This document shows, piece by piece, positions 1-64,000 of a stretch of DNA of 64,000 nt. The notes under the pieces are model-generated. The model saw only the letters and a program-made list of their open reading frames with translations. It was not told the origin of the DNA and searched no databases. A program made the translations under genes and the position numbers. Origin of the DNA: Parahoeflea alexandrii (GTDB taxonomy: Bacteria; Pseudomonadota; Alphaproteobacteria; Rhizobiales; Rhizobiaceae); the NCBI RefSeq assembly GCF_027214025.1, contig NZ_JAPWHB010000001.1, forward strand, positions 62,001 to 126,000. The letters run 5' to 3'. How positions within the stretch are numbered: the first letter of the stretch is position 1; each line of letters begins with the position of its first letter.

Positions 1-35
1 CCGTTTTCGGTCAAACCTGAATGCACGAGGAAGAC

Positions 36-614
36 ATGCCGGTCAATGCTGCCCTGAAAACCTATCTCGAAACCCGCCGCTCCATCCCTGCGTTTCAGAT
101 GAGCGAGCCGGGACCGTCACGGGCTGAAATCGAGGACATGCTGAAGCTTGCCAGCCGGGTTCCTGATCACGGCAAGCTCGCGCCATGGCGGTTCATCGTC
201 TATTCGGGCGCGGTCAGGGAGCGGATGTCGCTGGAACTGGCGGAGATCGCCATGGCCAACAAGCCGGATATGGCGGAAGACATGATCGCGGTCGAGAAAG
301 CCCGGCTGACCCGCGCGCCGGTGGTGATCGCGGTTGTCTCGCGCGCCGCACCCCACGTCAAAATCCCCGAATGGGAACAGGTGTTGAGCGCAGGCGCGGT
401 CTGTCTCAATCTGGTGATGGCGGCAAATGCGCTCGGTTATGCCTCGAACTGGCTGACCGAATGGTTTGCCTTCGACGAGCGGGCATATCCGGTTCTCGGG
501 ATTTCCGGCGGCGAGAAGGTCGCCGGCTTCATCCACATCGGGACACCGAAGATGCATCCGGGCGAACGGCCAAGGCCCGAGCTCGCCGATATCGTCACCT
601 TCGCCGGGGAATAG
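36..614 (+). CDS. Nitroreductase family protein (short YdjA-like type)
   Basis: A 192-residue protein of the small FMN-dependent nitroreductase family, which reduces nitro groups, quinones or other small electron acceptors with NAD(P)H as a cytoplasmic dimer. The N-terminal RRSIPAFQ segment matches the conserved arginine/serine FMN-phosphate contact, [14 protein letters not shown] follows, and [13 protein letters not shown] closes the fold near the C-terminus. Length fits the YdjA subgroup. I chose ATG 36 over ATG 21 because GAGGAAG lies just ahead of it. The next gene starts 5 bases after the stop and is also a flavin-fold protein, so the two are probably co-transcribed. The physiological substrate cannot be read from the sequence. 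Confidence 0.88.
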
Positions 615-619
615 ACGCG

Positions 620-1234
620 ATGTTCTACACCGCGCAGAAGAATGACCACGGGCTGCCGCATGACCCGTTCAAGGCGATTGTCTCGCCGCGACCGATCGGC
701 TGGATCGGTACCCGGGGCAACGACGGATCGGTCAACCTCGCACCATACTCGTTTTTCAACGCGATATCCGATCATCCGAAGATGGTGATGTTCTCGTCGT
801 CGGGGCGCAAGGACACGCTGCGCAATGTCGAGGAAACACGGGTCTTCACCACCAGCATGGTCGGCCGCGCCCTGACCGAGCAGATGAACCTCTCGTCGGC
901 CGACGCGCCTTACGGCGAGAACGAATTCGATTTCTCCGGCCTGACAATGGCTGAAGCTCAGCTGATCAATGCGCCGTTCGTGGCCGAAGCCCATGCGGCG
1001 CTGGAATGCAAGGTGACGGAAATCTTCGAGGCGAAGAGCCTCGAGGGCAAGCCGAGCGGCTCCTTCGTGGTCATCGGCCAGGTGGTGGGAATCCATATCG
1101 ACGAGGCGGCAATTGTCGATGGCCGGTTCGACATGGCGACCGTGGCGCCGCTGGCGCGTCTTGGCTACATGGATTATGCCGATGCAGCCGAGACCTTCGA
1201 GTTGCGACGGCCTGCCTGGCCGCTCAACAAGTAA
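620..1234 (+). CDS. Flavin reductase-like (FMN-binding split barrel) protein
   Basis: A 204-residue protein of the flavin reductase-like domain family. The SPRPIGWIGT segment near residues 23-32, followed by NLAPYSFFNAIS, is the usual FMN-binding start of these split barrels, and SSGRKDTLRN also fits. Relatives bind FMN and either supply reduced flavin to monooxygenases or act as small oxidoreductases. It follows the nitroreductase gene by 5 bases, which suggests a shared flavin-related role. It ends 6 bases before the stop of the convergent lyase gene. The substrate is unknown. Confidence 0.87.
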   Translation: MFYTAQKNDHGLPHDPFKAIVSPRPIGWIGTRGNDGSVNLAPYSFFNAISDHPKMVMFSSSGRKDTLRNVEETRVFTTSMVGRALTEQMNLSSADAPYGENEFDFSGLTMAEAQLINAPFVAEAHAALECKVTEIFEAKSLEGKPSGSFVVIGQVVGIHIDEAAIVDGRFDMATVAPLARLGYMDYADAAETFELRRPAWPLNK

Positions 1235-1240
1235 CCGGCG

Positions 1241-2143
1241 TTATTGAATTTCGGGCACTGCGTGCGGCTCCAGTCCGGCCCGCCGCGCCACGCGTTCGGC
1301 CTGACGCAGATGCGGCCGGTCTATCATCTTGCCGTCGAGCGACAGAACACCGGTGTCGGGGCCTGCGGCGGCGAACAGCGCCAGGATCCTGACGGCGCGT
1401 TCCACGTCTTCGGGCGCAGGGGTGAAGGCCTTGTTGATCACCGCCACCTGGTCCGGGTGAATGGCCATCTTGCCGGTGAATCCATCGCGGACGGCCGCGC
1501 GGCACTCGGCATCCAGCCCTTCCATGTCGCGAAAGTCGGTGAACACGGTGTCGATCGCATCGACGCGGGAATGGGCGGCTGCCAGGATGGTCAGGCTTCG
1601 CGCCATGCGGAAGACATCGGTGTAGACGCCGTTGTCATTCTTGTTGGAGGAGGCCCCGATGTCGGCGGCGAGATCCTCGGCGCCCCATGCCAGCGCCGAG
1701 AGACGTTCGGACTTGGCGGCGAAGGAGCCTGCGGACAACATGCCGCCGGCCGTCTCAGTCATCAGCGCGTGGATCCGGATCTTGCCAACCTCAAGGCCTG
1801 CTTCGGCCTCATGCACGCCGATCCGGGCGCTGAGATCCTGAATATCCGCGCCCGACCCGGCCTTGGGCAGCAGGATCGCATCGGGAGACGCTGCGACCAC
1901 CGCCGCCAGATCGTCGTCACTCATGCCCGTGTCAAGCGCGTTGACGCGCACGATCAGCCATGGCGTGCCTGCGCCCCTGTCTGCGTCGTTGAGGAAGGAC
2001 GCCACCAGCGTGCGGGCTTCGGACTTGCGGGCCTGCGCAACCGAATCTTCAAGATCGAGTATCAGCGCGTCGGCGCCGGAGCTTGCAGCCTTGGCCATCT
2101 TGCGTTCCGAGTCGCCTGGAACGAACAGCAGCGAGCGCATCAT
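1241..2143 (-). CDS. CitE-like / HpcH-HpaI family CoA-ester lyase
   Basis: A TIM-barrel lyase of about 300 residues of the CitE/malyl-CoA lyase family. It starts with RSLLFVPGDSERK, the typical CitE opening, and carries DLEDSV, LLPKAGSGADI and MTETAGGMLSAG (metal and CoA-ester site), then GAEDLAADIGA. Known members cleave or form malyl-CoA, beta-methylmalyl-CoA or citramalyl-CoA, or hydrolyse malyl-CoA. The start at 2143 overlaps the end of the MaoC gene (ATGA), so the two are translationally coupled; a second ATG follows at 2140. Together with a MaoC hydratase this suggests lyase plus hydratase work on mesaconyl- or itaconyl-type CoA esters. The exact substrate is not determinable here. Confidence 0.85.
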   Translation of the reverse strand: MMRSLLFVPGDSERKMAKAASSGADALILDLEDSVAQARKSEARTLVASFLNDADRGAGTPWLIVRVNALDTGMSDDDLAAVVAASPDAILLPKAGSGADIQDLSARIGVHEAEAGLEVGKIRIHALMTETAGGMLSAGSFAAKSERLSALAWGAEDLAADIGASSNKNDNGVYTDVFRMARSLTILAAAHSRVDAIDTVFTDFRDMEGLDAECRAAVRDGFTGKMAIHPDQVAVINKAFTPAPEDVERAVRILALFAAAGPDTGVLSLDGKMIDRPHLRQAERVARRAGLEPHAVPEIQ

Positions 2144-2595
2144 GCCTTCGGCCTTTTGCGCATCATGGCCTGGCGGACGCAACGGGCGACCAGCTTGCCG
2201 TGCTGGTTAAAGGCCTGGTGCTCCATTTCAACGATGCCACGGTCGTCCTTCGATTTCGATTCGCGAACCGTCAGCACCTTGGTTTCCACCCGTACGGTGT
2301 CGCCGTGAAAAAGCGGATTGGGGAATGTAACCTCGCTCATTCCCAGGTTGGCGATGGTCGTGCCAACCGTTGTGTCGTTGACCGAGATCCCGATCATCAG
2401 GCCCAGCGTGAAGAGCGAGTTGACCAATGGCTGGCCGAATTCCGTGGTCTTGCAAAACTCGAAATCGATGTGCAGCGGCTGTGGATTGAGCGTCATGTTG
2501 GAAAACAACATGTTGTCCATTTCGGTGACCGTTCGCCGCAGAGTGTGGGAAATCACAGCGCCCGGTTCGAATTCCTCAAGATACATGCCGCGCAT
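2140..2595 (-). CDS. MaoC family (R)-specific hydratase/dehydratase
   Basis: A 151-residue single hot-dog MaoC domain. PGAVISHTLRRTVTEMDN leads into NPQPLHIDFEFCKTTEFGQ, which contains the hydratase Asp/His pair region, then PLVNSLFTLGLMIG. Members add water to 2-enoyl-CoAs such as mesaconyl-CoA or crotonyl-CoA. It is the first gene of a two-gene unit and overlaps the CitE-like gene by 4 bases. A CoA-transferase or ligase that would make the pair an itaconate or citramalate pathway is not adjacent. The family is certain, the substrate inferred at best. Confidence 0.85.
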   Translation of the reverse strand: MRGMYLEEFEPGAVISHTLRRTVTEMDNMLFSNMTLNPQPLHIDFEFCKTTEFGQPLVNSLFTLGLMIGISVNDTTVGTTIANLGMSEVTFPNPLFHGDTVRVETKVLTVRESKSKDDRGIVEMEHQAFNQHGKLVARCVRQAMMRKRPKA

Positions 2596-2934
2596 GCTTT
2601 ACCCCTCGTACAGTTGCAGGTGTATTGATGCCGCGTTCCAAACCGATGTGCAAGTTCCAGATTCCGATGAATCCTGAAGGGGGCCGATTTGGCGAGGGGC
2701 TGTGGACAGTGACGGCGCGGGGGCCGGGCGCTTTCCCGTCGTTGCGATCCGATAATATTGAAAGAATGCGGAAATCTCCGCTGATTTGCGAGGGGGCTTG
2801 GCAAAAAGGCGAGCGTGATAGAGGGAGCGGCCGAGGATTTGGGGGTGGCCGAGACGTTAACAAGTATGGTGAACCGATCGTAAACCATTTGGCCCTAGTG
2901 TCAGGACACAGGTACCGAGTGGGGTCGCATTTTC
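2596..2934. other. Divergent intergenic region, no gene
   Basis: This stretch separates the start of the leftward MaoC gene from the start of the rightward DUF2336 gene and must hold both promoters. Reading frames across it are short and lack family resemblance. I could not assign a -35/-10 pair or an operator with confidence. Confidence 0.5.
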
Positions 2935-4074
2935 ATGATTGTAAAGTCCTTTTTGAAGTGGTCGGAAACCGCCAAGGTCGGTGACCGCTGCCGTGCAACC
3001 AAGGCCTTGACCCAGGCCTACGCGCAAGGACGCATGGACCCATCCGAACGACAGGAGGCCGAGGCGGCTCTGGCGCTGCTGCTCGAGGATCCTTCTCCCA
3101 AGGTCCGGCTGGCGCTTGCCGAAGGCCTTGCCCTGGTTGAACACGCACCGCGCAGCATCCTGCTGGGGCTGGCTTTCGACCAGATCGAGGTGGCCGGAAG
3201 GGTCATCGCGCTGTCTCCGGCGCTGGCCGACAATGACCTGATCGAAATCGTTGCCTCCGGCCGCTCATCGCTTCAGCGCTTCGTGGCGTTCCGGTGCCCG
3301 GTGTCCGTGTCGGTCGCGGCCGCGATGGCGGAAGTCGGGGAACCCGAAGCGGTTGCCGACATGCTGGATAATCCGCACGTATCCATTGCGCGGATTTCGC
3401 TGCGCCGGATTGCCGAGCGGTTCGGCGACGAGGCCGAAATCCGGGCCCGGCTGTTCGAACGCCCGGATCTGCCTTGCGATGTACGTCAGGCGCTGGTGGA
3501 GCGGCTCGGCGCGGCGCTGGCCGGATCGGATTTCATCCGCTCTGCCATTGGCGGAAGCCGTGGCCGCAAGATCACCGAGGAAGCCTGCATGACGGCCACG
3601 TTGAGACTGGCCGAGACGGTGGCCCAGGACGAGATTCCGGCGCTTGTCGAGCACCTGCGCATATCGGGACGCCTGACTCCTGCCTTCCTGATCCATGCCT
3701 TGTGCGCGGGCAATGTTGATTTCTTCGCCAGCGCCGTGGTGTCGCTGTCGGGCATGAGCGATTCGCGGGTCCGCGGCATATTGATCGACGGGCGTGAAAC
3801 CGCGATGCGGGCGCTTTACCGGTCCGTCGGGCTCGGGGGCGACCTGGCGCCGGTGTTCGTTACCGCAACCCAGATCTGGCGCGCGGCGTCGCGCAATCAG
3901 GCCGCTGTCGATCCAGGACTGGTCACCGCGGAACTCCTGCAACGCCATGCACGCGATGCGGCAAACCTGCCATCGGTTGCGGAACTGCTGCGGCTGGTCG
4001 AAACCATGCATTTCAGCTGGCGTCGCCAAGCCTCGCGCGATTACGCCCAGGCGCTGGCCGCACAGGCCGCCTGA
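2935..4074 (+). CDS. DUF2336 domain-containing protein
   Basis: A 379-residue, helix-rich cytoplasmic protein of the alphaproteobacterial DUF2336 family. The family pattern is seen in DPSPKVRLALAEGLALVEHAPRS followed by repeated helical pairs such as VADMLDNPHVSIARISLRRIAERF, which look like HEAT repeats. No catalytic motif or signal peptide is visible. The family has no established biochemical role known to me; scaffold or protein-interaction functions are plausible from the helical repeats. It converges on parE with only 12 bases between stops. Confidence 0.8.
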   Translation: MIVKSFLKWSETAKVGDRCRATKALTQAYAQGRMDPSERQEAEAALALLLEDPSPKVRLALAEGLALVEHAPRSILLGLAFDQIEVAGRVIALSPALADNDLIEIVASGRSSLQRFVAFRCPVSVSVAAAMAEVGEPEAVADMLDNPHVSIARISLRRIAERFGDEAEIRARLFERPDLPCDVRQALVERLGAALAGSDFIRSAIGGSRGRKITEEACMTATLRLAETVAQDEIPALVEHLRISGRLTPAFLIHALCAGNVDFFASAVVSLSGMSDSRVRGILIDGRETAMRALYRSVGLGGDLAPVFVTATQIWRAASRNQAAVDPGLVTAELLQRHARDAANLPSVAELLRLVETMHFSWRRQASRDYAQALAAQAA

Positions 4075-4086
4075 CGTCGATCCTGC

Positions 4087-6165
4087 TCAGATGTCGAGAT
4101 TCTCGGCGAAGGCTGCGTGTTCCTGGATGAAGCGGAAACGAGCGTCGGCCTTTGTCCCCATCAGGTTGTCGACGGTGTCCCGGGTCGATTCCGGATCGCT
4201 CACGTCGACCGCAACCTTCAAGAGGGTCCGCTTGGCGGGATCCATGGTGGTCTCTTTCAGCTGCGAGGCCATCATTTCGCCAAGCCCCTTGAACCGGTTG
4301 ATCTCGACCTTGCCGCGACCGGTGAATTCGGTTTCCAGCAGTTCCACCCTGTGTGCGTCGTCACGGGCATAGAGCGACTTGGCGCCCTGGGTGAGCTTGT
4401 AGAGCGGCGGGACAGCGAGATAGAGGTGGCCCTGGCGGATCAGTTCGGGCATTTCCTGATAGAAGAAGGTGATCAGCAGCGATGCGATATGGGCACCATC
4501 GACGTCGGCATCGGTCATGATGATGATGCGCTCGTAGCGCAGGTCTTCTTCGCGGTATTTCGACCGGGTCCCGCACCCAAGTGCCTGAATGAGATCGGCG
4601 ATCTGCTGGTTCGCGCCGAGCTTCTCGCGGCCTGCACTCGCCACGTTGAGGATTTTCCCGCGCAACGGCAGGATGGCCTGGTTGGAGCGGTCGCGGGCCT
4701 GTTTTGCCGAGCCTCCAGCGGAATCGCCCTCGACGATGAACAATTCAGCCCCGGCCGCGGCGGTCTGGCTGCAATCGGACAGCTTGCCGGGGAGCCTGAG
4801 TTTCCTGACGGCGGTCTTGCGGTTGACTTCCTTTTCCTTGCGGCGTCTGACCCGTTCGTCAGCGCGGTCGATCACCCATTCAAGCAGCTTGTCGGCTTCG
4901 GCGGGTGAGTCCGCGAGGAAATGGTCGAACGGATCGCGCAGGGCATTCTCGACGATCCTCTGGGCCTCGACGGTCGCCAGCTTGTCCTTGGTCTGGCCGA
5001 CGAATTCCGGTTCGCGGATGAAGACCGACAGCATGCCGATCGAGGAGATCATCACGTCGTCGGTGGTGATCGCGGCGGCGCGCTTGTTGCCGGTGAGCTC
5101 GGCATAGGCCTTCAGCCCCTTGGTCAGCGCGATGCGCAGGCCCGCTTCATGGGTGCCGCCGTCCGGCGTCGGGATGGTGTTGCAGTAGGAGCTGATCGAC
5201 GAATCTCCGCCATACCAGGTGATCGCCCATTCCAGCGAACCGTGGCCGCCGGAACGCTCGGTCTTGCCGGCGAAGATGTCGCGGTTGACGCGATGTTCCT
5301 TGCCAAGCGAGGCCTCCAGATAGTCCTTGAGGCCGCCTGGGAAGTGAAACACGGCCTTTTCCGGGGTATCGGTGCCTTCGACCAGCGATGCAGCGCAGAC
5401 CCAGCGGATCTCGACGCCGCCGAACAGATAGGCCTTGGAGCGGGCCATGCGGTAGAGCCGTCCCGGGTCAAACCGGGCGCCGGCGCCGAAGATGTCCGGA
5501 TCGGGATGGAAGCGGACCTTGGTGCCGCGGCGGTTGTGAATGTCGCCGAGCTCCTCGAGGCCGCCCTGCGGAATGCCGCGGGAAAAGCGCTGCCGGTAGA
5601 GTTTCTTGTTGCGCGCGATCTCGACCACCAGATCATCCGACAGCGCGTTGACCACGGAAACGCCGACGCCGTGCAGGCCGCCCGAAGTTTCATAGACCTT
5701 GCTGTCGAACTTGCCGCCGGCGTGCAGCACCGTCATGATCACCTCGAGGGTGGACTTGCCGGGAAACTTCGGATGGTTTTCCACAGGAATGCCGCGGCCG
5801 TTGTCTGTGACGGAAAGGTAGCCGTCCGCGTCGAGCTCGACCTCTATGAAGTTGGCGTGCCCGGCCACGGCTTCGTCCATCGAGTTGTCGATGACTTCGG
5901 CGAACAGGTGGTGAAGGGCGCGTTCGTCCGTGCCGCCGATATACATGCCAGGACGGCGGCGCACCGGTTCGAGGCCTTCCAGGACCTCGATGGTGGAGGC
6001 ATCATAGGCGTCACCGCTGGCGGGAGCACCCGCTTTGGAGGCCTCCGGCCGGGTCGCTTTCGGCGCCGCAGCGGCGGGTTGTCTTGCTGCCGTGTTTTCC
6101 GTTTTTGGCGCGGGCGTTGCCGCGGAGGTGCCAGCTGTGGAAAAAAGATCGTTGGAATCGTCCAT
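4087..6165 (-). CDS. parE: DNA topoisomerase IV subunit B
   Basis: ParE is the ATPase subunit of topoisomerase IV, which decatenates daughter chromosomes with ParC. The 692-residue protein has a low-complexity Ala/Pro tail (residues 1-55), then the GHKL ATPase with LEPVRRRPGMYIGGTD, EVIDNSMDEA, VTDNGRGIPV and SGGLHGVGVSVVNALS. The Toprim part shows LFIVEGDSAGGSAKQARDR and MTDADVDGAHIASLL, and the C-terminus NRFKGLGEM. GyrB would be longer, and the QTKDKL motif sits as in ParE. parC is not in the window. The start is the first ATG of the family-consistent frame, although its ribosome binding site is weak. Confidence 0.95.
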   Translation of the reverse strand: MDDSNDLFSTAGTSAATPAPKTENTAARQPAAAAPKATRPEASKAGAPASGDAYDASTIEVLEGLEPVRRRPGMYIGGTDERALHHLFAEVIDNSMDEAVAGHANFIEVELDADGYLSVTDNGRGIPVENHPKFPGKSTLEVIMTVLHAGGKFDSKVYETSGGLHGVGVSVVNALSDDLVVEIARNKKLYRQRFSRGIPQGGLEELGDIHNRRGTKVRFHPDPDIFGAGARFDPGRLYRMARSKAYLFGGVEIRWVCAASLVEGTDTPEKAVFHFPGGLKDYLEASLGKEHRVNRDIFAGKTERSGGHGSLEWAITWYGGDSSISSYCNTIPTPDGGTHEAGLRIALTKGLKAYAELTGNKRAAAITTDDVMISSIGMLSVFIREPEFVGQTKDKLATVEAQRIVENALRDPFDHFLADSPAEADKLLEWVIDRADERVRRRKEKEVNRKTAVRKLRLPGKLSDCSQTAAAGAELFIVEGDSAGGSAKQARDRSNQAILPLRGKILNVASAGREKLGANQQIADLIQALGCGTRSKYREEDLRYERIIIMTDADVDGAHIASLLITFFYQEMPELIRQGHLYLAVPPLYKLTQGAKSLYARDDAHRVELLETEFTGRGKVEINRFKGLGEMMASQLKETTMDPAKRTLLKVAVDVSDPESTRDTVDNLMGTKADARFRFIQEHAAFAENLDI

Positions 6166-6262
6166 ATCGCCGTGATGCCTGATGTAGATTGGGAAAACGA
6201 ATCAGCCGGAGTGTGCCAGAATCCGTTCTTTCAATCGACTGTGTAGCATTTGGTTCGCGGCT

Positions 6263-7135
6263 TTGCGCGGCGTAGTTGATGCGCGGCGAGCGATAATCCT
6301 TGCCCTGGCGGTGCTGACCGGTGCGGTCGCGCCGGCACAGGGGTTCGAACTGCGGGGGCACAAGGACCGGCTTTTTGCCTATCCGGGCATTCTGTCGATT
6401 TCCCAGGACGGCTCATTCGAGGTTGTCGCCTATGACAAGTTGCGCGACATCCACAAGCGGGACGTGGAGCCGGAGCGGCGGGTTCAGTCGAAATACGTTT
6501 CGCTGGGGGTGAAGAGGCAGAGCCGGGTGGCGCTGCACGAAGCCAACGGACGTTCGGTCGAGACCGGTGTCACCGGTGACTATTCCAAGGCACGGTTTGC
6601 GGTCATTTTCGTGCATGGGCGGGGCGGGGACCAGCGGCTGGGCATGAACGACTATACATTCGGCGGGAACTTCAACCGGCTGAAGAACCTCGTGCTGCTC
6701 AATGGCGGCGCCTATCTGTCGCCGACCGTCAAAAGTTTTGACGATGCCGGCGCGGCCGACATCAGGGAACTGATCATCGCCGGCCGGGCGCCGGTGGTGC
6801 TGGCCTGCGCCTCGATGGGGGCGATCATCTGCTCGAAGCTTGCCAATGATCCGGCGCTGGTGCCGCGGCTTGCCGGCATGACGCTGCTCGGCGGCGCGCC
6901 CGACATGGGAATTGTCAAGAGTGCGGCGGTGCGGGCGCGAATGCCGATCGTCTTTACCCATGGCAGCCTCGACACGGTCTATGCCTGGCAGGACCAGAAA
7001 TCGGTGTTCGACAGCGTGCAACGCTCAAGCGAGGGGTATCCGGCGCGGTTCGTCCTGTTTGACACCGGCTCGCACGGCACGCCCATCCGGATGACCGACT
7101 GGAAGCAGACGCTCGAGTTTCTTCTCAGCCGCTAA
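6263..7135 (+). CDS. Exported alpha/beta-hydrolase
   Basis: A protein of about 290 residues with an N-terminal signal-like segment (ARRAIILALAVLTGAVAPAQG) and an alpha/beta-hydrolase fold. FVHGRGGD is the oxyanion-side loop, CASMGA the nucleophile-serine elbow, HGSLDTVY the acid region and GSHGTP the catalytic histidine. It probably hydrolyses an ester or similar bond in the periplasm, substrate unknown. The reading frame is opened by TTG at 6263, because no in-frame ATG precedes the signal segment and there is no clear ribosome binding site, so the exact start is uncertain. It is divergent from parE. Confidence 0.75.
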   Translation: MRGVVDARRAIILALAVLTGAVAPAQGFELRGHKDRLFAYPGILSISQDGSFEVVAYDKLRDIHKRDVEPERRVQSKYVSLGVKRQSRVALHEANGRSVETGVTGDYSKARFAVIFVHGRGGDQRLGMNDYTFGGNFNRLKNLVLLNGGAYLSPTVKSFDDAGAADIRELIIAGRAPVVLACASMGAIICSKLANDPALVPRLAGMTLLGGAPDMGIVKSAAVRARMPIVFTHGSLDTVYAWQDQKSVFDSVQRSSEGYPARFVLFDTGSHGTPIRMTDWKQTLEFLLSR

Positions 7136-7370
7136 GGTTGGCGGGCATCCAACGGGATGCGCAAGGCAGGCTCTGATGGTTCTCATCCGGCGCATCGTGT
7201 CTGCGTCGGGTTTCGCCAACCGCCGGGTGCGCGTTGCGTCTATCGGGACCCGAGCCGCAAACGGTTCATTTCGGGAATAGATACAATTTAAGGAAAAATT
7301 GACCGCGCCGCTCAACCGGATGTTGGGGAAATACAGCTAGAACCGGTCCGATCCTAATTCGGAGCGGGAC

Positions 7371-7817
7371 ATGAAATACATAGCATTCATTCTTTTTACC
7401 GTGCTGACCAATGCCGCGGCCCAGCTGATGCTGAAGCAGGGCATGATATCGCTGGGGCCGGTGTCGTTCACCGCCGATACCATGATCGCGCGGATCTTCC
7501 AGATTCTGTTCAACCCCTGGGTATTCGCCGGACTGGCAACCTTTGTCATCTCGATGGCGTCGCATCTTTATGTGCTGTCGAAGGTTGAACTGTCGTTTGC
7601 CTATCCCTTCCTGAGCCTTGCTTACGTGGCCGTGGCGGTCTTCGCCTTCGTGCTGTTCAAGGAAGATCTCAACAGCTGGCGCATTGCCGGCATCGCCTTC
7701 ATCTGCGTGGGAACGGTTCTGATTGCCCAATCCGGCCGTGACGGCCAGGCAACCGCCGGGCATGAAACCGCGCAGCTTTCAAAAACTACCGTAGCAGCAA
7801 GTGAGATTACGCGATGA
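7371..7817 (+). CDS. SMR/EamA-type small membrane transporter
   Basis: A 148-residue inner-membrane protein with four predicted membrane spans (start-25, about 45-65, 70-90 and 95-112) and a short polar tail. The pattern resembles small multidrug resistance proteins and the ArnE/ArnF flippase subunits that move undecaprenyl-linked aminoarabinose. GGAGCGGGAC lies ahead of the ATG. Its last 4 bases overlap the start of the following epimerase gene (ATGA), and the aminotransferase gene comes next, so it probably carries or flips a product or precursor of those enzymes. That role is inference from context. Confidence 0.82.
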   Translation: MKYIAFILFTVLTNAAAQLMLKQGMISLGPVSFTADTMIARIFQILFNPWVFAGLATFVISMASHLYVLSKVELSFAYPFLSLAYVAVAVFAFVLFKEDLNSWRIAGIAFICVGTVLIAQSGRDGQATAGHETAQLSKTTVAASEITR

Positions 7818-8827
7818 AACACATTCTTTTCGGAGGCGACGGATTTGTCGGCCGCCATCTTGCACAGAAGCTTCTTGCCGATGGCGAGGACGTGGTGGTC
7901 GCGGACATCGTCAACGACAACAAGGCGTTTTACCGGGATGCGACGATCGTCAAGTGCGATGTGACCAGGCCCGACATGGTGGCCGGCGTGCCGATCGCGG
8001 CAGATGACATGGTCTACAACCTGTCGGCCAAGATGCTGTCGCCGCTGCAGATCCGTTCGAAGCGTCATGAATTCTTCTATCCGGTCAATTACGACGGGAC
8101 CAAGAACATCATCGGGGCGATGGAAAAGGCGGGCGCCAGCAAGCTCGTGCATTTCACCACCGACATGATCTACGGCCACACCGTCACGTTCCCTATGACC
8201 GAGGACCATCCGGTTGCGCCGCTGGGTGAATATGGCCAGTCGAAACTCGATACCGAGGTGCTGGCGGCCGAATGGCGCAAGCGCGGCATGTCGATCTCGC
8301 TGTTCCGCCCAAGGCTGATCATTGGCCCGGGCCGGCTCGGCATCCTCGAGAAACTGTTCAAGCTGGTTGACGCCAACCTGCCGGTGCCGATGATCGGATC
8401 GGGCAGGAATCCGTACCAGTTCATCTCGGTGTTCGACTGTGCCGAGGCCGCGCGACTGGCCTGGAAGGCCGGCGTGCCGAACGAGGCCTACAATCTCGGC
8501 TCGATCAATCCGCCGCCGGTGCGCAAGCTCCTGGGTGATCTGGTCAAGCACGCGGGTTCGAAATCGTTCCTGATCCCGACGCCGGGCTGGGCGGTGAAGC
8601 GCACGCTGGATCTGTTCGATCTGATCAACATGCCGATCATGGATCCGGAACAGTACCTGATTGCAGACGAGAACTGCGTTCTCGACGTTTCCAAGGGCGA
8701 GCGTCAGCTCGGCTGGGTGCCGCAATACCGCGATGAGGACATGCTGATCGCGGCCTATGACGAATATCACGCTGCCAAGGCGCGCACCGGATCCTCCGCT
8801 GCAGCCCAGGTCGCACCGGCCGAATGA
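7814..8827 (+). CDS. NAD-dependent epimerase/dehydratase (extended SDR)
   Basis: A 337-residue extended short-chain dehydrogenase. The N-terminal GGDGFVGRHLAQKL is the NAD-binding glycine motif, VNYDGTKNIIGAMEKAG the active-site helix region, and YGQSK the catalytic Tyr-x-x-x-Lys. The family acts on nucleotide sugars, sterols and related hydroxyl compounds. The C-terminus ends in a Ser/Ala-rich tail. It overlaps the upstream membrane-protein gene by 4 bases and is followed directly by an aminotransferase, a setting that suggests oxidation of a hydroxyl to a ketone and then amination. The actual substrate is unknown. Confidence 0.87.
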   Translation: MKHILFGGDGFVGRHLAQKLLADGEDVVVADIVNDNKAFYRDATIVKCDVTRPDMVAGVPIAADDMVYNLSAKMLSPLQIRSKRHEFFYPVNYDGTKNIIGAMEKAGASKLVHFTTDMIYGHTVTFPMTEDHPVAPLGEYGQSKLDTEVLAAEWRKRGMSISLFRPRLIIGPGRLGILEKLFKLVDANLPVPMIGSGRNPYQFISVFDCAEAARLAWKAGVPNEAYNLGSINPPPVRKLLGDLVKHAGSKSFLIPTPGWAVKRTLDLFDLINMPIMDPEQYLIADENCVLDVSKGERQLGWVPQYRDEDMLIAAYDEYHAAKARTGSSAAAQVAPAE

Positions 8828-8850
8828 ATCGTTCCGAGGGAGCCCATACC

Positions 8851-10335
8851 ATGCTTGATACACCTACCCGCGTCGCAGTCGACGCTCCGCCCTTGTCCGA
8901 CGCCGGTCCAGTTGCCCAGGTCGCCGCACCCCGCGGCAAGCGTCCCGATTTGCTGACCGTTGCGGATGCAAAAGCGATGTCGGTCGCTGAAATGACCGAG
9001 CTGTTCAAGGATCACATCAATCCCGGCCAGCTGCATTTCATGAAGCTTCTGGGCTTCCACAAGGTCAAGATCGAGACCGCTTCCGGGATGTACTACACCG
9101 ACCAGACCGGCCGGAAGATCCTCGATTTCTTCGGTGGCTTCGGATCGCTGGCACTCGGCCACAATCATCCGCGCATCATCGCGGCGCGAAAGCAGTTCCA
9201 GGACGAAGACCGCCACGAGATCGCCATCGCCTTCATGAGCCAGTACGCCTCGGCGCTGGCCAAGAATCTGGCGGCGATCGCGCCGGGCGATCTCGACATG
9301 GTGTTCCTGGGCTCGTCCGGATCGGAAGCCATGGAGGCGGCGATCAAGGTGGCCGAGCGCGCTGCCGGGCCGAAGCGGCCGAAGATCGTCTATGCGCAGA
9401 ACTCGTTTCACGGCAAGACCAAGGGCGTGCTGTCGCTGACCGATTCCGAGCTCTACCGCGGCGAATTCCAGCTGACCGGCAACACCGTGAAGGTGCCGTT
9501 CGGCGATATCGACGCCATCCGCAATGCCTTCGAGGCGGATCCGGAAATCGGCGTCATCGTGCTCGAGACGATCCAGGGTGGCGGTGGCATCATCGAGGCG
9601 CCGGTCGAGTTCTGGCAGGAGTTGCGCGCGCTTTGCGACAAGCACGGCGTGCTGTGGATCGCCGATGAAGTCCAGTGCGGCATGGGCCGGTCCGGACACT
9701 TCTTCGCCTTCGAGAAGGCAGGCGTCGTTCCGGATGTGACGGCGCTGGCGAAATCGCTCGGCGGCGGCAAGACCGCGATGGCGGCGATGATCGCCTCGCG
9801 CAAGGTCTACATGAAGGCCTACGGCACACCGAAGACCGCGATGATCCACGCCCAGGCCACCTTTGGCGGCATCGGCGAGGCCTGTGTCACGGCGATCGAA
9901 GGTCTCAATGTCATGTATGACGAGGATCTGATCGGCAATGCCGAGCGGGTCGGCTCCTACCTGATCGAACGCCTGAACGGGCTCAAGGACAAGTACCCGC
10001 AGATCATCAAGGATGTGCGCGGCTCGGGCTTCATGGTCGGGCTCGAGTTCCAGGATTTCAGCCAGACCCTGCCGGCACTGCTCCGGCCGATGGTGGCGCT
10101 GCTTGACGACAAGCTCAAGGGCTCGCTATCGGGTTTTGTCGGGGCGGAACTCTTGCGCGATCACAATGTGCTGGTGGCGTTCACCGAATACAATCGCAAC
10201 GTTATCCGGCTCGAGCCGCCGCTGATCTGCGGCCGCGAGCATGTCGACGAGTTCATCGCGGCTCTCGACGCGGTGCTTGGTCGGGGCATCGTGCGCATCG
10301 TGCGCGATTTCATCGGCAGCCAGACGAAGAAGTAA
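8851..10335 (+). CDS. Class III aminotransferase (PLP-dependent)
   Basis: A 494-residue fold-type I aminotransferase of the class III (ornithine/acetylornithine/GABA) family. Visible motifs are FFGGFGSLALGHNHP, FLGSSGSEAMEAAIKVA (phosphate cup), NSFHGKT, WIADEVQCGMGRSG with the PLP-binding Asp, and TALAKSLGGG with the Schiff-base lysine. I place the start at ATG 8851, which has GAGGGAG ahead of it; an upstream ATG at 8824 overlaps the epimerase stop. It is the last gene of the transporter-epimerase-aminotransferase unit, and a strong stem-loop follows. The natural amino acceptor cannot be told from the sequence. Confidence 0.88.
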   Translation: MLDTPTRVAVDAPPLSDAGPVAQVAAPRGKRPDLLTVADAKAMSVAEMTELFKDHINPGQLHFMKLLGFHKVKIETASGMYYTDQTGRKILDFFGGFGSLALGHNHPRIIAARKQFQDEDRHEIAIAFMSQYASALAKNLAAIAPGDLDMVFLGSSGSEAMEAAIKVAERAAGPKRPKIVYAQNSFHGKTKGVLSLTDSELYRGEFQLTGNTVKVPFGDIDAIRNAFEADPEIGVIVLETIQGGGGIIEAPVEFWQELRALCDKHGVLWIADEVQCGMGRSGHFFAFEKAGVVPDVTALAKSLGGGKTAMAAMIASRKVYMKAYGTPKTAMIHAQATFGGIGEACVTAIEGLNVMYDEDLIGNAERVGSYLIERLNGLKDKYPQIIKDVRGSGFMVGLEFQDFSQTLPALLRPMVALLDDKLKGSLSGFVGAELLRDHNVLVAFTEYNRNVIRLEPPLICGREHVDEFIAALDAVLGRGIVRIVRDFIGSQTKK

Positions 10336-10370
10336 ACACCGGTCCTCCAGACGGTGGTTTCAGCAGAAAG

Positions 10371-10402
10371 CCGGGGCGTGGCCAGACCACGCTCCGGTTT
10401 TT
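10371..10402 (+). terminator. Intrinsic terminator after the aminotransferase gene
   Basis: An 11-base stem (CCGGGGCGTGG pairing with CCACGCTCCGG, one mismatch) with a 5-base loop is followed by a T run. It closes the unit that begins at 7371. The rest of the gap 10336-10651 shows no gene. Confidence 0.75.
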
Positions 10403-10651
10403 GCATGTTCCGTCCGCACAGTCGTGCCCGGCGGACTTGCGTGACCAGGATCGACCAACCAGATAGAAGCTCTAGGGTATTGCCGGGCACAAGGCGAAAA
10501 AAACGGCTTGCTTGCGCAGCTGCCTGATTGCCGGTACCCCTTCGGTGGTCCTTCGGAACATCGGCGATCCTGGGGAAGGGGCGCCCGGTCAACGATCGGG
10601 ATCCTTGATCATGACCGGCAAGACCGGCGGCAAGACAGGAGAGGCGACACA

Positions 10652-11719
10652 TTGGCCAGCCAATGGGGCAGGGACTCGAGTTTCCAATCAGGCAGCAAGC
10701 GCGGTGGCGGTGTGGCGGGTGCCGTTGCCGTCGTCCTGGCGCTCGCGCTCGGTGCGGCCGGTGGCTACGCTGCCGCGTATTTCAGCCAGCCGGACAACAG
10801 CGTCGCGCTGGACGACGCACGCGCGAAAGCGGCCGAACTGGACAGGGAGCTGCTCGCTGCACAGCAGGATCTGGCCGATGCCCGCGCCAGCCAGGCATCA
10901 AGCGCGGCTCAGGTCGATCAACTCAAGGCAGACATTGTCCGGATGGCCGCTGACCTTGATGCAATGGCAGAAAAGCTTGCGGCGAGCAGCGCCCCCGGCA
11001 CGGCCCGGGAAGACGAGACCAATGCCGCTGTCCAGGCCATAAGTGCCGAACGCGACCGGCTGGCGGCGGAAAGCCGGAGCCTCAGATCGGAACTGGCGGC
11101 GTTAGAAGGTGAACGGGATGCCTTGGGCAAGAGCGCAAACGCCGAGCGGGCGCGTCTTGAGGCCGAACTTGCCCGGCTCCAGGATGAGATCCTGCCGCAA
11201 CTGAAAGCGGATCGGGATCGTCTGCAGCAAAAAGTCACAATGATGCTCACCGATCAGGCGACCCTGAAGACACGGATCAAGCAGGCATCCGATGCGCAGG
11301 CTTCGGATGCGGGCGTGATTGCGGATCTTGAACGGCGGCTCGCCGACACAGAGGGCGAACTGAAAGCCACGCAGACGGCGTTGGCCGCGCTGGAACGCGC
11401 CGCTTCGAGGTCCGCAGAGGACAAGGATCCGGCTGCGGCAGCCGATAGAGGCGCGGGCGAAGCAGAGGCCCAGGCAGGAAAAGAAGCGCAGTCGGAACAA
11501 GAGACAGGACCGGCGGCAATTCCGCGCGATCCCGATTCGGTGGCGGCAGCCTTGCGTTCGGCGCCGGGTCTTGAAACATTATCCGAACAGGACCGGCGGA
11601 GCCTGGCTGACCTGCTGGTCAGCGGCGAATGCGTAACGACGGCGCTTGAATCCATCTTCGAGCGGGTGCCGATCCTGACCCTGCGCAACCTGATCCGCGA
11701 TCTGAACAGCGGTTGCTGA
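10652..11719 (+). CDS. Membrane-anchored coiled-coil protein
   Basis: A protein of about 355 residues that I cannot name. A short polar N-terminus is followed by one membrane span (GAVAVVLALALGAAGGYAAAYF), then about 230 residues of Ala/Glu/Arg/Leu-rich heptads typical of a long coiled coil, and a compact C-terminal segment ending in IRDLNSGC. Most of it should lie in the periplasm. The start is TTG 10652, chosen because AGGAGAGG precedes it and the upstream frame has no plausible protein. The TAXI-family binding protein gene begins 16 bases downstream, so the two are probably co-expressed. The C-terminal part may be a recognition domain. Confidence 0.7.
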   Translation: MASQWGRDSSFQSGSKRGGGVAGAVAVVLALALGAAGGYAAAYFSQPDNSVALDDARAKAAELDRELLAAQQDLADARASQASSAAQVDQLKADIVRMAADLDAMAEKLAASSAPGTAREDETNAAVQAISAERDRLAAESRSLRSELAALEGERDALGKSANAERARLEAELARLQDEILPQLKADRDRLQQKVTMMLTDQATLKTRIKQASDAQASDAGVIADLERRLADTEGELKATQTALAALERAASRSAEDKDPAAAADRGAGEAEAQAGKEAQSEQETGPAAIPRDPDSVAAALRSAPGLETLSEQDRRSLADLLVSGECVTTALESIFERVPILTLRNLIRDLNSGC

Positions 11720-11735
11720 TACGAGGAGAACGTCT

Positions 11736-12779
11736 TTGAGATCCAATGGCATCATTTTTCGCGGTCTGGTGGCGGCGGCGGGCGCTTTGCTGCTGGCCAC
11801 CGGTTCGGGCCTGGCGGCGGAGTTCGAACGCAACATCATGACCGGCGGGCCGACCGGCACCTATATCCGCATCGGCCAGGACATGGCAGCACTTGGCGCC
11901 GAATGCGGCCTGACACTGAACGTGGTGGAGAGCGCCGGGTCGCTCGAAAATTTCGTCGGCGTGCGCAAGCGGCGCAACACCCAGTTCGGCATCGTCCAGA
12001 GCGACGTGCTGGAATATCTCAAGACATTCGAGGCCAATGACGCTGAAATCCAGGATGCGGTGCGCGGCGTGCGGATCATGTTCCCGTTGTATAACGAGGA
12101 AGTGCATGTGCTGGCACGCGCTGGTGTTGCCGGGATCAGGGATCTGGAAGGCAAGAAGGTTGCAGTCGGCGTCAAGGACAGCGGCACCTTCCTTACCGCC
12201 TCGCTGATCCTCGATATCCTGCAGGTCAAGGCCGCCGAGCGGCTGCCGCTCAATCCGGACCAGGCTCTGCCGAAGCTTCAGGCAGGCGAGATCGATGCGT
12301 TCTTCTACGTCGCGGGCGCTCCCGCCTCGCTGTTTGCCAAGGCCGATATCGACCCGGAGAAATTCCACCTGCTGCCGATCACCGAAGCGCCGCTGCTTGC
12401 CACGTATACGAAGACCAGCATTCCGGGCGGGACCTACAGTTTTCAGCAAGACCCTGTCGACCTCGTCGCGGTCAAGGCGGTGCTGATGACCTATGACTAC
12501 GATCCGAAGAAGAATGCCTATCATCGCGAGAGCTGTACCGCGGTTTCGGATTTTTCCAGCCTGGTGCTCAACGGCATGGACAAATTGCGCGAGACGGGCC
12601 ATCCGAAATGGAAATCGGTCGATCTGACGGCGCTTCCGCCGGGCTGGCAGGTGGGGTCCTGCGTCAAGGCGGGCATGGCGCTGGAATACGTGCCGGCGTG
12701 CACCGAGGCGGTGCAGGCCGCACCAGCCGACAGCAACGAGGAATATCTCAATTTGTTAAAGCAGCGCCTGAAGAACTGA
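11736..12779 (+). CDS. TAXI family TRAP-type solute-binding protein
   Basis: A 347-residue periplasmic binding protein of the TAXI (TRAP-associated extracytoplasmic immunogenic) family. It has a signal peptide (VAAAGALLLATGSGLAA), then IMTGGPTGTYIRIGQDMA, the family's ligand-site opening, NVVESAGSLENF, FGIVQSDVLEYL and GKKVAVGVKDSGT. TAXI proteins normally feed a fused TRAP membrane subunit with small organic acids or amino acids, but no TRAP permease is in the window. The start is TTG 11736, preceded by CGAGGAG. An extended Cys-containing C-terminus follows the core fold. It may act as a sensor with the coiled-coil protein upstream. Confidence 0.85.
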   Translation: MRSNGIIFRGLVAAAGALLLATGSGLAAEFERNIMTGGPTGTYIRIGQDMAALGAECGLTLNVVESAGSLENFVGVRKRRNTQFGIVQSDVLEYLKTFEANDAEIQDAVRGVRIMFPLYNEEVHVLARAGVAGIRDLEGKKVAVGVKDSGTFLTASLILDILQVKAAERLPLNPDQALPKLQAGEIDAFFYVAGAPASLFAKADIDPEKFHLLPITEAPLLATYTKTSIPGGTYSFQQDPVDLVAVKAVLMTYDYDPKKNAYHRESCTAVSDFSSLVLNGMDKLRETGHPKWKSVDLTALPPGWQVGSCVKAGMALEYVPACTEAVQAAPADSNEEYLNLLKQRLKN

Positions 12780-12807
12780 TTATAAATATCAGGCAGTGCT
12801 AATTAAA

Positions 12808-12840
12808 AAGCCGGCGAAACCAATTCGGTTCCGCCGGCTT
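12808..12840. terminator. Terminator between TAXI gene and glnA
   Basis: A stem of AAGCCGGCG and its complement with AATT at the tip lies between the two convergent genes, with an A run on the left and T-rich bases on the right. It can serve both directions. Confidence 0.75.
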
Positions 12841-12880
12841 GTTTATGCCGGGCCGCACCAGGCGGCCCGGTCATGGTCCA

Positions 12881-14290
12881 TCAGACCGAGTAGTACATGT
12901 CGAACTCGACCGGATGCGGGGTCATTTCGAAGCGCATGACTTCCGCCATCTTCAGCTCGATGAAGCTGTCGATCTGGTCGTCGTCGAAGACGCCGCCGGC
13001 GGTGAGGAACTTGCGATCCTTGTCGAGGCTTTCGAGCGCTTCGCGCAGCGAGCCGGCGACGGTCGGGATCTTCTTGAGTTCCTTGGCAGGAAGATCGTAG
13101 AGGTCCTTGTCCATGGCCTTGCCGGGATGGATCTTGTTCTTGATGCCGTCGATGCCGGCCATCAGCATGGCTGCGAAGCACAGGTACGGGTTGGCGGTCG
13201 GATCGCCGAAGCGGACCTCAACGCGCTTGGACTTCGGCGAGGAGCCGAACGGGATACGGCAGGAGGCCGAGCGGTTGCGGGCCGAGTAGGCCAGCAGAAC
13301 CGGGGCTTCATAGCCCGGAACCAGACGCTTGTAGGAGTTGGTCGACGGGTTCGAGAAGGCGTTGATGGCCTTGGCGTGCTTGATGATGCCGCCGATGTAG
13401 AACAGGCAGTTCTCGGACAGGCCTGCATATTCGTCGCCGGCGAAGGTCGGCTTGCCGCCCTTCCAGATCGACTGGTGCACGTGCATGCCCGAGCCGTTGT
13501 CGCCAAACACCGGCTTCGGCATGAAGGTCGCGGTCTTGCCGTAAGCGTGGGCAACCTGATGGACGCCGTACTTGTAGATCTGGGTCTTGTCGGCCATGCG
13601 TGTCAGGGTGTCGAACACCATGCACAGTTCGTGCTGGGCGGACGCCACCTCGTGGTGATGCTTTTCAACGACCAGGCCCATTTCGGCGAGAACGGTGAGC
13701 ATTTCGGAGCGCATGTCCTGGCAGCTGTCGACCGGCGGGACCGGGAAGTAGCCGCCCTTGACGCGCGGACGGTGGCCCATGTTGCCGGTTTCATAGTCGG
13801 TGTCGTCGTTGGTCGGCAGTTCGGACGAATCGAGCTTGAAGCCGGTGTTGTAAGGGTCGGCCTTGTACTTGACGTCGTCGAAAATGAAGAACTCGGGCTC
13901 GGGACCGATATAGACGGTGTCGCCGAGGCCGGACGCCTGCAGATAGGCTTCGGCCTTCTTGGCGGTGGTGCGCGGGTCACGGTTATAGGCTTCGCCGGTG
14001 ATCGGATCGAGAATGTCGCAGAAGATCACCATGGTCGACTGGGCGAAGAACGGGTCCATGTGGCTGGTCGCCGTGTCCGGCATCAGGACCATGTCGGATT
14101 CATTGATGGCTTTCCAGCCCTGGATCGAGGAGCCGTCGAACATGACGCCATCGGCGAACAGGTCTTCATCGACGCAGGAGACGTCCATGGTCACGTGCTG
14201 CATCTTGCCCTTCGGGTCGGTGAAGCGCAGATCAACAAACTTGACGTCGTTGTCCTTGATTTGCTTGAGGATTTCAGTGGCAGTCGTCAT
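12881..14290 (-). CDS. glnA: Glutamine synthetase type I
   Basis: GlnA makes glutamine from glutamate, ammonia and ATP as a cytoplasmic dodecamer. The 469-residue length is standard for GSI. Motifs include [48 protein letters not shown] (glutamate/ammonia site), [11 protein letters not shown] and NRSASCRIP. The adenylylation loop is present as [10 protein letters not shown], so activity is probably controlled by GlnE. The gene lies 60 bases behind glnB in the usual rhizobial glnB-glnA order and shares its promoter region. Confidence 0.97.
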
Positions 14291-14350
14291 GTTCGATATT
14301 CCCTGTTAGTAAATGACGATGGGTGCGCGGCAGCCCGCCGCACACAGTGG

Positions 14351-14728
<378 letters not shown>

Positions 14729-14765
14729 CTAGACTGACGCCATGTACCCACTCGCGTGTATCAAA

Positions 14766-14780
14766 GCACACACCGTGCCA
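14766..14780 (-). promoter_or_regulatory. Sigma-54 (-24/-12) promoter of glnB-glnA
   Basis: On the minus strand the sequence TGGCACGGTGTGTGC has the invariant GG and GC separated by exactly ten bases and the full TGGCAC -24 element. It lies 77-91 bases upstream of the glnB start and points towards it. This fits nitrogen-controlled transcription by RpoN and NtrC. Confidence 0.8.
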
Positions 14781-14973
14781 CTTTGTGAAAAAATATCCCG
14801 ATACCCGCGAAAATTTTCATTTCTCTGCCGGTTTCCTTGAGAAACGGCACCCGGATCGCGCCGATTTGCACGCGGGGCCCGATTTTTTGCACAAAATGCG
14901 GCAGATGCATATTATCGCTTGGACACGATGATGATTTTTTGTGCGCCACTATCTGCCCAATGCCTGAGCTTGA

Positions 14974-14990
14974 TGCATAATATATGTGCA
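14974..14990. promoter_or_regulatory. Candidate NtrC binding site
   Basis: TGCA-N9-TGCA, the 17-base spacing of the NtrC consensus, with the right arm GTGCA intact and the left arm TGCAT. It lies about 220 bases upstream of the expected sigma-54 start, a usual enhancer distance. The rest of the glnB upstream gap (14690-15056) has two TTTGCAC direct repeats at 14865 and 14886 but no gene. Confidence 0.45.
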
Positions 14991-15056
14991 GTTCGGTGTT
15001 TTCCGCCGGTGTCGTCATCGTCCCGAGGTCGCCATCTTGACCGTTGCGCCGGGGCC

Positions 15057-16535
15057 ATGCGACGAACGCTGATGGCGATAAACGACACATTGCTGGTTTC
15101 CCCCGCTGCGATGGGCAGGATCGACAGGGCTGCCGCTGACAGCGGCATCGACAGCTTCGGCCTGATGCAGGTGGCCGGCGGCCATGTTGCGGCTGTTTTC
15201 CTGGCCCATTTTCCCGGCGCCCGGCGCGCGGTGGTGCTGTGCGGGCCAGGCAACAATGGCGGCGACGGTCATGTCGCCGCCCGGCTGCTGGCGGCGAGTG
15301 GCGTGGATGTCATTCGCTTTGGCCCTGAGCCGAAACCCGGAGGGGACGCTGCAAAGGCGCGTGCCGGCTGTCCGGGCAAGCTGCAGCCGCTTGCGGACTG
15401 GCAACCGCGCGCCGGCGACGTGATTGTCGATGCATTGTTTGGCGCCGGTCTCGACCGGCCGGTCGACGCCGATGTCGCCTCGGTCATCGAGCGCGCGCGG
15501 CAGGCCGAGACGCCGGTGATCGCCGTCGACCTGCCGTCGGGGCTTTCGGGACGAACCGGCGTTCCGACGGGTGCCTGTTTTTCCGCCGACCATACGGTGA
15601 CATTCGCTGCGCTGAAACCGGGGCATATTTTGATGCCGGGCAGGGCGCTGTGTGGCGAAATGCATCTGTGCGATATCGGAATCCCGGCACGGCTGATTGC
15701 CAGCGGGGAGACCGTCTGGCGAAATCATCCGGGTCTCTACAAGGCGCAGCTGCCGGCCGACGATCCGTCGCAGCACAAGTATGGCCGCGGTCATCTCGGC
15801 GTGTTTTCGGGACCGCTGATTGCCACCGGCGCCGCGCGCCTGGCGGCTATGGCCGGGCTCAAGACCGGCGCCGGCCTGGTGACGATAGCTTCAGCCCCGA
15901 GCGCGGTCATGCTGCAGGCCACCCACTTGACCGCGATCATGCAGCGCGCGATACGGGATGAGGCGGACCTGGCCGAGTGGCTTGCAGACAGGAGACTGTC
16001 GGCCTTTGTCATAGGTCCCGGGTTCGGGGATCTCGACAAGGCGCGTACCTACACGGAAAAACTGGCGCAGACCGGAAAGCCCGTGGTTCTCGACGCGGAC
16101 GGGCTGACCGCCTTTGCGGCGGATGCGGGGCAGCTGGGCGGGCTGTTTGCGGGCGAGACGCGGCTGGTGATGACGCCGCATGAAGGCGAATTCCGCAGGC
16201 TGTTTGCCGATCTTGCCGAAGACGCCGCACTGTCCAAGATCGACCGCGCCTGCGCGGCAGCGCGCGCCTGCAATGCGGTGGTGGTCTACAAGGGGGCCGA
16301 CACAGTGATCGCCGCGCCGGATGGCCGGGCGGCGGTCAACGCGGATGCGCCGGCCTGGCTTGCCACCGCCGGATCAGGCGACGTGCTGTCGGGGATCATC
16401 GGCGGGCTCCTGGCCCAGGGCATGCCGCCGTTCGAGGCCTCCTGCGCCGGCGTGGCGCTCCACGGCCAGGCGGGCACCCGCGCGGGCCGGGGAATGACGG
16501 CTGAAGATCTGTCCGCCTGCATCATCCCGTTCTGA
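15057..16535 (+). CDS. nnr: Bifunctional NAD(P)H-hydrate epimerase / ADP-dependent dehydratase
   Basis: This two-domain repair enzyme reconverts hydrated NADH and NADPH: the N-terminal YjeF_N domain epimerises R-NAD(P)HX and the C-terminal domain dehydrates the S-form. It has about 492 residues. The N-domain (1-215) shows FGLMQVAGGHVA, CGPGNNGGDGHVAARLL and DALFGAGLDRPV. The C-domain (230-492) shows KYGRGHLGVFSGP, VIGPGFGD, VLDADGLTAFA, MTPHEGEF, YKGADTVIA and TAGSGDVLSGIIGGLLAQG, the ribokinase-like phosphate and ADP sites. ATG 15057 is taken as start; ATG 15072 is equally possible. Placement beside glnB is common in rhizobia. Confidence 0.92.
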   Translation: MRRTLMAINDTLLVSPAAMGRIDRAAADSGIDSFGLMQVAGGHVAAVFLAHFPGARRAVVLCGPGNNGGDGHVAARLLAASGVDVIRFGPEPKPGGDAAKARAGCPGKLQPLADWQPRAGDVIVDALFGAGLDRPVDADVASVIERARQAETPVIAVDLPSGLSGRTGVPTGACFSADHTVTFAALKPGHILMPGRALCGEMHLCDIGIPARLIASGETVWRNHPGLYKAQLPADDPSQHKYGRGHLGVFSGPLIATGAARLAAMAGLKTGAGLVTIASAPSAVMLQATHLTAIMQRAIRDEADLAEWLADRRLSAFVIGPGFGDLDKARTYTEKLAQTGKPVVLDADGLTAFAADAGQLGGLFAGETRLVMTPHEGEFRRLFADLAEDAALSKIDRACAAARACNAVVVYKGADTVIAAPDGRAAVNADAPAWLATAGSGDVLSGIIGGLLAQGMPPFEASCAGVALHGQAGTRAGRGMTAEDLSACIIPF

Positions 16536-16563
16536 TGCGGCGCATCCGGGCGTTGCGGCCGGC

Positions 16564-18216
16564 CTACAAGAGCCGGCTCTTGCGCAGCATGCCGGCGCTG
16601 GCCAGTACCGGATAGGCGATTGATGCAAACAGCGAGTTGATCTCTTTCAGATCGCGCATGGTGTCGATGTGGATCGAGCTGCTGTCGTAGCTGTTGTCGT
16701 TGCCGTCGCGAAGCCTCTGCATGTGGCTTTCCTCGCTGTTGCGGACCATGGTGCGGACCACCTCCTTCTGGGCGACCAGCTGGCGGGCGTGATCGACGTC
16801 GCGATTTACGAAAAGGTTGAAGGCGAGGCGGGCGTTTCGCATCACTTCCTGGTGCAGATCCTTCAGCTCATGCCAGCCTTCCGCCGAGAAGGCGATGTGG
16901 CGGGCGTGCTTTTTGCGGACCCTGGTGACCATGTTCTGGGCTATGATGTCGGCGGCCTGTTCGAGCTTGATGGTGGCGCCCAGGAGATCCTGCAACTGTG
17001 CGGCCGATTTCTCGTCAAGCGCGCTCTGGGATATCTTGGCCAGATAGAACTTGATCTCGCGATGGGTCTCGTCGATTTCGTCGTCCAGCTTTTCAATCCG
17101 CACGATCTTCTGCTTGTCCGGCTTGTCCAGCACCTCGAAGATCCAGGTCAGCATCAGTTCGAACCGTTCGCAGACGGTCAGCACTTCCCTCGTAGCGTCG
17201 GCGATGGCCTGTTGCGGATTGGACAGATGTTCGGCCTTGAGCGCCGACATGCGTTTTTCAGTGGTTGCCTCGTCGATCTGCGTGACCGGGGTCAACCATG
17301 CCGTCAGCAGACGACCGACGATGCTGCAGAACGGCAGTCCGAAGATCACCACCGCCAGATTGATGGCGAGGTGGACGAGCACCACCGCATCGCCGGGGTG
17401 GGCGGAAAAGAGGCCGCTTTCGAGTTCGAATGTCAGTTGCGCGGAAAGGGCCAGCAATGTCCCCAATCCGCGAATGGCGACATTGCCGAGCGGCACGATC
17501 CGGGCATCGACGCGCTCGCCGCGGGTCAGGACCGCCCCGATGATAGCGGCGCCGAAATTGATGCCAAGGACCAGCGGAATGATCAGCACCGGGGGAATCA
17601 ACGCCCGGTCGGCCAGCGATGCCAGCAGCAGCACGGCGGCGACACTGGAATGAAACGCCCAGGCAAGCACTGCGGCAAGGACAAAGGCGGTGATCCAGTC
17701 GCGCGAGAGGTAGTTGATGATGACCGGCAGGATCTGGCTGGTCTTGAGCGGGATGGAGGCTTCGCCGATCAGCCGAAGTGACAGCAGCAGCAGCCCGAGC
17801 CCGAAGAGAATGCGGCCAATCTGCCGCCACTGACGGGATTCGCTAGCCCGGAAAGCGAAGGTTCCGGCGAGAAGCAGAACCGGGATCAGCAGCGAAAGAT
17901 CCTGGCGCAGGATGCGGACCACAAGTGCCGAGCCGAGGTCCGCTCCGAGCAATGTGGCGATGCCGATGGCCGTCGACACGTAACCGCTGGCGACGAAGCC
18001 CGCGACGATCAGGGCAACGGCGGTGGCGCTTTGCAGGGCGATGGCGAAGAAAAAACCGGCTATGGCGGCGGTGACCCGGTTGCCGATCGCCATCCGCAAC
18101 CTTTCGCGAAGCACGTTGCCGTAGGCCCGTTCTATGCCGGTGCGGACCATGCGGGTGGCCCAGAGCAGCAGCGCAACCGCGCCGGCAAGATTGATGAAAA
18201 CGACCATTCCGGACAT
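16564..18216 (-). CDS. Na/Pi-cotransporter family protein with PhoU-like domain
   Basis: A 550-residue inner-membrane protein. The first 310 residues contain eight or nine hydrophobic spans with two inverted Na/Pi cotransporter repeats, marked by FAIALQSATAVALIVAGF and LAWAFHSSVAAVLLLASL. The rest is a helical PhoU-like cytoplasmic domain (about 340-540) rich in Glu/Lys/His. The family moves phosphate with sodium, and the PhoU part probably regulates it. The gene is single, converges on nnr with 28 bases between stops, and lacks adjacent pho genes. No Pho box was seen in the 180-base upstream gap. Confidence 0.88.
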   Translation of the reverse strand: MSGMVVFINLAGAVALLLWATRMVRTGIERAYGNVLRERLRMAIGNRVTAAIAGFFFAIALQSATAVALIVAGFVASGYVSTAIGIATLLGADLGSALVVRILRQDLSLLIPVLLLAGTFAFRASESRQWRQIGRILFGLGLLLLSLRLIGEASIPLKTSQILPVIINYLSRDWITAFVLAAVLAWAFHSSVAAVLLLASLADRALIPPVLIIPLVLGINFGAAIIGAVLTRGERVDARIVPLGNVAIRGLGTLLALSAQLTFELESGLFSAHPGDAVVLVHLAINLAVVIFGLPFCSIVGRLLTAWLTPVTQIDEATTEKRMSALKAEHLSNPQQAIADATREVLTVCERFELMLTWIFEVLDKPDKQKIVRIEKLDDEIDETHREIKFYLAKISQSALDEKSAAQLQDLLGATIKLEQAADIIAQNMVTRVRKKHARHIAFSAEGWHELKDLHQEVMRNARLAFNLFVNRDVDHARQLVAQKEVVRTMVRNSEESHMQRLRDGNDNSYDSSSIHIDTMRDLKEINSLFASIAYPVLASAGMLRKSRLL

Positions 18217-18396
18217 GAAACACCTGAAACTGTAATGGAACGGCAGACCCCTGGCGCGCCGGAAGATGCTTTCGGCAGCATAGTTTCCACGATCGCTGGG
18301 TCTGACGGGAATACGACTCAGACTATCGTATTTTCACAAATGTCACAATTTGCTTACCCATAGTTGTTTCTCCGCGTGAAAAACTCATTGAGTGTA

Positions 18397-19218
18397 TCAC
18401 TGGGTGCGCTGATTCTTGAAGTAAGTCTTTGGCGGCGCGCCCATTACCCGCGAAAACATGGTGGTGAAGGCCGGCATGCTGTCGTAGCCAAGATCCATGG
18501 CGACCGCCGTCACTGCTTCGCCGGCGCTCAGCCGCGGAAGTGCGGCCATGACGCAGGCCTGCTGGCGCCAGGCGGAGAGGCTGAGGCCGGTTTGCTGACG
18601 GAAGATTCGGGTGAACGTGCGCCGGCTCATGCCGGCCCGGCCGGCCCAGTCGTCGATCTCCAGACGGACCGAGGGTTGGGCGACAAAACTGTGGCAGAGT
18701 CCAGCGAGGCGGGCGCTGCGCGGCAACGGCAATCCTAGCGGTCTTTCGGGCAGGATCGGAATTTCATGCAGCAGCGCTTCCTGGATCAGCTGCGCCCGGG
18801 TGCCGGTGGCATCCGGCCCGATCCTCACCGTTTCGGCCAACAGGCTGCGCATCAGGCGGGTCATGCCGGTGACATGCAGGTGGGTGGGAAGGCCGGGAAT
18901 GGCATCGGGCTTGACGTAAGCCGAGTGCATCTCGACCCTGCCGATGGTGTCGACCGCATGGCGGACACCCGCCGGGATCCACAAGGCGTGATCGGGCGGC
19001 ACCATCCAGCGTCCGGCGGGAGTCTTGACGGTGACCACGCCGGTTATGGGGTGCAGCAGCTGCGATCTGCTGTGCTGATGTTCCAAGACGTGCTCATCGC
19101 GCTCGAAACGATGCGCGAAAGCCACCGCCGGCGTGTCGGATGCCTCGACCAAGGCTCGATTGCTGGCGCGCAGGCTGGCGATTTGCGAGGAAACCTGATT
19201 TTCCGATGATGACGTCAT
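18397..19218 (-). CDS. AraC family transcriptional regulator with cupin-like sensor domain
   Basis: A 273-residue regulator. The N-terminal part (about 25-130) is an AraC-type cupin with EHVLEHQHSRSQLLHPITG and WMVPPDHALWIPAGVRHAV. The C-terminal 100 residues are a double helix-turn-helix domain with DDWAGRAGMSRRTFTRIFRQ and AVAMDLGYDSMPAFTTMFSR followed by GAPPKTYF. The small effector is unknown. It is divergent from the fosmidomycin-resistance-type exporter gene at 19435, a common arrangement in which the regulator controls the exporter. The start is ATG 19218; the open frame continues further upstream but only as the mirror of the exporter gene. Confidence 0.88.
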   Translation of the reverse strand: MTSSSENQVSSQIASLRASNRALVEASDTPAVAFAHRFERDEHVLEHQHSRSQLLHPITGVVTVKTPAGRWMVPPDHALWIPAGVRHAVDTIGRVEMHSAYVKPDAIPGLPTHLHVTGMTRLMRSLLAETVRIGPDATGTRAQLIQEALLHEIPILPERPLGLPLPRSARLAGLCHSFVAQPSVRLEIDDWAGRAGMSRRTFTRIFRQQTGLSLSAWRQQACVMAALPRLSAGEAVTAVAMDLGYDSMPAFTTMFSRVMGAPPKTYFKNQRTQ

Positions 19219-19434
19219 GTTTGGCCCGAATGCGTAAAAACTAGACCAAACCACGAAGGCGGGCTGCCGACAAGGCGTGTACCAATTGCAATGGAACTGC
19301 CTGGGGCAGTCAAAGCTGGTATGCCCGGTTGGACTTGTCCGGTTCAGCCCGGCCTGCCGTGTCGATATTTGGCGGTAGGCGCAATCCGGGGCGATACCCG
19401 GCTGGCCTGCGGCGAGTGATCTTGAGGACCTGTC

Positions 19435-20643
19435 ATGCGTGTCATCCCTGAGAACCCCGGAGCCGGGACGATTACCCAGGCTGCGACGCCTGCCGCGTTT
19501 TCGGTGGTGGTGGCGCTGAGCATCTGTCATTTCCTCAACGACACGATGCAGTCGGTGCTGGCGGCGATCTATCCGATCCTGAAGATCAATTACGACCTGA
19601 GCTTTGCCCAGATCGGCCTGCTGACATTCGCCTTCCAGTTCACGGCCTCGCTGCTGCAGCCGGCGATCGGGGCATTCACCGACAAGCGGCCGATCGGTTA
19701 TGCGCTGCCGGTCGGGACCGGATTCACGCTGCTGGGCCTGTTGCTGCTGTCGTCGGCAGGCTATTACGTGCTGCTGCTCCTGGCGGCGGCACTGGTCGGC
19801 TTGGGGTCGGCCGTCTTCCACCCGGAATCCTCCCGGATTGCCCGGCTGGCATCGGGCGGCAGGCACGGTACCGCACAGTCGGTTTTCCAGGTGGGTGGCA
19901 ATATCGGCACCGCCAGCGGGCCGCTGCTGGCGGCCTTCATCATTGTCCCCAACGGCCAGGGCTCGGTCGCCTGGTTCGGCCTTGCGGCGCTGACCGGCAT
20001 GATCATCCTGACCTGGGTCAGCCGTTGGTATGCCGCCTATCGCCGCGCGTCGGCCGGGCGGCCGGCACCGGACAAGACCCTGGCGCACAGCCGCCGCAGG
20101 GTCATCCTTGCGCTCGTGGTGCTGGCGCTGCTGGTGTTCACCAAGAACATCTATGTCGCCAGTTTCACCAGCTTCTATACCTTCTATGCGATCGAGCGGT
20201 TCGGTGTCGGGGTACAGGATGCGCAGCTGATGCTGTTTGTCTTCCTGGGCGCCATGGCGACCGGCACGCTGATCGGCGGGCCGATCGGTGACCGGATCGG
20301 CGCAAGGGCGGTGATCTGGGTGTCGATCCTGGGCGTGCTGCCGTTCACGCTGATGCTGCCTTATGCGGACCTGTTCTGGACCGCGGTGCTGACGGTGATC
20401 ATCGGCATTGTGCTGGCCTCGGCGTTTCCGGCCATCGTCGTTTTCGCGCAGGAACTGGTGCCTGGCAGGGTGGGGCTGATTGCCGGGGTGTTCTTCGGCT
20501 TCGCCTTCGGCATGGGTGGCATCTCGGCGGCGGTGCTGGGGCAGGTGGCGGATGCGAAGGGGATCGTCTTCGTCTACCAGATCTGCTCGTTCCTGCCGTT
20601 TCTCGGGCTGCTGACGGTCTTCCTGCCGAAGCATACGCGTTAG
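19435..20643 (+). CDS. MFS exporter, fosmidomycin resistance (Fsr) type
   Basis: A 402-residue major facilitator with twelve predicted spans. SICHFLNDTMQSVLAAIYPI, GLLTFAFQFTASLLQPAIG and TDKRP form the Fsr-type N-terminus, followed by GLGSAVFHPESSRIARLASG, a strong Fsr signature. Known members export fosmidomycin and similar phosphonates or other small drugs; the natural substrate here is unknown. A GAGGA ribosome binding site precedes the ATG. The AraC gene is divergent across a 216-base gap that should contain both promoters; no clear operator was found there. A stem-loop follows the stop. Confidence 0.88.
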   Translation: MRVIPENPGAGTITQAATPAAFSVVVALSICHFLNDTMQSVLAAIYPILKINYDLSFAQIGLLTFAFQFTASLLQPAIGAFTDKRPIGYALPVGTGFTLLGLLLLSSAGYYVLLLLAAALVGLGSAVFHPESSRIARLASGGRHGTAQSVFQVGGNIGTASGPLLAAFIIVPNGQGSVAWFGLAALTGMIILTWVSRWYAAYRRASAGRPAPDKTLAHSRRRVILALVVLALLVFTKNIYVASFTSFYTFYAIERFGVGVQDAQLMLFVFLGAMATGTLIGGPIGDRIGARAVIWVSILGVLPFTLMLPYADLFWTAVLTVIIGIVLASAFPAIVVFAQELVPGRVGLIAGVFFGFAFGMGGISAAVLGQVADAKGIVFVYQICSFLPFLGLLTVFLPKHTR

Positions 20644-20671
20644 ACGCCGCCCGACTCCCCAGCCGGTTGAC

Positions 20672-20698
20672 GGAGCCACGATGCTGTTTCGTGGCTCC
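20672..20698. terminator. Bidirectional stem-loop terminator
   Basis: A perfect 10-base stem (GGAGCCACGA with TCGTGGCTCC) and 7-base loop sits between the convergent exporter and SDR genes. The T run is weak on both sides. Confidence 0.65.
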
Positions 20699-20714
20699 GG
20701 GATTTCATGCAGCC

Positions 20715-21485
20715 TTACTGGGCAACATAACCGCCGTCGACCGGAACTATGGCGCCGAGCATGAACGATGCTTCGGGCGAAGACAGCCAGACGATGAGGT
20801 TCGCCACTTCCTCTGGCGTGCCGATGCGGCCGAGCGGATGCAGCGGATCCATCATCTGGCTGCTTGTCTGGGCGCCTGCCGTCGCCTGGGACGCAAGCGA
20901 ATCGAGCATTCGCGTATCGATGCCGCCGGGGCAGACGGCGTTGACCCGGATTCCGGCCTTGCCGTATTCGAGCGCGGCATTCCTGGTCATTCCTATGACC
21001 GCGTGCTTGGAGGCGACATAGGGCGAAAGGCCCGGAAATCCGATCAGGCCCGCGACCGAGGCGAGATTAACGATGGTGCCGCCGCCAGCCTCGAGCATGT
21101 AACGGATTTCAGCCTGCAGGCACAGATAGGTGCCCTTGGCGTTGATCCGCATAATCGTATCGAAATTGGCTTCGGCCTGGTCAGCCAAGGGAGCGATGGC
21201 ACCTTCGATCCCGGCATTGTTGACCGCGCAATCCAGCCGACCGTACTGGTCGACGGCTCCCGCCACCAGAGCCGCGACTTCCTCGGCGTTGGAGACATCG
21301 GCATGCTGGAACATCGCCTTTCCACCCGCCGAATGAATCATCGAAACGGTTTCTTCGCCGGCCCGAACATGGATATCCGACACCACGACATTGGCGCCCT
21401 CGGCGGCAAATTTCAGCGCCGTCGCGCGACCGATGCCCGCGCCGGATCCGGTTACAAGTGCAGTTTTTCCAGTCAACATTGCCAT
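20715..21485 (-). CDS. SDR family oxidoreductase (glucose/3-oxoacyl reductase type)
   Basis: A 256-residue classical short-chain dehydrogenase. It has TGSGAGIGRATALKFAAEG (NAD(P) glycine motif), DVSNAEEVAALV, NNAGIEGA, the active-site Ser in NLASVAGL, YVASKHAV (Tyr and Lys) and the C-terminal GAIVPVDGGYVAQ. Such enzymes interconvert alcohols and ketones with NAD(P); the substrate is not deducible. GGGAGAGCGAG precedes the ATG. It appears to stand alone, between the exporter and the DUF72 gene. Confidence 0.88.
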   Translation of the reverse strand: MAMLTGKTALVTGSGAGIGRATALKFAAEGANVVVSDIHVRAGEETVSMIHSAGGKAMFQHADVSNAEEVAALVAGAVDQYGRLDCAVNNAGIEGAIAPLADQAEANFDTIMRINAKGTYLCLQAEIRYMLEAGGGTIVNLASVAGLIGFPGLSPYVASKHAVIGMTRNAALEYGKAGIRVNAVCPGGIDTRMLDSLASQATAGAQTSSQMMDPLHPLGRIGTPEEVANLIVWLSSPEASFMLGAIVPVDGGYVAQ

Positions 21486-21591
21486 CTCGCTCTCCCGTGA
21501 TTGCGAAGGTTACGGGGTCGACAATGGAGGCCACCGGATGGGATTGCGTTGATCGCCATCAAGCGGTTGAGAAAATTCTCGGGGCGCGGCG

Positions 21592-22392
21592 TCAGATCCG
21601 CTTCTGCAGGGCGATGGCGCCGGCCGGCGCATTGACCTTGCCGCCGGTGATGAAGAAGGCGAAAACGTCGCGCGGCTGCTTCTCGGCGGTCCGCTCAGGG
21701 GCGATCATCGACAGGTCGGATGGCGCATCGCCCGCAGCATAGGTCTTCAGCCGGCTTGCCCAGAGGTCGATATCTTCAGGCGGATAACAGGTCGCAATGT
21801 CGTCGCTGCCGCGCTGCAGCCGCACATAGACGAAATCCGAGGTGACATCGGCGATCATCGGATAGGTGTCATGATCGGCGCAAACCGCCGCCACATTGTG
21901 GCTCGCCAGCAGCTCGATGAATTCGGGCACGCAAAAACTCTCGTGCCGAGCTTCGACGACGTGGCGCAGTGCGATGCCGTCCTGCTCGGCCGGCAGCAGC
22001 GCGAGGAAGGCGGCGAAATCGTCGGGCTCGAACTTCTTGGTCGGCATGAACTGCCAGAGGATCGGCCCAAGCCGGTCACCGAGTTCGGTGATTCCCTGGG
22101 TCAGGAACTTGCTGATCGACGGTTCGGCTTCGGCCAGCACCTTGCGGTTGGTGCAGTAGCGGCTGGCCTTCAAAGAAAAGACAAAGCCATCCGGCACGTC
22201 GGCCGCCCATTTGGCGAATGTCGCGGGCTTCTGGCTGCCGTAATAGGTGCCGTTGACCTCGATTGCGTGGAGTTGCGAGCCCGCGTGGCGCAACTGCTTC
22301 GTCTTGGGCAGCTTGGGCGGATAGAAACTCTCGTTCCAGGGATCAAACACCCAGCCGCCGATGCCGGTGCGGATTGTGCCGGAAGTGGTCAT
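21592..22392 (-). CDS. DUF72 (YecE-like) domain protein
   Basis: A 266-residue TIM-barrel-like protein of the DUF72/YecE family. Family landmarks are RTGIGGWVFDPWNESFYP at the N-terminus, HAIEVNGTYYGSQKPATFAKWA, FVFSLKASRYCTNRKVL and WQFMPTKKFEPDDFAAFL, then AVCADHDTYP. The biochemical role of the family is unknown. AAGGACAACCAA gives a ribosome binding site. It lies downstream of uvrA on the same strand with a 56-base gap and may be read through from it. Confidence 0.85.
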   Translation of the reverse strand: MTTSGTIRTGIGGWVFDPWNESFYPPKLPKTKQLRHAGSQLHAIEVNGTYYGSQKPATFAKWAADVPDGFVFSLKASRYCTNRKVLAEAEPSISKFLTQGITELGDRLGPILWQFMPTKKFEPDDFAAFLALLPAEQDGIALRHVVEARHESFCVPEFIELLASHNVAAVCADHDTYPMIADVTSDFVYVRLQRGSDDIATCYPPEDIDLWASRLKTYAAGDAPSDLSMIAPERTAEKQPRDVFAFFITGGKVNAPAGAIALQKRI

Positions 22393-22448
22393 TTGGTTGT
22401 CCTTGGCTTGCCTCGGTATCCGTTTTTCTTTCAGAAGGAATTATAGCT

Positions 22449-25370
<2,922 letters not shown>

Positions 25371-25617
25371 GACGCCGCCGATTTGCCGTGGAGTATCCGG
25401 GGCGCTCTCACTAACGCCCGGACCGCCCAATTGCCTGTTTGCCTCGAAGTTCCATTTCCACGATCAAGGCTCCTGATCGTATCCCGTAGAAACACGCTGC
25501 CGCTGAGGAACACCGGACTTGTTATATGGTTCCCGGACAGCCCGATCCATACATAAGCACCTCACCGGCAATGTCGAGACGCCGCAGAGGCGGTTGCCTG
25601 TGTGAAAACCGAATCTC

Positions 25618-25646
25618 TTGACAGAAACTGACATGAATACTAGAAC
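25618..25646 (+). promoter_or_regulatory. Candidate ssb promoter
   Basis: TTGACA (25618-25623), a 17-base spacer and TAGAAC (25641-25646) form a good -35 and a fair -10. The LexA box overlaps the -10 element, so repression by LexA would block polymerase directly. The remaining bases of the uvrA-ssb gap show no gene. Confidence 0.6.
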
Positions 25647-25657
25647 AAATGAAGAAC
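25643..25657. promoter_or_regulatory. LexA (SOS) box
   Basis: GAAC-AAATGAA-GAAC is an exact match to the direct-repeat LexA box of alphaproteobacteria (GTTC-N7-GTTC on the other strand). It lies between divergent uvrA and ssb, both classic SOS genes, 120 bases from the ssb start and 273 from uvrA. Confidence 0.85.
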
Positions 25658-25776
25658 AAAAAAGGCCTGTGGATTGTCAGCCCCCGCCTGACGGGCGGAA
25701 GGACGATCCTGTAAGGTGAGGAACGATTTGGACGGGGCGGCTCAGGGCCGCCTGAAGTGTTGGAAGGTGAAACATC

Positions 25777-26307
25777 ATGGCGGGCAGCGTCAACAAGGTC
25801 ATTCTCATCGGCAATCTGGGGGCCGATCCCGATATCAAGCGCACCCAGGACGGGCGTCCGATCGCCAATCTTTCGGTTGCGACGTCGGAAAGCTGGCGCG
25901 ACAAGAACTCCGGCGAGCGGCGCGAGAAGACGGAATGGCACCGCGTGGTGATCTTCAATGAAGGCCTGTGCAAGATCGCTGAAAATTATCTCAAGAAGGG
26001 CTCGAAGGTCTATATCGAAGGCCAGTTGCAGACCCGCAAATGGACCGACCAGTCTGGGCAGGACAAGTATTCGACCGAAGTGGTGTTGCAGGGGTTCAAC
26101 GGCAACCTGACCATGCTCGACGGACGCAATGAAGGCGGTGGCGGCGGTGGTGGCCGTGGCGGGGATTATGGCGGCGGTGGTGGCCGCGGCGGGGACTACG
26201 GTGGTGGTGGCGACTTCGGCGGCGGATCGTCCGGTGGCGGTTCGGGCGGTGGCGGCGGATTTGGCGGCGGATCGTCGCGTGATCTCGACGACGACATTCC
26301 GTTCTGA
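25777..26307 (+). CDS. ssb: Single-stranded DNA-binding protein
   Basis: SSB coats single-stranded DNA in replication, recombination and repair as a tetramer. The 176-residue protein has an OB fold (residues 3-112) with [40 protein letters not shown] and [17 protein letters not shown] glycine-rich linker of about 50 residues follows, made of [12 protein letters not shown] repeats. The tail DLDDDIPF is the acidic tip that binds partner proteins. GGAAGGTGAAAC precedes the ATG, and a terminator follows. Confidence 0.97.
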
Positions 26308-26326
26308 TCAATCGGATCGCATTGCC

Positions 26327-26363
26327 AAGGCCCGCCAACATCCGTTTGCGGGCCTTTGTTTTT
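26327..26363 (+). terminator. Intrinsic terminator after ssb
   Basis: A perfect 9-base stem (AAGGCCCGC with GCGGGCCTT) and 12-base loop is followed by TGTTTTT. Confidence 0.8.
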
Positions 26364-26400
26364 CGGGGCAACCGAATGCCGGCCACAAGGACCGCAGCCA

Positions 26401-26814
26401 ATGAAGCAATCCATCACCCACGTCGCTCTGGTGGTTCGCGATTACGATGAGGCCATCGCCTTTTATTGCGGCGTGCTCGGGTTCGATCTGCTGGAGGACA
26501 CCTATCAGGCCGAGCAGGACAAGCGCTGGGTCGTGGTCCGGCCAAAGGGCGGGCAGGGCACGTCGATTGTTCTGGCGCGGGCGTCGAAGCCGGAACAGGA
26601 GCCGTTCATCGGCAACCAGACCGGGGGCCGGGTGTTCATGTTCCTCAACACCGATGATTTCTGGGGTGACTACAATCGCCTGATTGCGGAAGGCGTCGAG
26701 TTCGTCCGCGAGCCCAAGACCGAAGATTACGGCACGGTGGCGGTGTTTCGCGATATCTACGGGAATCTCTGGGATCTGCTGCAGTTGACCGATGGCCATC
26801 CGGCAGCCACCTGA
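26401..26814 (+). CDS. VOC superfamily (glyoxalase-like) protein
   Basis: A 137-residue vicinal-oxygen-chelate protein. ITHVALVVRDYDEAIAFYCG is the first beta-alpha-beta unit with the first metal-ligand His, and FRDIYGNLWDLLQ is the closing unit with the likely Asp/Asn region. Family members include glyoxalase I, ring-cleavage dioxygenases and resistance proteins; nothing here decides which. I start at ATG 26401, the first Met that opens the fold. It stands alone between the ssb terminator and a repeat region. Confidence 0.82.
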   Translation: MKQSITHVALVVRDYDEAIAFYCGVLGFDLLEDTYQAEQDKRWVVVRPKGGQGTSIVLARASKPEQEPFIGNQTGGRVFMFLNTDDFWGDYNRLIAEGVEFVREPKTEDYGTVAVFRDIYGNLWDLLQLTDGHPAAT

Positions 26815-26860
26815 CAACAACGGCTTGTAAATGGCGGCGGCGCAGGTGTGCCCGACACTC

Positions 26861-26955
26861 GAGCATTTCCGGTGAAAACGGAGGCGCCGAGAATGCTCTA
26901 TCTTATTGTTTTCACCCATTTCCGGACGCGAAAACGGTTCCCACTTTCGCTGGAA
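26861..26955. repeat. Rhizobial intergenic mosaic (RIME-like) element
   Basis: Two adjacent imperfect inverted repeats: GAGCATTT (26861) pairs with AATGCTC (ending 26898), and TTCCGG...GCGAAA (from 26920) pairs with TTTCGCTGGAA (ending 26955). The layout and wording resemble the RIME palindromic elements dispersed between genes in Rhizobium and Agrobacterium. Recognition is from memory. RNA from either strand could fold into two hairpins. Confidence 0.6.
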
Positions 26956-26971
26956 TTGGTCTACAGCGCCC

Positions 26972-26989
26972 CGCATCCAATTGGATGCG
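26972..26989. repeat. Perfect 18-bp palindrome within the mosaic
   Basis: CGCATCCAATTGGATGCG reads the same on both strands. It sits directly beside the RIME-like hairpins and probably belongs to the same mosaic. Confidence 0.6.
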
Positions 26990-27016
26990 CATAGGACGCT
27001 GCAGCACTTTGAAATG

Positions 27017-27065
27017 ATGCATGTTCGTTATCGCTCAATTGAACCGAATTGAGTGCGACATGCAT
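27017..27065. repeat. Inverted-repeat module of the mosaic
   Basis: ATGCATGT (27017) pairs with ACATGCAT (27058-27065), and internally CTCAATT (27034) pairs with AATTGAG (27047). A bulge separates the two stems. It continues the mosaic that starts at 26861. Confidence 0.55.
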
Positions 27066-27289
27066 TAGGGCATAGGTGAGGTGCACCTCCAATGTGTCGA
27101 GCCTTGTCGGTGAGCATCGGTGCTTCCGACAGGCGTGGCGGTGCCGCGATTCGGGCTCAGCTTCACGTCACGCTTCAAGCTCTGCAGTTGACCTTGATCC
27201 GTGTGGAATGGCCCTTGCTGTTCCATGGGTTGTTTTGAGTTCAAGCAGAAACGCCGTATCACTCAATCTTTCCTGTAGCGAAGGCAGAA

Positions 27290-27511
27290 CTAATATATCA
27301 CATTAATGTACGCGTAGGCATCCATGATTATTCTTCTGACGATGCTGCCATGTACATCCCACCATATATGATCGATGTAGTCTTCGCTATCAAGGCATAA
27401 TCTTCCCAGCGAGTAGTTCGTTGTCGAAATCACATGGTCTGAAATCACTGGGTCATCGAGAAGTAGTTCTACCAACCGGGAAACCACATTTTCATGTTTG
27501 GTGTCTGACAT
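27290..27511 (-). CDS. Hypothetical small protein (uncertain)
   Basis: A possible 73-residue protein starting at ATG 27511 (MSDTKHENVVSRL) with a balanced amino-acid make-up and an acidic start, ending in DAYAYINVIY. I recognise no family. The surrounding DNA is visibly richer in A and T than the rest of the window, and no good ribosome binding site is seen. An ATG at 27577 would extend it to 95 residues. It may be an orphan gene, a remnant, or chance. Confidence 0.3.
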   Translation of the reverse strand: MSDTKHENVVSRLVELLLDDPVISDHVISTTNYSLGRLCLDSEDYIDHIWWDVHGSIVRRIIMDAYAYINVIY

Positions 27512-27903
27512 CGATAATCTGACCGGAGCCGGTTTTGACGTGTTCTCACTGGAACGATTTGTCCTTGGGAGACCCATGCCCAGGGTAGATTTTTAAATCA
27601 GAAATCTATCATAAAGTAAATTATACAAGTTTTCGCGCGTAAATAAAAATCTGCTTTTGCGACGCGACTTTAGTTTGACGTCAGTGACAATCGAGGACCA
27701 GCCTAGGGCATCTCAATCGTGCTTGCCAAAACGGATGTCCCGGAGCCGCAGCCCATCACCTGAAACAAGTCGGGAATTGCCATTCCCGCTGATGCGCGAC
27801 GCGTTGTCGTCCGTGCTCATGACAAGCATTATGGCCCCTGGTGGCAGGCAACGGACGGACGAACCTGGAGATCAACCGCCCTGTTTTCACTTCGCATGTA
27901 TGA
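27512..27903. other. Low-GC intergenic stretch, no supported gene
   Basis: Between the uncertain small ORF and the DUF1905 gene. The part from about 27595 to 27655 is very A/T-rich. A minus-strand frame of about 38 codons (MSTDDNASRISGNG start) lies near 27720-27835 but has no recognisable family. Bases 27066-27289 on the other side are also without a gene. Confidence 0.4.
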
Positions 27904-28206
27904 TCAGCCGATCGTCAGTTCGACACTGATACGGTCGCCGGCGGCGATGGCCCGAGCCCGGCGCACATCGGCCTTGAGCGGCAGGAAATAGCACCCCGTT
28001 GCCTTGTCCGGAAACAACGATGTCGACCAACGGCTTTCGCCAATACAGGCCCGCACCCGGATTGAGCCGAAACCGTTTGTCCGGCCGGCAAGGAAGCGGA
28101 TCCGGTGGGAGATGTCTTCCGGCACGGTGACAAAGTGCCATGATGCCTTGGCGGCGCTGTAGAGCCAGAGTTCCGCTTCGAAAGCATATGACTCCTCGGG
28201 GTCCAT
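27904..28206 (-). CDS. DUF1905 domain protein
   Basis: A 100-residue protein of the DUF1905 family, a small beta-barrel-like domain. Family features are FEAELWLYSAAKASWHFVTV at the N-terminus, GFGSIRVRACIGESRWSTSL in the middle and YFLPLKADVRRARAIAAGD with VELTIG at the end. Function unknown. The start ATG 28206 follows the marC stop by 14 bases, so it is likely the second gene of a marC unit. Confidence 0.82.
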   Translation of the reverse strand: MDPEESYAFEAELWLYSAAKASWHFVTVPEDISHRIRFLAGRTNGFGSIRVRACIGESRWSTSLFPDKATGCYFLPLKADVRRARAIAAGDRISVELTIG

Positions 28207-28220
28207 CGGCCTGTCTCCGA

Positions 28221-28850
28221 TCAGACCGTGATGAAGGCCTGCTTGATGCCGTCGACGACGAACTGCACCGACAGCGCTGCCAGGATGACGCCCAGCAACC
28301 GCGTCAGGATGGTCCGGCCGGTGTCGCCCAGGAACTGGTCGATGCGCTCGGCGATGACCAGGAACGCAAACAGCACCACGGACGCGGCAATGATGACGCC
28401 GATCAGCCCGGCGCGCTCCACCGGCGCATAGAAGGAGCCCGCAAGCAGGATGACGGCGGAAATCGCGCCGGGTCCGGCGATCAGCGGAATGGCCAGCGGG
28501 AACACCGAGACATTGGAGATGTGATCCTTGGTGATCGCCCGTTCGGCGCTCTTTTCCTGCCGCTCGTGGCGCTTCTCGAAGATCATCTCGAAGGCGATCC
28601 AGAACAGCAATATGCCGCCGGCGATGCGGAAGGCGCCAAGCGAAATTCCGAGCAGGCTCAGCAGGCTGGCGCCGGCGATGGCGAAAACCGCGAGGATGCC
28701 GGCGGCCGTCACAGTGCCGCGCATCGCCACCTGGATGCGCTGGCTGCGGGTCATGCCGGTGGTCAGTCCGAGAAAGATCGCGGCAAGGCCGGGCGGATCG
28801 AACATCACGATGATGGTGACGAAGGCATTCACGATCAGATCGATATTCAT
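28221..28850 (-). CDS. MarC family integral membrane protein
   Basis: A 209-residue protein with six predicted membrane spans of the MarC (UPF0056) family. VTIIVMFDPPGLAAIFLGLT near the N-terminus and SVFPLAIPLIAGPGAISAVI in the middle are the two repeated Pro/Gly half-motifs of the family. Transport function is suspected but not proven; early links to multiple antibiotic resistance were not upheld. GGGGGA lies 8 bases before ATG 28850. It is divergent from gyrA. Confidence 0.88.
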   Translation of the reverse strand: MNIDLIVNAFVTIIVMFDPPGLAAIFLGLTTGMTRSQRIQVAMRGTVTAAGILAVFAIAGASLLSLLGISLGAFRIAGGILLFWIAFEMIFEKRHERQEKSAERAITKDHISNVSVFPLAIPLIAGPGAISAVILLAGSFYAPVERAGLIGVIIAASVVLFAFLVIAERIDQFLGDTGRTILTRLLGVILAALSVQFVVDGIKQAFITV

Positions 28851-28981
28851 CACATATCCCCCGCCGGCCCGGCACATTGCCTTTTACAAGGACTTACGAC
28901 ACCCGGGCCGTCTTCGAAACCCCTCTGTCGGGCCGCAACGGTGGAGAAAGTCGCCTGAACGGCTGAAACAGGGTGTGAAAA

Positions 28982-29011
28982 TTGGCGACAGCAACGGCTT
29001 TCGGCTATAAC
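28982..29011 (+). promoter_or_regulatory. Candidate gyrA promoter
   Basis: TTGGCG (28982-28987) and TATAAC (29006-29011) are separated by 18 bases. Transcription would start near 29018, giving a leader of about 30 bases. Confidence 0.4.
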
Positions 29012-29046
29012 GCACTAATGATTCCATCCAATTTTCGTGGACCGCT

Positions 29047-31866
29047 TTGACAGATCAAAAAACACCCTCCGGACCGCTGACGCCTGGCATCGAACCGGTT
29101 TCAATCATCGAGGAAATGCAGCGTTCCTATCTCGATTACGCCATGAGCGTGATCGTCAGCCGGGCGCTGCCCGACGTGCGTGACGGGCTCAAGCCGGTGC
29201 ATCGCCGCATTCTCTACGCCATGCACGAGGGCGGTTACCACTGGAACCGCAAATATGTGAAGTCGTCGCGCATCGTCGGTGACGTGATGGGTAAATACCA
29301 CCCGCACGGCGACCAGTCGATCTATGACGCCATGGTGCGCATGGCGCAGCACTGGTCGATGGGCGCAATGCTGGTCGACGGGCAGGGCAATTTCGGCTCG
29401 ATCGACGGCGACCCGCCGGCGGCGATGCGTTACACGGAATCGCGCCTTGCCAAGCTGTCGCACGAGATGCTGGAAGACATCGACAAGGATACGGTCGACT
29501 TCCAGGACACTTACGACTCTTCCGGCTCCGAGCCGAAGGTGGTGCCGGCGCGGTTCCCCAACCTCCTGGTCAATGGCGCGGGCGGCATCGCGGTGGGTAT
29601 GGCCACCAACATTCCGCCGCACAATCTGGTCGAAGTGGTCAATGGCTGCATCGCCATCATGGACAATCCGGCGATCGAACTGCTCGACCTGATGCAGATC
29701 ATTCCCGGTCCGGATTTCCCAACCTCGGGCATCATCCTGGGGCAGGCCGGCATCCGGCAGGCGTTCGAAACCGGCCGCGGCTCGGTGATGATGCGCGGCA
29801 AGGTTCACGTCGAGCCGATGCGCAACGACCGCGAAGCCATCATCATCACCGAGGTTCCCTACCAGGTGAACAAGGCGACGATGATCGAGAAAATGGCCGA
29901 ACTGGTGCGCGACAAGCGGATCGAGGGCATTTCCGACCTGCGCGACGAATCCGACCGCCAGGGTTACCGCGTCGTCATCGAGCTCAAGCGCGATGCGGTT
30001 GCCGACGTGATCATCAACCAGCTTTACCGCTACACGCCGCTGCAGACCTCGTTCGGGGTCAACATGGTGGCGCTCAACGGCGGCAAGCCGGAGCTGATGA
30101 CGCTGATCGACATGCTCAAGGCGTTCGTGTCGTTCCGCGAGGACGTGATCACGAGGCGGACCAAGTACCTGCTGCGCAAGGCGCGCGAACGGGCCCATGT
30201 GCTGGTCGGCCTCGCCATCGCGGTCGCCAACATCGATGAGGTCATCGCGCTGATCCGCAATGCGCCGGATCCGGCAACCGCGCGCGAGCAGTTGATGACT
30301 CGGCGCTGGCCGGCGATGGATGTCGAAACGCTGATCCGGTTGATCGACGATCCGCGCCACCGCATCAATGAGGACGGCACCTACAACCTGTCCGAGGAAC
30401 AGGCGCGTGCCATTCTCGAATTGCGCCTGGCCCGCCTGACGGCGCTCGGGCGCGATGAAATCGGCGACGAACTCGGCAAGATCGGCGAGGAAATCAAGGA
30501 CTTCCTCGAAATCCTCGGCTCTCGCATGCGCGTCCAGCAGATCGTCAAGGACGAGCTGATTGCCGTGCGCGACGAGTTCGGCGTGCCGCGCCGCACCCAG
30601 ATCGTAGAGGGTGGCGCGGACATGGACGACGAGGACCTGATCGCTCGTGAGGACATGGTGGTGACCGTGAGCCACGCGGGCTACATAAAGCGGGTGCCGC
30701 TCGCCACCTACCGGGCGCAGCGCCGCGGCGGCAAGGGCCGCTCAGGCATGTCGACGCGGGACGAGGATTTCGTCACACGGCTGTTTGTCGCCAACACCCA
30801 TACGCCGGTGCTGTTCTTCTCCTCGCGTGGCATCGTCTACAAGGAAAAGGTCTGGCGCCTGCCGATAGGCACGCCGACATCCAAGGGCAAGGCGCTGATC
30901 AACATGCTGCCCTTGGAAAAGGGCGAGCGCATCACCTCGATCATGCCGCTGCCGGAGGACGAGGACAGCTGGGCCAATCTCGACGTGATGTTCGCCACCA
31001 CGCGCGGTACGGTGCGGCGCAACAAGCTCAGCGACTTCGTCCAGGTCAACCGCAACGGCAAGATCGCAATGAAGCTCGACGAGGAGGGTGACGCCATCCT
31101 CAATGTCGAGACCTGCAACGAGTTCGACGACGTGCTGCTGACCACGGCGCTGGGCCAGTGCATCCGCTTCCGGGTCGATGATGTCCGCGTCTTTGCCGGC
31201 CGCAACTCGATCGGCGTGCGCGGCATGACGCTCGGGACCGACGATCACCTGATCTCGATGACGATCGTGCATCATGTCGATGCGGAGGCGGCCGAACGCG
31301 CCGCCTACCTGAAGCGCGCCATGGCCGAACGCCGGGCCGCAACCGGCGAAGAGGTCGAGGACGTGGTTCTGGTGGGCGAGGAGGCCGAGGAGATCGGCGA
31401 ACTCTCCAACGACCGCTACGAGGAGCTGAAAGCGCGCGAGCAGTTCATCCTCACGGTTTCGGAAAAGGGCTACGGCAAGCGCTCCTCAAGCTACGAGTTC
31501 CGGATTTCCGGCCGTGGCGGCAAGGGCATCCGCGCCACCGATACCTCGAAGACCGGCGAGATCGGCCCGCTGGTCGCGGCCTTCCCGGTCGAGCAGGGCG
31601 ACCAGATCATGATGGTGTCGGACGGCGGCCAGGTGATCCGGGTTCCGGTCGGCGGCATCCGCATGGCCGGCCGCGCCACCAAGGGCGTGACCATCTTCTC
31701 GACCGCCAAGGACGAGCGCGTGGTCTCGGTCGACCGCATCAGCGAGCCGGAGGCTGAAGAAGAGCTCGGCGAGGGCGCCGAGGGCGAGGTTGCAGCAGGG
31801 ACGGCTGATGCCGTGCCGGATGCAGATACGCCAGACGCTGCGCCGGATGAAGACCCGCAGGGGTGA
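29047..31866 (+). CDS. gyrA: DNA gyrase subunit A
   Basis: GyrA breaks and rejoins DNA while gyrase introduces negative supercoils. The 939-residue protein has the winged-helix core with [20 protein letters not shown], the quinolone region [15 protein letters not shown] (residues 82-96), the active tyrosine 129 in AAMRYTE, and the C-terminal pinwheel with GyrA box QRRGGKGR. An acidic Ala/Glu/Asp tail closes it. At the place of E. coli Ser83 there is Gln90, while Asp87 is kept (Asp94). The start is TTG 29047, as no in-frame ATG fits. A 10-codon upstream ATG frame (29018-29050) ends across this start codon. Confidence 0.95.
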
Positions 31867-31889
31867 TCATTGGCGGATGAATGCAAAGG

Positions 31890-31915
31890 AGCCGGGGAGA
31901 AATCCCCGGCTTTTT
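31890..31915 (+). terminator. Intrinsic terminator after gyrA
   Basis: A 9-base stem (AGCCGGGGA with TCCCCGGCT) and 4-base loop is followed by TTTTT, and flanking GCAAA/TTTGC can extend the stem. Confidence 0.85.
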
Positions 31916-32119
31916 GCATGGGGTGGAGGGTGATGGAAGCCAAAAAGGGGCAGCCTGCTGCACTGTATCGAGCGGCAGACAAGGGCGGGAAGCGGACGTT
32001 CGCTGTGTCGTGAACTGCAGCTGAAATACTGGCGGCAACAGAGCGCTATTTGCCTGGCGTCTGACGTTAGTGGTAGGCACGTAGGAACGGATACCATCAA
32101 CCCCGGGGGCATTTATCGG

Positions 32120-32710
32120 ATGAATGAGCCATTAGGTATCCTGATCGGTGGGACCTCCCATGTGGGAAAATCAACCTTCGCTAAAATGGTTGCACTTGCA
32201 CTCGGCAGAGACCTGATTTCCACCGACGATCTGGCGCGCCATCCCGGCAGACCTTGGCCAACCGTGCGTGCAGAAGTTGCCGAGTATTATTCCAACCTAT
32301 CCGATGAAACCATTCACTGGTTCCTGAAGGTCCATCACGAGAACCTATGGCCCCGGATTGAGCACATAATCGACGTGCACCGACAGGCCGCCAAACCCTT
32401 TGTTCTGGAGGGAGCTGCATTGCGACCAGAATACATGGCCCGAATTGAAACGGGTGTCGTCCTTCCGTTGCTTCTGCATTGCAGTGATGCGCTACTTCGG
32501 AAACGTTTGATTGAAGGGTCGCGCCTGGAAGATGCGGATGAGGCAACCTCAGCTCTGATCGGCAAATTCATCAAGCGGTCCCTCCGAGACAACGACGACC
32601 TCCTCGATGCGGCGCGGAAGATGCAGATTCGGTGCATTGACGTGGGCGTTCCAGGAGCCATCGATACGTTGGCGAAGGAGTTGAGGGACGCATTGTCCGC
32701 ACGTTCCTAA
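32120..32710 (+). CDS. P-loop kinase-like protein
   Basis: A 196-residue P-loop NTPase. GILIGGTSHVGKSTFAKMVA is the Walker A region, DLISTDDLARHPGRPWP follows as in small-molecule kinases that resemble 2-phosphoglycerate kinase or shikimate-type enzymes, and the C-terminal half is helical with many charged residues (a possible lid in KFIKRSLRDNDDLLD). The phosphate acceptor is unknown. Base use is poorer in G and C than in gyrA upstream. It stands alone, and its stop codon overlaps a 22-base repeat that recurs at 34819. Confidence 0.72.
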   Translation: MNEPLGILIGGTSHVGKSTFAKMVALALGRDLISTDDLARHPGRPWPTVRAEVAEYYSNLSDETIHWFLKVHHENLWPRIEHIIDVHRQAAKPFVLEGAALRPEYMARIETGVVLPLLLHCSDALLRKRLIEGSRLEDADEATSALIGKFIKRSLRDNDDLLDAARKMQIRCIDVGVPGAIDTLAKELRDALSARS

Positions 32711-32731
32711 TGTCAGCCTTGGGCCGAAAGC
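32710..32731 (+). repeat. Direct repeat copy 1 flanking the GGDEF-EAL gene
   Basis: Twenty of 22 positions match the copy at 34819-34840 in the same orientation, around a shared core CCTTGGGCCGAA. Similar wording is dispersed in other rhizobial genomes, from memory. Confidence 0.65.
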
Positions 32732-32951
32732 ACCTGGGTCTCAACTGGACGTTTGGGTGAGTAGCAGACAGCGACGACTGAACCTCATCCTGGTGCACCG
32801 GCCAAAATTCAGACTTTGCCGTGCCTCACAAAGCTCAACGAAATCGAAACTGGTTTGCGTTCGTCTAACAGCGCCGCTCAATAATCGGGGCACTTTTTAA
32901 ACAGTTTGCAACCTAAAGCAGTTAAGCATGGTTTGCGCTGTGGAGGGTTAC

Positions 32952-34793
32952 ATGCTGCTCAAACTGCAAAACAGTATTCTGAAGATGGTTGCACAAGGCC
33001 AGGAGCTTGGCGTGATGTTGACGCGGCTCTGTTCTGAGGTGGAACTGCTGTTGCCCGGCGCACATGCCTCGATCCTGACCCTCGATGACAAGAATCTGTT
33101 GCATCCCTGCGCCGCGCCAAGCCTTCCCGCTCAATACACGGGCGCGCTTGACAATATTTCTATCGGACCCTCGGTAGGCTCCTGCGGAACCGCTGCATTC
33201 CTGCAGAAGAGTGTCACCGTCATTGACATCGAACACGATCCGCTCTGGGAACCCTACAAGTCACTTGCCTTGTCTTTTGGACTGCGAGCCTGCTTTTCCA
33301 GCCCGATCTTTGGCAGCAATGGAACTGTCCTTGGCACATTTGCGCTTTACTTCGAAGAGACACGGGCGCCGACGCCCCTAGAGGAAAGCATCGTTATCGG
33401 TTGCTTGCCTCTGTGCATGATTGCACTGGAGTCCCACGAGCGCCTGCAGGAACACCGACGTCTGGCGTTTACCGATGTGATGACCGGCCTGCCAAACCGC
33501 GCCAAATTTAACGAGGCCCTGCAGAAAAAGGGATCGACCGATGAATGGTCACTGCTCCTTCTCGATGTCGATCATCTCAAAACCGTAAATGACACATTCG
33601 GACATGCGGCTGGAGACGACCTGATATCAGCAGTTGCCTCAAGGCTGGCAAGCGCGGCTCACCCCTTGCCGGCCTATCGTCTGGGAGGTGACGAGTTTGC
33701 CGTGATCCTCGATGAATCATGCCGAAAGCCTCTTGAAGAGATCGTCGGCCGGATCGTTGCTACGGTCAGCCAGCCAGTCAAGTGCAGCGGTCATACTATC
33801 CTTCCGACTGTCACCATCGGCGTCGCTCAATCCAGCGAACGCTTTTCTGTTGCTGAGACCCGCCATCATGCGGATATCGCTCTCTACCATGCCAAGGAGG
33901 AAAGCCGGGGGACCTTTGCCATCTATGATGAAGCGATTGCATCTGTGATCCTGAAGCGTGCAGAGGCTATCCGGAATGTCGCCGAAGCGTTGAACGACAA
34001 TCGGATCGAAGCCTGGTACCAGCCGATTGTCCGCATTGATACGGGCGAAGTGGTTGGCGTGGAAGCTCTGGCACGTATGCGATTGAGCGACGGCACGATG
34101 GTTCCCGCAGCTCAATTCCACGAAGCAACAAGAGATGCCCAGGTTGCGGTAAACCTGACGCAGCATATGAGCAGATGCATCAGCCGCGATGTTGGCAATT
34201 GGCTACGACGGGGCATTCCCTTCCAGCACGTCGGCATCAATCTGTCTGCTGCCGATTTCAGCGGCAATGATCTCTTGGAGAGTCTGGAAAAAACATTCGC
34301 AGCCGAAAATGTCCCACTTCACCATGTGATCCTGGAAGTAACTGAATCGGTTTATATTTGCGAACGAGATCAGAACGTTGCGAACAAGATCGGTTCATTC
34401 CGGGCGGCAGGTTTCAAAGTTGCACTCGACGACTTTGGCACCGGTTTCGCATCCCTGACCCATCTGATTACAGTTCCTGTTGATATCATCAAGATCGACA
34501 AGAGCTTTGTCGATCATTTGGGCCCCGAGGACGCGGGAACTTGCATTGTTGAAGGTATTATTCACATCGCCAAGGGTATGGGCATGCGTGTGATTGCTGA
34601 GGGTGTTGAAACAGTAGCTCAAGCGGAGCTGCTGCTTGAGCGGGGCTGCATCCTTGGACAAGGATATCTCTATTCGAAAGCAATTCCAGCGGATGAGATG
34701 ACAACATTGCTGGAAAGGCGCGGACAAAGGTACGATAGCGCAACCAAGGTTGAGGGCGACGTTCAAAGGCGTGGGGAAACTCGCGCTTACTGA
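32952..34793 (+). CDS. GAF-GGDEF-EAL protein (cyclic di-GMP turnover)
   Basis: A 613-residue cytoplasmic signalling protein. The GAF domain (about 20-155) includes SVGSCGTAAFLQKSV and ACFSSPIFGSNGTVLGTFA. The diguanylate cyclase domain (165-335) has RLGGDEF with an intact GGDEF and no RxxD inhibitory site. The phosphodiesterase domain (350-595) has GVEALAR, INLSAADF, EVTES, LDDFGTGFASL, KIDKSF, AEGVET and GQGYLYSKA, so both activities may be alive. No membrane span is seen. GGAGGG precedes ATG 32952; an upstream ATG at 32928 is possible. The gene is bracketed by a 22-base direct repeat and has a less GC-rich style than its surroundings. Confidence 0.92.
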   Translation: MLLKLQNSILKMVAQGQELGVMLTRLCSEVELLLPGAHASILTLDDKNLLHPCAAPSLPAQYTGALDNISIGPSVGSCGTAAFLQKSVTVIDIEHDPLWEPYKSLALSFGLRACFSSPIFGSNGTVLGTFALYFEETRAPTPLEESIVIGCLPLCMIALESHERLQEHRRLAFTDVMTGLPNRAKFNEALQKKGSTDEWSLLLLDVDHLKTVNDTFGHAAGDDLISAVASRLASAAHPLPAYRLGGDEFAVILDESCRKPLEEIVGRIVATVSQPVKCSGHTILPTVTIGVAQSSERFSVAETRHHADIALYHAKEESRGTFAIYDEAIASVILKRAEAIRNVAEALNDNRIEAWYQPIVRIDTGEVVGVEALARMRLSDGTMVPAAQFHEATRDAQVAVNLTQHMSRCISRDVGNWLRRGIPFQHVGINLSAADFSGNDLLESLEKTFAAENVPLHHVILEVTESVYICERDQNVANKIGSFRAAGFKVALDDFGTGFASLTHLITVPVDIIKIDKSFVDHLGPEDAGTCIVEGIIHIAKGMGMRVIAEGVETVAQAELLLERGCILGQGYLYSKAIPADEMTTLLERRGQRYDSATKVEGDVQRRGETRAY

Positions 34794-34818
34794 TCTTTGT
34801 GTCACCGACAGGGCTTTG

Positions 34819-34840
34819 ATGTCTGCCTTGGGCCGAACGC
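34819..34840 (+). repeat. Direct repeat copy 2 flanking the GGDEF-EAL gene
   Basis: Matches the copy at 32710-32731 at 20 of 22 positions, same orientation. It lies 25 bases after the GGDEF-EAL stop. Confidence 0.65.
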
Positions 34841-34926
34841 TACCCAACAGCCGTTATCCACTCCTGCCACAATCTGTCACCATTCATGCTATATTCCGCC
34901 GTCGCCACCATCCCCGGAGCCCTCGT

Positions 34927-35628
34927 TTGTCCCGTGCCGGCCGTCTTCTTGAGCTCCTGCAGGCCTTCCGGCGTTACACCCGGCCGGTCAGCGGGGCGAC
35001 GCTTGCCGAGGAACTCGGCGTGTCGCTTAGGACCATCTATCGCGATATCGAGGCGCTGAAGGCGCAAGGGGCGGCGATTGACGGGGAGGCGGGCGTGGGT
35101 TTCGTACTCAAGCCCGGCTTCATGCTGCCCCCCTTGATGTTTTCCGAGGACGAGATCGAGGCGCTGGTTCTGGGCTCGCGCTGGGTGGCCGAACGGGCCG
35201 ACCAACCGCTCGGCCAGGCGGCGCGCAATGCTCTGACCAAGATCGCGGCGGTGCTGCCGCCGGATTTGCGAGCCGGGCTTGACGAGTCCACGCTGCTGGT
35301 GGTTCCGGGCGACCGGCTTGCCGCCGGCGAAAGCGAGTTGCCGCTGATCCGCGACGCCATCCGCCGCCAGCGCAAACTCACCATCGCCTATGCCGACGCC
35401 GCGGGCGCCGCGTCCCAACGCACCATCTGGCCGATCGCGCTGGCGTTCTTCGACCGCACCCGGGTGATCGTGGCCTGGTGCGAATTGCGCAATGATTTCC
35501 GGCATTTCAGGGCCGACAGGATTGTCAGCCTGACAATGGAATCGGCCGCCTACCCGCAGCGGCGGGCGGCGCTGATGAAGCAATGGCAGGACAGGGAAAA
35601 CATTCATCTCAGGCCGCGGGCCGATTGA
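34927..35628 (+). CDS. YafY-type HTH/WYL transcriptional regulator
   Basis: A 233-residue regulator. The N-terminal winged helix-turn-helix (RAGRLLELLQAFRRYTRPVS, then LAEELGVSLRTIYRDIEALK) is the DeoR/HTH_11 type, and the second half is a WYL domain with IRRQRKLTIAYADAAG and RTIWPIALAFFDRTRVIVAWCELR. WYL domains sense small ligands or nucleic acids. I take TTG 34927 as start; the open frame extends upstream without domain content. It faces the same way as the VOC gene 95 bases downstream, a frequent pairing in which the regulator controls the VOC gene. Confidence 0.87.
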   Translation: MSRAGRLLELLQAFRRYTRPVSGATLAEELGVSLRTIYRDIEALKAQGAAIDGEAGVGFVLKPGFMLPPLMFSEDEIEALVLGSRWVAERADQPLGQAARNALTKIAAVLPPDLRAGLDESTLLVVPGDRLAAGESELPLIRDAIRRQRKLTIAYADAAGAASQRTIWPIALAFFDRTRVIVAWCELRNDFRHFRADRIVSLTMESAAYPQRRAALMKQWQDRENIHLRPRAD

Positions 35629-35723
35629 ATTCCTGTTTTATGCTGACAGAAAATGGCAGTATAAAATTGTATTCTCCGTCATGACCAGAAGGTCATGTTT
35701 TCTTGAATTGACGGAGAAAGAAG

Positions 35724-36095
35724 ATGCTGAATTTCGATTTCGTGCTGCTGCATGTCGCCGATCCGGTGGCGAGCGCCGGTTTTTATTCCGATATCCTGGG
35801 CAAACCGGTCCTCCAGTCGCGCCCCGGCTTTGCCATGCTGCCGCTCAGCGACGCGGTTACGCTTGGGCTCTGGCTGGCTGCCGATGTTGCGCCCGGAGGT
35901 GGCGGCAAGCCTGGCGCCAGCGAGATTTCGTTCGATGTTGCCGATGTACCGGCGCTGGAACAGATTTACTCTGCCTGGAACGCAAGGGGTCTGCCGATCC
36001 TGACCGAGCCGGTCGAGATGCCGTTCGGCCACACATTCGTGGCCTCGGATCCGGACGGTCACCGGATACGGGTGGTCGCAAGCACCAGGACCTGA
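35724..36095 (+). CDS. VOC superfamily protein
   Basis: A 123-residue glyoxalase-fold protein. NFDFVLLHVADPVASAGFYS opens the first half and VEMPFGHTFVASDPDGHRIRV closes the second, with the metal-site His/Glu-like residues expected in both. A GGAGAAAG ribosome binding site precedes the ATG. It probably binds or modifies a small electrophile or antibiotic, but no substrate can be named. The YafY-type regulator directly upstream may control it. Confidence 0.83.
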   Translation: MLNFDFVLLHVADPVASAGFYSDILGKPVLQSRPGFAMLPLSDAVTLGLWLAADVAPGGGGKPGASEISFDVADVPALEQIYSAWNARGLPILTEPVEMPFGHTFVASDPDGHRIRVVASTRT

Positions 36096-36118
36096 CAGGT
36101 TCCGGCTTGCAACAAAAT

Positions 36119-36152
36119 GGCCCGGTTTGCGGATTGATCCGCGGACCGGGCC
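36119..36152. terminator. Strong stem-loop, terminator of flanking genes
   Basis: GGCCCGGT pairs with ACCGGGCC and an inner GCGGAT pairs with ATCCGC, giving a long hairpin. Read leftward it is followed by ATTTTGTT, so it mainly ends the small gene at 36188-36313; it may also end the VOC gene. Confidence 0.65.
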
Positions 36153-36187
36153 TGGATACCGGCGAGAGCGATATCTTACTGGCAGGT

Positions 36188-36313
36188 CTAGCGGCTGTGG
36201 GTCCAGACCGGGTCTGCGGATTTGTCGGGCATTTCACGGCGCAGGGCACCGAGTACGAGGCCGCTGAAGAGTGCAACGATCATCAGGGCAAGCAAGGCGA
36301 GAGCTATGGTCAT
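36188..36313 (-). CDS. Small single-span membrane protein (41 aa)
   Basis: A 41-residue protein, MTIALALLALMIVALFSGLV then LGALRREMPDKSADPVWTHSR: one membrane span followed by a charged tail. AAAGGACAACCGTG gives a ribosome binding site and a hairpin terminator follows the stop, which together argue for a real gene. No family is recognised. It lies between the VOC and transglutaminase genes. The rest of the 36096-36434 gap shows no further gene. Confidence 0.55.
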   Translation of the reverse strand: MTIALALLALMIVALFSGLVLGALRREMPDKSADPVWTHSR

Positions 36314-36434
36314 CACGGTTGTCCTTTCGTCGCACCAATTGTTGATGCAGACACAATGACAAATCCTGAATGAACCTAACCTGAATGGATTCATCGTTAA
36401 TGTCCGATGAGACAATTCGATCCAGTTTGCTTGA

Positions 36435-37346
36435 TCAGAACAGGTGAACCGCGCCGGGCATGGCCAGGCCGAAATCCGGCCCCTTGTCGCGCGGCGGCGG
36501 CAGGGTCTGCAGCATCGCATGTACCTGCTGATCGCTGGTGCCGTCTTCGATCTGCGTGGTCCAGACCCGGAATGAGGCAAGCTGATAGGCGCCGAAGGAG
36601 GTGATCATCGCCACGTCCGATGCATCGTTGCCGCGCACCATCAGGATGCGGCCAATGCGTGGGACATTGTAGCGGGCGTCGACCGTGTGCCATTCGCCGC
36701 CGAGAAAGACCTCGAACCAGGCACAGAAATCATCAAATCCCGTGTCAGGCACGCCGATGTCGCCGAGATAGCCGCTGGCATAGCGTGCCGGGATGTTCAT
36801 GGCGCGGCAGAGGCTGACGCCGAGATGGGCGAAATCGCGGCAGACGCCGGATTTTTCTTCCAGCACATCCCGCGCGGTCTTGTCAGGACGGCCGAACTTG
36901 TAGCCGAAGGTTACATGATTGTGGACGAAGGTGCAGATCGCCTGCACCCGGGGCCAGCCTTCCTGGGTGGCGCCGAACTTGGCCCAGGCGAAATTGCTCA
37001 GGCTGTCGGAATCGCAATAGCGGCTTGCGGTGAGGAAGTTGAGCGTCTGGTCGGGCAGATCCTCGATCCGGTGCTGGATCGCGTGGGTCGGCTGGTTGTC
37101 CGGGGCGCCGCTGACCTCGGCCGCGCAGTCGGACCAGAAGGTGGTTCTGCCGTAATCGGCCACCGCACGGGAGATGCGGTTGCCGTAATTGTCGACGTAG
37201 GATCTGATCGGCGTCAGACTGGTCGACCTGACATGGTCCTCGCCGATCAGCCGTCCCGCAAATTCCGTATGGGTGGAAAGAGCCAGCAGCATCGGTACCG
37301 GTGCAGGGCAGTCAACGATGATTTCAAACCCGAACCTGATCAGCAT
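36435..37346 (-). CDS. Transglutaminase-like cysteine protease family protein
   Basis: A 303-residue cytoplasmic protein with a transglutaminase-like core. The N-terminal 100 residues are the bacterial transglutaminase N-domain (IRFGFEIIVDCPAPVPMLLAL). The triad is in EEKSGVCRDFAHLGVSLCRA (Cys), GGEWHTVDARYN (His and Asp). Family members cleave peptides or crosslink; some act with the alpha-E/circularly permuted ATP-grasp genes, which are not adjacent here. ATG 37346 is the first Met of the N-domain. Confidence 0.87.
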   Translation of the reverse strand: MLIRFGFEIIVDCPAPVPMLLALSTHTEFAGRLIGEDHVRSTSLTPIRSYVDNYGNRISRAVADYGRTTFWSDCAAEVSGAPDNQPTHAIQHRIEDLPDQTLNFLTASRYCDSDSLSNFAWAKFGATQEGWPRVQAICTFVHNHVTFGYKFGRPDKTARDVLEEKSGVCRDFAHLGVSLCRAMNIPARYASGYLGDIGVPDTGFDDFCAWFEVFLGGEWHTVDARYNVPRIGRILMVRGNDASDVAMITSFGAYQLASFRVWTTQIEDGTSDQQVHAMLQTLPPPRDKGPDFGLAMPGAVHLF

Positions 37347-37727
37347 GCCGGCACCTTTCGTGATGAACGCGAGCAACGCCCGGGACGTCGTCTGGTTCCA
37401 ATGACCCGGCCGGAGAATCTGGCACGGTGGCGCGTTCGCGAATGAACGCCGTGCAGTATGGCACGGGCAGGCGCAATTGGCGCTGTTCTTTTTCGCAGGT
37501 GCACAATCGCCGGTCCGGTCCAGGCGGCGTCTGGTGAGTGCGCGCAGTTTCGCCTTTGATAAACCGCAATAGAGGCGTATGGATAGGGCGTGATAATTCA
37601 AGCGTTGCGTGGGAACGTTCAACGCGGGCTCAGCGCCTCATCGCTTGCATCTCGTTATCGAATTGAAAAATTGCCGCTCCGTGCGCAGCATTGCCGCACC
37701 GGGCGCAGACAGTATTGGATAGTATGA
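37347..37727. other. Divergent intergenic region, no gene seen
   Basis: This stretch lies upstream of both the transglutaminase gene (leftward) and the small gene at 37728 (rightward). Open frames across it are only shadows of no known family. No clear promoter pair was identified. Confidence 0.45.
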
Positions 37728-37940
37728 ATGGCCAAGAACATCTTCACCAAGGGACAACATGTTGCGCTCCAGTCCCGCGTCGGACTGTCGCCGCGCACCC
37801 CGATGGAATTCACCGTGCTGATGCGGCTGCCTGACAACCAGGGCAAGGCGCAGTACCGGATCCGCAATGACGAGCAGGGGCACGAACGGGTGGAGCAGGG
37901 CAGCAACCTCGAGCTCATCGTCTCGGTCACCAGCGCATAG
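37728..37940 (+). CDS. Small conserved-looking protein, 70 aa
   Basis: A 70-residue soluble protein with a beta-rich pattern: GQHVALQSRVGLSPRTPMEF, TVLMRLPDNQGKAQYRIRN and a final LELIVSVTSA. I recall similar short hypothetical proteins in rhizobia but cannot name a domain. An overlapping ATG four bases upstream is out of frame. GGAT lies just ahead. Function unknown. Confidence 0.65.
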   Translation: MAKNIFTKGQHVALQSRVGLSPRTPMEFTVLMRLPDNQGKAQYRIRNDEQGHERVEQGSNLELIVSVTSA

Positions 37941-38058
37941 CCCGAATTTGCCGCGGCCGGCGCCACGCCGGCCCTGACGAGACTACCCCCTTATCGCGTA
38001 AAATCTCTGGATGCGGCCAATCCCGGTCAACCAGACAAAACGCCTGAACTGGAAAACC

Positions 38059-38199
38059 ATGGCCAAGGGTCAGATGAGATCAAGCAAGGAAGTCCGCAAG
38101 CCGAAGAAGGACAAGGCCGCGGCCAAGGCCGCGCCGGTGCTTGGCGCTGCGGTCAAGCAGCTTGAAACAAATCCGTTTCAGAAAAAAACCAAGAAGTGA
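38059..38199 (+). CDS. Small lysine-rich protein, 46 aa
   Basis: A 46-residue very basic protein starting MAKGQMRSSKEVRKPKKDK and ending NPFQKKTKK. It has the look of short, disordered, nucleic-acid-associated proteins often annotated as hypothetical in rhizobia. GGAAAA lies before ATG 38059; an in-frame ATG at 38011 would add 16 residues. The DUF1488 gene begins 34 bases after its stop, and they may be co-transcribed. Confidence 0.6.
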   Translation: MAKGQMRSSKEVRKPKKDKAAAKAAPVLGAAVKQLETNPFQKKTKK

Positions 38200-38233
38200 G
38201 ACCGCGCCGGATCGTCTGGCTGGTATCAGGAAG

Positions 38234-38494
38234 ATGATAGGTTTTCCCAACCAGATGCGCAGTTTTGACGAGGATGCCGGAATTATCCGGTTTTCCGGTT
38301 ATGACGGGGTGATGGAAGTCCGCTTCATACTGGAAGCGCCGGCGCTTGAACGGATCGCCGGGCTGACCCGCTCGCCGGATACGGCCTATCTCGAAGCCTT
38401 TGACCGCTTGCGCCCGCAGATCGAGGCCGTTGCAGTGCGTGCTTACCAGAAGAAACGCAATTCGCTGGTCCGATTGTCGTCCGCGGACTTCTGA
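38234..38494 (+). CDS. DUF1488 domain protein
   Basis: An 86-residue protein of the DUF1488 family. FPNQMRSFDEDAGIIRFSGYDG and EVRFILEAPALERIAGL, then YLEAFDRLRPQIEAVAVRAY, fit this small alpha/beta domain. Function unknown. AGGAAG lies immediately upstream of ATG 38234. It follows the lysine-rich small gene and precedes coaD by 112 bases. Confidence 0.75.
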   Translation: MIGFPNQMRSFDEDAGIIRFSGYDGVMEVRFILEAPALERIAGLTRSPDTAYLEAFDRLRPQIEAVAVRAYQKKRNSLVRLSSADF

Positions 38495-38606
38495 GGCCGC
38501 GGATCGGCCGCCATCCGTTTTCGGCCTCCGTGGCTCGAAGTTTTCAATCATCGCTTGATGCGTTTCGTGCGTCATGACAAAAGGCCTCGCAAAGAGGATT
38601 TTTGCC

Positions 38607-39104
38607 ATGCGGATTGCGTTTTATCCCGGATCGTTCGATCCAATGACCAATGGTCATATTGATGTGCTCGAGCAGTCGCTGGCGCTGTGCGACCAGCTGG
38701 TCGTCGGCATCGGTGTGCAGGTGAGCAAGACGCCGATGTTCAGCTTCGAGGAACGGTCGGCGATGATCGCGGATGTGCTCAAGGCCGAATTTCCCGGCCG
38801 CTCCGGCGACGTGAGTGTCGTTTCGTTCCAGGGTCTGGTGGTCGACGCCGCGAAGGCGGCCGGCGCCACGCTGCTGGTTCGCGGGCTGCGTGATGGTACC
38901 GATCTCGACTATGAAATGCAGATGGCCGGCATGAACCGCGCCATGGCACCGGGCATTACAACGGTTTTTGCGCCGGCCTATCCCGAATCCCGCCACATCA
39001 CCGCCACGCTTGTCAGGCAGATCGCCAAGATGGGCGGCGATGTCACGCCGTTTGTTCCGGCTATCGTGCAAAAAGCCCTCGCTGCGCGCATGTCGGGCGC
39101 CTAA
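38607..39104 (+). CDS. coaD: Phosphopantetheine adenylyltransferase
   Basis: CoaD joins 4'-phosphopantetheine and ATP to dephospho-CoA, the fourth step of coenzyme A synthesis. The 165-residue protein has [18 protein letters not shown], with the nucleotidyltransferase (T/H)xGH motif as TNGH, then [21 protein letters not shown] and [22 protein letters not shown] precedes ATG 38607. It begins the coaD-cyclophilin-cyclophilin-queA-tgt order known from rhizobia. Confidence 0.96.
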
Positions 39105-39200
39105 CAGCTTCCGCCGTGGCGTTGCCAAGCCCGCGGCGGTGTGTCAAACGAGTGCCGCCGGAGGTTCGAGCCGTCCGGTCGCCTTTTTTCTGGAGCCATC

Positions 39201-39764
39201 ATGCGTTCTTCACGTCTGTTCCTCGCCGCGACCCTGGCCCTGGGCCTTGTCTCGACATCCATCGCTTCCGCCGCCGACAAGCTGACCATCAAGCTGAAAA
39301 CCGGCGATGTGGTCATCGAACTCGCCGACGATGTGGCGCCACAGCACGCCGCGCGGCTCAAAGCGCTCGCCGATGCAGGCGAATACGACAATGTCGCCTT
39401 TCACCGGGTGATCGAGGGGTTCATGGCCCAGACCGGCGATGTCGAGTTCGGCGACATGGAAAACGGCTTTGTGCCGAACCGGGCCGGCATGGGCGGTTCA
39501 TCGCAGCCTGACCTGAAGGCCGAGTTCTCCGACGTTCCGTTCGAGCGCGGCACGGTGGGCATGGCCCGCTCGCAGAGCCCGAACTCGGCCAATTCGCAGT
39601 TTTTCATCATGTTCGCCCCGGCGCCGCATCTCAATGGCCAGTACACGGTCGTCGGCAAGGTGGTCAAAGGCATGGAACTCGTCGACCAGATCAAGCGCGG
39701 TGCACCGGGCTCCGGCGCGGTCAGCGATCCCGACCGCATGATCCAGGTCCGCTCCGGCGGCTGA
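39201..39764 (+). CDS. Periplasmic cyclophilin-type peptidyl-prolyl isomerase
   Basis: A 187-residue cyclophilin with a signal peptide (MRSSRLFLAATLALGLVSTS then IASAADK), so it folds proteins in the periplasm by cis-trans isomerisation of X-Pro bonds. The active-site pattern is [14 protein letters not shown] with the catalytic Arg, [20 protein letters not shown] and GQYTVVGKVVKGMELVD. GGAGCCATC precedes ATG 39201. A second, cytoplasmic cyclophilin follows 36 bases after its stop. Confidence 0.93.
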   Translation: MRSSRLFLAATLALGLVSTSIASAADKLTIKLKTGDVVIELADDVAPQHAARLKALADAGEYDNVAFHRVIEGFMAQTGDVEFGDMENGFVPNRAGMGGSSQPDLKAEFSDVPFERGTVGMARSQSPNSANSQFFIMFAPAPHLNGQYTVVGKVVKGMELVDQIKRGAPGSGAVSDPDRMIQVRSGG

Positions 39765-39800
39765 CGAGAGACAATACCCAATCAACACAGGAGAGACCCC

Positions 39801-40316
39801 ATGGCGGAGATCAAGGATCCCGAAAACACGCTGATCATGGAAACCACCCAAGGCCAGGTGATCATCGAACTGCTTCCCGACCTGGCTCCCGGCCATGTCG
39901 CCCGGATCAAGGAGCTGGCGCGCGAAGGCGCCTATGACGGCGTGGTGTTTCACCGCGTGATCGAGGGCTTCATGGCGCAGACTGGCGACGTCAAGTTCGG
40001 CAAGTCGGATGGTAAGTCGTTCGATCCGCGCCGCGCCGGCATGGGTGGTTCGGACAAGCCGGACCTTAAGGCCGAGTTTTCCAACATGAATCACGGTCGC
40101 GGCACCTGCTCGATGGCGCGTGCGCAGGATCCGAATTCGGCCAACTCGCAGTTCTTCATCTGCTTTGACGATGCGGGCTTCCTCAACCGTCAGTACACGG
40201 TCTGGGGCCAGGTGATGTCGGGCATGGAGAATGTCGACAAGATCAAGCGCGGCGAGCCGGTGGTCGATCCCGACAAGATCGTTTCGATGAAGGTTGCGGC
40301 TGACGCCAAGGCTTAA
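39801..40316 (+). CDS. ppiB: Cytoplasmic cyclophilin-type peptidyl-prolyl isomerase
   Basis: A 171-residue cyclophilin without signal peptide. [34 protein letters not shown] and [20 protein letters not shown] are the conserved catalytic segments. It differs from its upstream twin mainly by the missing leader and an insertion around [27 protein letters not shown] precedes the ATG. Expected role: proline isomerase in the cytoplasm. A terminator follows. Confidence 0.93.
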
Positions 40317-40325
40317 GCCGTTTTC

Positions 40326-40370
40326 ACGCGCGGGATAGAGAGCTTTCGGGCTTCCGGTCCCGCGCGTTTT
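40326..40370 (+). terminator. Intrinsic terminator after ppiB
   Basis: A perfect 10-base stem (ACGCGCGGGA with TCCCGCGCGT) and 22-base loop is followed by TTTT. queA starts 18 bases later, so some read-through is possible. Confidence 0.65.
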
Positions 40371-40387
40371 CAATTGGGGCACGGCAG

Positions 40388-41464
40388 GTGCGGGTAGACC
40401 TTTTTGATTTCGACCTTCCCGAAGAGCGCATCGCGCTCAGACCGGCGAACCCGCGCGACAGCGCCCGGCTTTTGCGGGTTGGCACTGACGGAAGCCTTGC
40501 GGATCTGTCGGTCGGCGATCTGGCCGAGCTGCTCGAACCCGGCGACGCGCTGGTGTTCAACGACACACGCGTCATTCCCGCCCAGCTCGAAGGGTTCCGC
40601 ATCCGCGGCGAAAACCGGCAGCGCATCTCCGCCACCCTGCATATGCGCTCGGGTCCCGACCGCTGGAAGGCCTTTGTCCGTCCGGGTAAGCGCATCAAGC
40701 AGGGGGACCGGCTCTCATTCGGTGGCGACGGCGCTGCCTGCCTGGCCGGTGTGCTCGACGCCACCGCGGGTGAGCGGGGCGAGGGCGGCGAGCTTGAACT
40801 GATCTTCGACCTCAGCGGCCCGGCGCTCGACGAAGCAATCATGGCCACAGGCCACATCCCGCTGCCACCCTATATCGCGTCGAAGCGCGGCGAGGACGAT
40901 CAGGACCGCAAGGACTACCAGACGATCTATGCCCGCGAGGACGGTGCCGTTGCCGCGCCCACGGCAGGCCTGCATTTCACCGACGCGCTGTTCGCCAGGC
41001 TCGATGCGCGCGGGATCTCCCGCCATTTCGTCACGCTGCATGTCGGCGCGGGCACTTTTTTGCCGGTCAAGGCGGACGACACCACCGAGCACAGGATGCA
41101 TTCGGAAATCGGCCATGTCAGCGCGGAGACCGCTGCGGCGCTGAACGCGGTTCACGCCCGCGGCGGCCGGATCGTCTCGGTCGGCACCACCTCGCTGAGG
41201 CTGCTTGAAAGCGCCACCGGCGAAGACGGCACGATCCAGCCCTGGTCGGGCCCGACCGACATCTTCATCACGCCGGGCTACCGGTTTTGCGCCGTCGACA
41301 TCCTGATGACCAATTTCCACCTGCCGCGCTCGACACTATTCATGCTGGTCTCGGCCTTCTCCGGCCTTGAGACGATGCGCTCGGCCTACCGCCACGCGAT
41401 CGAGACCGGCTACCGTTTTTATTCCTATGGCGACGCCAGCCTGCTTTTCCGGAGCAACCCGTGA
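40388..41464 (+). CDS. queA: S-adenosylmethionine:tRNA ribosyltransferase-isomerase
   Basis: QueA moves the ribosyl part of S-adenosylmethionine to preQ1 in tRNA to make epoxyqueuosine. The 358-residue length is standard. Motifs: [67 protein letters not shown] and [12 protein letters not shown], then [17 protein letters not shown]. The start is GTG 40388. Its last bases (GTGA) overlap the start of tgt, so the two queuosine genes are translationally coupled. Confidence 0.96.
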
Positions 41465-42615
41465 CCCCTGAAACCCCGGCGAAATCCGAGACCTTCCAGT
41501 TCAAGCTTCTCGCCACCGATGGCAAGGCGCGGCGCGGCGAGATATCGATGCCGCGCGGGACGATCCGTACGCCGGCCTTCATGCCGGTCGGAACCGGCGG
41601 CACGGTCAAGGCGATGTACATGGACCAGGTGCGCGATCTCGGCGCCGACATCATCTTGGGCAACACCTATCACCTTATGCTCAGGCCCGGCGCCGAGCGC
41701 ATGGCGCGGCTTGGCGGCTTGCACACATTCGCTCGCTGGGAGCGCCCGATCCTGACCGATTCCGGCGGTTTCCAGGTGATGTCGCTGTCGGCGCTCAGGA
41801 AGATCGACGAGCAGGGCGTCACCTTCCAGTCGCATATCGACGGCTCGCGCCACGAGATGAGCCCGGAGCGCTCGATCGAGATCCAGGGCCTGCTCGGTTC
41901 CGACATCCAGATGCAGCTTGACGAATGCGTGCGGCTGCCGGCCAGCGAGACCGAGATCGAGCGCGCCATGGAAATGTCGCTGCGCTGGGCCGAGCGATGC
42001 CGCGTGGCCTTCGGCGACCAGCCCGGCAAGGCGATGTTCGGCATCGTCCAGGGCGGAGACGCTCCTCTGCTAAGGGAGCGCTCGGCGCAGGGCTTGGCGG
42101 GTCTCGATCTGAAGGGCTATGCGGTGGGCGGTCTGGCTGTCGGCGAGCCGCAGGCGGTGATGCTCGACATGCTCGACGTCACCTGTCCGCTGCTGCCTGC
42201 GCAAAAACCGCGCTACCTTATGGGTGTGGGCACGCCCGACGATATCCTCAAGTCCGTCGGCCGCGGCATCGACATGTTCGACTGCGTGATGCCGACCCGG
42301 GCAGGCCGCCATGGCCTCGCCTTCACCCGCCGCGGCAAGATCAACCTGAAGAACGCCCGCCACGCCGAGGATCACCGGCCGCTCGATGAGGAAAGCCCAT
42401 GCCCGGCGGCGCGCGACTATTCCCGCGCCTACCTGCACCACCTGGTCCGCTCCAACGAGATCCTCGGCATGATGCTGATCACCTGGAACAATCTGAGCTA
42501 CTACCAGGACCTGATGGCCGGCATCCGCGCGTCGATCGAGGCGCAGCGGTTCGAGGCGTTCTCGGCACAGACGCAAGAGCGTTGGGCCCGCGGCGATATC
42601 GCGCCGTTGGCCTAG
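41461..42615 (+). CDS. tgt: tRNA-guanine transglycosylase, zinc-site variant
   Basis: Tgt swaps guanine 34 for preQ1 in GUN-anticodon tRNAs, the step before QueA. The 384-residue protein has the TIM-barrel motifs [37 protein letters not shown] with the general acid/base Asp, GIVQGG and [13 protein letters not shown] with the nucleophile Asp. The zinc site of bacterial Tgt (three Cys and one His, E. coli 302, 304, 307, 333) is here Ser312, Cys314, Ala317 and Asn343, so only one ligand remains. Spacing and neighbours ([10 protein letters not shown]) are normal, so it is no alignment slip. GTG 41461 start, overlapping queA. Confidence 0.94.
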
Positions 42616-42625
42616 GGTTTCAGTA

Positions 42626-42946
42626 TCAGCTGGCGTCGAGCACCTTTTCGCAGTGCGACGGGCCACCCTTCGGGTCGGCATGATCGGTGATGGTGCGGAT
42701 CGATTTGATCGTGTAGTCCTTGTTGACCGTCAGTTCCACCACGCAACGCTTGCCGCCGGAATAGCCGCCGCGCCAGGTGTACTGCGTGCCGCCACTGTCG
42801 GAAATCGGAGGTCCGTAGGCTGCGAAAAAGGTGCCGGCCGACTTGCCGTTCCAGCGCGCCTGCAGCGGGTTGGTTGCCATTGTTGCAGTGGTACAGGCCG
42901 AAAGGGCACCGGTAAAAACTGCCAGGATTGCAAGCCGGAATTTCAT
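42626..42946 (-). CDS. Small lipoprotein
   Basis: A 106-residue envelope protein. A lipobox-type leader (MKFRLAILAVFTGALSACTT) predicts lipidation at the Cys, then a Gly/Trp/Tyr-rich domain with WNGKSAGTFFAAYGPP and YTWRGGYSGGKRCVVELTVN, and a cysteine near the C-terminus that may pair with the one in KRC. No family is recognised. ATG 42946 is chosen because AAGGAA lies 9 bases upstream. It converges on tgt with a 10-base gap. Confidence 0.7.
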   Translation of the reverse strand: MKFRLAILAVFTGALSACTTATMATNPLQARWNGKSAGTFFAAYGPPISDSGGTQYTWRGGYSGGKRCVVELTVNKDYTIKSIRTITDHADPKGGPSHCEKVLDAS

Positions 42947-43218
42947 GATCGACATTTCCTTGGACATCGTTTGATGGGACGCGGCAGCACTGACCGCGAT
43001 CCCTCATAGCGGATTCCACGGCATTGGAAAATCGTTTGTCGGGCCAGAAGGGTTGGATGCGTGATTTTGGACAAGACGGTTACAATTTGCGCCTGCTGAA
43101 TGTGGCAATCTGTTGCGACCAGTGGTCCCGCTTGTGCTTGACGGGCGTTTTCATTGGGCGCACGATCAACCCAGGGAAGCATCAGTTTCCCTGACGTCAA
43201 CAGATCGAGGATTGGCCG

Positions 43219-43476
43219 ATGAATGGTTTGAAAGTGGCAATCATTGTCCTGGCAGCCGGAACGCTGGCAGCCTGCACGACAACCGAGAAAACAGTCAGCG
43301 GGGCCGGAATAGGTGCAGCAGTCGGCGCCATTGCGACAAACAGCGCAGGTGGCGCTGTCGCAGGCGCACTGATTGGCGGCTTTGGCACCTATCTGTTCGA
43401 AACCGCCGATGGCAAATGCCAATACCGCAATTCCAGGGGCAAGATCTACACAACGCGGTGCCACTGGCGGAGATAG
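43219..43476 (+). CDS. Glycine-zipper lipoprotein
   Basis: An 85-residue lipoprotein. The leader LKVAIIVLAAGTLAACTTTEK ends in a lipobox, and GAGIGAAVGAIATNSAGGAV is a glycine-zipper region like those in small outer-membrane proteins of the Rick/OmpA-like group. Two further cysteines are in the C-terminal part (KCQYR and TRCHW). Function unknown. The following small membrane-protein gene begins 48 bases after the stop. Confidence 0.7.
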   Translation: MNGLKVAIIVLAAGTLAACTTTEKTVSGAGIGAAVGAIATNSAGGAVAGALIGGFGTYLFETADGKCQYRNSRGKIYTTRCHWRR

Positions 43477-43524
43477 CCGGACTTGCGTTTCCCGGGGCCG
43501 GCGGCAGCGTAGGGGGGATCAGTC

Positions 43525-43716
43525 ATGAAGCTGTTTGCCGTCGTGCTGGCGCTGGTGGCCGTTGCGGGGATGGCGTTTGGCTGGTGGGGGCTGGAGACGG
43601 TCTCCGGACGACGGCATTTCGATGAAATGGCCGGGATGATCCCGCTGTTTGCGGGTGTCGGGTCGATCATCCTGCTGCTGCTCGCCGCCATTCTGTATTA
43701 TTTCGCCGGCCCATAG
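43525..43716 (+). CDS. Small two-span membrane protein, 63 aa
   Basis: A 63-residue protein with two hydrophobic spans: MKLFAVVLALVAVAGMAFGW and IPLFAGVGSIILLLLAAILY, joined by a short polar loop (LETVSGRRHFDEMAG). GGGGGGATC lies before the ATG. No family is recognised. It probably belongs with the preceding lipoprotein gene. Confidence 0.6.
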   Translation: MKLFAVVLALVAVAGMAFGWWGLETVSGRRHFDEMAGMIPLFAGVGSIILLLLAAILYYFAGP

Positions 43717-43771
43717 GCCCGACAACGGTGCGAGGCCTGCTACTGGCTGGATCTCTGTTGGCCATGCCAGC

Positions 43772-44254
43772 CTACGAGATCGAAATGATCTCAAGCTCCT
43801 GATCACCGACCTCCACCACATCGCCCGCCGCCTTTCCCATCAGCGCGCGGGCGACGGGGGAGGCAAAGGAGATCGTGCCGGTTTTCGGATTGGCTTCGTC
43901 CTCGCCAACGATGCGGTATGTTTGCGGCGGGCGGCCGTCGCGGGCATAGGTCACGGTGGAGCCGAAGGCGACCACGTCATTCAAGACCGGATCGGGTATC
44001 ATCTCGGCGCTATGCACCCGCTCGGCGAAGTAGCGTGCGTCGCGCAGCGGGACGGCTTGCTGGCGCCGCTTTTCATTGACATCCTCGATCGCATTCGCCG
44101 CCTCGAATGCCGCGCGGGCCGCATCGAGGTTCGCCTGCAACTGTTTCAGCCCGTTGAGCGTCACCAGGTTTGGATGCGGAGAAATCGGCCGGTCGGGCAG
44201 TTGCGTTTCGGCCGCGGTTTCGGAACTTTCTTCCTTGGTGAAGGCGACGCTCAC
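43772..44254 (-). CDS. GreA/GreB family transcription elongation factor-like protein
   Basis: A 160-residue protein. The C-terminal half is the GreA/GreB FKBP-like domain: VAFGSTVTYARDGRPPQTYR, IVGEDEANPKTGTISFASPV and ARALMGKAAGDVVEV. The N-terminal half is a helical hairpin (NLVTLNGLKQLQANLDAARA and onwards) as in Gre factors, which rescue stalled RNA polymerase through its secondary channel. The acidic tip residues could not be confirmed, so it may be a GreA paralogue with a modified role. I take GTG 44254 with GGAGA ahead as the start. Confidence 0.83.
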   Translation of the reverse strand: MSVAFTKEESSETAAETQLPDRPISPHPNLVTLNGLKQLQANLDAARAAFEAANAIEDVNEKRRQQAVPLRDARYFAERVHSAEMIPDPVLNDVVAFGSTVTYARDGRPPQTYRIVGEDEANPKTGTISFASPVARALMGKAAGDVVEVGDQELEIISIS

Positions 44255-44471
44255 TGCAATTCTCCATCTGTGTGCTGGTGGCGGGAAGGACGGTTGCCTC
44301 ACACGCCGCGGACCCATCAAAGATAGGTTGAAACGGCACGGCGAGGCAATGCCGGTCCGTTTACGGTCAACGCGATCACGGTGGCATGGTTCCGGGACGG
44401 AGATGGAGACCAAGAGTAACTTCTCGGTGAATGCGTAGCACCAGACTTGTAGACAGTCCGGGGGACGACTC

Positions 44472-44906
44472 TCAGGTTTGCGGTGCGGCGGCCTTTATCA
44501 TCTGGACACCATTGATCTTGAAGCTGCCGTCCGGCTGGCGTTCGAGCGAATAGAGCGCAGTCCAGTCCTCGCCGTCAGGGGCCTGGATGATGACTTCCTG
44601 TACGATACCAGAGCCGTCGGCCGATGCCTTGGATCGTCCGAAGGCGAAGTTGCCGGGACGGTAGACCGGCTGGTAGCCACGCTTGACCATGTCGAAGAAG
44701 CGGCTTTCATCCGGATAGATCCGCTTGATCGAGGGGGCCGCGAAGGAATAGGCGGTTGCCATGTCGTCGGAAAGAAAGGCGTTGATCTGGCTCTCGATGA
44801 CCAAGCGCGCCGTTGCCGCGTCATTGGCGCGGGCGGGCGTCAGCGCCAGACACAGGGCTGCGAGCGATGCCGTCAGGAATGCAATGAGCTGAACGTTTCT
44901 TGTCAT
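44472..44906 (-). CDS. DUF4864 domain exported protein
   Basis: A 144-residue protein with a signal peptide (LIAFLTASLAALCLALTPARA) and a single DUF4864 domain, a SnoaL/NTF2-like fold. ESQINAFLSDDMATAYSFAA and RGYQPVYRPGNFAFGRSK are the recognisable parts. It should be periplasmic. Function unknown. GGAGGTACG precedes ATG 44906. Bases 44907-45074 separate it from the start of the reductase cluster and show no gene. Confidence 0.78.
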   Translation of the reverse strand: MTRNVQLIAFLTASLAALCLALTPARANDAATARLVIESQINAFLSDDMATAYSFAAPSIKRIYPDESRFFDMVKRGYQPVYRPGNFAFGRSKASADGSGIVQEVIIQAPDGEDWTALYSLERQPDGSFKINGVQMIKAAAPQT

Positions 44907-45074
44907 GATCGTACCTCCATGGTGTTGAAGATAGGACGGGGAACGGGAATGGAAAGTTTCACTTCGGTACGGCAAAGGCCGGAAGTTCATCCGGTTTATG
45001 AAGAGTTCGGAAATAGTGAATCAAAACATCGGAGTAGGCGTATAATCTAATGTTTCGAATCATGTGCTGGCGCG

Positions 45075-46112
45075 TCACGGCACGATCATTACCTTGCCGT
45101 CGCCGAGCTTCAGCGCGTCGGGCAGGTCGCGCATTGCATCGGCGAGCCTGACCGTCGCTACCACTTCGGTATTCCAGGCGCCCGAGATGAAGCGGTTCTG
45201 GACGGCGCGCAACGTCCGGATTTTTGTCAGAACGGAAGCCTGCCGGAACCAGTTCATCAGCCAGTAGCCCTCGATCCTCTTGCCCATGATGATGAACTGA
45301 CCGGCTTCCTTGAGCACCGGCGCTTCGGTGTCGAGCTTGCCGTAGATGATCCAGCGGGCGCGGGCCGGCATGGCGGCGAAGAGATCGGCGGCCACTTGAC
45401 CGGCGACCGCGTCAAGCAGGATTTTCGGCTTTTCGGATTTGCACAGGGCTGAAAACCTGGCTGCAAACTCCGGGTCCGACTCGACCAGAACATGTTTCGC
45501 ACCGAGCTCTCTAAGATGGTTAGCCTGGCTCTCCTTGCGGATGACGGCGATCATCACAATGCCGTTGTCTCGAGCCAGTCCCGCCATCAGCTTGCCGAGC
45601 TGGGAGAAGGCGGCCGTGAAGACGAAGCTCCTGGAGCCCGACTGCTTGACAATGTCGAACATGGTCCAGGCCGTAACCGGGTTGACCACGTGGCCTGCTG
45701 CATCCTCGTCGCGCATGGCGGACTTGACCACGACGCACATGGCCGCCTCGACGACGATGTACTCGGCCCAGGCGCCTGACCCGTTGACGCCGCCGACAAA
45801 GGCGACCCGCTTGCCCTTGAGATAGCTCGCATAGAACCCCTTGCCGTCGACCACGTCGCCGACACCCTCGAAGCCGGCAGCCGCGCCCTTGATGCACGGC
45901 TGGCCGTATTCGCCCTTGATGAAATAGAGATCGGAGGGGTTGATCGAAGCCATGCGCACCCGGATCAGCACCTGGCCCGGACCCGGTTTCGGGACGGGCA
46001 GGGAACCGTATTCGAGATAGGGATCAAGCGTCTCGATGACCGCGCCGGTCCGGGTCGGGGCGAAACCGTGGCCCCTGAGGATCAGGGCGTTCATGCTGGT
46101 GGGCAGTGACAT
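45075..46112 (-). CDS. Medium-chain reductase (quinone oxidoreductase/enoyl reductase type)
   Basis: A 345-residue MDR-family oxidoreductase, probably NADPH-dependent. GQVLIRVRMASINPSDLYFI and GFEGVGDVVDG are the family N-terminus, and FTAAFSQLGKLMAGLARDNG is the cofactor-binding turn in the TAA-S-LG form seen in 2-enoyl-thioester-like reductases. No zinc ligands of alcohol dehydrogenases are present. It is the last gene of a leftward unit after TetR, an ACAD and another MDR, 24 bases behind the latter. Likely role: reduction of a carbonyl or double bond in a CoA-ester or lipid pathway. Confidence 0.82.
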   Translation of the reverse strand: MSLPTSMNALILRGHGFAPTRTGAVIETLDPYLEYGSLPVPKPGPGQVLIRVRMASINPSDLYFIKGEYGQPCIKGAAAGFEGVGDVVDGKGFYASYLKGKRVAFVGGVNGSGAWAEYIVVEAAMCVVVKSAMRDEDAAGHVVNPVTAWTMFDIVKQSGSRSFVFTAAFSQLGKLMAGLARDNGIVMIAVIRKESQANHLRELGAKHVLVESDPEFAARFSALCKSEKPKILLDAVAGQVAADLFAAMPARARWIIYGKLDTEAPVLKEAGQFIIMGKRIEGYWLMNWFRQASVLTKIRTLRAVQNRFISGAWNTEVVATVRLADAMRDLPDALKLGDGKVMIVP

Positions 46113-46136
46113 GGTCGTATCCTTGCGACAGGGGCC

Positions 46137-47102
46137 TTACGGCACCAGGATGGTCTTGCCGACGGCGCCGCGATCGAGAATCCGCTGCAGCGCCGTTGCT
46201 GCTTCCGCCAGCGGTCGGGTCTCGTCGATATGAGGCTTGATGCGGCCTTCGGAATGCCACTGGAAGAGTTCGCGGTTGTTGATGGCGTAAACTTCCGGCT
46301 CCTTGGCGACGAATGCGCCCCAGAACACCCCGACCAGCGAATATTCCTTGAGCAGCACCAGGTTGACCGGAAGCTTGGGGATTTCGCCGGAAGCGAAGCC
46401 GATAACCAGCAGGCGGCCATTGCGGGCCATGGCCCGGGCCGCGACATCGAAGGCGGCGCCGCCAACCGGATCGAAGGCGACGTCGACGCCTCGCGGCGCC
46501 TCTCGCTTGAGCGCATCGCGCAAGCCGTCATAGGGCAGGGCTACATCGGCACCGGCATCGAGACACGCCTGCTGCTTTGCCTCGCTCGACGCGACGGCGA
46601 TGACCCGGGCGCCCATGGCCTTGCCGATGGAGATGGCGGCCAGACCGGTTGATCCGGCGGCGCCAAGCACCAGCAAGGTTTCACCCGGCTGCAGGTTGGC
46701 CCGCTGTTTCAGCGCATGATGCGAGGTTCCCCAGGCGCACATCAGTGCGCAGGCATCGGCGAAGCTCATGGTCTGGGGTATCGGGAAGGCCCTGTTTGCC
46801 GGCGCCAGCACCTTTTCGGCATAGCTGCCATTGCTCAGCATCACCACGACCCGGTCACCGGGCTTGACGTGGGTGACATTCGCGCCGGCCGCTTCGACGA
46901 TGCCTCCGGCCTCCATGCCCGGGACAAACGGCGTCTCGGGCTTCATCTGGTAGAGTCCCTGGACCAGCAGACCATCGGGATAATTCACCCCGATGGCTTC
47001 GGCCTTGATCACAACTTCGTCAGCGCCCGGCGTGGGATCAGGGAGATCCCTGAATTCCAGATTGGAAAGCGGGCCATATTCGGGACAGACAATTGCCTTC
47101 AT
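46137..47102 (-). CDS. NADPH:quinone oxidoreductase family protein
   Basis: A 321-residue zinc-free MDR protein. PTPGADEVVIKAEAIGVNYP and FVPGMEAGGIVEAAG are the N-terminal catalytic-domain motifs; LVLGAAGSTGLAAISIGKAMG is the NADPH glycine motif. Such enzymes reduce quinones or 2-enoyl compounds. It begins 6 bases after the stop of the acyl-CoA dehydrogenase gene and is followed by a second MDR gene, so the two reductases probably serve the same leftward operon. The substrate is unknown. Confidence 0.86.
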   Translation of the reverse strand: MKAIVCPEYGPLSNLEFRDLPDPTPGADEVVIKAEAIGVNYPDGLLVQGLYQMKPETPFVPGMEAGGIVEAAGANVTHVKPGDRVVVMLSNGSYAEKVLAPANRAFPIPQTMSFADACALMCAWGTSHHALKQRANLQPGETLLVLGAAGSTGLAAISIGKAMGARVIAVASSEAKQQACLDAGADVALPYDGLRDALKREAPRGVDVAFDPVGGAAFDVAARAMARNGRLLVIGFASGEIPKLPVNLVLLKEYSLVGVFWGAFVAKEPEVYAINNRELFQWHSEGRIKPHIDETRPLAEAATALQRILDRGAVGKTILVP

Positions 47103-47108
47103 GACGGA

Positions 47109-48353
47109 TCACACCTTTTCCTGTGTGTAGCGCTTGAGTTCGGTGCGCGCCACCTGGCGGCGGTGCACGGCGTCGGGACCATCGGCGAGCCTCAGCGTGC
47201 GCAGGTGGGTCCAGCTGCGGGCCAGCGGCGTGTCCTGGGAAATGCCCTGGGCGCCGAACATCTGCACCGCCTCGTCAGTGACCTTGAGCGCCACCCGCGG
47301 CGCCACCACCTTGATCTGGCTGATCCACGGCGCGGCGGCAACGGCGTTGCCCTGGTCCATCATCCATGCTGCCTTCAGGCACAGGAGCCGGGCCTGTTCG
47401 ATCTCCATGCGGCATTCGGCAATGATGTCGTAGTTGGCGCCGAGCTGGGCCAGCTTCTTGCCGAAGGCCTCGCGTTCGAGCGAGCGCTTGCACATCAACT
47501 CCAGCGCCATTTCGGCCTGGCCGATCGCCCGCATGCAATGATGGATGCGGCCGGGTCCAAGGCGGCCCTGGGCGATCTCGAAGCCCTTGCCCTCGCCAAC
47601 CAGCAGATTGCTCGCCGGGACCCGGACATCGGTGAACTTGAGATGGAAGTGGCCATGCGGCGCGTCATCCTGGCCATAGACCTGCATCGGCCGCAGCTTC
47701 TCGATGCCGGCGGTATCGGCGGGTACGAGGATCATCGAGTGACGGGCATGCTTGGGGGTGTCGTCGTCGCCGGTGCGGACCATGACGATGTAGATCTTGC
47801 AGCGCGGATCGCCGACGCCCGAGGCCCACCATTTCTCGCCGTTGAGCACGTATTCGTCGCCGTCACGGACGCAGGCCATCGAGACATTGGTGGCGTCGGA
47901 GGAGGCAACGTTCGGCTCGGTCATCAGGTAGGCGGAGCGGATTTCGCCGTTGAGCAGCGGTTCGAGCCATTGCTTCTTGTGCTCGGCGGTGGAATAGCGG
48001 TCGAACACCTCCATGTTGCCGGTGTCGGGCGCCGAGCAGTTGAAGGTCTCGGCGCCGAGATGCGCCTTGCCCATTTCCTCGGCGAGATAAGCATATTCGA
48101 CGGTCGTCAGCCCCCGGTCGGACTGGGTGCGCCAAAGGTTCCACAGGCCGCGTTCCTTGGCCTTGGCCTTCAATCCTTCGAGAATCTCGGTCTGGCGCGG
48201 GGTGTAGCTCCAGCGGTCGCCCTTGGCGCCGACTTCGGCGAGGAATTCCTCGTCAAGCGGCATGATCTCGTTGCGGACCATGTCGCGCACGGCTTCGAGA
48301 ATGGGTTCGAGATGCTTGGTGATGCCAAGATCCATCGGCTTTGCTTCGGTCAT
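47109..48353 (-). CDS. ACAD11-like acyl-CoA dehydrogenase
   Basis: A 414-residue FAD-dependent acyl-CoA dehydrogenase. The signature block [20 protein letters not shown], then [40 protein letters not shown] and [20 protein letters not shown] match the dehydrogenase half of ACAD10/ACAD11 more closely than short-chain ACADs. In those proteins it works with a kinase domain on 4-hydroxyacyl-CoAs. The separate kinase gene lies at 50062 in the divergent operon. GGAGGAGAATATCC precedes the ATG. It follows TetR by 24 bases on the same strand. Confidence 0.88.
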
Positions 48354-48377
48354 GGATATTCTCCTCCAGATGTTCGT

Positions 48378-49037
48378 TCAGGGCATATCGCCCGTGTAGC
48401 CAAGAAGCCGGATGGCGTAGAGCACGCACTCGTCCGCCACGGCTTCGATCTCTCTTTCGTCCTGGCCCTTTCGCGGCGTGAACCAGACGATGGGTCCGTT
48501 GATGCACATGAAGACCGAGTTGAGTGCGATCTTGATGTTTGCGTAGGCGATGTCGCCGTCGGCCATCGCGTCTTCGAGCACCTTCAGGAAGTGATCGGAA
48601 TAGGCGTCGCGCAGGCCGGCCAGCTGACGAAGTTCGGCATGTTCGTTGGCCGGCATGGTGCCATGCCTGAGCATGTCCACGCCCTGGCCAACGACGTTCT
48701 GAAAGGCCTTGGTACGGATTACGCACATGACATGCGCCTTGAGCATGGCCTTGAGGCGGTCGATGGCCGGCATGTCGCGCTCGAGGATCGGCTCAATCGC
48801 CTGGAAGTTCATCATCATGCCGGTGCGGTAAACATCGAGAAACAGTTCCGCCTTCGAGGCATAGTGGTGGTAGATCCGGCCCTTGGTCGAGGAAATCCGC
48901 GCCGCGACCTCGTCGAGGCTGGTGGCAGAATATCCGCGCGACTCAAAACACAAGGCGGCCCCCTCCATGATTTCCATGCGGGATAGATCGGTGTCGCTCT
49001 GACGCCGGTATTTGGTCGATCGCGCCGCGGTCGCCAT
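48378..49037 (-). CDS. TetR/AcrR family transcriptional regulator
   Basis: A 219-residue repressor. The N-terminal helix-turn-helix (SRMEIMEGAALCFESRGYSA, then SLDEVAARISSTKGRIYHHY) is classical TetR. The C-terminal helical part is a ligand pocket of unknown preference, plausibly an acyl-CoA or hydroxy acid by context. It heads the leftward unit with the ACAD and two MDR genes and is divergent from the SDR-kinase-SDR unit. A perfect inverted repeat at 49127-49146, 90 bases upstream of its start, is the probable operator for both directions. Confidence 0.9.
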   Translation of the reverse strand: MATAARSTKYRRQSDTDLSRMEIMEGAALCFESRGYSATSLDEVAARISSTKGRIYHHYASKAELFLDVYRTGMMMNFQAIEPILERDMPAIDRLKAMLKAHVMCVIRTKAFQNVVGQGVDMLRHGTMPANEHAELRQLAGLRDAYSDHFLKVLEDAMADGDIAYANIKIALNSVFMCINGPIVWFTPRKGQDEREIEAVADECVLYAIRLLGYTGDMP

Positions 49038-49126
49038 TGATTGCCTGCCTGTTTCCTGTCTCGCGGCATTCGCGCCGGTCGATGCGAAGAATATTTTCAA
49101 ACCGTCTTGCAGTCTGCGATGACTTG

Positions 49127-49146
49127 AACATACTATCGAGTATGTT
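49127..49146. promoter_or_regulatory. TetR operator (perfect 8-4-8 inverted repeat)
   Basis: AACATACT-ATCG-AGTATGTT is perfectly palindromic in both 8-base arms. It lies between the divergent tetR and SDR genes, and its right arm overlaps the first two bases of the -35 element at 49145. Size and position are typical of TetR-family operators. Confidence 0.8.
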
Positions 49147-49172
49147 GTCAATCGACGAGACAGCGCTATTGT
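49145..49172 (+). promoter_or_regulatory. Candidate promoter of the SDR-kinase-SDR operon
   Basis: TTGTCA (49145-49150), a 16-base spacer and TATTGT (49167-49172) precede the SDR start at 49227 by about 55 bases. The operator abuts its -35 element. Confidence 0.55.
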
Positions 49173-49226
49173 CAGGAGGCGATGCGAAGGCGTGTACGCA
49201 TTCGATCGCGCGGGGAGAGAGAAACG

Positions 49227-50060
49227 ATGAGTGAAGCCAGCGACAGCTATCTGGGCAGTCTTTTCGGTGTGAGCGGCAAGACGGCACTGGTGACCGGAGG
49301 CGCCACCGGGATTGGCCGGATGATCGCGACCGGGCTGGTCCAGGCCGGTGCCCGCGTGATGATCGCTTCGCGCAAGGGCGAGGATTGTGTCCGGGTAGCC
49401 GAGGAAATCAATGCGCTTGGCGCGCCGGGTTCGGCCGAGGGATTTGCCGGGGACGTCGGCACCTCCGAAGGCGTGGCGGATCTGGTCGAGGCCGTCAAGG
49501 CGCGGACCGATCGCCTCAACATCCTGGTCAACAATGCCGGCGTGTCCTGGGGTGCTCCTTATGAGGAGTTTCCCCATGCGGCCTGGGCCAAGGTGATGTC
49601 GGTGAATGTGGCCGGGCTGTTCACGCTGACCCGGGACCTGACGCCGCTGCTCGTCGGGGCGGCAAGCGACGCGGATCCGGCACGGGTGATCAATCTGGGA
49701 TCGGTCATGGGCACGCAGCCCGCCGCCGACGGGGCCTACTCTTATTCGGCCTCAAAGGCTGCGGTGCATCACCTGACCCGCATTCTTGCCGAAGAGCTTG
49801 CCGGCCGGCGCATCACCGTCAATGCGTTTGCGCCCGGACCGTTTCAAAGCCGGATGACGGCCTTCGCTACAGCCAGGGACGAACAGGTCGAGCGCGTCAG
49901 CGCAGGCGTTCCGCTTGGCCGGATCGGCGGGCCCGACGATGTGGCCGGCGCTGCGCTCTATCTTTGCAGCCGGGCAGGGTCCTACATCACCGGCGCGATC
50001 CTGCCGATCGACGGCGGCCTTTCCGTGCAACACGATATTCGCCTGTTCAAGGATGCCTGA
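49227..50060 (+). CDS. SDR family oxidoreductase (RhlG-like)
   Basis: A 277-residue classical SDR. VSGKTALVTGGATGIGRMIA is the NADPH motif, NNAGVSWGAP follows, and the catalytic triad is in NLGSVMG (Ser) and YSYSASKAAV (Tyr, Lys); GAILPIDGGLSV closes the fold. The pattern resembles RhlG-type 3-oxoacyl reductases, so a hydroxyacyl or ketoacyl substrate is likely. GGGGAGAGAGAAACG precedes ATG 49227. First gene of the rightward TetR-controlled operon; the kinase gene starts 1 base after its stop. Confidence 0.87.
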   Translation: MSEASDSYLGSLFGVSGKTALVTGGATGIGRMIATGLVQAGARVMIASRKGEDCVRVAEEINALGAPGSAEGFAGDVGTSEGVADLVEAVKARTDRLNILVNNAGVSWGAPYEEFPHAAWAKVMSVNVAGLFTLTRDLTPLLVGAASDADPARVINLGSVMGTQPAADGAYSYSASKAAVHHLTRILAEELAGRRITVNAFAPGPFQSRMTAFATARDEQVERVSAGVPLGRIGGPDDVAGAALYLCSRAGSYITGAILPIDGGLSVQHDIRLFKDA

Positions 50061-50061
50061 C

Positions 50062-51087
50062 ATGGACGCAGAACCCTTTGACATGGAAGCCCTGGCGGAC
50101 GAGCTGCACGAACTCGTGCCGGGTTTTTCCGGTCTGCATGCGATCGAGAAATTCAACACCGGCCAGTCCAATCCGACCTACCGGGTGGAAGCCGACAGCG
50201 GGCGCTATGTGCTCAGGGCCAAGCCGCCGGGAACCTTGCTTAAATCGGCCCACCAGGTGGACCGCGAGTACCGGGTGATGAAGGCGCTGGCCGAAAACAA
50301 CGTGCCGGTGCCGAAGGTCTATGGCCTGTCGGGTGAGGACAGCGCCATCGGGCGGATGTATTTCGTCATGGAACTGGTCGAAGGCCGTATCTTCTGGGAT
50401 CCGGCCCTGCCAGAGGTCAGCAAGCAGGAGCGCGCCGCGATCTATGACGGCATGAACGACGTGCTGGCCCGGCTTCATTCAGTCGATGTCGAGGCTGCCG
50501 GACTGGCGGACTTCGGACGCCCCGGCAATTATTTCGCCCGGCAGATCCGGCGCTGGAGCGAGCAGTACATCGCCAGCAAGACCGAAGAGCTGCCGGATGT
50601 GGACCGGTTGATGGATTGGCTGTGGGAGAACCTGCCCGATGATGACGGCAGGGTGTCGGTGGTGCATGGCGACTACCGTCTCGACAACATGATCTTTGCT
50701 CCGCATGGCGAGGAAGTCCGGGCGCTGATCGACTGGGAGCTATCGACGCTGGGCCACCCGCTGGCCGATCTGTCCTACCAGTGCATGCAGTGGCGTCTGC
50801 CGCACAAGAGCGGTTTCCGGGGCCTGGGCGGTCTTGACCGGGCAGAGCTCGGGATCCCGACTGAAGCCGAGTATGTGGCGCTCTATTCCGAGCGCAGTGG
50901 CATCGCGGTCGACAACTGGACCTTCTGTCTGTCGTTCTCGTTCTTCCGGCTCGCCGCGATCCTGCAGGGCGTCTACAAGCGCGCGCTCGACGGCAATGCC
51001 TCCAATCCCGAACGGGCCCGTGAAATTGGTAAGGCCGTGCCGCAACTTGCGGCCATGGCAAACGACATCATGTCCGGAAAGGCTTGA
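50062..51087 (+). CDS. APH-like kinase, ACAD10/11-associated type
   Basis: A 341-residue kinase of the aminoglycoside/choline phosphotransferase fold. FNTGQSNPTYRVEADSGRYV is the nucleotide loop, VVHGDYRLDNMIF the catalytic HGDxxxxN, and LIDWELSTLGHPLADLSYQC the metal-binding Asp. The IDWELSTLG block is the form found fused to ACAD in ACAD10/11 and in LvaA-type kinases that phosphorylate 4-hydroxyacyl-CoAs. I take ATG 50062, 8 bases after AAGGA; ATG 50053 overlaps the SDR. The second SDR gene begins 3 bases after its stop, so it is the middle gene of a tight operon. Confidence 0.86.
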   Translation: MDAEPFDMEALADELHELVPGFSGLHAIEKFNTGQSNPTYRVEADSGRYVLRAKPPGTLLKSAHQVDREYRVMKALAENNVPVPKVYGLSGEDSAIGRMYFVMELVEGRIFWDPALPEVSKQERAAIYDGMNDVLARLHSVDVEAAGLADFGRPGNYFARQIRRWSEQYIASKTEELPDVDRLMDWLWENLPDDDGRVSVVHGDYRLDNMIFAPHGEEVRALIDWELSTLGHPLADLSYQCMQWRLPHKSGFRGLGGLDRAELGIPTEAEYVALYSERSGIAVDNWTFCLSFSFFRLAAILQGVYKRALDGNASNPERAREIGKAVPQLAAMANDIMSGKA

Positions 51088-51090
51088 ACA

Positions 51091-51867
51091 ATGGCGGATT
51101 TTCAAGGACGCGCGGTCATCGTCACCGGCGCCACCGGCGGGTTTGGTCAGGCGGCAATACGGCACTTCGCTCAAGCCGGTGCCAAGCTGGTGATCAGCGA
51201 TCTGGCGTCGGAGCGGCTTGATGCTCTGGCCAAAGAGCTCGGCGGCCAGGCGGTCGCAGTCAGCGGGGATATTTCCGATCCGGAGCTGTCCGAACGGTTG
51301 GTGGAAACCGCGCTGTCGGAATTCGGCAGGCTCGACATAGCCATCAACAATGCTGGCATCGTGCATGACATGATGCCTTTGCCGAGGACACCGATTGCAG
51401 ACGCTCGCAAGGTGATCGATATCGACCTGATGGGCGTGTTCTACGCCATGCGGGCGCAACTGCCGGCGCTTGAGCAGCGTTTTCGCGAAACCGGCGAAAC
51501 CGGCGCCATCGTCAATGTCGCCTCGGTTGCCGGCGTGGTCGCAGCACCAATGCTCGCGATCTATGCCGCGGCAAAGCACGGGGTGGTGGGACTGACAAAA
51601 TCGGCGGCGATCGAATATGCGCGTCGCGGTGTTCGGGTCAACGCGCTGTGTCCGTCGTTTGCTCGGACACCCATGGCGACCGATTTTCTCGACAAGGCCG
51701 GCAAGGATCGCGCAGCGGCGGAAGCCGCGATGGTTCAGGCAATCCCGATGCGGCGGCTGGCCGAGGTCGAGGAGGTGATTGCCGGCATGATCTATCTCGC
51801 TGATCCGGCGTCGAGCTTTGTTACCGGCCAAACCCTGCAGGTCGACGGCGGTCTGTCGGCCTCCTGA
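51091..51867 (+). CDS. SDR family oxidoreductase
   Basis: A 258-residue classical SDR. FQGRAVIVTGATGGFGQAAI is the cofactor motif, NNAGIVHDMMPL follows, with Ser in NVASVAGVV and IYAAAKHGVV as the Tyr/Lys motif; GQTLQVDGGLSAS closes the fold. Probably oxidises a 3- or 4-hydroxyacyl intermediate or reduces a keto group. It is 3 bases behind the kinase gene and ends the rightward operon. The next gene, mmsA, lies 119 bases on and belongs to another pathway. Confidence 0.87.
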   Translation: MADFQGRAVIVTGATGGFGQAAIRHFAQAGAKLVISDLASERLDALAKELGGQAVAVSGDISDPELSERLVETALSEFGRLDIAINNAGIVHDMMPLPRTPIADARKVIDIDLMGVFYAMRAQLPALEQRFRETGETGAIVNVASVAGVVAAPMLAIYAAAKHGVVGLTKSAAIEYARRGVRVNALCPSFARTPMATDFLDKAGKDRAAAEAAMVQAIPMRRLAEVEEVIAGMIYLADPASSFVTGQTLQVDGGLSAS

Positions 51868-51986
51868 CGCATCTGCGGGTTTGTAGGGCTACGGTTTTTG
51901 CACATCGGTTGAGCAATTCGGCTGATTGAACTTCAAGTTCGGTGAGCGCAAGATGCATTCAACGTAATCATTCCGGAGGCAGGACC

Positions 51987-53483
51987 ATGCAAGAACTCAC
52001 CCATTATATCGGCGGCCAGCATGTGAAGGGCAAATCCGGCCGGTTCGCCGACGTGATGAACCCGGCAACCGGGGAAGTGCAGGCGAAGGTACCGCTGGCC
52101 TCCAACGAGGAATTGGCGGAAGCCGTGGCGATTGCCGCCAGGGCTCAGGTCGGCTGGGCTGCCACCAATCCGCAGAAGCGCGCCCGGGTGCTGATGAAGT
52201 TCGTCGAGCTCTTGCACCGTGACATGGACAAGCTGGCCGAGGCGCTGTCGCGCGAACACGGCAAGACCATTCCCGACGCCAAGGGCGACGTGATCCGCGG
52301 GCTGGAAGTGGCCGAGTTCTGCTTCGGCGCGCCACATCTGCTCAAGGGCGAGTTCACCGAGGGCGCGGGTCCGGGCATCGACATGTATTCGCTGCGCCAG
52401 CCACTCGGCGTCGTCGCGGGCATCACGCCCTTCAACTTTCCGGCGATGATCCCGATGTGGAAATTCTGCCCGGCAATCGCCGCCGGCAACGCCTTCATCC
52501 TCAAGCCCTCCGAACGCGATCCGTCGGTGCCGCTGATGCTGGCCGAACTGATGAGCGAGGCCGGCGCTCCGGACGGCATTCTCAATGTGGTCAACGGCGA
52601 CAAGGATGCGGTCGACGCGATTCTCGATCATCCGGAAATCATGGCCATCGGTTTTGTCGGATCGACCCCGATCGCTCAGTACATCTATGCCCGCGGCTGC
52701 GCCAACGGCAAGCGGGTGCAGTGCTTCGGCGGCGCCAAGAACCACATGATCATCATGCCCGACGCCGACATGGACCAGGCCGTCGACGCGCTGATCGGCG
52801 CCGGTTACGGCGCTGCCGGCGAACGCTGCATGGCGATCTCGGTCGCCGTTCCGGTTGGCGAAAGGACCGCCGATCTGCTGATCGAGAAGCTGGCGCCGCG
52901 GGTCGAGGCCCTGAAGATCGGACCCTACACCGATAATGACGTCGATTTCGGCCCGCTGGTGACGCGCGAGGCGCGCGACCGGGTGCTCGGTCTGGTCAAT
53001 TCCGGCGTGGAGCAGGGGGCCAAGCTGGTGGTCGACGGCCGCAATTTCTCGATGCAGGGCTACGAGAACGGCTATTTCGTCGGCGGCTGCCTGTTCGACA
53101 ATGTCACCCGTGACATGGACATCTACACCCAGGAGATCTTCGGGCCGGTGCTTTCCGTGGTCCGCGCGCCGACCTATGCCGAGGCGCTGCGTTACCCGAT
53201 GGAACACGAATACGGCAACGGCACCGCGATCTACACCCGCGACGGCGACACCGCGCGCGATTTCGTCAGCCGCATCAATATCGGCATGGTCGGTGTCAAT
53301 GTGCCGATCCCGGTGCCGCTGGCTTATCATACCTTCGGCGGCTGGAAGAAATCCGGCTTCGGCGACCTGAACCAGCATGGTCCGGATGCATTCCGCTTCT
53401 ATACGCGCACCAAGACGGTGACCGCGCGCTGGCCTTCCGGTATCAAGGAAGGGGCCGAGTTCGTCATTCCGACCATGGGATGA
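51987..53483 (+). CDS. mmsA: CoA-acylating methylmalonate-semialdehyde dehydrogenase
   Basis: MmsA oxidises methylmalonate semialdehyde (and malonate semialdehyde) with CoA and NAD to propionyl-CoA or acetyl-CoA, the end of valine breakdown. The 498-residue protein has VVAGITPFNFPAMIPMWKF, FVGSTPIAQYIY, GAKNHMIIMPDAD and the catalytic Cys in GAAGERCMAISV, then IFGPVLSVVR and GVNVPIPVPLAYHTFGGWK. The length and the lack of the usual Glu nucleophile-activator fit CoA-acylating ALDHs. GGAGGCAGG precedes ATG 51987. First gene of the valine operon. Confidence 0.95.
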   Translation: MQELTHYIGGQHVKGKSGRFADVMNPATGEVQAKVPLASNEELAEAVAIAARAQVGWAATNPQKRARVLMKFVELLHRDMDKLAEALSREHGKTIPDAKGDVIRGLEVAEFCFGAPHLLKGEFTEGAGPGIDMYSLRQPLGVVAGITPFNFPAMIPMWKFCPAIAAGNAFILKPSERDPSVPLMLAELMSEAGAPDGILNVVNGDKDAVDAILDHPEIMAIGFVGSTPIAQYIYARGCANGKRVQCFGGAKNHMIIMPDADMDQAVDALIGAGYGAAGERCMAISVAVPVGERTADLLIEKLAPRVEALKIGPYTDNDVDFGPLVTREARDRVLGLVNSGVEQGAKLVVDGRNFSMQGYENGYFVGGCLFDNVTRDMDIYTQEIFGPVLSVVRAPTYAEALRYPMEHEYGNGTAIYTRDGDTARDFVSRINIGMVGVNVPIPVPLAYHTFGGWKKSGFGDLNQHGPDAFRFYTRTKTVTARWPSGIKEGAEFVIPTMG

Positions 53484-53526
53484 GTAACGCCGGGTGCAGT
53501 GTCAGGGATAGGGAGGCGGATTTGCC

Positions 53527-54675
53527 ATGGATTTTGAGCTGAACGAGGAACAGCAGGCGATCTTCGACATGGCGCGCGACTTCGGCGCCGAGAAGATCGC
53601 CCCGTTTGCGGCCCAGTGGGAGAAGGAAGAGGCGATCCCGCGGTCGGTGCTTGAAGAAGCAGCCGCCCTCGGGCTGGCGGCAATCTACGTTCCGGAAGAG
53701 GACGGCGGGTCGGGCCTGACCCGGCTCGACGCGACCCTGGTGTTCGAGGCGTTGTCGATGGCCTGTCCGTCTGTTGCTTCGTTCCTGTCGATCCACAATA
53801 TGTGCACCTGGATGGTCTCGTCCTACGGTTCGGACGAGATGAAGGCGCGGCTGCTGCCCGATCTCGTCACCATGAGCAAGATCGCCTCCTATTGCCTGAC
53901 CGAACCCGGTTCGGGGTCGGATGCCTCGGCGCTCAGGACCCGCGCCGAGCGCACCAACGAGGGCTACAAGCTCAACGGCACCAAGGCGTTCATTTCCGGC
54001 GGCGGTTTTTCCGATCTCTACCTGGTGATGAGCCGCACCGGGGCGGATGGCCCGAAGGGTATCTCGGCGGTGATCGTCGAGGATGGCACGCCCGGACTCT
54101 CCTTCGGCGCGCCGGAGAACAAGATGGGCTGGCGCTCGCAGCCGACCTCGCAGGTGCAGTTCGACGATTGCGTCATTCCTGCCGACAACCTGCTGGGTGA
54201 GGAAGGCGCGGGCTTCCGCTACGCGATGAGCGGACTGGACGGCGGGCGGCTGAATATTGCCGCTTCCGCACTCGGCGGTGCGCAATCGGCGCTCGACAAG
54301 ACGCTGGCCTACATGGGCGAGCGCGAAGCCTTCGGCAAGACCATCGACCAGTTCCAGGCGCTGCAGTTCCGGCTGGCCGACATGGAAACGGAAATGCAGG
54401 CGGCGCGGATCTTCCTGCGCCAGGCCGCAAGCAAGCTCGACCGCAAGGCGCCGGACGCGACGAAATACTGCGCGATGGCCAAGCGATTTGTCACCGACAC
54501 CGCCTTCAACGTGGCCAATGACGCGCTGCAGCTGCATGGCGGTTACGGCTACCTGGCCGATTATGGCGTCGAGAAGATCGTCCGCGATCTTCGCGTGCAC
54601 CAGATCCTCGAGGGCACAAACGAGATCATGCGGCTGATCGTGTCGCGGGCGCTGCTGGCGGAACGCGCCGCATGA
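53527..54675 (+). CDS. Isobutyryl-CoA dehydrogenase (acyl-CoA dehydrogenase)
   Basis: A 382-residue FAD-dependent acyl-CoA dehydrogenase, about the length of short/branched-chain enzymes. FELNEEQQAIFDMARDFGAE opens the helical domain; YCLTEPGSGSDASALRTRAE and GGGFSDLYLVMSRT lie in the beta domain; LHGGYGYLADYGVEKIVRDL and HQILEGTNEIMRLI mark the C-terminal domain with the catalytic-base region. Context between mmsA and a 3-hydroxyisobutyryl-CoA hydrolase makes isobutyryl-CoA to methacrylyl-CoA its probable reaction. Its last 4 bases overlap the next start (ATGA). Confidence 0.9.
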   Translation: MDFELNEEQQAIFDMARDFGAEKIAPFAAQWEKEEAIPRSVLEEAAALGLAAIYVPEEDGGSGLTRLDATLVFEALSMACPSVASFLSIHNMCTWMVSSYGSDEMKARLLPDLVTMSKIASYCLTEPGSGSDASALRTRAERTNEGYKLNGTKAFISGGGFSDLYLVMSRTGADGPKGISAVIVEDGTPGLSFGAPENKMGWRSQPTSQVQFDDCVIPADNLLGEEGAGFRYAMSGLDGGRLNIAASALGGAQSALDKTLAYMGEREAFGKTIDQFQALQFRLADMETEMQAARIFLRQAASKLDRKAPDATKYCAMAKRFVTDTAFNVANDALQLHGGYGYLADYGVEKIVRDLRVHQILEGTNEIMRLIVSRALLAERAA

Positions 54676-55694
54676 GCATCCGCATCCGCAAGATCGGCCG
54701 GATCGGACAGATCACGCTGCAGCGGCCCGAAGCCCTCAACGCGGTCACCTACGAGATGGTGCTGGCAATCGAGGCTGCGCTCGACGGCTGGCGCGACGAC
54801 GATGACGTCGCCTGCGTGCTGATCGATGCGGAAGGCCACAAGGCCTTCTCCGCCGGGGGCGATCTGCAGTTCATGCATGACACCGCGTCCAAGGGCGATT
54901 TCGATGCGGGCCGGACCTTCTGGCGCGACGAATACCGGCTCAACGCCAAGATTGCCGCCTACCCGAAACCGTATATCGCATTGTGCCAGGGTTTCACCAT
55001 GGGCGGCGGCGTTGGCGTGTCGCTGCATGGCTCGCACCGGGTGGTGGGCGAAAGCTCGAAGATCGCGATGCCGGAATGCGCGGTCGGGCTGGTGCCCGAT
55101 GTTGGCGGCACGTTGCTGCTGGCGCGTGCGCCGGGACGGCTAGGGGAGTATCTCGGCGTAACCGGCTACCGGATGAACGCGCCGGACGCGATCCTGGCAG
55201 GCTTTGCCGACTATTTCATCCCCGAGGCCGAGTGGCCGGGGCTGACCGAAGCGTTGATCGAGACCGGGGATGCGTCGGCGGTCCAGTCGATGGCGCAAGA
55301 TCCCGCGGACGGGCTGTTGATGGGGTTGCGCGAAGACGTCGATGCCCATTTCGGCGGGGCCAAGCTGAGCGAAATTCTCGCAGGCTTGCCGGACAATGAC
55401 TGGGGAGCGGCTACAGCAAAGAGCATTCGCGCCGGATCACCGCTCTCGGCGAGCTGCACCATCGAACTGGTGCGCCGTGCCCGGGCCGGTAATGACATCC
55501 GGGCCGCGCTGCAACAGGAGTACCGTTTCACCTCGCGCAGCGCGTCGGAGGGAGACTTCGTCGAGGGCATTCGTGCGGCAATCATCGACAAGGACAGGAA
55601 CCCGCGCTGGCGTCACGCAAGCGTCGAAGATGTGACAGCTGAAACGGTGGCGGCGATGCTGTCTGAACCACCGGGCGGCGATATCGATATTTAG
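54672..55694 (+). CDS. 3-hydroxyisobutyryl-CoA hydrolase (enoyl-CoA hydratase fold)
   Basis: A 340-residue crotonase-fold protein. RIGQITLQRPEALNAVTYEM, FSAGGDLQFMHD and QGFTMGGGVGVSLHGSHRV carry the oxyanion hole, and MPECAVGLVPDVGGT the catalytic Glu/Asp segment. The extra C-terminal length compared with hydratases (about 260) is typical of 3-hydroxyisobutyryl-CoA hydrolase, which releases 3-hydroxyisobutyrate in valine breakdown. It overlaps the dehydrogenase gene by 4 bases and precedes mmsB by 47 bases. Confidence 0.92.
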   Translation: MSIRIRKIGRIGQITLQRPEALNAVTYEMVLAIEAALDGWRDDDDVACVLIDAEGHKAFSAGGDLQFMHDTASKGDFDAGRTFWRDEYRLNAKIAAYPKPYIALCQGFTMGGGVGVSLHGSHRVVGESSKIAMPECAVGLVPDVGGTLLLARAPGRLGEYLGVTGYRMNAPDAILAGFADYFIPEAEWPGLTEALIETGDASAVQSMAQDPADGLLMGLREDVDAHFGGAKLSEILAGLPDNDWGAATAKSIRAGSPLSASCTIELVRRARAGNDIRAALQQEYRFTSRSASEGDFVEGIRAAIIDKDRNPRWRHASVEDVTAETVAAMLSEPPGGDIDI

Positions 55695-55741
55695 CCACGG
55701 CTCTGTCAGCCGTTCGGGATTGAAGTGTTTGGGAGGACGTC

Positions 55742-56596
55742 ATGAAAATCGGATTTATCGGACTGGGAAACATGGGCGCGCCGATGGCGGCGAACCTGAT
55801 CAAGGCAGGACACCAGGTGACCGGCTTCGATGTTGCGGGCGTCACCGTGGAAGGCGCGGCCAAGGCGGGCTCCGCTGCGGAAGCGGCCAGCGGGCAGGAT
55901 GCGGTGATCACCATGCTGCCCAACGGCGATATCCTGCGCTCGGTCTATGCCGAGATCGTGCCGGCGGGCGCGAAGGGCGCGGTGTTCATCGATTGCTCCA
56001 CCGTTGATGTCGACAGCGCCCGCGCCGCCCACGAGATGGCTGCCGCAAACGGTCTGCTCTCCGTCGATGCGCCGGTGTCGGGCGGCGTCGGCGGCGCGGC
56101 TGCCGGGACGCTGACTTTCATGGCCGGCGGCAGCGACGAGGCATTTTCGCGCGCCGCGCCGCTGTTCGAGATCATGGGCAAGAAGGCGGTACATTGCGGC
56201 GAGGCCGGCGCTGGCCAGTCTGCCAAGATCTGCAACAACATGCTGCTCGGCATCTCGATGATCGGGGCCTGCGAAGCCTTCGCGCTGGCCGAGAAGCTCG
56301 GCCTGTCGGCGCAGAGCCTGTTCGACGTCGTGTCGACCTCGTCCGGCTCCTGCTGGTCGGTCAACACCTATTGCCCGGTGCCCGGCGTCGGCCCGCAAAG
56401 CCCCGCCGACAATGGCTACAAGCCGGGCTTTGCTGCCGAACTGATGCTCAAGGATCTCAAGCTGTCGCAGCAGGCGGCGGAGAGTGTATCCGCCCAGACG
56501 CCGATGGGCGCGCGGGCAACCGAACTCTACGATCAGTTCGTGGCGGGCAAGGGCAAGGGCCGCGATTTCTCGGCGATGATCGAGGAACTGAAATAG
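55742..56596 (+). CDS. mmsB: 3-hydroxyisobutyrate dehydrogenase
   Basis: MmsB oxidises 3-hydroxyisobutyrate with NAD to methylmalonate semialdehyde, the substrate of MmsA. The 284-residue protein has MKIGFIGLGNMGAPMAANLI with the NAD glycine motif, FIDCSTVDVDSAR, DAPVSGGVGGAAAGTLTFMA (substrate loop), GQSAKICNNMLLGISMIGAC with the catalytic Lys, and KDLKLSQQAAE. GGGAGGACGTC precedes the ATG. It completes the set mmsA, dehydrogenase, hydrolase, mmsB in one run. Confidence 0.95.
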   Translation: MKIGFIGLGNMGAPMAANLIKAGHQVTGFDVAGVTVEGAAKAGSAAEAASGQDAVITMLPNGDILRSVYAEIVPAGAKGAVFIDCSTVDVDSARAAHEMAAANGLLSVDAPVSGGVGGAAAGTLTFMAGGSDEAFSRAAPLFEIMGKKAVHCGEAGAGQSAKICNNMLLGISMIGACEAFALAEKLGLSAQSLFDVVSTSSGSCWSVNTYCPVPGVGPQSPADNGYKPGFAAELMLKDLKLSQQAAESVSAQTPMGARATELYDQFVAGKGKGRDFSAMIEELK

Positions 56597-56615
56597 CGGC
56601 ATCGGCAGGAGGCGA

Positions 56616-57164
56616 TCAGTCCGGCATGTCCGGGAAACCTTGTTCGAGCGCGCGGCGCAGGCGTACCTTCACCGACGCCGCCTGTTCGGTGCGGATCGCG
56701 TTTTCCAGCAGGATGCGGACCTCGGTGCGATATCCCGGATGTGCCAACGCGAGATGATGCAGGCCGGTATAGGCCCAGGCCCGAACGAACTTGTTCTGAT
56801 CCTCGCGGCAGGCAAGCACGAAACGGAAGACGAGATCGGCGCTCTCTCCGGTCAATGTCAGATACGGTAGAATCTGCAGGCAATGCAGCTTGGCTTCCCA
56901 GCCGGTCAGCCCAGGCAGGGTCAGTGCCAGCTTGTGCGCCAGCGTGGGATTGAGCCCCCGTTTCGTAACTTCCATGTGATACTTGAGCAGCCACGTCGCA
57001 CCGGTCTCGAGCGTTTGATCCGCCGACATGGCGATCAACCTTTCGGCGAAACCGGGTTCGGCTGCAAAACTGCCGTAGATCCGCTTGATCGCGCCAGCGG
57101 ACTTCCCATCCCAGGATTGCAGCTTTTCTTCCAATCCATCCATTGCTTCTTGATACCCGGACAT
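56616..57164 (-). CDS. Hypothetical helical-repeat protein
   Basis: A 182-residue cytoplasmic protein made almost wholly of helices: WLLKYHMEVTKRGLNPTLAH, WEAKLHCLQILPYLTLTGES and ACREDQNKFVRAWAYTGLHH read as HEAT-like pairs. No catalytic motif or leader is seen, and I cannot name a family. It converges on mmsB with a gap of 19 bases. A binding or adaptor role is the most that the fold suggests. Confidence 0.7.
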   Translation of the reverse strand: MSGYQEAMDGLEEKLQSWDGKSAGAIKRIYGSFAAEPGFAERLIAMSADQTLETGATWLLKYHMEVTKRGLNPTLAHKLALTLPGLTGWEAKLHCLQILPYLTLTGESADLVFRFVLACREDQNKFVRAWAYTGLHHLALAHPGYRTEVRILLENAIRTEQAASVKVRLRRALEQGFPDMPD

Positions 57165-57262
57165 CTCCGGGGAACTGGATAGGCTATCCCGACCTGCAAT
57201 TCAAACGACAGGCGCTTGAAGCTGAAAGCGGCTGCATCGGCAAGAATTCTGCCCGAAACGCA

Positions 57263-57286
57263 GAAAGGGGCCTCGCGGCCCCTTTC
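57263..57286. terminator. Terminator downstream of the chemoreceptor gene
   Basis: A perfect 10-base stem (GAAAGGGGCC with GGCCCCTTTC) and 4-base loop lies 30 bases after the stop of the leftward chemoreceptor gene. Confidence 0.65.
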
Positions 57287-57316
57287 CGGTTGATCCGGCT
57301 TCCGACGTGGAAGCCG

Positions 57317-59629
57317 TCAGAATTCACTCCAGTCAGTAGCAATGGCGGCGTTGCCTGCGCTGCGCGCCCTTGGGGCGGGCTTGGCGGGCCGTTCCGGCTG
57401 TCTGCGCATTTTCGAGGCCATGGCGCCGAGTGCGGAGGCCGAGGTGTTGCCTGAAACCTGGAAGTTGGCGACGATGCCGCCAAGGTTCTGGGCCTCGTTG
57501 TTGAGCGCCATGCTGGCGGCGGTTGTTTCCTCGACCATGGCCGCGTTCTGCTGGGTCACCTGATCCATCTGGTTGATCGCGGCGTTGATCTCGCGGATGC
57601 CGACGGCCTGTTCCGAGGCCGATTGCGAGATTTCGCGGATCAGGTTGTTGATCTGGACAACCTGCGAGGAGATGCCCTTGAGCGCTTCGCCGGTCTGGGC
57701 AACGTAGTCGACGCCCTGGTCCACCTGTCCGGCGGAGGTGGTGATCAGGGTGGCGATTTCCTTGGCGGCGGCGGCTGACCGCTGGGCCAGTTCGCGCACC
57801 TCTTGTGCCACCACCGCGAACCCACGGCCGGCTTCGCCCGCCCGGGCGGCCTCGACACCGGCGTTGAGCGCCAGCAGATTGGTCTGGAAGGCAATCTCGT
57901 CGATAACGCCGATGATGCGGCTGACTTCGCGGGACGAATTCTCGATCCCGTTCATCGCCTGGATGGCCTTCTCGACCACGGTGCCGGACTGGTGCGTGCT
58001 CTGGTTGGCATTCTCCACCGTCTGCGCGGCCAGTTTGGCGTTCTCGGCGCTGGCATTGACCTGCGAGGTCAACTGGTCGAGCGCGGCGGCGGTTTCTTCC
58101 AGGCTCGCGGCCTGTTTCTCGGTGCGTGCCGAAAGGTCGTTGGCAGCCGTGCTCATCTCGCCAGTGCCCGAGGTGATGTTGGATACCGACACGTTGATGG
58201 TCTGGATGGTGTTCTCGAGGCTCTGCATGGCGGAGTTGAAATCCTCGCGGAGCTGGGCGTATTCGCCCGGAAACTCCTCGTTGATCCTGTGCGACATGTC
58301 GCCGGCAGACAGCCGCGAGAGTCCGGTGCCGAGCCGGGTGACGATCCGCTTCTGCAATTCGGCGGCGTTGTTGCGCTCGGCTTCGGTGTTGGAGCGCTCG
58401 CGTTCTGCATTTTCGCGCGCGCGGGCGGCTTCCGATTCCAGTGCGTCGGTTTCGGCCAGGCGGTGGCGGAAGCCTTCGAGAGCGCGGGCAACCGCACCGG
58501 TCTCGTCCGAGCGCGTCTGTCCGCTGATCGGATCGGTGAACTTGCCCTGGCTGAGTGTGTTCACATCGGCGACAAGCCCGTCCAGCGGACGCTTGACCAT
58601 GCGGTTGACGGCAACCAGCAGGCCGAGCAAAACGGCCGCAAGAACGATGATACCGCCGATGATCATCATGATGGTCTGCTGCATGACCGGGCCGGAAATG
58701 GCGGTCTCAGGCACGTCGACGATGACGACCCAGCTTGCGTTGACGCTGGGAATTTCGAACGGGTAGACGACCCGGTGGAGCTTCGATCCGTCGTTGCCGT
58801 CGATGTCGCGAACGATGCTGGAAGTGTTGTCCTTGAGAGCTGCCGAAACCTCGGCCTTTCCAGCAGCATCGAAGTCGGTCATCATCGCGTCAACGGTGGG
58901 GCCGACCAGCCATTTGCTGTCCTGCGAGACCAGCATGACCCGACCGGTTTCGAAGGGCCGCATTTTCGAGAGTTCACCGGCCAGCGAGGCGAGCGAAATA
59001 TCGATGCCGGTGACGCCGATCAGCTTGCCGTCGGAGACCACCGGAGCGGTGACCGAGGTCAGCGTGGTCGGGACTGCGGCTTCCTCTGCCTTGTAGGGCG
59101 GGGTAATGGCGCTTTTGCCGCTTTCGGCAGAGAGCGCATACCAGGCGGCAGTGTGATCGATTTCGAAAGTCGAGAAATGGATGTCGCCATTGGACTTGCG
59201 CGACCAGTACGGGCTGAATTCACCCTTGGAGTTGCCGGCCATCTCCTTGTTGTCGATGAATTCGGCCTGGCGGCCGTCAAGGGCGTTTCCGGCTTCGGCG
59301 AACCAGCTTCCGAAGGCCATGTCGTGGGCCTGCATGGTGGCCTTGAGGAGGTTCATCATGGCCGCGCGGTCGAGGTCGGACGTGCTGTGGCCTCGGCCCT
59401 GGATGGCGGCCATTGTGCTTGTCGCGGCGGCCAAGCCGCCGATCTCGCCGGCAATGTTGGCGGAAATCGCCCTGGCCTCGATCCGCGCCTGGTCGAAGAC
59501 GAGTTCTTCGACTCGGCTTTGCGACTGGGATATGAGAATGAAATTGGAAACGAGAAGCACCGCGGTCACGGTGGCGCCGGCCACCGCGACGAGCTTGGTG
59601 GATAATGTTCTGTTTTCGAAGCCGAGCAT
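57317..59629 (-). CDS. Methyl-accepting chemotaxis protein with Cache sensor
   Basis: A 770-residue transmembrane chemoreceptor. Span one (KLVAVAGATVTAVLLVSNFI) and span two (TIMMIIGGIIVLAAVLLGLL) enclose a periplasmic sensor of about 300 residues with the Cache-type KLIGVTGIDISLASLAGEL. A HAMP segment follows, then the signalling domain with IDEIAFQTNLLALNAGVEAA and RAGEAGRGFAVVAQEVRELA. The C-terminus DWSEF fits the xWxxF pentapeptide that tethers CheR/CheB, 20-30 residues beyond the last methylation helix. The ligand is unknown. ATG 59629 has AAGGA 9 bases ahead. Confidence 0.92.
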   Translation of the reverse strand: MLGFENRTLSTKLVAVAGATVTAVLLVSNFILISQSQSRVEELVFDQARIEARAISANIAGEIGGLAAATSTMAAIQGRGHSTSDLDRAAMMNLLKATMQAHDMAFGSWFAEAGNALDGRQAEFIDNKEMAGNSKGEFSPYWSRKSNGDIHFSTFEIDHTAAWYALSAESGKSAITPPYKAEEAAVPTTLTSVTAPVVSDGKLIGVTGIDISLASLAGELSKMRPFETGRVMLVSQDSKWLVGPTVDAMMTDFDAAGKAEVSAALKDNTSSIVRDIDGNDGSKLHRVVYPFEIPSVNASWVVIVDVPETAISGPVMQQTIMMIIGGIIVLAAVLLGLLVAVNRMVKRPLDGLVADVNTLSQGKFTDPISGQTRSDETGAVARALEGFRHRLAETDALESEAARARENAERERSNTEAERNNAAELQKRIVTRLGTGLSRLSAGDMSHRINEEFPGEYAQLREDFNSAMQSLENTIQTINVSVSNITSGTGEMSTAANDLSARTEKQAASLEETAAALDQLTSQVNASAENAKLAAQTVENANQSTHQSGTVVEKAIQAMNGIENSSREVSRIIGVIDEIAFQTNLLALNAGVEAARAGEAGRGFAVVAQEVRELAQRSAAAAKEIATLITTSAGQVDQGVDYVAQTGEALKGISSQVVQINNLIREISQSASEQAVGIREINAAINQMDQVTQQNAAMVEETTAASMALNNEAQNLGGIVANFQVSGNTSASALGAMASKMRRQPERPAKPAPRARSAGNAAIATDWSEF

Positions 59630-59952
59630 CCGACTTATCCTTATTAAGAAGCTGGGTACCGGCAAATGCCGGATACGTGCCGAATTCTGGGAGGGAGAGG
59701 TCCGTCATGGACATGGCGGGCCTGGTCACAACGGCATGTCGTGGATCTGTCGGCCTCTGATCGATCTATAGTGCGGTTATGATTGATGAAACATGAATCA
59801 TTACAATCAAGATCTCTGATGCTGCTGCAATGCGGGACGACCCGGCCGACGCCGGGCGGATGGCTTGCCTGGTGGAAGGCATGCCTTGAAACCCCGGGAT
59901 CAGGCCACATATCGACAGGATACGCCGCAACCACGGACCGAATCATCGCTTC
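59630..59952. other. Divergent intergenic region before MCP and GNAT genes
   Basis: No gene is seen here. It contains an interrupted palindrome at 59781-59808 (GATTGATGA against TCATTACAATC) in an A/T-rich patch, which may be an operator or promoter part for the chemoreceptor gene. Confidence 0.45.
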
Positions 59953-60549
59953 ATGACCACATTGCCGTCCGCAAGTATCGAACAGGGTCTGCGCCCCGGG
60001 CACCGGCGCGAGGCGACGGCGTTGTTTTGGGAGGCCTTCAAGGGAAAGCTTGCGCTGGTCATGCAACCCGAGGCGCAGGCGCTTTCCTTTATCGAAAATG
60101 CTGTCGACCCGGCGCACGCGATCAGCGCCGTATCGAACCAGGGTGAGTTGCTTGGCGTCGCCGGATTCAAGACATCGTCGGGCGGTTTCGTCGGTGGCGG
60201 TATGGCGCAGCTGTGTGCAGCCTACGGTCCTGTTGGCGGCTTCTGGCGCGGTCTGGTGCTGTCGACGCTGGACCGGCCGGTGGAGGCCGGTTCGCTGCTG
60301 ATGGACGGGATCTTCGTTTCGGCCGCGGCGCGCGGGCAGGGGGTGGGCACACTGTTGCTGGCGGCGGTCAAGCGGAAGGCCCGAGACCTGGGCGCGACAA
60401 GTGTCCGCCTCGATGTGATTGACAGCAACCCCCGGGCTCGCGCCCTCTATGAGAGGGAAGGATTTGTAGCGCAGGAAACAAGTGAAACGGGTCTGTTCGG
60501 CCACATTTTCGGCTTTCGGTCTTCGACCAGGATGAGCTGCAAACTGTAA
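59953..60549 (+). CDS. GNAT family N-acetyltransferase
   Basis: A 198-residue GNAT-fold acetyltransferase. LMDGIFVSAAARGQGVGTLL contains the RGQGVG acetyl-CoA loop, and RLDVIDSNPRARALYEREGF the motif B helix. Such proteins move acetyl from acetyl-CoA to amines, peptides or antibiotics; the target is unknown. No strong ribosome binding site lies before ATG 59953. It precedes hmgA by 156 bases, but a functional link is not evident. Confidence 0.85.
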   Translation: MTTLPSASIEQGLRPGHRREATALFWEAFKGKLALVMQPEAQALSFIENAVDPAHAISAVSNQGELLGVAGFKTSSGGFVGGGMAQLCAAYGPVGGFWRGLVLSTLDRPVEAGSLLMDGIFVSAAARGQGVGTLLLAAVKRKARDLGATSVRLDVIDSNPRARALYEREGFVAQETSETGLFGHIFGFRSSTRMSCKL

Positions 60550-60705
60550 CAGCCGCATGGTCGGTCCCGGACGCAGGCAAGTCTCAATCTGCCGAAGCGG
60601 GTAGTGATCCGCTTGTCGCGGCAGAAAGGTCCTGCCGCACGGTTGAAAGTTACATTTACAACTGATTGTATGCGCGCAATTTCAAACAGCAAACGGAGTG
60701 GCCCC

Positions 60706-62037
60706 ATGTCGCTTGCTTATATGCCGGGTTTTGGAAACGACTTTGAAACCGAAAGCCTGCCGGGCGCTCTGCCGCAGGGGCAGAATTCGCCGCAACGTTG
60801 CGCCTACGGGCTGTATGCCGAACAGCTTTCGGGCTCTCCGTTCACCGCGCCGCGCGGCACAAACGAGCGGTCCTGGCTGTACCGGATCCGTCCCAGCGTC
60901 CGTCACACGACGGATTTCCGGGTGATCGACCGGCCTTACTGGCGCTCGGCACCGGCGCAGGATTCGGGCATCTTGTCACTGGGCCAGCGGCGCTGGGATC
61001 CGACGCCGTATCCGGAAGGGGACGTGCATTTTCTCGATTCGCTGCACACCATCACCACCGCCGGCGACGTCGTCGGGCAAGTCGGGATGGCAACTCACAT
61101 CTATGCGCTGACTGCCGACATGGAAGATGACTACTTCTTCAATGCCGACGGCGAGATGATGATCGTGCCGCAGGAAGGCGCGCTGACGATCTTCACCGAA
61201 ATGGGCATCATCGAGGTGGCGCCGCTGGAGATCGTGGTGCTGCCGCGGGGCATGATGTTCAAGGTGATGCGAGCCGAAGGGGTCGAACGGGCGCGGGGTT
61301 ATGTCTGCGAGAATTACGGGGCCAAGTTCACGCTGCCCGAGCGCGGTCCGATCGGCGCCAATTGTCTGGCCAATCCGCGCGACTTCAAGACCCCGGTGGC
61401 GGCCTACGAGGACAAGGAAACCACCTGTCTGGTGCATATCAAGTGGTGCGGGGTGTTTCACGTCACCGCAATCGGTCATTCGCCACTCGACGTTGTGGCC
61501 TGGCACGGCAATTACGCACCCTACAAGTATGATCTGAGAACGTTTTCGCCAGTGGGCGCGATCCTGTTCGATCACCCCGATCCGTCGATCTTTACCGTGC
61601 TGACGGCGCCTTCGGGCGAGGCGGGGACGGCGAATATCGATTTCGTGATCTTCCCGCCGCGCTGGATGGTGGCCGAGCATTCCTTCCGTCCGCCCTGGTA
61701 TCATCGCAACATCATGAGCGAATTCATGGGTTTGATCGAAGGCCGGTATGACGCCAAGGAAGAAGGCTTCCTGCCCGGAGGCATGAGCCTGCACAACATG
61801 ATGATGCCGCACGGGCCTGATCACGACGCCTTCGAAAAGGCCTCGACGGTGGAGCTCAAACCGGTCAAGCTGTCCGACACGATGGCGTTCATGTTCGAAA
61901 CCCGGTTCCCGCAGATGGTCACCCGTTATGCGGCGGAGCTTGAAACCCTTCAGAGCGGTTATGTGACCTGCTGGGAGGGGATCGAGCGGAAATTCGACGG
62001 CACGCCGGAAGCCGGCGGATGGTCGGGCGCCAAGTGA
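60706..62037 (+). CDS. hmgA: Homogentisate 1,2-dioxygenase
   Basis: HmgA opens the ring of homogentisate with iron and oxygen to maleylacetoacetate, in tyrosine/phenylalanine breakdown. The 443-residue protein matches the family length and starts [20 protein letters not shown]. Further motifs are [35 protein letters not shown] and, holding the metal-binding His/Glu residues, [20 protein letters not shown] and [24 protein letters not shown] precedes ATG 60706. The hydrolase gene for the same pathway follows 167 bases on. Confidence 0.97.
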
Positions 62038-62204
62038 GCCATCGCCGGGAATGCCGGGACGCGTTAGCGGAACGGCACTCCCGGGGTAGAGAGACTGGCA
62101 GGCTTTCGTGATCGCGGGAGCCTGATTGTCCCGTTTCGGGAAGAAACAAAGGGAGAGATGGACCGTTCTTCATGTCCATCTGACAAACCACAGAGGAACA
62201 TCGC

Positions 62205-63215
62205 ATGAAACTAGCCACTCTTCGTGACGGCAGCCGGGACGGGCGTCTCGTCGTTGTCTCGCGTGATCTTACCCGCGCCTCGGGGGTGCCGCATATCGCG
62301 CGGTCGCTGCAAGCGGCGCTGGATGACTGGAAGCACGTTGCGCCGCGGCTTCGGGATGTGGCCCAGATGCTGGAGAGCGGCGCGGAGCCGACCGAGCGGT
62401 TTCACGAGCGCGATGCGCTGTCGCCGTTGCCGCGAGCCTATCAGTGGGCGGATGGCTCGGCCTATGTCAACCACGTCGAACTGGTGCGCAAGGCGCGCGG
62501 CGCCGAGATGCCGGCGAGCTTCTGGGAAGAGCCGCTGATGTATCAGGGCGGGTCAGACAGTTTCCTGGCTCCGCGCGGTCCGATCCGCATGGCCGATGAA
62601 GCCTGGGGGATCGATTGCGAGGGCGAAGTCGCGGTCATCGTCGGCGATGTGCCGATGGGTGCCGACATCGATACCTGCCGCGAGGCGATTGAACTCGTCA
62701 TGCTGGTCAATGATGTCAGCCTGCGCGGGCTGATCCCGGCGGAACTCGCAAAGGGCTTCGGCTTCTTCCAGTCCAAGCCATCCTCCGCATTCTCGCCTGT
62801 CACGGTGACGCCGGACGAATTGGGCGAAGCCTGGGACGGCGGCAAGCTTAGCCTGCCGCTGGAGGTTGATCTCAATGGTGAGGCTTTCGGGCGCGCCAAT
62901 GCGGGGATCGACATGACGTTTGATTTTCCGCAGCTGATCGCGCACGCGGCAAAGACGCGGCCACTGTGCGCGGGAACCATCATCGGTTCGGGCACCGTGT
63001 CGAACAAGGGGCCGGACGGCGATCCCGGCAAGCCGGTAAGCGAAGGCGGCGCGGGCTATTCGTGCATCGCCGAGATCCGGATGATCGAGACGATCGCATC
63101 GGGCAAGCCGGTGACGCCATTCATGCGCTTCGGCGATACGGTGCGCATCGAGATGAAGGACGCCGATGGCCATTCGATCTTCGGCGCCATCGAGCAAACA
63201 GTTGAAAAAGCTTAG
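62205..63215 (+). CDS. Fumarylacetoacetate hydrolase family protein
   Basis: A 336-residue FAH-fold hydrolase. It has EAWGIDCEGEVAVIVGDVPM (metal-binding Glu/Asp), LVMLVNDVSLRGLIPAELAK, FGFFQSKPSSAFSPVTVTP and TIIGSGTVSNKGPDGDPGKP. In tyrosine breakdown this enzyme cleaves fumarylacetoacetate to fumarate and acetoacetate, and its place after hmgA makes that the likely role. A maleylacetoacetate isomerase gene is not seen before the window ends. AGAGGA lies ahead of the ATG. The MBL gene follows after 9 bases. Confidence 0.93.
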   Translation: MKLATLRDGSRDGRLVVVSRDLTRASGVPHIARSLQAALDDWKHVAPRLRDVAQMLESGAEPTERFHERDALSPLPRAYQWADGSAYVNHVELVRKARGAEMPASFWEEPLMYQGGSDSFLAPRGPIRMADEAWGIDCEGEVAVIVGDVPMGADIDTCREAIELVMLVNDVSLRGLIPAELAKGFGFFQSKPSSAFSPVTVTPDELGEAWDGGKLSLPLEVDLNGEAFGRANAGIDMTFDFPQLIAHAAKTRPLCAGTIIGSGTVSNKGPDGDPGKPVSEGGAGYSCIAEIRMIETIASGKPVTPFMRFGDTVRIEMKDADGHSIFGAIEQTVEKA

Positions 63216-63224
63216 GACAGATCA

Positions 63225-64000
63225 ATGAGCAAGAAATTCGCATCCGCCGGTGACATGACGGAAAAGAACATCTCCTTTACCGAGATCGGCCGGGACATCT
63301 GGGCTTTCACCGCCGAGGGCGATCCCAATTCCGGGGTGATCATCGGCGATGACAGCGTCATGGTGATCGAGGCGCAGGCGACCCCGCGGCTTGCCAACAA
63401 GGTGATCGAAAATATCCGGTCGGTTACCGACAAGCCGATCAGCCATCTGGTGATGACCCATTATCACGCCGTGCGCGTACTCGGGGCATCTGCCTACAAC
63501 GCGCCGACCGTGATCATGGGCGACGTGGCGCGGGCGATGGTCGAGGAACGCGGCGCGGAGGACTGGGCATCCGAGTTCGAACGCTTCCCGCGGTTGTTCC
63601 AGGGCCACGAGAGCATTCCCGGGCTGACCTATCCGACAACCACCTTCTCCGAGCGGATGACGGTCTATCTCGGCAAGCGCAAGGTCGACCTGATGCATCT
63701 CGGCCGTGCCCACACCGCCGGCGATATCGTCGCCTGGGTGCCGGACGAGGAAGTCATGTTCACCGGCGACATCGTCGAATACCACTCGGCGTGTTATTGC
63801 GGCGACGGCCATTTTGACGACTGGAGCGATACGCTCGACATGATCCGGATGTTCGATCCGCAGGCGATTGGTCCCGGACGCGGCGATGCGCTGGTCGGTC
63901 GCGAGATGGTCAATGCCGCCATCGAAAGCACCCGCGACTTCGTCGATTCCACCTACCGGCCGGTGGCCAGGGTGGTGGCGCGCGGCGGTACGCTGAAAGA
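63225..64000 (+). CDS. MBL-fold hydrolase-like protein (cut by window end)
   Basis: The first 258 residues of a metallo-beta-lactamase-fold protein; the frame is open to the last base. The N-terminal sheet ends in ISHLVMTHYHAVRVLGASAY, where the usual HxHxDH zinc motif is HYHAVR (His79, His81, Val83, Arg84). Later metal-site parts are kept: HLGRAHTAGD, FTGDIVEY and GPGRGD. I recall similar HYHAVR proteins beside homogentisate genes in other bacteria, so the change seems a subfamily trait. It follows the FAH gene by 9 bases and is probably in the same operon. Confidence 0.82.
   Translation, partial: MSKKFASAGDMTEKNISFTEIGRDIWAFTAEGDPNSGVIIGDDSVMVIEAQATPRLANKVIENIRSVTDKPISHLVMTHYHAVRVLGASAYNAPTVIMGDVARAMVEERGAEDWASEFERFPRLFQGHESIPGLTYPTTTFSERMTVYLGKRKVDLMHLGRAHTAGDIVAWVPDEEVMFTGDIVEYHSACYCGDGHFDDWSDTLDMIRMFDPQAIGPGRGDALVGREMVNAAIESTRDFVDSTYRPVARVVARGGTLK

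What the first reader, a model, noticed from the sequence alone, without database searches (positions are those of the whole stretch)
45075..51867. TetR-controlled, split ACAD10/11-like pathway: kinase and dehydrogenase in divergent operons with four reductases
Seen: leftward TetR, ACAD, MDR, MDR and rightward SDR, APH-type kinase, SDR, with gaps of 1-24 bases inside each arm. The ACAD has the [16 protein letters not shown] and [14 protein letters not shown] blocks of ACAD11, and the kinase has the HGDYRLDN and IDWELSTLG blocks of its kinase half. Established: ACAD10/11 and the Pseudomonas Lva enzymes use such a kinase plus dehydrogenase to remove a 4-hydroxyl from acyl-CoAs through a phosphorylated intermediate. 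Inference: this is a dedicated regulon for 4-hydroxy acids, lactones or related branched compounds. No acyl-CoA ligase and no LvaB-like gene is seen, and the four reductases suggest extra oxidation steps, so the substrate may differ from levulinate.
Basis: partly seen in the sequence, partly recalled or inferred. Interest (0 to 1): 0.75.

Follow-up and report, generated by a model that had tools for sequence, protein, structure and literature searches.

The report
TetR-regulated 4-hydroxyacyl-CoA kinase/dehydrogenase gene cluster
A bacterium close to Hoeflea carries, as two back-to-back gene sets that probably share one DNA switch, counterparts of the two halves of the human enzyme ACAD11, which strips a hydroxyl group from fatty-acid-like molecules so that they can be burned for energy.

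Summary
The seven genes are there as described. The ACAD is ACAD10/11-type (49% identical to mouse ACAD11; HCMR motif and the catalytic Asp kept; clade support 100/100) and the kinase matches the ACAD11 kinase domain (42%). New here: a 20-bp palindrome, AACATACT-N4-AGTATGTT, at 49127-49146 between tetR and SDR1, is the likely operator. In 43 loci with an orthologous ACAD it lies upstream in 19 of 19 with such a tetR beside the ACAD and in 3 of 24 without; in the own genome it occurs once. In some relatives the same site also precedes a LIV-type ABC transporter with an acyl-CoA ligase, and beta-oxidation operons, two of them led by a lactonase-family hydrolase. The missing ligase is a Hoeflea trait: several other left arms carry one. 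Best reading: a TetR-repressed module that feeds 4-hydroxylated (perhaps lactone-derived or dicarboxylic) acids into beta-oxidation through a 4-phospho-acyl-CoA. Chemistry is inferred by homology; substrate and inducer are unknown. LvaA/LvaC sequences could not be obtained, so the Lva side of the proposed tree test stays open. New variant of a known kind.

The parts
45075..46112 (-). MDR1, medium-chain reductase, 345 aa; last gene of the left arm
   Evidence: Pfam ADH_N, ADH_zinc_N; closest solved chain 3pi7, 365 bits, named NADH oxidoreductase; role inferred only
46137..47102 (-). MDR2, PIG3/quinone-reductase-like medium-chain reductase, 321 aa
   Evidence: TIGR02824 218 bits, below its cut-off 296.8; 4eye 226 bits
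47109..48353 (-). ACAD10/11-type acyl-CoA dehydrogenase, 414 aa, expected to eliminate phosphate from 4-phosphoacyl-CoA
   Evidence: mouse ACAD11 8v3u 419.9 bits against 138 bits for the best MCAD chain; [14 protein letters not shown] and LRLADGP kept; clade 100/100
48378..49037 (-). TetR-family regulator, 219 aa
   Evidence: TetR_N, TetR_C_24; TKGRIYHH in 7 of 10 aligned orthologues
49127..49146 (.). Candidate operator: palindrome AACATACT-ATCG-AGTATGTT
   Evidence: only site with 0 or 1 mismatch in the own genome; conserved with changed spacer in relatives; co-occurs with tetR
49145..49172 (+). Promoter-like site TTGTCA-16-TATTGT touching the operator
   Evidence: consensus scan only; 2 sites found in 48950-52100 against 0.9 expected
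49227..50060 (+). SDR1, 277 aa, TGGATGIG and YSASK motifs
   Evidence: adh_short; 2b4q 233 bits; motifs
50062..51087 (+). APH-fold kinase of the ACAD11 kinase-domain type, 341 aa
   Evidence: APH 184 bits; 3dxp 372 bits, ACAD11 8v3v 260 bits; HGDYRLDN with catalytic Asp
51091..51867 (+). SDR2, 258 aa, TGATGGFG and YAAAK motifs
   Evidence: adh_short; motifs; no solved chain at E up to 1e-50
51987..56596 (+). Neighbour, membership uncertain: valine-degradation genes (MMSDH, an acyl-CoA dehydrogenase, 3-hydroxyisobutyryl-CoA hydrolase, HIBADH)
   Evidence: TIGR01722, NF004127 and TIGR01692 cut-offs met; the acyl-CoA dehydrogenase meets none; next to the cluster in the Hoeflea loci

Best explanation
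This is a TetR-repressed catabolic module for 4-hydroxylated acyl-CoAs. A TetR dimer sits on the palindrome at 49127-49146, abutting a promoter-like site of SDR1, and shuts both arms; an acid or its CoA ester releases it (inferred). The APH-type kinase phosphorylates the 4-hydroxyl of the acyl-CoA and the ACAD10/11-type flavoenzyme removes the phosphate to give the 2-enoyl-CoA, which enters beta-oxidation (inferred from homology to ACAD11 and the Lva enzymes). One SDR probably interconverts 4-oxo and 4-hydroxy acyl-CoA as LvaD does; the other probably oxidises the (3R)-hydroxyacyl-CoA made by a MaoC hydratase, which lies in the arm in several relatives and elsewhere in this genome (inferred). 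The two MDRs may be enoyl-CoA reductases (weak inference). In some relatives the operator also precedes uptake (LIV ABC transporter), CoA ligation and beta-oxidation genes, so the regulon as a whole would import, activate, rearrange and degrade such acids.
For: The catalytic Asp of each half, mutated in the ACAD11 structures, is kept (PMC12440821 passages). ACAD clade of 74 rows with human and mouse ACAD11 at 100/100, apart from MCAD and four other bacterial ACADs. HCMR in 72 of 73 high-scoring rows and in 0 of 7 lower-scoring ACAD rows that were listed. Operator upstream of the ACAD in 19 of 19 loci with tetR beside it and in 3 of 24 without. Where the two arms lie apart in a genome, each has a site: L020 with L057, L040 with L058. 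29 forward sites at up to 1 mismatch in 17 of 24 genomes; the reversed control pattern gives 1 site in 1 of 24. The 7 sites viewed outside the core arms (of 9) precede acyl-CoA or transport genes. 25 of 40 chosen ACAD10/11-type loci have the kinase in the same stretch; the other 15 genomes have one elsewhere.
Against: No activity, inducer or binding has been measured. In the own genome the operator occurs once, and at up to 3 mismatches the pattern is no commoner than its control (4 against 6), so no wider regulon is shown for this genome. Four Hoeflea loci (L012, L016, L017, L018) lack tetR and operator but keep kinase and ACAD, so the control is dispensable. Three loci (L029, L034, L035) have the site without an adjacent tetR; TetR-like genes lie elsewhere in the same genome or locus. 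No ligase of the relatives' type was found in the own genome (best 32%). L029 reads HTMR, not HCMR. In genomes with several ACADs of this type the kinase elsewhere may serve another copy (for example G060, G218, G323).
Confidence: 0.72

Rival explanations
1. The kinase/ACAD pair has moved to another substrate class: it phosphorylates and eliminates a hydroxyl on an alicyclic, branched or dicarboxylic acyl-CoA, and the MDRs and SDRs are ring- or branch-specific steps.
For: In four relatives the operator precedes FadJ-like and thiolase genes, in three of them with two ACADs; of the two tested, L108 meets the PimC cut-off and L110 does not. Two of the four start with a hydrolase that meets TIGR02427, 3-oxoadipate enol-lactonase. 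Two MDRs and two SDRs exceed what the lva pathway needs.
Against: These genes are absent from the window, and in the own genome the pim-like operon lies beside an IclR-type gene (my reading) without the operator. The relatives' ligase resembles long-chain fatty acid ligases, far below cut-off.
Confidence: 0.3
2. A levulinate pathway (lva) under a different regulator.
For: Same kinase, ACAD and SDR trio; LvaD reduces levulinyl-CoA (PMC6692424 passages).
Against: No LvaB-sized gene fits in the arms, no ligase, TetR in place of LvaR; four reductases instead of one.
Confidence: 0.15
3. A branch of valine or branched-chain acid catabolism, since the valine genes follow directly.
For: MMSDH, 3-hydroxyisobutyryl-CoA hydrolase and HIBADH follow SDR2 after 119 bases; homologues of all four genes follow in 11 of 11 named Hoeflea loci.
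Against: MmsA was not found in any of the 20 loci L020-L037, L039 and L040, some of them cut by contig ends, while the core genes are.
Confidence: 0.1

Closest known systems
ACAD10/ACAD11 of mammals (PMC12440821, PMC11342911)
   Same: Kinase and ACAD homologous over most of their length (42% and 49% identity to mouse ACAD11); HCMR motif, the catalytic Asp of both halves, and the Arg that I read as the conserved upstream one (QGRL) are kept
   Different: Two separate proteins in divergent operons, not one fused chain; TetR control; extra SDR and MDR genes
lva operon of Pseudomonas putida (as described in PMC6692424 and PMC12440821; original paper not held)
   Same: Kinase, ACAD and SDR of the same families in one cluster
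   Different: No LvaB, no LvaE in the arms, TetR with a palindromic site in place of LvaR, two MDRs; in some relatives a LIV ABC transporter, MaoC and thiolase
pimFABCDE dicarboxylate operon (title of Harrison and Harwood 2005 seen in a reference list; NCBIfam PimA, PimC, PimD)
   Same: A PimC-type ACAD (cut-off met) with a second ACAD, FadJ-like protein and thiolase stands behind the same site in L108
   Different: Not in the window; in the own genome beside an IclR-type gene and without the operator; PimD cut-off not met in L106, L108 or L110

Membership tests
ACAD10/11-type acyl-CoA dehydrogenase | HCMR motif, stated as ACAD10/11-specific and essential | tested here: met
   [14 protein letters not shown] in the window protein (L041 row; statement in PMC12440821)
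ACAD10/11-type acyl-CoA dehydrogenase | Catalytic Asp (read by me as the residue that is Asn in the A* structure 8v3v) | tested here: met
   LRLADGP in window and 8v3u, LRLANGP in 8v3v
ACAD10/11-type acyl-CoA dehydrogenase | Falls with ACAD11 and outside other ACADs in a tree | tested here: met
   100/100, branch 2.85, 79 rows; the five outgroup rows have long branches
ACAD10/11-type acyl-CoA dehydrogenase | Eliminates phosphate from 4-phosphoacyl-CoA | not testable with these tools
   needs enzyme assay
4-hydroxyacyl-CoA kinase (LvaA / ACAD11 kinase domain) | Catalytic Asp of HGD (Ala in the K* structure 8v3u) | tested here: met
   HGDYRLDN aligned to HGDFKLDN of 8v3v
4-hydroxyacyl-CoA kinase (LvaA / ACAD11 kinase domain) | Phylogenetic grouping with the ACAD11 kinase domain | tested here: inconclusive
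   Mouse kinase domain is on the same 64-row side of the tree (93/91), away from 9fsg, but on a long branch inside an open fork
4-hydroxyacyl-CoA kinase (LvaA / ACAD11 kinase domain) | Phosphorylates 4-hydroxyacyl-CoA with ATP | not testable with these tools
   needs enzyme assay
lva operon | LvaB partner of about 12 kDa beside the kinase | tested here: not met
   Gaps of 1-24 bases inside the arms leave no room; the scan of 43000-57000 for ORFs of 80 aa or more shows none there
lva operon | LvaE-type acyl-CoA ligase in the operon | tested here: not met
   None, by my reading, among the ORFs of 43000-57000; present in several relatives' arms
lva operon | LvaA and LvaC are the closest relatives in a tree | not tested
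TetR-operator regulon | Conserved palindrome in the divergent gap that co-occurs with the regulator | tested here: met
   19 of 19 with tetR, 3 of 24 without; the loci are related, so the Fisher value printed there overstates significance
TetR-operator regulon | The regulator binds the palindrome and represses | not testable with these tools
   needs DNA-binding and expression assays

The most novel reading that the evidence does not exclude
An undescribed alphaproteobacterial regulon, marked by AACATACT-N4-AGTATGTT, that degrades gamma-lactones or 4-hydroxy (di)carboxylic acids from the outside medium completely: LIV-type uptake, lactone opening, CoA ligation, 4-phosphorylation and elimination by split ACAD11 halves, and pim-like beta-oxidation, with Hoeflea keeping only the core beside its valine genes.
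Probability: 0.3. Interest if true: 0.62.

Novelty: new variant of a known kind. Interest (0 to 1): 0.47.

Why it matters
The papers on ACAD10/11 date from 2024 and 2025, and the bacterial side rests mainly on the lva genes of Pseudomonas. A regulator with a defined candidate operator and, in relatives, a linked transporter, ligase and beta-oxidation set gives a testable route to the natural substrates of this enzyme class in bacteria, a possible sensor for 4-hydroxy acids or lactones, and candidate enzymes for such compounds.

Tried and rejected
Chance palindrome: an exact 8-base-arm palindrome with spacer 0-8 turns up in 98 of 5000 shuffles of the 189-base gap, so the palindrome alone is weak; conservation with changing spacers and co-occurrence with tetR carry the claim.

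Wider regulon in the own genome: no support, one exact site and no excess at up to 3 mismatches. Ligase of the relatives' type elsewhere in the genome: not found (best 32%); a MaoC (57%) and a thiolase (69%) are elsewhere.

The own kinase-family hit at C10:1070785 lies in a household stretch and reads as a homoserine kinase (my reading of L055; not scanned). PA3973, a TetR next to an ACAD in Pseudomonas aeruginosa, was checked and differs: 13-bp motif SAAGRNMTGAACG and an AidB homologue (PMC9736018 passages). A 2025 RB-TnSeq paper on dicarboxylic acids (PMC12543098) has no occurrence of phosphotransferase, aminoglycoside, 4-hydroxy or lactone in its main text. A first tally of adjacent tetR by six-frame ORFs missed five loci (L014, L023, L025, L026, L031) through a distance artefact and was replaced by tblastn. 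My codon-based ORF caller failed on some A+T-rich loci (L034, L098, L100, L113); L034 and L113 were redone with plain ORFs. Fetched but not looked into: L053, L056, L060, L064.
Full report
WHAT IS THERE. The window belongs to a 5.54-Mb genome (G000:C10:62001-126000) whose nearest named relatives are Hoeflea species (kinase 96% and ACAD 98% identical in Hoeflea alexandrii). The seven ORFs of the finding are confirmed with the families expected and with gaps of 24, 6, 24 | 189 | 1, 3 bases.

ACAD AND KINASE. Against solved structures the ACAD scores 420 bits with mouse ACAD11, 411 with human ACAD11, but only 138 with the best MCAD chain. The kinase scores 372 bits with 3dxp and 260 with the ACAD11 kinase domain. 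PMC12440821 describes a kinase-dead (K*, PDB 8v3u) and an ACAD-dead (A*, 8v3v) mutant (passages); the chains differ from each other as HGA against HGD and LADGP against LANGP, and the window keeps HGD and LADGP. The paper calls the HCMR motif ACAD10/11-specific and essential (passage). It is in the window and in 72 of 73 rows above 600 bits (three of these rows are one protein fetched three times); L029 reads HTMR, PDB 4hr3 reads HAMR, and it is in 0 of the 7 rows of 150-194 bits that were listed; 40 rows below 150 bits were not listed. A 79-row tree puts the window ACAD with human and mouse ACAD11 at 100/100, apart from MCAD and four other bacterial ACADs; the program warns of long outgroup branches. 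The kinase tree is less decided, with the mouse domain on a long branch. Two papers report that ACAD10/11 phosphorylate 4-hydroxyacyl-CoA and lead it to the enoyl-CoA (passages); one reports that bacterial proteins related to the halves can replace them.

CONSERVATION OF THE SET. Of 32 loci fetched with the kinase, 13 hold all seven genes in the same divergent layout (L010, L011, L013, L014, L015, L038, L023, L024, L025, L027, L030, L031, L032); the others lack one or more genes or are cut by contig ends. In 299 genomes drawn from the same phylum, 85 have an ACAD match at E up to 1e-85. Of 40 such loci that I chose (the best 21 rows less a few near-duplicates, then a spread; not a random draw), 25 have the kinase in the same stretch; a weak 103-bit hit in L087 was not counted. 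The other 15 genomes all have a kinase match elsewhere, at 34-60% identity for the best one (which examined 17 genomes); some of these kinases stand by another ACAD copy. So the two halves occur together, often side by side.

WHAT RELATIVES ADD. In several relatives a MaoC-like hydratase stands between SDR1 and the kinase, for example L027, L028, L030, L067 and L071, joined in some by an extra SDR (L028) or a thiolase (L030) (Pfam tested for MaoC of L027, thiolase of L030 and extra SDR of L059). The left arm continues in L027/L061, L028/L063, L057 and L058 into LivHMGF, an AMP-binding ligase and a periplasmic binding protein (ligase and binding protein tested for L058); others, such as L030, L067 and L071, show no such continuation. 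In the genomes of L020/L057 and L040/L058 the two arms lie apart. The window lacks these additions; the own genome's best MaoC (57%) and thiolase (69%) are elsewhere and its best ligase match is 32%.

OPERATOR. The divergent gap holds AACATACTATCGAGTATGTT at 49127-49146, touching a promoter-like -35 box at 49145. It is the only site with 0 or 1 mismatch in the own genome; at up to 3 mismatches there are 4 sites against 6 for the control. Among 43 loci with an orthologous ACAD (the window not counted), 19 of 19 with a tetR of this type beside the ACAD carry the site (up to 2 mismatches) and 3 of 24 without do. The exceptions L034 and L035 have a TetR-like gene behind the kinase (for L034; for L035), and the genome of L029 has one beside another site (L110). 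Among 11 named Hoeflea loci, site and tetR are both present in 7 and both absent in 4; these loci are not independent. Where the arms are split, each half has its own site. The stretch TKGRIYHH, which I take for the recognition helix, is identical in 7 of 10 aligned TetRs, with TKGMIYHH in L028, TKGRIYHY in L071 and TKGIVYHY in L030; the non-Hoeflea ones share only about 31-44% with the window TetR.

REGULON IN RELATIVES. At up to 1 mismatch there are 29 forward sites in 17 of 24 genomes, against 1 control site in 1 genome. By coordinates 20 stand at the core arms and 9 elsewhere. Of the 9 I viewed 7. Four precede genes for FadJ-like and thiolase proteins (G013:C3 = L108, G014:C9 = L109, G015:C1 = L110, G017:C12 = L112), with two ACADs in L108, L109 and L110; the contig of L112 ends before that. 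Of these only L108 and L110 were scanned for pim: the PimC cut-off is met by L108 (681 against 624) and not by L110 (481); PimD is below its cut-off in both. One precedes a 600-aa acyl-CoA dehydrogenase (G015:C11), one LivHMGF-ligase-LivK, and one an MDR2-like, thioesterase-like, SDR, SDR, hydrolase operon (both G020). The two in G021 were not viewed. The operons of G013 and G017 begin with a hydrolase that meets TIGR02427 (3-oxoadipate enol-lactonase). In the own genome a pim-like operon (PimA and PimC cut-offs met, PimD not) lies beside an IclR-type gene (my reading).

MECHANISM. Shown: genes, motifs, ACAD clade, palindrome, its co-occurrence with tetR. Inferred: repression and induction; 4-phosphorylation and elimination; roles of SDR1, SDR2, MDR1, MDR2; substrate. 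LvaD, an SDR, reduces levulinyl-CoA to 4-hydroxyvaleryl-CoA (PMC6692424 passages), which makes an SDR beside this pair expected. The MaoC partner suggests that another SDR handles (3R)-hydroxyacyl-CoA. A lactonase-family gene and pim-like genes behind the same site hint at lactone-derived or dicarboxylic 4-hydroxy acids, only in relatives and only as a lead.

NOVELTY. PMC6692424 already states that lvaABCD homologues occur in alpha-, beta- and gammaproteobacteria (passage), so the pair itself is not new. In the open library I found no account of this TetR, its palindrome or this gene set (listings; passages of two papers; Rand 2017 not held; subscription journals mostly not searchable). I rate it a new variant of a known kind.

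Noticed in passing
L054:1865-4110 (G000:C66): A second ACAD10/11-type ACAD and kinase pair in the own genome (49% and 57% to the window's), overlapping by 4 bases, in a cluster with TetR, LIV ABC transporter, acyl-CoA ligase, enoyl-CoA hydratase, two ACADs and an aldehyde dehydrogenase, most of them by my reading (ligase scanned).
   Followed up: partly
L106 (G000:C50:206000-225900): A pim-like dicarboxylate operon (PimA and PimC cut-offs met) beside an IclR-type gene; in relatives similar genes stand behind the TetR site.
   Followed up: partly
L127 (NZ_CP081114.1:25000-52000): A 72.8-kb Sulfitobacter plasmid carries the kinase, an ACAD10/11-type ACAD, LIV transporter, two more ACADs, histidine phosphatase, SDRs and ligases in one stretch.
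   Followed up: no
L123:5130-8367 and L124:6078-8500: Recurrent small set: histidine phosphatase (L123), a 103-104 aa SCP2-like protein (my reading), a distant kinase (32-33%) and an SDR; no ACAD10/11-type gene was labelled near it.
   Followed up: no
window 51987-56596: Valine-degradation genes directly behind SDR2, also in 11 of 11 named Hoeflea loci and not seen in the 20 loci of other genera.
   Followed up: partly
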